In this document: piece after piece, positions 1 through 20,534 of the stretch
Position numbering within the stretch: the stretch's first letter is position 1
How the letters are laid out: every line of letters starts with the position of its first letter
DNA from: a virus
IMG/VR virus record: IMGVR_UViG_3300044641_006891
Location: 1 to 20,534 of that record
Strand: one strand, 5' to 3'
DNA length: 20,534 bases
Program-made: the position numbers and the translations under genes
The notes under the pieces: generated by a model
Seen by the model: the letters and a program-made list of their open reading frames with translations, nothing else
The model's database searches: none
Told to the model about the DNA's origin: nothing

Positions 1-206
1 CTAGCTTGAGCAGTTGCTTCAGCGTGGGTTATTTGGCCTTCAAGCGTTTCGTACGCGATTTTGTCCCATTTGTCCCCGATCTCTATGTATCGAAGTCGAT
101 GTAAAAAGGCGTGCATCGCAACGTTGACTTTGACCAAATTACTCGGGTCGTCAGTCCCGCCGGCATGTGTCGGAACTAGGTGATGCTTGTGGTAGTGGAT
201 TTTCAT
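1..206 (-). CDS. HNH homing endonuclease, 5' part (cut by window edge)
   Basis: This gene is too short for a simple ORF listing because the window ends inside it; 68 codons are visible from ATG at 206. The start encodes a compact HNH nuclease core: paired histidines at residues 8-9 followed by LVPTHAGGTDDPSNLV, then an asparagine at about 23 and a histidine near 32 or 36. That spacing, with GG-D-x3-NLV, is typical of phage free-standing HNH endonucleases, which cut intron-less or endonuclease-less alleles and spread by repair. It follows the Mu F-like head gene after a 20-nt gap that contains a GGGTAAAA octamer only 7 nt before the ATG. The rest of the protein, including any DNA-binding repeats, is outside the window. 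The family call is confident; the target site is unknown. Confidence 0.8.
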   Translation of the reverse strand, partial: MKIHYHKHHLVPTHAGGTDDPSNLVKVNVAMHAFLHRLRYIEIGDKWDKIAYETLEGQITHAEATAQA

Positions 207-213
207 ATGCTAG

Positions 214-221
214 TTTTACCC
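214..221 (-). promoter_or_regulatory. GGGTAAAA octamer before partial HNH gene
   Basis: Coding-strand GGGTAAAAC between the F-like stop and the HNH ATG, 7 nt from the ATG. Confidence 0.6.
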
Positions 222-226
222 ATCCG

Positions 227-883
227 TCATCTATATTCAACCCGGCAGCGGCAATGGTCGTAACACTGGCACTCGCGTCCAGGCATTGGAAGTGTGCCGA
301 TGGGTTGCCATCCTCTCGCCGCATAGTTGCGGCAGTCGGGGCATACTCTGGAATCGTGTCTGTCAATGCGACGCATTTCCCGATATCCCTGCTCGGTCCG
401 AACGTACGACCGTCCTAAGTCAAAGAACGAATAGCTGGGGTTTGCAATGTAGCGGATGACCCGGCCGATAAGACCTAGCCAACTACCCACGCCTTCACGA
501 AAGTCTTCAGTCTGATCGCCTATAAGAATGGTTCCATTATCAATGGACGTTTTCGTCTCATCTAGAAACTTTATCAGAGGCGGCATCATGTCACCGACTA
601 TCACCGGCCACGCTCTTTCCATTTTTGCCTTTGGGTTTGAGTCCCCAGCGCCTAAATAGACCGCCGCAAGGGCAGAAACCAGGGTTTTGTCCATGAGCGA
701 CCTTTCATACTCGTTCCACTTGAGTTGTTTGTCACGGAGGCCCTTGACCAAAGCTTTGGACTCTTTAGTCATCCGCTCTTCAAGAGCCTCTTGCGATCCG
801 GTTTTCTTAGCCAGGGTTTCAGCCTGCCCGTAGTAGTCGGGCCGGCGTTTTGTTACCATCCCGACTGCTGAGAGCAGGTCCAT
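227..883 (-). CDS. Mu F-like minor head morphogenesis protein
   Basis: This 218-residue protein carries a cysteine cluster at its C-terminus: DSRVCPDC near residue 180, then CQCYDHCRCRVEY at the very end. A C-x2-C pair followed by a C/H-rich CRC tail is the hallmark of the phage head morphogenesis family of Mu gpF and SPP1 gp7, minor capsid proteins that work with the portal. The N-terminal two thirds is mostly helical and was not recognised. The family is usually longer, so this may be a shortened member or a split function. The ATG lies 6 nt after the stop of the upstream I-like gene, and the portal is one gene further upstream, which matches the usual portal/F/I head module although the order is rearranged. 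A second reading of the tail as a generic zinc-binding end is possible. Confidence 0.7.
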   Translation of the reverse strand: MDLLSAVGMVTKRRPDYYGQAETLAKKTGSQEALEERMTKESKALVKGLRDKQLKWNEYERSLMDKTLVSALAAVYLGAGDSNPKAKMERAWPVIVGDMMPPLIKFLDETKTSIDNGTILIGDQTEDFREGVGSWLGLIGRVIRYIANPSYSFFDLGRSYVRTEQGYREMRRIDRHDSRVCPDCRNYAARGWQPIGTLPMPGRECQCYDHCRCRVEYR

Positions 884-889
884 AGTCTA

Positions 890-3343
890 TCAGCTGAACA
901 TCGAACGCTTGAGCGCTTCAACATAATCCAAACCCTCGGTCTCGACCAGACGCAGCGCCTTAGCATGCGGGTCCATGTCTTCTTCAGCATATTGGAAGCT
1001 GCCGCCAGGAACCATCTCGCCGTAGGTGACCATAGGAGGAAGGTTGTTGAGCAGACCGAGTAGCTTGGTGGCAGGGGTTTCGCCTTCGCTGAACTCCAGA
1101 GTGCCGAACTCGAGACCTTCACAGTAGGACTGCAGCTCGTGTTGGGGCATGATGCCATCCACGATTTTGCCTTCGCTATAGAGAGAGTCCACGAACTGCG
1201 CGATTTTCTCTTTGCGAGCATTCATTTTGCTCTCTTGGTACTCACGCTTGATGCGACCGTTCTCTTCCTTCAGCGCCTTCAGCTCTTCAAACATGGCGGT
1301 CATGTCGGGGCCGGCGTTCATGGGGCGTGACTGACCCATCGAGCCCATGCCATACTCCATGCCGCAGAAGTCGTCAGACTCGCTGTAGCCGACGTTTTCA
1401 GAACCTTCCTCTTCGCCCTCTTCCTCGTAGGTAGAACCGAAACCAGTTTTGGTGTAGGGCTTTTTCTTCTCGGAGAAAGCACCACCGGACTGCTTGACTG
1501 TCTCATTGGGACCGCCTTCGAAGTCACCGCTGAGCTGCTTCTTCTTGCCGTTTTCGGCATAGGCACCGTCTGGACCCACAGTTTGGTCGGCTTCATCCAC
1601 TTTGTCGAACTGACCGCTTAGTTGCTTCTCAGAAGACTTTTTCTCACCGCGCTCGGAATAGGCGCCGCTGGGACCGACGGTCTCATTGTCGCCACCTTCG
1701 AAGTCACCACTGAGCTGCTTTTTCTTGCCTTTTTCTTCGGCGTGAGCGGTGACACCCAGTTCAGAAGTTTCTTCGTCAGCTTCAGGCTCAGCGTGGTTGA
1801 TGGCACCACCTTTGACAGCGGCGCGACCTTGGCTGGAGGTCTGACGCAGAACGCGCATGCTCTTGTCGCTCATGACATTGGTCATGCCGACAGCGAACAC
1901 AGTGTCGTCGGGAGTTTCTTCAGTCTCAGTGGGCACTTTAGTGTCCGAGTCTTCGCGGCCAGCAGGGTTGGCGCCAGAGGCAGTTTTTGGCTTGTTTACG
2001 CCGTAGCTGGCCTCATCGACATCGTATTGGTCCATGTTCTCGATCTGCTCTTTAGCAGACTCTTCGCCCTCGAAACGCTTGTCAGCGTCGTCAGACTTGG
2101 CGGTCTTTTTGCGATCGGCTTCCTGGGAACCGTTCTTGGCGGTGTTCAGGCGGTCGGCCTGCTGCTCGCCGTTCTTAGCGGTCTTCATGCGATCGACTTC
2201 ACCATCAGCGCCCTGCTTGCCGGGTTCCATGCGCTTGCCATAGCTGTCGTCGTCATTACGAGCGGTTTCGTAGCGGCCGAACTCGTCGTCCTCAGCGTGG
2301 TCGGCGAAAGGATTCTTGCCCTTGGCGAAAGACTTGCCGATGTCGGAACCAGACATTTCCTCGCCATCTTCGCCTTCACCGCCCTTGGCTTTGGCCTTCA
2401 TTTTCTCAGCATTCTTTTTGAAAGCTTCCGGCATTTCGCCGTGCTGCTCGTCCATGTCGCTGCTGAGTTCGGCCATTTTGGCTTTCACTTTTTCTTTGTA
2501 GACATTTTCTACAACTTGCATAACTTGGCCGTGAGCGCCTTTGGCTTGCTTACGGCTGATTTTTCCGTCTTCCATAAATGAATCCTCTGGGAGATTGTCT
2601 TCAAGGTCAGCCGTTTGCTGAGCTATTTCGTGTTCTGAGTATTGTGAGCTAGGGTTTTCAGGACTAGCTTCGTCAGTTTGGTTTTCGTCTTGGTCCTGGC
2701 TCAGCTCCGTTGTGGCAGAGCCGTCCGCGTCTTCGACTTCTGTTTCCTGTTGGTCTCCGTTGCTTTCCTGAAGGTCAGCCACAGCGGCGTTCATGTCGTT
2801 TCGAACTGCCTCGAGTTTCTCCTTTAACATCTCGATGGGGCTTTTTTCCACAATGAGAGTGGGACCAAGTTCCTCATCGAAAATGTCTTCAGGACTCAAA
2901 GTCATAGCGGCAAACTCGAATACCCCTTCTTTTTCAGAGAAAGAAAAAGGCTCTAGCCCTTTAACAGCAGGGGGTGCGGCACCCAGTAAGGCTAGGTGAC
3001 GTGCCGACCATTTCCCTGGATTGGGGTTGATTGTGCTATCAGGAGAGTAGAAAGAGATGGACACCTTTCGGTAGTGCCCGTCTTTCACGAGGTCTTTTGC
3101 TGTGTCGGTGAACTCTACATCCGCGTAAAGATTTTCTCCCTGGCGGGAGAAACCTTTGATCCACCCGTATGAAGGCACGCTATCATTATCGCCCTGGTGA
3201 CCGATAACTAAAGGTGCTTCATGTACGGTGGGGTCGTAAGTATCAACCACCTGCTGGAGATCTTTCGGCGAGAAAGTTCTCTGTACTCCTTGGGCAGAAG
3301 TTTGATCTCCTGCCTTGAAGACGTGAATCTTTTTCGTGAACAC
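890..3343 (-). CDS. Mu I-like prohead protease/scaffold protein with repeat-rich middle
   Basis: This is an 817-residue head protein in three parts. Residues 1-131 match the Mu gpI-like family: a IHVFKAG start, TYDP..HEAPLVIGH with a candidate catalytic histidine at 49, KVSISFYSPDS with candidate serines at 95 and 97, and the signature LALLGAAPPAVKGLEP. In Mu this domain is the prohead protease, and the scaffold is made from the same reading frame. Residues of about 150-640 are acidic, lysine-rich and low in complexity, with two sets of tandem repeats. The last 130 residues hold a coiled coil (EELKALKEENGRIKREYQ) and a scaffold-like tail. The start is GTG at 3343, chosen because it gives the family N-terminus; there is no clear Shine-Dalgarno sequence. 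A GGGTAAAA octamer lies 27 nt upstream. Family members are often about 350 residues, so the middle is an expansion. Confidence 0.8.
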   Translation of the reverse strand: MFTKKIHVFKAGDQTSAQGVQRTFSPKDLQQVVDTYDPTVHEAPLVIGHQGDNDSVPSYGWIKGFSRQGENLYADVEFTDTAKDLVKDGHYRKVSISFYSPDSTINPNPGKWSARHLALLGAAPPAVKGLEPFSFSEKEGVFEFAAMTLSPEDIFDEELGPTLIVEKSPIEMLKEKLEAVRNDMNAAVADLQESNGDQQETEVEDADGSATTELSQDQDENQTDEASPENPSSQYSEHEIAQQTADLEDNLPEDSFMEDGKISRKQAKGAHGQVMQVVENVYKEKVKAKMAELSSDMDEQHGEMPEAFKKNAEKMKAKAKGGEGEDGEEMSGSDIGKSFAKGKNPFADHAEDDEFGRYETARNDDDSYGKRMEPGKQGADGEVDRMKTAKNGEQQADRLNTAKNGSQEADRKKTAKSDDADKRFEGEESAKEQIENMDQYDVDEASYGVNKPKTASGANPAGREDSDTKVPTETEETPDDTVFAVGMTNVMSDKSMRVLRQTSSQGRAAVKGGAINHAEPEADEETSELGVTAHAEEKGKKKQLSGDFEGGDNETVGPSGAYSERGEKKSSEKQLSGQFDKVDEADQTVGPDGAYAENGKKKQLSGDFEGGPNETVKQSGGAFSEKKKPYTKTGFGSTYEEEGEEEGSENVGYSESDDFCGMEYGMGSMGQSRPMNAGPDMTAMFEELKALKEENGRIKREYQESKMNARKEKIAQFVDSLYSEGKIVDGIMPQHELQSYCEGLEFGTLEFSEGETPATKLLGLLNNLPPMVTYGEMVPGGSFQYAEEDMDPHAKALRLVETEGLDYVEALKRSMFS
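1465..1735 (-). repeat. Three tandem 90-nt coding repeats
   Basis: Three imperfect units of about 90 nt (30 residues) lie inside the I-like gene. Each reads roughly KQLSG-D/Q-F-(4-7 residues)-TV-x2-(D/S)GA(Y/F), followed by a lysine-rich linker. The outer two copies are nearly identical at the DNA level and offset by exactly 180 nt (around 1501 and 1681); the middle copy at about 1591 is more diverged. This is protein-coding repetition, not a CRISPR array. Confidence 0.85.
2075..2200 (-). repeat. Tandem 39-nt coding repeats
   Basis: Two clear 39-nt units, at about 2111-2149 and 2150-2188, with diverged partial copies on both sides, encode 13-residue repeats. Each has the form (R)-x-x-TAKNG-x-Q-x-AD, highly charged and probably disordered. 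They lie in the linker part of the I-like head protein. Confidence 0.75.
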
Positions 3344-3370
3344 TGTGTTAATGCGTGATCTCTTGGTTGA

Positions 3371-3378
3371 TTTTACCC
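3371..3378 (-). promoter_or_regulatory. GGGTAAAA octamer before I-like head gene
   Basis: Contains the portal stop codon TAA and lies 27 nt before the GTG of the next gene. Confidence 0.6.
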
Positions 3379-4899
3379 TTCTTCACGTGCTTCCTCAGTT
3401 GCTTCGTCTTCAGTGACCTTTTCGTCACCGAACGGTTTCTTCTGGGATTGCTGCTCGTTTTCAGGGTTTTCTTCAGCATCGGGGACCCCGTCACCATCAA
3501 GGTCAGGGGCTTCTCCCAACCCAACCTCTTCGCCGGTGTCGAGGTCCTGAACTGACTGCTGCTCTTCGCCTCCCATTTCGTTTTCAGCGCCGAAAATGGA
3601 ATTGTAGAGATCCCCATCAGTTTCCGGGTCATAAGTCGTGCGCTCTTCAGCTTCACCTTCTTTGTTTGTTTCGAAATCTGTGGCATCCTGTAGTTCCACA
3701 CGGAAGTGGCGCTCGATCCACTCTTTCTTAGGAGTGTAGCCTGACTGAATGAGAAGTGAGACATCAGGCATTGTGAGCGGGGATTCCTCTATGCGGAACT
3801 CGCGAGTAAGAGTGGGTGCGGCAACGTCAATGCCGAAATTCAGATCAACGATCCAACGAATGAGCGACTGAGACAGCGACTGAGAGATCATTTCTGATAG
3901 TTCTGCGGCTTTTACCACTCGAACTACGTTGGCTACTTGAGAAGATGCCCTTGATCCGGCTTCTGCTTGGCCAGCCTCATTCTCACCGCAAATCAGAACG
4001 CTGATTTCTTTATCGACATAGTCGATCAGATTTTTAAAAACATCAGGACTACCACTAGGCACCACAAAGTTCAGTTCATAACCCTCAGGTAGAATCATCG
4101 CGGTTTCTTGCGATAGATTCGAAAGGTGGTCATATAGTGTGTCTAGTTCTTTTGTAGAAGCGCTCAGTGGAGCAGTTGCTACAGCAGTTGGAGTTGCGAA
4201 TCTGTCGCCATATAGCACGTAAGATTCAATAGCCCTACGCCTAAACTTCACCAATGGATAGAGAATGCGGCCCATTGCTGAACCGTATGGATCACCGTTG
4301 TGACTTACGTAGTATCGATTAACGATAAACTTCCGCTTCGGAATTTCCACACCTTCGAACATTCGGTTGAATGTTAAGCAGCGCAGCATGAAGCCACCAG
4401 GAACACCTTCATCTTCCTGAAACACAAACCGACGCTGGTCGCGCATTCGAATGTCGAATGGAATGACACCGCGCTTCGTTTTTTTCCACATCACCTCACC
4501 GACCGAGAAGCCGGTGATTAGGCACTCGGCCATACCCTTGTAGATGTCGTCAAGGGGCATTTCTTCTAGAACTTCGGCAACAAAGTCACGAACAGCAAGA
4601 TCACCTGGCTTAGAACTGTATTCTTCTACATACCACGGTCTAGATGTTACTTCCTGAAGCAACTTCGAGAAGCATGCTTGTACTTGCTCATCATAATATA
4701 GTCGCTGATAAACTACAAGAGCACGATTGCCTCCCTTTTGAATAAGGAGGTCATCGTTCGGCCTGACAATCGTATTTCCGCTACCTGTAAAAGGAGACGA
4801 ACTCCCGAACATGTACACAGCGGACAAATTGTAAGGATCTGCGGTATAACGCGCGACCTCACCTGATGGAACCGGAGCTGTTTTAAATCTTTGTGCCAC
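3373..4899 (-). CDS. Mu gp29-like (DUF935) portal protein
   Basis: This 508-residue protein matches the DUF935 portal family, which forms the dodecameric DNA entry ring at the capsid vertex. Supporting stretches are LLQEVTSRPWYVEEY in the first 100 residues, ECLITGFSVGEVMWKK, MRDQRRFVFQEDEG, the helix LVKFRRRAIESYVLYGDRF, and the late ENEAGQAEAGSRASSQVA segment. The last 70 residues are acidic and contain DLDGDGVPDAEE (466-477), which resembles calcium-binding dockerin or thrombospondin type 3 repeats and is unusual for a portal. The start is GTG at 4899, preceded by GGAG at a spacing of 7 nt inside the 3' end of the upstream homing endonuclease gene. The stop codon TAA is part of a GGGTAAAA octamer. 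An alternative GTG two bases upstream is in another frame and gives no portal sequence. Confidence 0.88.
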   Translation of the reverse strand: MAQRFKTAPVPSGEVARYTADPYNLSAVYMFGSSSPFTGSGNTIVRPNDDLLIQKGGNRALVVYQRLYYDEQVQACFSKLLQEVTSRPWYVEEYSSKPGDLAVRDFVAEVLEEMPLDDIYKGMAECLITGFSVGEVMWKKTKRGVIPFDIRMRDQRRFVFQEDEGVPGGFMLRCLTFNRMFEGVEIPKRKFIVNRYYVSHNGDPYGSAMGRILYPLVKFRRRAIESYVLYGDRFATPTAVATAPLSASTKELDTLYDHLSNLSQETAMILPEGYELNFVVPSGSPDVFKNLIDYVDKEISVLICGENEAGQAEAGSRASSQVANVVRVVKAAELSEMISQSLSQSLIRWIVDLNFGIDVAAPTLTREFRIEESPLTMPDVSLLIQSGYTPKKEWIERHFRVELQDATDFETNKEGEAEERTTYDPETDGDLYNSIFGAENEMGGEEQQSVQDLDTGEEVGLGEAPDLDGDGVPDAEENPENEQQSQKKPFGDEKVTEDEATEEAREEG

Positions 4900-4900
4900 A

Positions 4901-5605
4901 CTATTTCTCCGAATGATGCGCGCGAGTATGCTGCGTCAAATTTCCTTTTCCTCCTTTAATTTCTTTTCCACAGTACTCACAAAGAAGGGTCGGTATATTT
5001 GCTCGCGCTGCGCTTAAAGCATCTTTATGATTTAACGTCAACGGAACTCCCTTTTTAGCACGTGAAATTGCTTCACCGACTGAAGTGGGACGTGGGCCAA
5101 GATTTTTCCCCTTTCTGCCAATGCTTATTTTTTGTTTATGAGCCTCGGTTCGTGGCCCTAGCTTGCGTCCTTTGCGTGTGTTGCTCATTTTTTGTTTTGT
5201 TTCAGGTGTGTGACCGCCGGATTTGACCGTCCAATGGTTCTCTCCTGATTTTGCCTCAGATGACGCAATCCTAGCTTGAGCAATTTGCCATGCGGAAGGT
5301 AGTCGACCAGCGTTATTTTTAGTCACGCCAGCCATACTCCACACTGCGTGTGCCGTTTTTGCAGTTTTCCAGTGTTGAACTCCATACTTTTTACGGTATG
5401 CTCTCCACAGCAGTAGATGAGCGATAAAATGCTCCCTTGCCATCAAATAAACCACACGCCTATTTTCCCCAAAAACACTCGTCGGAAAAATGTGGTGCTC
5501 CTCCACATAGCACGGGGCAGACTTTTTAGTCCATCCCCGCTGCTCTGCTTTGCGCATTAGTTTGATGTAGTGTTTTAGATAATTCACGCAAGACAAAACG
5601 GTCAT
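4901..5605 (-). CDS. HNH homing endonuclease with NUMOD-like repeats and zinc finger
   Basis: This 234-residue protein has an HNH core at residues 33-66: EEHHIFPTSVFGENRRVVYL followed by REHFIAHLLL, a form common in free-standing phage endonucleases. Residues of about 120-187 carry NUMOD3-like DNA-binding modules (GENHW, then two HTPETKQKMS/RTEAHKQKIS units each ending in KG..LGPR). The C-terminus is a C2H2-type finger, C209-x2-C212 then H226-x3-H230. It probably nicks or cuts a target at the baseplate/portal junction and spreads by repair. The gene lies between the gp25-like and portal genes, looks more AT-rich than its structural neighbours, and donates the portal's ribosome binding site at its 3' end. 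A GGGTAAAA octamer lies 6 nt before its ATG. Confidence 0.88.
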   Translation of the reverse strand: MTVLSCVNYLKHYIKLMRKAEQRGWTKKSAPCYVEEHHIFPTSVFGENRRVVYLMAREHFIAHLLLWRAYRKKYGVQHWKTAKTAHAVWSMAGVTKNNAGRLPSAWQIAQARIASSEAKSGENHWTVKSGGHTPETKQKMSNTRKGRKLGPRTEAHKQKISIGRKGKNLGPRPTSVGEAISRAKKGVPLTLNHKDALSAARANIPTLLCEYCGKEIKGGKGNLTQHTRAHHSEK

Positions 5606-5611
5606 ATTCTA

Positions 5612-5619
5612 TTTTACCC
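5612..5619 (-). promoter_or_regulatory. GGGTAAAA octamer before HNH gene
   Basis: Lies 6 nt before the ATG of the HNH endonuclease, in the gap after the gp25-like gene. Confidence 0.6.
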
Positions 5620-5634
5620 CTTCTCACTCTCTTG

Positions 5635-5653
5635 TAAATCGCAATGCGATTTA
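5635..5653. repeat. 19-nt perfect palindrome at the gp25/endonuclease junction
   Basis: The sequence TAAATCGCA-A-TGCGATTTA has 9-nt arms around a single central base. One arm includes the TAA stop of the gp25-like gene. With no real loop it is a poor RNA hairpin, so a protein-binding site or a relic of the endonuclease insertion is more likely. Confidence 0.8.
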
Positions 5654-6031
5654 GTTCGCCAACGCAAACTGTAAAGGAGGCTGAGGCACACCATTAACAC
5701 TGTACTGAATAAAAATCCTGTACAATCCGTCTTCACCCTGCGTCTCCCAGTCACCATTAACCGCTAGGGCTGTCAGACCAGGAACATTCTGTTTGATAGA
5801 GTACTGAATAGACGAGTTAACCTGGCTAGGATCGAGAATTTCCAGGATAAAGTCGTCAATGCCGTATGTAGCACGCATCACACGTTCGTAGTATCGGCAT
5901 TCCAACACACTGCGGATCTGCTGTGAAACGAGCGAATAATCTGTGCTAGTCGCCAGATTTCCGTTCTCCACCGTGAGAGGATAGCGCAGCCCGCGAATGC
6001 TAGGCGACAGAACTACGGGGGAAGTGCTCAT
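5651..6031 (-). CDS. gp25-like baseplate wedge protein
   Basis: This protein of about 126 residues matches the T4 gp25 / P2 gpW family, the conserved baseplate wedge part that helps start sheath polymerisation. The match rests on RGLRYPLTVENGNLA near the N-terminus, then SLVSQQIRSVLECRYYERVM, followed by TYGIDDFILEIL; the family signature is G-x-x-x-P-L, an L-x-Q-x-I-x-x-x-L helix and a (G/Y)ER-M-x-x-YG stretch. I chose ATG at 6031, which overlaps the previous stop as TGATG; a GTG at 6034 would add one residue. It follows the sheath and a small gene, the expected setting. The downstream neighbour is an HNH endonuclease, so the original next gene was probably the portal. Confidence 0.85.
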   Translation of the reverse strand: MSTSPVVLSPSIRGLRYPLTVENGNLATSTDYSLVSQQIRSVLECRYYERVMRATYGIDDFILEILDPSQVNSSIQYSIKQNVPGLTALAVNGDWETQGEDGLYRIFIQYSVNGVPQPPLQFALAN

Positions 6032-6330
6032 CACATGTACCGTCTTGTTATTTGAAATTCTAGCGCCGTTATTCGCTTTTTAGCTTCGTGGCGCGGAAGA
6101 TCGCTTTCCATCACCTTTCGGATCTCGGATTTGATTTCACTGTATCCCAGAGAAGTGTAGAACTCCGGGTCGATGTTTTTCTCTTCTTGTTTATGTCCAG
6201 AAAGAAGGCGGAAGCAGAGTAGGTCTAATGAGATACCCTGCTCACCCGCCTGTTTTTCTAGGGAAGAAAGAAGAGAGCCTGGAAGCAGTAGTGTCAGTTC
6301 CTCGTACATTTGGCTCTCTTGTGTTATCAT
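6031..6330 (-). CDS. Unknown 99-residue protein between sheath and baseplate genes
   Basis: The product is not recognised. The start overlaps the sheath stop (ATGA) and the stop overlaps the gp25-like start (TGATG), so it is almost certainly translated as part of this tail operon. The sequence is largely helical and charged. Residues of about 15-45 (LPGSLLSSLEKQAGEQGISLDLLCFRLL) faintly resemble the helix-turn of small ribbon-helix-helix proteins, but this is weak. Its place suggests a tail or baseplate helper. Confidence 0.7.
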   Translation of the reverse strand: MITQESQMYEELTLLLPGSLLSSLEKQAGEQGISLDLLCFRLLSGHKQEEKNIDPEFYTSLGYSEIKSEIRKVMESDLPRHEAKKRITALEFQITRRYM

Positions 6331-9300
6331 CCGTTATTTTGGCCCAGACCCTGGATGTCCAGCTCATTCTGCATCTGCCCGATGGCGACGCGAATGAGGT
6401 CGATTTGAATGCGCTCGAGCGTGGGCACGGGGGTCACGAACACCTTGGCGTTCACGATGCCGTTCTCGAGGTTCTCGGCAGTGTTGATGCGGCGATCGCA
6501 TACCACCTGAAAAGCGTCGCTAGGACGAGCACCGAACAGTGCGCCCTTGACATACAGTTGGTTCAGCACGCTGTTACCGATCGAAATGATCTGGTTGAAC
6601 ACCACACCGAAACCGTCGATCACATTGAAAATCTGGCTGTCGAAGGCGTTGCGCAGTGAGCCGTACACTACATTCATGATCACGCGAGTGTTCACGAACT
6701 GGTACAGACGCTGTTGAGAGTCAGCAGCATTGACGCGAGTGCGGCCGCCCCAGATGAACACGGCTGTCTGGGGATAGCCAGGCAGTGTGCGAACGGCATT
6801 GCAGCCATCGGGGTTGAGCAGGTTCTGCTGAGCAGAGTTGATGGGAATCTGAACACCCACCGCATCAGCCAGCTGGTACTTGACACCAGCAGGCGGGAAC
6901 TGGTAGCCTTCCGCGCGGTAGCGGCGAAGAGCGACGCCAGTCACATAAGGTGACGGCGGGATGTACTGGCCTGAAGCATTCAGGATGTACGAGCCATAGT
7001 ATGCGATGAAGCCGAAGGGGTTGAAGTAGCGCTGTGAGTCATCGTAGAGACGGTTCACGTTATCCACGCCAGCTTCGATGAACAGCGCCTGGGGAACACC
7101 ATTGGTGCCCACACCACGCAGAGCCTGGTCGATGAGCTCGGTGGAAGTCACAGCGTCGAAACGCCACAGGGCGATAGACGGAGTTTCCTGAGAAGTGTAG
7201 GTGAAAGTAGTCTGTGAGCCGTACAGCGGGAGGCTGTAGGGAGTCAGGTCTTCACCAGCATTCACGACCACCCAGCTGTAGGTGCCATTGGACTCATACA
7301 CCACCAGCGTGTCGCCAGTCACTACGGCAGTGGAACCGTCTGGGGCGAAACCAGGAGCGATAACGTCCAGATAAACACCAGCCAGAGGTGCCAGAGCAGC
7401 CTGAGAAACCGGAGCAGTGGCGTTAGCCAGACCAGCGGCGGCAGCATAGCCACCGACGATGACGCCTGAAACCAGGGATGTAGCACCGCTGTAGTTTCCA
7501 CCAAAAATGGGACCGGTAGCAGGCACCAGATAGGACTCAGTCATAAACTCCTGAGCCACGGTCGGAACGCAGAAGAAGTTCTGAGCGCCGGTGGTTGTGA
7601 CGTTGATGGAGGTGACATTGATCGTCCAGGCGGGGTTGATGACCACGCTGGTGTTGTTCCAGTCGCACTGAGAATAGGCTTGCAGAGGACCCACAGGACC
7701 ATTCGACTGCACGCGGCAGATGACGGTCTTACCATTAGTCACCAGAGTAGTGTCCACAGCGACGTAGGTGCCATTAGCGGAAACGGGAAGCTGACCAGTA
7801 GCAGCCGAGTTAGCACCTGCATTGAGGATGGTGCCACCAGCGTAGTTCTTCAGTTTGGTGTCCACAGCAGTCACGACTGAACCAGCACCAGAGATGGGGT
7901 TCAGAGTAGCCGCGGTGAAACTGACGTTACGACCAGTCACCCATGGCGAGGTATAGCCGGAAATGACGGCCTGGGTGTTACCAGCCAGGTTGTAGCCTTC
8001 AGCGGAAAGGTCGGCGTAGGCCAGCAGCGTGCTCGTAGCCTGACTAGTATAGCGTGTGCCCACACCCGCAGGGATTTTGGCGCCCAGGCTATCAGTGATA
8101 GACCACCTGACTGTGACGATGTCACCCGTAGCAACGGGGAAGTCAACGCCGAAAATGACACCTTCAGTGTCGATGACACCCGTGGCCACACCGTTGTTAT
8201 ACCATTCCCAGGTCAGCGTCGAACCCGCGGCAAGTGCGTTCTCGACCCACACGGGAGGCAGGAACATGACCGCTTCACCTTCAACGTTCCAGAAACCCTG
8301 CGAGCCAGGCAGCAGACCAGAAGTCTGGTCGATGGCGGTAGCCCTACCAGAGGCATCACGGGTGACGAACTGAGAGGCGACGGAAGAAATGGCGCCGGTG
8401 TTACCGTAGAGGAGAGCGAGAGCGCTGTTTGCTACGGCAGGCTCGAGCAGTTCGAGTTCAGGGAGCCAACCAGCGTCGACGGTTTCACCGTAAGGAGCCA
8501 CGGTGCCTTCGCCCAGCACAGTAGAACTCTGTGACAGGAAAATGGACAGCGGAGCATTACCCTGTGAGGCCACGGGAGGAGCCGAAGCGCTAGAAGCCTG
8601 GTCGTAGATGGAGCTGCTGTCGAAAGCATACTTGCGACCGCGGATGAGCGGGAAAGTGCCGGCCTCGTTCAGCTGAGTAGAACCTTGCAGTGCCGCCAGA
8701 ATGGTGGAGTAGCCGATGACCGGAGTGGCAGTAGCCACTGGGTCGGACGAAGGCACCTTTACATAGGAACCAGCAGCGTAGTTAGTGGCGCTAGAAGCGA
8801 CCACGAAGTTATCTGCGTCCACCACTTTCACATAGTAGGCATTCAGTGCTGACTTCGTAGAAGATTTGATCAGGAAGTAGCCAGAAGCCGTGATCATCGG
8901 CGCGGTGAAGAACACCTTAACGCCATCAGACAGACCATGAGCGTCGCAGTTGAAAATAGCGACCTGGTTGTAGGTGCCGGTAGGACCAGCGGTGACCTGC
9001 AGGGAAGGGTTCAGGAACGCACGGTTGAACATTCCCAGAGTGAACGTGCTTGTGGGATCCTGCAGAGTGCCGGGGAAATGCTGGGTGTTAACCCCATGGG
9101 CGCGACTGCGGATGTTCTGAAGCAGGTTCGAAGTCTGTCCGTTAATGGTGACGGGCAGATCGTAGGCGGGGTTAGCGTAGCTGATCTGAGCAGATTCGAG
9201 ACCCGTGCCCACGCCCACATTGATAGCACCTGGAGGCAGTGTTGCCACCTTAGAAGTGCCGCCAGCGGCTACGACGAAGTTGTAGATCGAAACAGCAGCT

Positions 9301-10781
9301 GAAGAAGTAGCAGCCAGATAGATCACATTCTTCGGGTAGTCACCAGACAGATTAGTGTCATATGGCGGAGCTACCACGTAGACATTGCCTTGAAGGCTGA
9401 AGAAGGGGTTTGTGGAAGAACCGGCGCCACTCAGCACCACTTCTTGAATCTGGAAGTCGACGGGCCAGAAAGTGTTTGTGTCGACGTTGATTTTACCGAA
9501 CGAAGGCACCAGGGGGGCATAAATAGTGTAGATGCCGCGATCCAGAGCGCCGACCTTTACATCGGGTGCGATGTTGGAGTTGGTCGACTCTTGAATGCCG
9601 ATTTTAGGTGAACCACCACCGACGATTGTCTGATAGTCCAGACGTGAGAAGGTGACAGAATCGCCGGTCCATTCGTAGATGGCGTTATCCACCAGATACT
9701 TCAGACCCTGAACCAGATCGGCAGCTGCCTGGTGGGGGATGTAGTTCTCGTACTTATTGAGATCAGTGACGAGGAAAGGACCGGGGTCAGCCAGTGCCAT
9801 CCACTTGTAGTTGTTGTTGGCGCAGTGGTCAGCAGCTTTAGCACCCACAGAGGAGCGACCGGCAGCATCAAACTGAGCGTAGGCGGTCGGGGTGATCAAG
9901 TAGCCCTGATCCTGCTGGCCGTCAAACGCGGTCTCAATGCACTGGATGTAGTCCTGAGGGACACGTGTAGCATTCGCCTGCAGACCATTGACATTCTGAA
10001 TGTCGTAGGTGTTCTGTGTGAAAGCGAAAGTGCCGGACACGGGATCGGTCTTTGTGACGATGGTCACGGAAGAGTCGAAAGTTGCGCCTGCGATAGACAC
10101 GTAGCCGTTCTGTGAGTTGGATGCAGGATCCACGTCATTCACCAGACCGAAGCTACGCACATACACCGAAGTGCGAATGCTCGGGTTGCTTTCGATAGCA
10201 GCAGCCACAGCGCTTGAGATGGCGGCAGAAATCTTACGGTTGTTGACCTCATCACCAGCCACGTAGTTCACGGGGATGACAACGGGGACACCTAGCCATT
10301 CGCCGCTGGCGGTATAACCGGTAGAACCATCGCCAGCCACCAGACGGGTGCCGTTCAGGATCATCTGAACGTAGACCTTATCGCCAGCCATCAGTGAAGA
10401 GGGCAGAGCAGCGGCACTGCTTTTCGAAGCTGAGGGGAAGAACTCGACTTCCACAATGCTGTTCGGAGTGCCTACACGAACCACGCGAAGGTCACCGACC
10501 TGAGCATTTTGGAAAAACTCGTTAACGCAGTTGTAGCTCAGCAGGGGAATGCGGTCGGTAGGAACCGAACCACCCACCAGAACCCGATAGTCAGCTAGAC
10601 TTGTTACGGGGATGGGCTTGTTAAAAGGAAAAACTGTGACGGGGGCCGACTCTGGTGCTTCGACAAGCATGTAAACGGTGCTAAAGCTAGCAATAGCAGC
10701 CGAAGCACTCAGGCCCGCCCGTTCGTTCAGGAAAACGCCAGGAGCGCCGGGTGTGTCACCACCCATGGAAAATGTAGCCAT
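6327..10781 (-). CDS. Giant contractile tail sheath protein
   Basis: This 1484-residue protein is the tail sheath that contracts around the tube during injection. The N-terminus has the sheath form (GAPGVFLNERAG, then STVYMLVEAP and NEFFQNAQVGDLRVVRVG). A second conserved block near residues 290-340 contains GYLITPTAYAQF and KWMALADPGPF. The C-terminal 270 residues carry the polymerisation domain: NPFGFIAYYGSYI, LPGYPQTAVFIWGGRTR, YQFVNTRVIMNVVYGSLRNA and NVIDGFG. Between them, roughly residues 420-1210, is a large beta-rich insertion with Ig-like patches (for example STLTWEWYNNGVATG). T4 gp18 has 659 residues, so this sheath is more than twice as long, and the extra mass probably decorates the tail surface. 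ATG at 10781 has AGG 7 nt upstream. The gene is preceded by an 88-nt leader and a GGGTAAAA octamer. Confidence 0.95.
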   Translation of the reverse strand: MATFSMGGDTPGAPGVFLNERAGLSASAAIASFSTVYMLVEAPESAPVTVFPFNKPIPVTSLADYRVLVGGSVPTDRIPLLSYNCVNEFFQNAQVGDLRVVRVGTPNSIVEVEFFPSASKSSAAALPSSLMAGDKVYVQMILNGTRLVAGDGSTGYTASGEWLGVPVVIPVNYVAGDEVNNRKISAAISSAVAAAIESNPSIRTSVYVRSFGLVNDVDPASNSQNGYVSIAGATFDSSVTIVTKTDPVSGTFAFTQNTYDIQNVNGLQANATRVPQDYIQCIETAFDGQQDQGYLITPTAYAQFDAAGRSSVGAKAADHCANNNYKWMALADPGPFLVTDLNKYENYIPHQAAADLVQGLKYLVDNAIYEWTGDSVTFSRLDYQTIVGGGSPKIGIQESTNSNIAPDVKVGALDRGIYTIYAPLVPSFGKINVDTNTFWPVDFQIQEVVLSGAGSSTNPFFSLQGNVYVVAPPYDTNLSGDYPKNVIYLAATSSAAVSIYNFVVAAGGTSKVATLPPGAINVGVGTGLESAQISYANPAYDLPVTINGQTSNLLQNIRSRAHGVNTQHFPGTLQDPTSTFTLGMFNRAFLNPSLQVTAGPTGTYNQVAIFNCDAHGLSDGVKVFFTAPMITASGYFLIKSSTKSALNAYYVKVVDADNFVVASSATNYAAGSYVKVPSSDPVATATPVIGYSTILAALQGSTQLNEAGTFPLIRGRKYAFDSSSIYDQASSASAPPVASQGNAPLSIFLSQSSTVLGEGTVAPYGETVDAGWLPELELLEPAVANSALALLYGNTGAISSVASQFVTRDASGRATAIDQTSGLLPGSQGFWNVEGEAVMFLPPVWVENALAAGSTLTWEWYNNGVATGVIDTEGVIFGVDFPVATGDIVTVRWSITDSLGAKIPAGVGTRYTSQATSTLLAYADLSAEGYNLAGNTQAVISGYTSPWVTGRNVSFTAATLNPISGAGSVVTAVDTKLKNYAGGTILNAGANSAATGQLPVSANGTYVAVDTTLVTNGKTVICRVQSNGPVGPLQAYSQCDWNNTSVVINPAWTINVTSINVTTTGAQNFFCVPTVAQEFMTESYLVPATGPIFGGNYSGATSLVSGVIVGGYAAAAGLANATAPVSQAALAPLAGVYLDVIAPGFAPDGSTAVVTGDTLVVYESNGTYSWVVVNAGEDLTPYSLPLYGSQTTFTYTSQETPSIALWRFDAVTSTELIDQALRGVGTNGVPQALFIEAGVDNVNRLYDDSQRYFNPFGFIAYYGSYILNASGQYIPPSPYVTGVALRRYRAEGYQFPPAGVKYQLADAVGVQIPINSAQQNLLNPDGCNAVRTLPGYPQTAVFIWGGRTRVNAADSQQRLYQFVNTRVIMNVVYGSLRNAFDSQIFNVIDGFGVVFNQIISIGNSVLNQLYVKGALFGARPSDAFQVVCDRRINTAENLENGIVNAKVFVTPVPTLERIQIDLIRVAIGQMQNELDIQGLGQNNG

Positions 10782-10869
10782 TTTTAAACCTAGTACGCCC
10801 TCTTTTCGGGCACATCTAGCGGCAGGACAGTGTCCGCATAGGTCACCGAGGTGGACGTGCTTGGTTTAG
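10782..10869 (-). promoter_or_regulatory. Structured leader of the sheath gene
   Basis: This 88-nt gap separates the GGGTAAAA octamer from the sheath start; other gaps here are mostly under 50 nt. On the coding strand it holds an inverted repeat GGACA-C-TGTCC (10825-10835) and a hairpin GCCC-GAAAAGA-GGGC (10797-10811) that lies 15 nt before the ATG. No small ORF of note was seen in it. It may stabilise or regulate the message of a very abundant protein. Confidence 0.4.
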
Positions 10870-10877
10870 TTTTACCC
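10870..10877 (-). promoter_or_regulatory. GGGTAAAA octamer before tail sheath
   Basis: Contains the stop TAA of the gpX-like gene; the sheath ATG is 88 nt further on. Confidence 0.65.
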
Positions 10878-11243
10878 GAACTGCTTTCCGGTTACTGCCG
10901 CTATGCTGTCAGAAGAATACCCGTTGAGCGAGTCTTGAAAAAGTACAGAGTACATCGTATATCGCTCGGCGGCGTCGGCGTACTCTGTTTTCGTGTTGTA
11001 CGGATAGATTTCGTCTTCCTCATTACCTGCGGTCAGACCGAAAATAAATGAGGTCTGTAGCAGTCCCCCATTAGTTGCGCTTACGTCAGTTTCGATGCCC
11101 AGTTGCGCCCCCAGTGGAGGCAGTTCGGTGACATTCCACTGAGGATTGCTATTTAACACGTCGCGATATTTCATCGAGTCCGTGTAGAAAAGATAGCCGA
11201 GGCGCCGCCAGTTGAACTGAGGTTGGAAGACGACCGTTATCAT
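10872..11243 (-). CDS. LysM-like tail protein, P2 gpX type
   Basis: This 123-residue protein begins with a stretch resembling the LysM-like tail protein X family: WRRLGYLFYTDSMKYRDVL, then NPQWNVTELPPLGAQL, with the typical N-P and final PLG-x-x-L. In P2-like phages gpX is a small tail or baseplate-hub component, so the position just before the sheath gene makes sense. The second half (AERYTMYSVLFQDSLNGYSSDSI) is not recognised, and it makes this longer than a plain gpX of about 70 residues. The start overlaps the previous stop as ATGA. The stop TAA is inside a GGGTAAAA octamer. The family call is moderate. Confidence 0.65.
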   Translation of the reverse strand: MITVVFQPQFNWRRLGYLFYTDSMKYRDVLNSNPQWNVTELPPLGAQLGIETDVSATNGGLLQTSFIFGLTAGNEEDEIYPYNTKTEYADAAERYTMYSVLFQDSLNGYSSDSIAAVTGKQFG

Positions 11244-11593
11244 TGTCCGGGCCTATTTTGTGCGCGAGCCATTAGGCGAGCACCGACGGAGGTGCCGCGG
11301 TTAAGTTCAAAACCAGCTGCTTCTGCGACGCGCTTGGCTTCTTTTTCGACCTGAGCAGGGTTGCTTGGCACGAAAGGGTTGTTGTCACTGTCGGTTTTAC
11401 GGTCCAGCTTTTTACGGACATCGGTTTCCACAACCTGCTTTTCTACAGCTACAGGCGCTTCCACTGGTTCCTCAGTTAAGGACTCGACCTCCACGTTAAT
11501 GGGAGTTTTATCACCCACCTTTTCAGGAGAGGGAGTGCGCTGGAGATCACCGATAACGGGTTCTTTAGCGTTTGACTTTGAGCGTGTTGTCAT
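11240..11593 (-). CDS. Unknown acidic, probably disordered 117-residue protein
   Basis: The function is not recognised. The sequence is rich in E, K, V, P and S with no clear hydrophobic core up to about residue 80 (for example PEKVGDKTPINVEVESLTEEP). It ends in a short helical segment, EKEAKRVAEAAGFELNRG, then GARLMARAQNRPGQ. It sits between two tail-assembly genes, starts 2 nt after the upstream stop and overlaps the downstream start (ATGA), so it is a real operon member. It could be an assembly helper or linker protein. Confidence 0.65.
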   Translation of the reverse strand: MTTRSKSNAKEPVIGDLQRTPSPEKVGDKTPINVEVESLTEEPVEAPVAVEKQVVETDVRKKLDRKTDSDNNPFVPSNPAQVEKEAKRVAEAAGFELNRGTSVGARLMARAQNRPGQ

Positions 11594-11595
11594 GG

Positions 11596-12003
11596 TTACT
11601 TAAGTTTTGAGAGAATGTGTTTCCAGGCTATTGGAACGATCTGTTTCAGAGACTTGTCTGGAATGCCCATCCATGGGCGCGCGGGCATTTTTGCCGTGCC
11701 GCTTTGGTGGTAGCGTCCATATTTGGTTGTTTTGACGTCGAAGCCGTCACCTCTTGGCACGATTTTGGCCGTGTCCTGCATTTTGCCGGTTGCCCGGAGA
11801 ATCGGTTGCCCAGGATAGCGTTTCTGTTTCCACTTCCTGTAGCCACGGCTCAGAGAAGCCCATGGGCGACCTGTAGTAGGATCTGACTCCTGACGCCAGG
11901 GAACCGCGTGGTCTTTCAGCAGAATTGGCGCCCATTCTTTCTGGGTGGGTTTCCACCATCCCAGATTCATTTTTGGCAGCTTCTTCATCTGAAAGCTAAT
12001 CAT
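11596..12003 (-). CDS. Mu gpG-like virion morphogenesis (tail completion) protein
   Basis: This 135-residue protein fits the phage virion morphogenesis / tail completion family of Mu gpG and P2 gpS, which acts at the tail terminus. Features in order are W-x2-F-like helices at the start, DPTTGRPWASLSRGYRKWKQKRYPG, then ILRATGKMQDTAKIVPRGDGF, YGRYHQSGT with the family's HQ-x-G, and a RPWMGIPDKSLKQI ending. The ATG overlaps the chaperone stop (ATGA), indicating coupled translation. Another start at M6 is possible. It lies directly downstream of the frameshifted tail chaperone, which supports a role in tail assembly. Confidence 0.75.
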   Translation of the reverse strand: MISFQMKKLPKMNLGWWKPTQKEWAPILLKDHAVPWRQESDPTTGRPWASLSRGYRKWKQKRYPGQPILRATGKMQDTAKIVPRGDGFDVKTTKYGRYHQSGTAKMPARPWMGIPDKSLKQIVPIAWKHILSKLK

Positions 12004-12428
12004 CTTTTTCTCCTCGACGCTTTTTTTGCTTCATCAGCTTGCCTTTCATGGAAGTCATTCATTACCGAGATCATCACCAGGATTTTGCTGATTGGTTGTG
12101 ACTCCAGCCAGTCGATTGAACTATCCCAGCGCTCTTTGCAGAGGTGGAAGGCAGTTTTCAGCCAGTTCTCCACAGTGAATAGGCGTTCTTCCAGGAGGTT
12201 TTCAGTGATCCATTTGACTACGGTAGTGAAGCGCTTCGCAGGAATGCGGTCAAGGAGCTCATCATCCGAAAGCATAAGTCTGGTGACAAGCTCCATGAAA
12301 GAGCGTTTCTGCTGCCGAAGGATCTGACCTAGATAGAAATCCTTCGGTGTTATCTCCCTGAAATGGAGTGTGATCTCGTCGGAGCACACGATCAGGTAGG
12401 TGAAGTCTTCTAGGTCAGTGACCGTCAG
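12000..12428 (-). CDS. Tail assembly chaperone -1 frameshift extension
   Basis: This open frame has no good start of its own. It is read by a -1 shift from the upstream chaperone gene: the zero frame ends C CCA AAC TGA, and after slipping, CTG ACG GTC ACT continues open for 142 residues. The product would be a 253-residue fusion, equivalent to lambda gpGT or the Mu gp41/42 pair, which recruits tape measure and tube proteins during tail assembly. The extension contains EITLHFREITPKDF and a helical end rich in charged residues (NDFHERQADEAKKASRRKR). A GTG at 12389 could be a fallback start but would lose 13 open codons and has no ribosome binding site. The downstream gene overlaps its stop. Confidence 0.8.
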   Translation of the reverse strand: MTVTDLEDFTYLIVCSDEITLHFREITPKDFYLGQILRQQKRSFMELVTRLMLSDDELLDRIPAKRFTTVVKWITENLLEERLFTVENWLKTAFHLCKERWDSSIDWLESQPISKILVMISVMNDFHERQADEAKKASRRKR

Positions 12429-12760
12429 TTTGGGTCTTCGTCGTCCCCGTTCGCTTTACCGACTAGATCGCTGAGCTTACGGAAATCTTTGACGCCGAGA
12501 TCGAGGATTTCGTCATAGGTGATCTTGTCTTCGCCGACGATCAGACGCTCGATAACCCGGAGTCCTTTTTCGATATCACCTGCTTTAGAGAGTTCTTTTT
12601 CTAGATAGATAAGATCACGTCCGGTCATTTCCCGGATCACGATCTCACGGCCATCACTTATCACCGTAGAGAAAGTTTCCAGTTTGGAAAAAGGCGCCGG
12701 GGTTGATTTTTTCACGGGTGCCACAGTTGCTTGTGTGGCATCATCAGATAGTGTTCTCAT
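12425..12760 (-). CDS. Tail assembly chaperone (zero-frame product)
   Basis: This 111-residue protein resembles the Mu gp41 / P2 E tail assembly chaperone family: a disordered N-terminus, then TVISDGREIVIREMTGRDLIYLEKELSK, a leucine-rich middle and a helical DFRKLSDLVGKANG ending. These proteins keep the tape measure soluble and are replaced in part by a frameshifted longer form. The gene ends exactly at a slippery heptamer. Its ATG overlaps the stop of the GIY-YIG endonuclease gene (CAATGA), and a GGGTAAAA octamer lies 25 nt upstream inside that gene. Confidence 0.75.
   Translation of the reverse strand: MRTLSDDATQATVAPVKKSTPAPFSKLETFSTVISDGREIVIREMTGRDLIYLEKELSKAGDIEKGLRVIERLIVGEDKITYDEILDLGVKDFRKLSDLVGKANGDDEDPN
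12428..12434 (-). promoter_or_regulatory. Programmed -1 ribosomal frameshift site C CCA AAC
   Basis: The heptamer fits the X XXY YYZ pattern. In the zero frame the codons are CCA and AAC followed at once by the TGA stop. Re-pairing one base back gives CCC and AAA, and the next codon CTG opens the 142-residue extension. The downstream frame is in the -1 register, as required. No strong stem-loop immediately downstream was identified by eye; the adjacent stop codon may itself promote slipping. Confidence 0.8.
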
Positions 12761-13434
12761 TGGTTAGTTGAGTGAGTTTGACTTGTTTTACCCTTAAGTC
12801 GCCTCTCCTCCCAGGCCTTTTTAGCGGATTCTGACTTTTTCTTTCGAACTTCATCGGAGTCTTTTCTACCAAAAGAAGGATGGTCTTCTCCAAACACTCC
12901 AAACCACGGATTTTTCTCTCCTCGCTTTGCTTCAGATAGACATTCTTTGGTCTCATCACTATGATTTTTTCCGTAAAACCCATTATTTTCACCCTGAAAC
13001 TTTACTTTCTGCTCTTCAGTACGTTTCTTGCCGAAGTTTGGGTTATCTTCACCTCTTTTTCCGTACATTGGGTTATTCTCCCCCGACCGATCATAAAGTT
13101 TTTTCTTTTGATCCAGGGTCAGTGTGTATCTATTTCCAAAATTAGGATTCTCTTCCCCCTTAAATCCGGTGACAAACTTATCAGAAGTTTGGTATGACAA
13201 GTTAGCAAACTGAGGATTTTCTACTACGCCAAATGCTTTTTGGTATTGGATTTCCAACCAGACAGCACCTTCAGGTGTTTTTGAGTAACCTAGAATGATT
13301 TTATCATCGGGACAGAATGACTTGTCTTTAAAAGAACCTAAATAGCAATCGTACGGGTCAAGTGTGCTATGTTTCCCGATATAGTCTCTCCCTTGTGGTT
13401 TTTTCTCAAAGGAGTTATAAACAGTATGAAACAA
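12757..13434 (-). CDS. GIY-YIG homing endonuclease with six NUMOD3-type repeats
   Basis: This 225-residue protein has an N-terminal GIY-YIG-like nuclease: HTVYNS at 3-8, GRDYIGKHST at 15-24, YLGSF at 31-35 and a likely catalytic glutamate in VWLEIQYQKAF at 61. Six GE-x-NP-x-(F/Y)G modules follow, at about 93, 118, 128, 148, 172 and 182, matching NUMOD3 DNA-binding motifs seen in Seg-type phage endonucleases. The start is TTG at 13434, two bases after the upstream stop, with no Shine-Dalgarno sequence; the reading frame has no better start. The gene is visibly AT-rich. A GGGTAAAAC copy lies just upstream and another in its last codons, so the gene is bracketed by them. It probably inserted between the pol operon and the tail operon. 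Confidence 0.85.
   Translation of the reverse strand: MFHTVYNSFEKKPQGRDYIGKHSTLDPYDCYLGSFKDKSFCPDDKIILGYSKTPEGAVWLEIQYQKAFGVVENPQFANLSYQTSDKFVTGFKGEENPNFGNRYTLTLDQKKKLYDRSGENNPMYGKRGEDNPNFGKKRTEEQKVKFQGENNGFYGKNHSDETKECLSEAKRGEKNPWFGVFGEDHPSFGRKDSDEVRKKKSESAKKAWEERRLKGKTSQTHSTNQ
12786..12793 (-). promoter_or_regulatory. GGGTAAAA octamer before tail chaperone
   Basis: Inside the last codons of the GIY-YIG gene (Lys-Gly-Lys), 25 nt before the chaperone ATG. Confidence 0.6.
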
Positions 13435-13436
13435 AA

Positions 13437-13667
13437 TTAGAAAGGGGACTGAACATCAAGTTTTACCCTCAGGGCGAAGAGACGGGCTTCGGTTTCCATT
13501 AGCCCTTCCCCCGGAGGTAGGTTGAGATAGATGGCGTTCGCTATCCGCCAGCTGACTTCTGCGTCTTCTACGGGTCCGGAAATAAGGCGGTCTTCGACAT
13601 CGTCTAGCCAGAACGAAACGACTTCCCGCCTGAACTCAGGATCTTGAGGAAGCGGAAAAGGTGTCAC
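13437..13667 (-). CDS. Unknown 76-residue protein downstream of DNA polymerase
   Basis: The product is not recognised. It starts at GTG with a GTGA overlap onto the preceding 60-residue gene, so it depends on coupled translation. It is acidic and helical (EFRREVVSFWLDDVEDRLISG, then SWRIANAIYLNL and EARLFALRVKLDV). Its last codons contain the GGGTAAAA octamer that precedes the GIY-YIG endonuclease. Because it shares an operon with the polymerase, a replication-linked accessory role is possible but only inferred from position. Confidence 0.7.
   Translation of the reverse strand: MTPFPLPQDPEFRREVVSFWLDDVEDRLISGPVEDAEVSWRIANAIYLNLPPGEGLMETEARLFALRVKLDVQSPF
13461..13468 (-). promoter_or_regulatory. 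GGGTAAAA octamer before GIY-YIG gene
   Basis: Inside the last codons of the 76-residue gene, 26 nt before the TTG start of the endonuclease. Confidence 0.6.
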
Positions 13668-13846
13668 AGTGCTTTTGATAGAGCCAGTGCGCCTTCGGGG
13701 GTGTAGTAGTCAGAGTTGAAGGCACAGTTTACAGAAGAAAGGATTTCCCGTCCTTTTTTGTCATATGGGGTCACTAGATAGTAGACATCCCGCGCTCCGA
13801 AGAATGGGATAACAGATGCTGAGTCGACACGAGATTTCTTTGACAT
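13664..13846 (-). CDS. Unknown 60-residue protein downstream of DNA polymerase
   Basis: This small basic-to-neutral protein is not recognised. Its ATG overlaps the polymerase stop as TAATG, and its stop overlaps the next start (GTGA). A central stretch, ARDVYYLVTPYDKKGREI, suggests a small beta fold, and the C-terminus (YYTPEGALALSKAL) is helical. The tight coupling to the polymerase is the only functional hint. Confidence 0.7.
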   Translation of the reverse strand: MSKKSRVDSASVIPFFGARDVYYLVTPYDKKGREILSSVNCAFNSDYYTPEGALALSKAL

Positions 13847-16602
13847 TAGATGAGACCTTTTTTGATGGCTTCATAGCGCGTTGTGAGTTTCTGAATGGCG
13901 CCGATTTCGGAAAGTTCCCGCATGGAATATTCTATTCCAGCAGGTTCCCGATCGCCGTTAGGATTTGACGGCGACACGGTGCATTCAGTGGGTGACTTTC
14001 GAATGCGATCATCGATCGCGACAGCCGAAAAAAATGCTCGGCTCAGAGGAAGATCCGGAATCCCTACGCTAGACTGAAAAAGTGACCACGTGTATAGGTG
14101 CGCGATTTGAAACAGCACAGCGAATTGTTCTGCGTACTTTTCAGGCGTCATGTACCAGATTTCATCATGTATGCTGATGATGAAGCGGCATGGAATTTTA
14201 TATTCGTCAGCCAGCCATTGTGTGGTGGTGAGAATTACTGAAAGGATCTCCGCGCCCGACGCTTGAATAGTCCAGTTAATACGCCCGGTGTGAAAATCAT
14301 CACCCACAGCCGCAGGACGCATAGCGGTGGAAATTTTAGTGCCTAGACATGGGAGTTGCGGCACTCGCATTTTCATGGAGATTTGCTCCATCAGGTTGAA
14401 GCACCCAGAGTCAGTGCCTCCTTCATAGAGCCCATCTCGTTTCACACCCTTTTTGCCTTCGAGAGCTCGAGTGGCGAAACGCCGAAGTTCAGCGTCAGGC
14501 TTGTCAGGAAACTTACGCTTGATGGTGGCCTGCACAGTGCGAAGACCCGCACCGTAGAGAATTGCGAAACCGATCCCTTTTGACGTGTCCCGATCTACAC
14601 CGGCTACTTTTGCCAGTGCGCTGTGCGGATCAGTGCCATTCTCTTTCGAACCGCTAAGCACATTGAACCCGAATGGAGAACAGCCAACATGACCGCCTTC
14701 CCATTTGTCTGAGTAGATTGAAGCAATTTGTAATTCTTGGCCATCAAAATCAGCACCGACGATTTTCCATCCGTCAGGTGCCACTACTCGTGTTTTGAGT
14801 TCGGTTCCGATGCGCCAGTCTTTGGTTTTACACATGGTCACCATGAGAGGTTCCACGGTTCGCCTTGTCACAGTGCCATGCGCCAGAATGTCTGGAACGC
14901 AGAGCAGAGCATCCTCACCATGCGGATTACTGGTCTGAAGGTAGATGCGGCTCATCACACGCTTACGCACTGACGTCCAGTAGGAAATAGCATTCGCGAT
15001 TTGAAGCGCTCGTTGGGCTTCGGGAAGGTCGCTGCTGAGACGACCTACTTGCATGTGGTCCACGAATTCCTTACTGAGAACGCCCCCCACATTATCGCCA
15101 TTGCCTTTGGGGTGAGGGATCTGCTGAAGTCGTCCATCTTCATCGTGGAAGCACCAGCCTTTATCAGATGTGAGAAGCATCGGTGAGCCCTCCCATTTCA
15201 GTTTCAGAAGCAGGTGGGCGAGATTGCTTTTCACCCCGATTTGAGCATCGGGATCCTTGACGAACTGGCGGTACCAGTTTGGAACACCGGCATATTTTCC
15301 CTTAGCGCTTTTCACTTCCCAGTCGAGCTGAGAAAGCCACGGATCAGACTTCACCCACTTTTCACGCTTTTCCAAGTCTTCAATTTTAGACCACTCTTCA
15401 TAAGCGGACGCAACAAGGCTACGACAGAGTTCGGTCATTTCATCCGTGTGCTCCTTAAACACTCGCTCGCAGTCTCCTATCCATTCCTGCCAGTCTTTCG
15501 TCAGCGGGATGATGGAACCATTCAGGTGGTAATGACCGGCTAGACCCACAAGAGACGGTGTGGAATCGAGGTATTTCGGCCACAGCGCCTGAAATAGTTC
15601 GGCAGTATAGAACGCATCTTTAATGGCGTAGTCTAGTGCTTCGGGAAGCATAGTTTTGATCTGAGACAGGTCCGTAGCCTTCACGAAAATGTCACGAACT
15701 ACTTTATCGCTTGCACCTAGTTCGGTGACTTCCTCACCAAAATATTTCCTAACGGCCGCTACGTGGAAGTTATAACACTGAACCAGCGAGTTAGTGGCGC
15801 CCTGGTCTAGCCATTTCGGGGCATACCGCAGTCGGCGCTTTTCTTCATCGGTGAGAACTTCTGGGTCCTTACCTGCCAAAACGTAAAGCCAACGTTGACC
15901 GCTAGCAAGCCCAGACACGCCAATATGAGCGGAAAGTGTGTCAAAGTAGAAGTTTTCTGGACGAGTGTTGTCAAGGGAATAACCTTCGCGGGCTCGAACC
16001 CTATCGTAGGACACATTATGACCGGGAATAAACCGGTCCCTTCCAACAGGGATCAAATTAAACTGGTCCCAGTCTTTCTCAGGAAGCTCGGGGTTTAGAA
16101 GCTCTTTTGCTAACCAGACATAAGCTGCTTTTTCGCTCAGCGCTGTGCCGATAATGGGAAAAGCACCGCCATACACATAGGTTTCCGTGTCAAATGTAAA
16201 GGCTTCTTCAAGAGGAAAAGGAACTTCTTCTACTTTCCACTTTTCCCCAACAAGCTCGTAGCGTCTCCATCCTGCTTCGTAGCAAAATGCGCTCACAGGA
16301 GGAAGCGGCGGAAGTTTGCATTTTGCGAAGTCATCACCGAGTTGCTTATACCGGCCGACTTGCTCAGCGGCGATGGCTTCGTAGTGCTCACGTAAAAAAC
16401 CACCCTTAAGACCCGGTAGTGGCAATGCGCCATCATAGAGGCCGTCGGGGTGGTCTACAGGAACGGGAATGTCGAACTGCTTCAGCAGTCCTTTAGCCCG
16501 TCGCACAGCCGCGGTCGTCATTTCAGGAACATTTTCGTTCCCGAACACTTTGTCGCGGAGCTCTGAGTTCAGAACCGGGTAACCGAGAGGAGTCTTTCGC
16601 AT
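13846..16602 (-). CDS. DNA polymerase gamma-like family A DNA polymerase
   Basis: This 918-residue replicative polymerase with 3'-5' exonuclease is colinear with mitochondrial POLG from end to end. The N-terminus has PLGYPVL and AAVRRAKGLL. Exonuclease motifs are intact: D138-x-E140, GHNVSYD with D200, and Y325-x3-D329. The spacer keeps POLG landmarks (FDTLSAHIGVSGLASGQR, DPWLSQLDWEV, NWYRQF). Polymerase motif A is GADFDGQELQIAS (D618, E623), motif B R671-x3-K675-x3-F679-x3-Y683-G, and motif C IHDE (D813). The C-terminus ends with DLPLSRAFFSAVAID and SPSNPNG, hallmarks of POLG. Human POLG has 1239 residues; the phage protein lacks the import presequence and has a shorter spacer. ATG at 16602 is supported by the POLG-like N-terminus, though no Shine-Dalgarno sequence is seen. 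A 28-nt promoter-like element lies 23 nt upstream. Confidence 0.95.
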   Translation of the reverse strand: MRKTPLGYPVLNSELRDKVFGNENVPEMTTAAVRRAKGLLKQFDIPVPVDHPDGLYDGALPLPGLKGGFLREHYEAIAAEQVGRYKQLGDDFAKCKLPPLPPVSAFCYEAGWRRYELVGEKWKVEEVPFPLEEAFTFDTETYVYGGAFPIIGTALSEKAAYVWLAKELLNPELPEKDWDQFNLIPVGRDRFIPGHNVSYDRVRAREGYSLDNTRPENFYFDTLSAHIGVSGLASGQRWLYVLAGKDPEVLTDEEKRRLRYAPKWLDQGATNSLVQCYNFHVAAVRKYFGEEVTELGASDKVVRDIFVKATDLSQIKTMLPEALDYAIKDAFYTAELFQALWPKYLDSTPSLVGLAGHYHLNGSIIPLTKDWQEWIGDCERVFKEHTDEMTELCRSLVASAYEEWSKIEDLEKREKWVKSDPWLSQLDWEVKSAKGKYAGVPNWYRQFVKDPDAQIGVKSNLAHLLLKLKWEGSPMLLTSDKGWCFHDEDGRLQQIPHPKGNGDNVGGVLSKEFVDHMQVGRLSSDLPEAQRALQIANAISYWTSVRKRVMSRIYLQTSNPHGEDALLCVPDILAHGTVTRRTVEPLMVTMCKTKDWRIGTELKTRVVAPDGWKIVGADFDGQELQIASIYSDKWEGGHVGCSPFGFNVLSGSKENGTDPHSALAKVAGVDRDTSKGIGFAILYGAGLRTVQATIKRKFPDKPDAELRRFATRALEGKKGVKRDGLYEGGTDSGCFNLMEQISMKMRVPQLPCLGTKISTAMRPAAVGDDFHTGRINWTIQASGAEILSVILTTTQWLADEYKIPCRFIISIHDEIWYMTPEKYAEQFAVLFQIAHLYTWSLFQSSVGIPDLPLSRAFFSAVAIDDRIRKSPTECTVSPSNPNGDREPAGIEYSMRELSEIGAIQKLTTRYEAIKKGLI

Positions 16603-16625
16603 AAGACGATGGATTGTTGTGGTTT

Positions 16626-16653
16626 ATTGTAGGAGGCCGGAGGCCGTGTAAAC
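16626..16653 (-). promoter_or_regulatory. Promoter-like element before the DNA polymerase
   Basis: On the coding strand the 28 nt read GTTTAC, two bases, GGCCT, eight bases, CTACAAT. TTTACA and TACAAT resemble -35 and -10 hexamers with a 15-nt spacer, two bases shorter than usual. The same arrangement recurs at 19157-19184. The TACAAT ends 23 nt before the polymerase ATG. The spacer holds a tandem GGCCTCC. Confidence 0.5.
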
Positions 16654-17405
16654 TACAGGGCGTCGATGGGCGGAGCAGCCAGGTTATCCTGCACAGGATA
16701 GATAAATGAGTAAGCGATGGCCCGCGGGTAGTTGATGGCAGGGTTGGGACCGGTTGTGCCGACCTGGTTTTGGAAGTAGCGGTGGGGGACCTGGTTCCAC
16801 TTCGGCTGACCTGCAGCTGAGACATTGGACACGGTGGCGACAGCCACGGCGAATCCGTAGCCTGAACCGAGAGCTCCAGGAGACGCCACGCCGAGGCCGT
16901 CACCCGCAGTGTAGCCGCTACCGGCGGAGTTGAGAGCCACTAGCGTCACGTTTCCGTTTACGTCGACGGTGATGTTGAGAGTAGCGCCAGTGCCTGAGCC
17001 GCCCACAGTAGCCACATTCGTGTAGGAGCCGGGAGTGTAGCCCTGACCGGCTTGAAGGCGACCGAGTGAGGCGACGACCCCTTGTTGGGCTGTGAATGAG
17101 TGGACCGAGTAGTTGAACATCGTCGGGTCACCCGAAGTTGTTCCGTAGGAGGGGACAGGACCCAGTTGGGTGTAGTATTGCGCGTAGTTGGTGGTCCAGC
17201 CGAGCATCGCCGGCGTGTTCTGAGGCACTGACGGGAGAATGGCTGCGGCGCCTGTGGTCTCCTTATATTTCCAGGCCCTTTTATTCAGAGTGTTAGGGGC
17301 GGCCTCCGACAGGCCATTGTAGATGATATTGCCTAGGGTCTCGAGTTGGGGGGCGGTTAGGGTGGCGGCCACCTCTTTTGCCATTTGCACAGTCCGTGGG
17401 ATCAT
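16653..17405 (-). CDS. Probable virion protein with G-x-GYT beta domain
   Basis: This 250-residue protein has a helical N-terminus (residues 1-50), then a region rich in G, T, Y and P. Residues of about 118-190 form a repeat-like beta domain, GQGYTPGSYTNV then GGSGTGATLNITV and AGSGYTAGDGLGV ending in GYGFAVAV. This glycine/tyrosine pattern is common in phage tail, fibre or decoration proteins and in cyanophage virion proteins. The exact role is unknown. The gene sits alone between the unknown gene block and the polymerase, away from the main tail cluster. A GGGTAAAA octamer lies 28 nt before the ATG, like several other structural genes here. Confidence 0.6.
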   Translation of the reverse strand: MIPRTVQMAKEVAATLTAPQLETLGNIIYNGLSEAAPNTLNKRAWKYKETTGAAAILPSVPQNTPAMLGWTTNYAQYYTQLGPVPSYGTTSGDPTMFNYSVHSFTAQQGVVASLGRLQAGQGYTPGSYTNVATVGGSGTGATLNITVDVNGNVTLVALNSAGSGYTAGDGLGVASPGALGSGYGFAVAVATVSNVSAAGQPKWNQVPHRYFQNQVGTTGPNPAINYPRAIAYSFIYPVQDNLAAPPIDAL

Positions 17406-17433
17406 GGCACTGTCTTAGTCTGAAGATGAGTGC

Positions 17434-17441
17434 TTTTACCC
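17434..17441 (-). promoter_or_regulatory. GGGTAAAA octamer before Gly/Tyr-rich virion gene
   Basis: Contains the stop TAA of the 116-residue gene and lies 28 nt before the next ATG. Confidence 0.6.
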
Positions 17442-17786
17442 TCTACCGAAGTCGTAGTCCCAGCAGGTGGGCCCGGGATTTTCATCAAACAAACCGAGAC
17501 TGCGGGCTTCATTTATTTCCTCCAGCTTTTCCTGGTTTCCTTTCAAACGCTCATGAAGGCGGAGACGCCAGAGACAGTAGTCCTTAGCATTGGCGGGTGT
17601 AGGTTTTTCTAGGTAGGCGTCATAGCGTCTTTTAACACATTCTACTAGGTTAATTCCTACCTTTTCAATCACTTTATCCGCTTTAGTTAATCCGCGCGTG
17701 GGACGGGTTGTGTCTTTGAAATGCCGTAGAAGAGGGTCGTTTTTCAGAGCTTCTTGCATGTCTCTGTCGCCGAAGTTGAATCTCAT
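17436..17786 (-). CDS. Unknown 116-residue protein
   Basis: The product is not recognised. I chose ATG at 17786, 1 nt after the upstream stop, over a longer frame opening at 17885 that would overlap the previous gene by about 100 nt and looks like non-coding read-through. The protein is charged and helical (NDPLLRHFKDTTRPTRG, ADKVIEKVGINLVECVKRRYDAYL, then WRLRLHERLKGNQEKLEEI). Its last codon and stop, GGG TAA, form part of a GGGTAAAA octamer. Confidence 0.7.
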   Translation of the reverse strand: MRFNFGDRDMQEALKNDPLLRHFKDTTRPTRGLTKADKVIEKVGINLVECVKRRYDAYLEKPTPANAKDYCLWRLRLHERLKGNQEKLEEINEARSLGLFDENPGPTCWDYDFGRG

Positions 17787-17787
17787 G

Positions 17788-18588
17788 TCAGATGTGTTGA
17801 GAGAACATTTTAGCGTCGAAGTCTTTGACACCTGACGAAGCATAAACTTCATCTTTGTGTTTGCGATAAATTTCGTAGGCGTCAAACACGGAGCTGAAAT
17901 ATATCGGACGATCTCCAGGATTATCCTGCCATCTCAGCATCTCGGTTAAAGAGAGAGGAACGTCAATGTCCCATTGCTCGTCGCGGCTACCATAGAGTAA
18001 GGGGAGCGCGTCATTTTTCCACCACTCACAGATGCAGTTTATAGTCTGCTCCCACGCCAAAGGATCGGTAATGTGGGTGCTAGTTTCGGACCTCACCCAG
18101 TTTACATATTCCCGCCCGCGTTTGATTACTTCTTCAGCCGACACGGGTAGCGTTTTGATGAAATAGGCTTCATCTTGTCCTTTCACCACTCGCTCAATAA
18201 CCGCGGGGAAGAGAAAAGCACTGGAAGCCAAACGAACATCAGCAGCATTTTCACAAATGTGCATAAGCACACACTCTAGAATTGCCATAGTGCTTGCTAT
18301 GGCTAGCGTGTGCGGGTCTTCTGTTTCCTCTTGCGGAACCATTTTAGGTAGCTGTTTCCTAGTCTGCTCAAGCTCGCGCTCTAGCCGTCTAACCTCTCTG
18401 CCAAGCTCACGCTCTAGTTTTACTTTGAAGATTTCGGTCTCAGTGACAAGCTTATCAAAGCGCATGTCTATTTTTTCTAACTCGGCATCAAGTGCTTCTA
18501 CACTTAACTTGAGATTAGAAACTTTTTTCTTGAGGGATGAAACTGAACCCCTCAGCACGTTGATTGGATATAGTAGGTTGTCGTACAT
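17788..18588 (-). CDS. Unknown 266-residue protein with N-terminal coiled coil
   Basis: No family was recognised. Residues of about 14-80 form a long coiled coil (VSSLKKKVSNLKLSVEALDAEL and on to RRLERELEQTRKQL). The rest appears globular, with tryptophans and acidic patches (EWWKNDALPLLYGSRDEQW, MLRWQDNPGDRPIYFSS). The ATG overlaps the upstream stop (TGATG). Its first residues, MYDNLLYPINVL, resemble those of the gene just upstream. It could be a DNA-binding or assembly factor, but nothing decides this. Confidence 0.7.
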   Translation of the reverse strand: MYDNLLYPINVLRGSVSSLKKKVSNLKLSVEALDAELEKIDMRFDKLVTETEIFKVKLERELGREVRRLERELEQTRKQLPKMVPQEETEDPHTLAIASTMAILECVLMHICENAADVRLASSAFLFPAVIERVVKGQDEAYFIKTLPVSAEEVIKRGREYVNWVRSETSTHITDPLAWEQTINCICEWWKNDALPLLYGSRDEQWDIDVPLSLTEMLRWQDNPGDRPIYFSSVFDAYEIYRKHKDEVYASSGVKDFDAKMFSQHI

Positions 18589-19136
18589 CAGATAGGCTTG
18601 ATCGTGGCTTTCAGTTGGTCAGTTTGAATGTCAATGACTTCTACATTGAAAGCATAAACTTTTTCCGGATCCGTCAGCAAGTGAAACCGCCCAACGAATG
18701 ACTCGCCGTCTTCAGAGCGAAGGTAAGCGTTCCCAGGGGTGGGAGGAGAACACAAAGCGATGTCACCAACAAAAGGAGGATGAGACTCCTCAATGGCTTT
18801 TACAAGGCGAGAGTAAATCGCGGCACTAGCCGCAAACTCATTGTCGTTTGTGATAGCAGCTCGCACTTCACCATCAATTGCCTCAAGAACGGACATGTAG
18901 CCGTTATCCATCGAGATTTCACATCGGGCACCACCATCAAACACGGCAAAGCACACTTCCGTAGCTTCAAACTCGCAGTCTTCCGGCGACTCCTGGTCAG
19001 AAAAGTCATATTCAAGGAGATCATAAAACGCAGTTTTCAGCGTTTCGGGATCTGGACCACCGAGGTAGTTGGCGATGGCGTAGAAAACCCGAGGGTTTGA
19101 CAGCAGTCGTTCGACTGGATAAATCAAATCGTCCAT
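18588..19136 (-). CDS. Unknown 182-residue acidic protein
   Basis: No family was recognised. The protein is acidic (pI clearly low), with a helical N-terminus and a likely beta-rich second half (FVGDIALCSPP, GESFVGRFHLLTDPEKVYAFNVEVIDI). It begins MDDLIYPVERLL, close to the start of the next gene's product. A purine-rich GTGGAAAA precedes the ATG. It is the first gene of a three-gene coupled block and has two upstream signals, a GGGTAAAA octamer 50 nt away and the 28-nt promoter-like element 20 nt away. Confidence 0.7.
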   Translation of the reverse strand: MDDLIYPVERLLSNPRVFYAIANYLGGPDPETLKTAFYDLLEYDFSDQESPEDCEFEATEVCFAVFDGGARCEISMDNGYMSVLEAIDGEVRAAITNDNEFAASAAIYSRLVKAIEESHPPFVGDIALCSPPTPGNAYLRSEDGESFVGRFHLLTDPEKVYAFNVEVIDIQTDQLKATIKPI

Positions 19137-19156
19137 TTTTCCACTAGCACGAATGC

Positions 19157-19184
19157 ATTGTAGCGTAGTTTAGGCCAGGTAAAC
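19157..19184 (-). promoter_or_regulatory. Promoter-like element before the 182-residue gene
   Basis: This is the second copy of GTTTAC-N2-GGCCT-N8-CTACAAT, identical to the polymerase copy at the 18 named positions and in total length. TACAAT ends 20 nt before the ATG, so a start site about 7 nt on would leave a short leader. It begins 2 nt after a GGGTAAAA octamer. Confidence 0.5.
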
Positions 19185-19186
19185 GG

Positions 19187-19194
19187 TTTTACCC
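19187..19194 (-). promoter_or_regulatory. GGGTAAAA octamer before the 182-residue gene
   Basis: Intergenic, 50 nt before the ATG and 2 nt upstream of the GTTTAC...TACAAT element, after the possible terminator. Confidence 0.6.
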
Positions 19195-19216
19195 GCAGGG
19201 CAGAAGCGGTTCCGCG

Positions 19217-19259
19217 AAAAAGGTGAAAAACCACCCGTCGGAGTGTGTGTTATCACACA
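19217..19259 (-). terminator. Possible terminator hairpins between transcription units
   Basis: Directly after the 56-residue gene the coding strand holds a 6-bp hairpin, TGTGTG-ATAA-CACACA (19244-19259). A short GGTG-(6)-CACC stem (19222-19235) follows, then five T residues. The second has only 4-5 pairs, so termination would be weak. The position, between the topoisomerase unit and the promoter-like signals of the next unit, fits. Confidence 0.4.
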
Positions 19260-19430
19260 TCAGGCTGGCTTCCAGTGTCGCTTAGCTTCGGCGGGAAGCT
19301 GGCTATGGAACTGATGGAGACGGCCTGAAGACGTGAATAGGGGAACACATAGGGCGAGTTCATAGGTGGTGATGTCTGGTTCAGGTGACCAGACCAGGGG
19401 ATCTGGTGTGTAGATTTTGGTGTTTGCCAT
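19260..19430 (-). CDS. Small unknown 56-residue protein after topoisomerase
   Basis: This short gene starts at ATG 19430, two bases after the topoisomerase stop (TGACTATG), and ends just before a hairpin. The product starts MANTKIYTPDPLVWSPEPD and ends AEAKRHWKPA; it is proline- and tryptophan-rich with no recognised family. Codon use looks like that of its neighbours and the gene fills the gap between topoisomerase and hairpin exactly, so it is probably real. Confidence 0.55.
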   Translation of the reverse strand: MANTKIYTPDPLVWSPEPDITTYELALCVPLFTSSGRLHQFHSQLPAEAKRHWKPA

Positions 19431-19432
19431 AG

Positions 19433-20534
19433 TCACACGGTGACCTCATCTAGGTTTGCTATTTTGATGCCTTTGGCACCGGGTTTCCCAGCTTTTACGG
19501 AGACTGGGAACAGCTCGACTTTTTTCTTCCTGGGAGACACCCAAGGAACGGTGTAAGAACCTTCTCCGAAGTGGAGAAGCGTAGCGCCTTCTGGAAGCAC
19601 TCGCTTTCCACTGCTGGTCGTCCGGCACAGGTCAGCACCGCTTACCATCATGGCTTTCATCTGATCCTCTAGGGTGAAGACCGCCAGAAACTTCCGCTCT
19701 TTTACTTCTGCTTCACGTTTGGCGAGCACCACTGGAGAGTAGCCGTCTGAGATAGGACCTTTGAAGTTCGAAGCTACTTTTTTCAGCGTCCCATCTTGCG
19801 TCATTAGAACCACTTTTTCCGAGCGGTCTACTACCATGGCACCGCGGGGTCCTTTGGCCTGAGTGACGACGCCTTTCTTCTGGTCTACCAGCATGAAGCG
19901 CGGTTTGGTTTGCAGACTTGGTGCCGATGCTTTTTTAGTGGTTTGCACCACGTAGACATCAGGTTTGGCGATGAGCTGTGAGTGGCGGGCATTTCCATGA
20001 CGCTTGGCGAGCTCGTCCATTTGCTTGAACACCCACTTTTGACGGGCTTCTGGCACTTCCACCAGTTCCTTCAGTTCCACACCAGTTTTTTCGAGACCGG
20101 TTTTCTCAGTCTCTAGGTCGGCGACGTCGAGGTTTGTCAGTTGGCGCAGACGCATTTCGAGAATGGCTCGTGCCTGGTCAGCTGTGAACTTTAGGGAGCG
20201 ATTGCTGACTAGTTCTATTAGCGCTTCTTTGTGAGACTTGGCCGCACGGATGACTTTGATGACTGCATCTATCTTGCTGATGGCCTTGATGAGACCCGTG
20301 ACGATCTCCAGACGAGCCTCGGTCAGATTGAGCTCATGTCGAAACTGGATCTCCATGCGGGCCATACGCCATTCGAACCACTTCTGACAGACTTCGATGG
20401 GACTGAGTTCGACCGGTTTGAGACCGTCGATGACCAGCGTTTTTGCCGAATATTTGGTGTCGAGACTGGTGACCGCATAGAGTTGCTTGGCTAGCTGCTC
20501 AGCTTGAACACCGGGTTTTGCCACGATTGTGATG
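19433..20534 (-). CDS. Type II DNA topoisomerase subunit A (GyrA/ParC/T4 gp52 type), 3' part
   Basis: The frame is open at the window edge, so the catalytic tyrosine and winged-helix part lie outside; a GTG at 20524 is internal. The first visible region matches the GyrA/ParC coiled-coil gate: TLVIDGLKPVELSPIEVCQKW, WRMARMEIQFRHELNLTEARLEIV, then the primary-dimer signature LKFTADQARAILEMRLRQLTNLD. The last 170 residues have weak blade-like segments (EKVVLMTQDGTLKKV, RKFLAVFTLEDQMKAMMVSG) that recall a reduced GyrA C-terminal wheel. The enzyme probably removes supercoils ahead of phage replication. Large phages encode such subunits; whether this is gyrase-like or topo IV/T4-like cannot be told from this part. 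Confidence 0.88.
   Translation of the reverse strand, partial: ITIVAKPGVQAEQLAKQLYAVTSLDTKYSAKTLVIDGLKPVELSPIEVCQKWFEWRMARMEIQFRHELNLTEARLEIVTGLIKAISKIDAVIKVIRAAKSHKEALIELVSNRSLKFTADQARAILEMRLRQLTNLDVADLETEKTGLEKTGVELKELVEVPEARQKWVFKQMDELAKRHGNARHSQLIAKPDVYVVQTTKKASAPSLQTKPRFMLVDQKKGVVTQAKGPRGAMVVDRSEKVVLMTQDGTLKKVASNFKGPISDGYSPVVLAKREAEVKERKFLAVFTLEDQMKAMMVSGADLCRTTSSGKRVLPEGATLLHFGEGSYTVPWVSPRKKKVELFPVSVKAGKPGAKGIKIANLDEVTV

Follow-up and report, generated by a model that had tools for sequence, protein, structure and literature searches.

A POLG-subfamily DNA polymerase gene in a genome fragment of an S-CBWM1-like phage

We have analyzed a 20,534-nt stretch of viral DNA (IMGVR_UViG_3300044641_006891), referred to here as the window, and found that its polG gene encodes a complete POLG-subfamily family A DNA polymerase with a 3'-5' exonuclease domain. 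The assignment of this product (the window protein) to the POLG subfamily is firm. Very probably, it serves as the replicative polymerase of a contractile-tail cyanophage of the S-CBWM1 group (Aokuangvirus), as a monomeric, accessory-free POLG member with 3'-5' proofreading. The question that this gene touches is the source of opisthokont POLG. As phage POLG enzymes were the sole close relatives of the mitochondrial replicase that we found outside eukaryotes, each new phage clade helps root the history of this replicase, and the window protein adds a well-supported member, from a cyanophage group that is large and for the most part uncultured.

The polG gene and its product

The initial annotation had placed the gene exactly, leaving its strand unstated; the open reading frame comprises 918 codons, from ATG to TAA, on the minus strand. 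The gene and its landmarks are as follows:

13846-16602, minus strand: polG, 918-residue POLG-subfamily family A DNA polymerase with 3'-5' exonuclease (Pfam, PDB search, PHROGs, tree and fold)
15616-16194, minus strand: Exo I FDTET (residues 137-141), Exo II GHNVSYDR (194-201) and Exo III YAIKD (325-329), aligned with human and yeast POLG
15103-15345, minus strand: short spacer of 67 residues, from DPWLSQLDW (420-428) to PHPKG (496-500), by anchor positions and alignments
14161-14757, minus strand: motif A GADFDGQE (616-623), motif B RDTSKGIGFAILYG (671-684) and motif C SIHDE (810-814), by alignment

Residues D138, E140, D200, D329, D618, E623, D813 and E814 align with the catalytic residues of the human and yeast enzymes, the order of Exo I-III and Pol A-C being kept. 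The POLG landmarks on which the initial annotation had relied were located in the order claimed (FDTET, GHNVSYDR, YAIKD, DPWLSQLDW, TVTRR at 577-581, GADFDGQE, SIHDE and PSNPNG at 878-883). In Pfam, the mitochondrial exonuclease family PF18136 (DNApol_Exo) covers residues 60-344 (E 2.6e-56) and the family A polymerase domain PF00476 yields a modest match (1.4e-9), while phrog_22619 matches at 7e-224, the family being already in PHROGs.

Given the modest PF00476 match and the general family A motifs that the window protein shares, one could suppose a T7-like or Pol I-like enzyme that is no POLG and has acquired its motifs by convergence. We regard the chance of this as negligible in view of the wide margins for POLG in sequence, tree and fold, as evidenced by: 1) phmmer against all PDB chains, in which the sole matches at E<=1 were yeast, human and mouse POLG (best 3e-112); 2) a profile of the phage enzymes, which gave a single colinear match to yeast Mip1 at 3.8e-197, with the best Pol I at 4e-12; 3) a tree of the phage enzymes and human and yeast POLG with six T7-like or Pol I-like outgroups, in which phage enzymes, the window protein included, and both eukaryotic sequences formed a single clade apart from T7-like enzymes and Pol I (100/100); and 4) an AlphaFold model based on 20 viral sequences (pLDDT 84.6, pTM 0.84), which matched POLG structures with Z up to 36.8 over 827 residues at 3.0 A, compared with Z 15.9 for Pol theta and Pol I, the best of the remaining families among the matches listed, where absence of a fold family does not rule that family out. 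Foldseek searches with this model likewise favored POLG (E 7.5e-58 vs. 3.6e-12 for the next). These data bear out the claims of a POLG homologue and of a protein to which T7 polymerase and Pol I are far less closely related than POLG; a T7-like or Pol I-like identity is ruled out.

Spacer length, Phe679 and proposed function

The distance between the DPWL..L.W and PH.KG anchors, which is 67 residues in the window protein, amounts to 84 in S-TIM5, 95 in Mic1, 103-105 in A-HIS, 114 in Mip1 and about 262 (a hand count from alignments) in human POLG. In the alignments, nothing in the window protein corresponds to human residues of about 501-567 and 625-750. Judging from spacer length and the alignments to human POLG, the AID, the spacer subdomain that binds POLG2, is not present in the window protein, since a spacer of only 67 residues leaves no room for it; among those proteins of the 20.5-kb fragment scanned with Pfam and PHROGs (a part of the total), there was no match to a POLG2-like subunit. 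The description "full-length" in the initial annotation is not supported in the human sense, as the human-type AID spacer is missing; the exonuclease and polymerase motifs are all in place, and the POLG fold extends over the whole chain of the model. Human POLG (8d33 and others) has the same fold (Z about 34-37) and all catalytic motifs; its spacer, however, is longer by ~200 residues and includes the AID.

Closer in this respect is yeast Mip1, which is without most of the AID, has a shorter IP and is monomeric yet processive (PMC4362329). Mip1 (9c51) is 33% identical to the window protein, with a whole-protein colinear match and a short spacer, but differs in its mitochondrial targeting signal, fungal C-terminal extension and 114-residue spacer. 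The window enzyme can best be regarded as a Mip1-like form that lacks the fungal C-terminal extension and, by analogy with Mip1, may well work without a POLG2-like partner. In all likelihood, it would copy the phage genome with 3'-5' proofreading, presumably as the main replicase of the phage, although a second replicase could be encoded beyond this fragment.

In motif B, Phe679 aligns with Tyr951 of human POLG. The human Y951F enzyme keeps its activity and discriminates against ddCTP about 2,400-fold more strongly (PMC5702650). Because Phe679 occupies the position of Tyr951 and because of this Y951F effect, the window enzyme is predicted to reject dideoxynucleotides; conversely, the S-TIM5-like and Mic1 enzymes, with Tyr in motif B, should by analogy not reject them. 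This Tyr951-to-Phe difference is directly testable.

Relatives and the origin of mitochondrial POLG

A phage POLG is no novelty: phage polG has been published from 2011 on, the first report being credited to Chan et al. 2011 for the Acaryochloris phages A-HIS1/2. Sabehi et al. (2012) and Xu et al. (2018) followed, and Mic1 was described in 2020 (PMC7156551, PMC4928673); S-TIM5 and S-CBWM1 are further published carriers. These papers already discuss a common origin with the mitochondrial enzyme, and the general point that cyanophages carry POLG, from which the mitochondrial enzyme might stem, dates from 2011. The window protein is a further member of this published family. What we add is mainly the position of Mic1 nearest the eukaryotes in the tree, the lack, in the records that we searched, of partners of the T7 type, and the exchange of Tyr951 for Phe.

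The database search that the initial annotation had called for recovered, besides the PDB matches to POLG, the viral relatives S-CBWM1, S-TIM5, Mic1 and A-HIS1/2. The nearest of these, gp77 of Synechococcus phage S-CBWM1 (ATW62761, annotated as DNA polymerase gamma), is 56% identical over its full length and shares with the window the polG neighborhood, the 67-residue spacer and Phe in motif B; it differs in having a ~35-residue insert after TDPHTALA. The cyanophage S-TIM5 polymerase (AEZ65654), also of the POLG subfamily, is 37% identical over 97%, but carries HDS for HDE in motif C, NTxTNR for GTxTRR and Tyr in motif B, and falls into a separate clade. Throughout the S-TIM5 clade (L004 and relatives), motif C reads HDS and the GTxTRR position is NTxTNR or close to it. 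Microcystis phage Mic1 polymerase gamma (ORF85/86) is a POLG-subfamily enzyme with about 33-34% identity (33% in the phage collection); unlike in the window, an intron within motif A interrupts the gene, and the enzyme has Tyr in motif B and is sister to eukaryotic POLG (100/100). The A-HIS1/A-HIS2 enzymes (annotated as polg) resemble the window protein in subfamily and in Phe in motif B at 29-31% identity, but have a spacer of 103-105 residues and an extra insert and branch closer to eukaryotic POLG.

Within the POLG/phage clade, Mic1 grouped with the eukaryotes (100/100); A-HIS1/2 joined next (99/99) and the S-TIM5 clade after them (87/74), the S-CBWM1 clade, window protein included, being outermost. 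Mic1, rather than the window protein, is thus well supported as the phage enzyme closest to mitochondrial POLG. With the polymerase domain alone, Mic1 and the eukaryotes remained together (95/98), the remaining order being unsupported. Cyanophage and opisthokont POLG share one ancestor, but the data do not decide donor and recipient, as a very long branch, of about 6 changes per site, leads to the outgroups and a topology with all phages in one clade was not rejected by the AU test (p 0.378 for the full analysis and 0.42 for the polymerase-domain analysis).

For a transfer from phage to eukaryote, in which opisthokont mitochondrial POLG would derive from the Mic1-like branch of cyanophages with the window clade as an outer branch, we see an even chance. 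The nesting of human and yeast POLG inside the phages with T7/Pol I outgroups, and the persistence of the Mic1-eukaryote grouping in the polymerase domain, argue for this direction, as does the finding that the phage clades are about as distant from one another (33-39% identity) as from Mip1 (32-33%). In addition, PMC12230644 describes POLG as restricted to opisthokonts. Weighing against it are the long outgroup branch, the surviving one-phage-clade topology and a eukaryotic sampling of two sequences only (human and yeast, both from PDB alignments, with those parts of the human spacer that did not align left out). The opposite direction, with capture of a eukaryotic POLG in the ancestry of Mic1 or of the polG phages as a whole, is compatible with the rooting and with Mic1 being sister to both eukaryotic sequences. 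We nevertheless consider it unlikely, given that 1) phage polG is deep and diverse, with 138 distinct viral POLG-type polymerases collected (many from IMG/VR) in 26 clusters at 75% identity; 2) there are three phage lineages besides Mic1, with stable synteny in the clade of the window; and 3) the window protein is without the AID.

The initial annotation had also invoked the proposed T-odd phage origin of mitochondrial replication enzymes. Neither T7-type RNA polymerase (PF00940) nor DnaB/gp4-type helicase (PF03796) was found in any of 14 polG-phage records, ten of which may be incomplete; T7 and the T7-like phages CRP-113 and EXVC019P, as controls, were all positive for both. This search covered the records of relatives, that of the window being only 20.5 kb. 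As for other replication proteins, S-CBWM1 and A-HIS1 encode annotated primases bearing a DUF5906 domain (below the Pfam cut-off in S-CBWM1), and Mic1 has an SF1-type helicase. With both T7-type partners missing in the 14 records, there is no support for polG phages having brought the whole T-odd set. Returning to the phage-to-eukaryote direction, we tentatively suggest, at somewhat less than an even chance, that opisthokont POLG arose from a Mic1-like cyanophage enzyme operating outside a T7-like replisome, so that the mitochondrial polymerase, Twinkle and POLRMT would come from different viral sources, with the window clade as an outer, accessory-free form bearing Phe for Tyr951.

Phage context and mobile elements

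The initial annotation had described polG as a viral gene in a phage operon, and its surroundings agree with this. The stop codon of polG overlaps the ATG of the next gene (TAATG), and its neighbors include the following:

19433-20524, minus strand: phage DNA gyrase/topoisomerase IV subunit A, C-terminal part, cut by the contig end (PF00521)
18588-19136, minus strand: 182-residue homologue of S-CBWM1 gp75
17788-18588, minus strand: 266-residue homologue of S-CBWM1 gp76, upstream of polG
13664-13846, minus strand: 60-residue conserved downstream neighbor overlapping the polG stop codon (synteny comparison)
13437-13667, minus strand: 76-residue conserved gene downstream of polG (synteny comparison)
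12425-12760, minus strand: 111-residue conserved gene downstream of polG (synteny comparison)
11596-12003, minus strand: 135-residue homologue of S-CBWM1 gp81, annotated as tail completion / stable head joining
6327-10781, minus strand: tail sheath, 1484 residues (phrog_17610, phrog_23)

Baseplate, portal and head protease genes were also recognized in the window by Pfam and PHROGs. Several IMG/VR contigs share the gene order and sequence, as, for the most part, does S-CBWM1 (gyrA-gp75-gp76-polG-gp78-...-gp83), in keeping with membership in the Aokuangvirus-like (S-CBWM1) group by synteny and homology around polG. Photosystem reaction-centre genes (psbA/psbD-type) occur in eight of the 14 polG-phage records, including two (G001 and G002) with polG 74-75% identical to that of the window; the window itself, as a 20.5-kb fragment, contains no photosynthesis gene. 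From this synteny and the photosystem genes of its polG relatives, the window phage is most likely a cyanophage.

Two scans for bacterial POLG across one genome per species (84,980), using short patterns that may miss a divergent homologue, returned a single 9.6-kb contig of a Microbacteriaceae MAG. The POLG fragment on this contig (L088, 8001-8984) has phage synteny; its place in this MAG may reflect mis-binning or hint at a non-cyanobacterial host.

The tail sheath of the window is unusually long, and its match in two related contigs (L014 and L018) skips ~260 residues (804 to 1063). Directly upstream of polG, a 250-residue gene (16653-17405) is only 39% identical to its counterpart in another contig, L002, vs. 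95% for polG, and thus appears to be a fast-changing neighbor. A NUMOD3 homing-endonuclease-like gene at 12757-13434, between the 111- and 76-residue genes, is probably a recent insertion, as it is missing there in L002, despite the 95% identity in polG. A second such NUMOD3 gene lies at 4901-5605 between the portal and baseplate genes. Rfam searches of the window and of contigs L349 and L006 gave no match. In the S-TIM5-like phage L349 (5986-10532), polG stops at motif A and picks up again only at motif B, the gap of about 2 kb holding two GIY-YIG-like homing endonuclease ORFs; together with the intron in motif A of Mic1, this suggests that the catalytic motifs of polG seem to be targeted by mobile elements.
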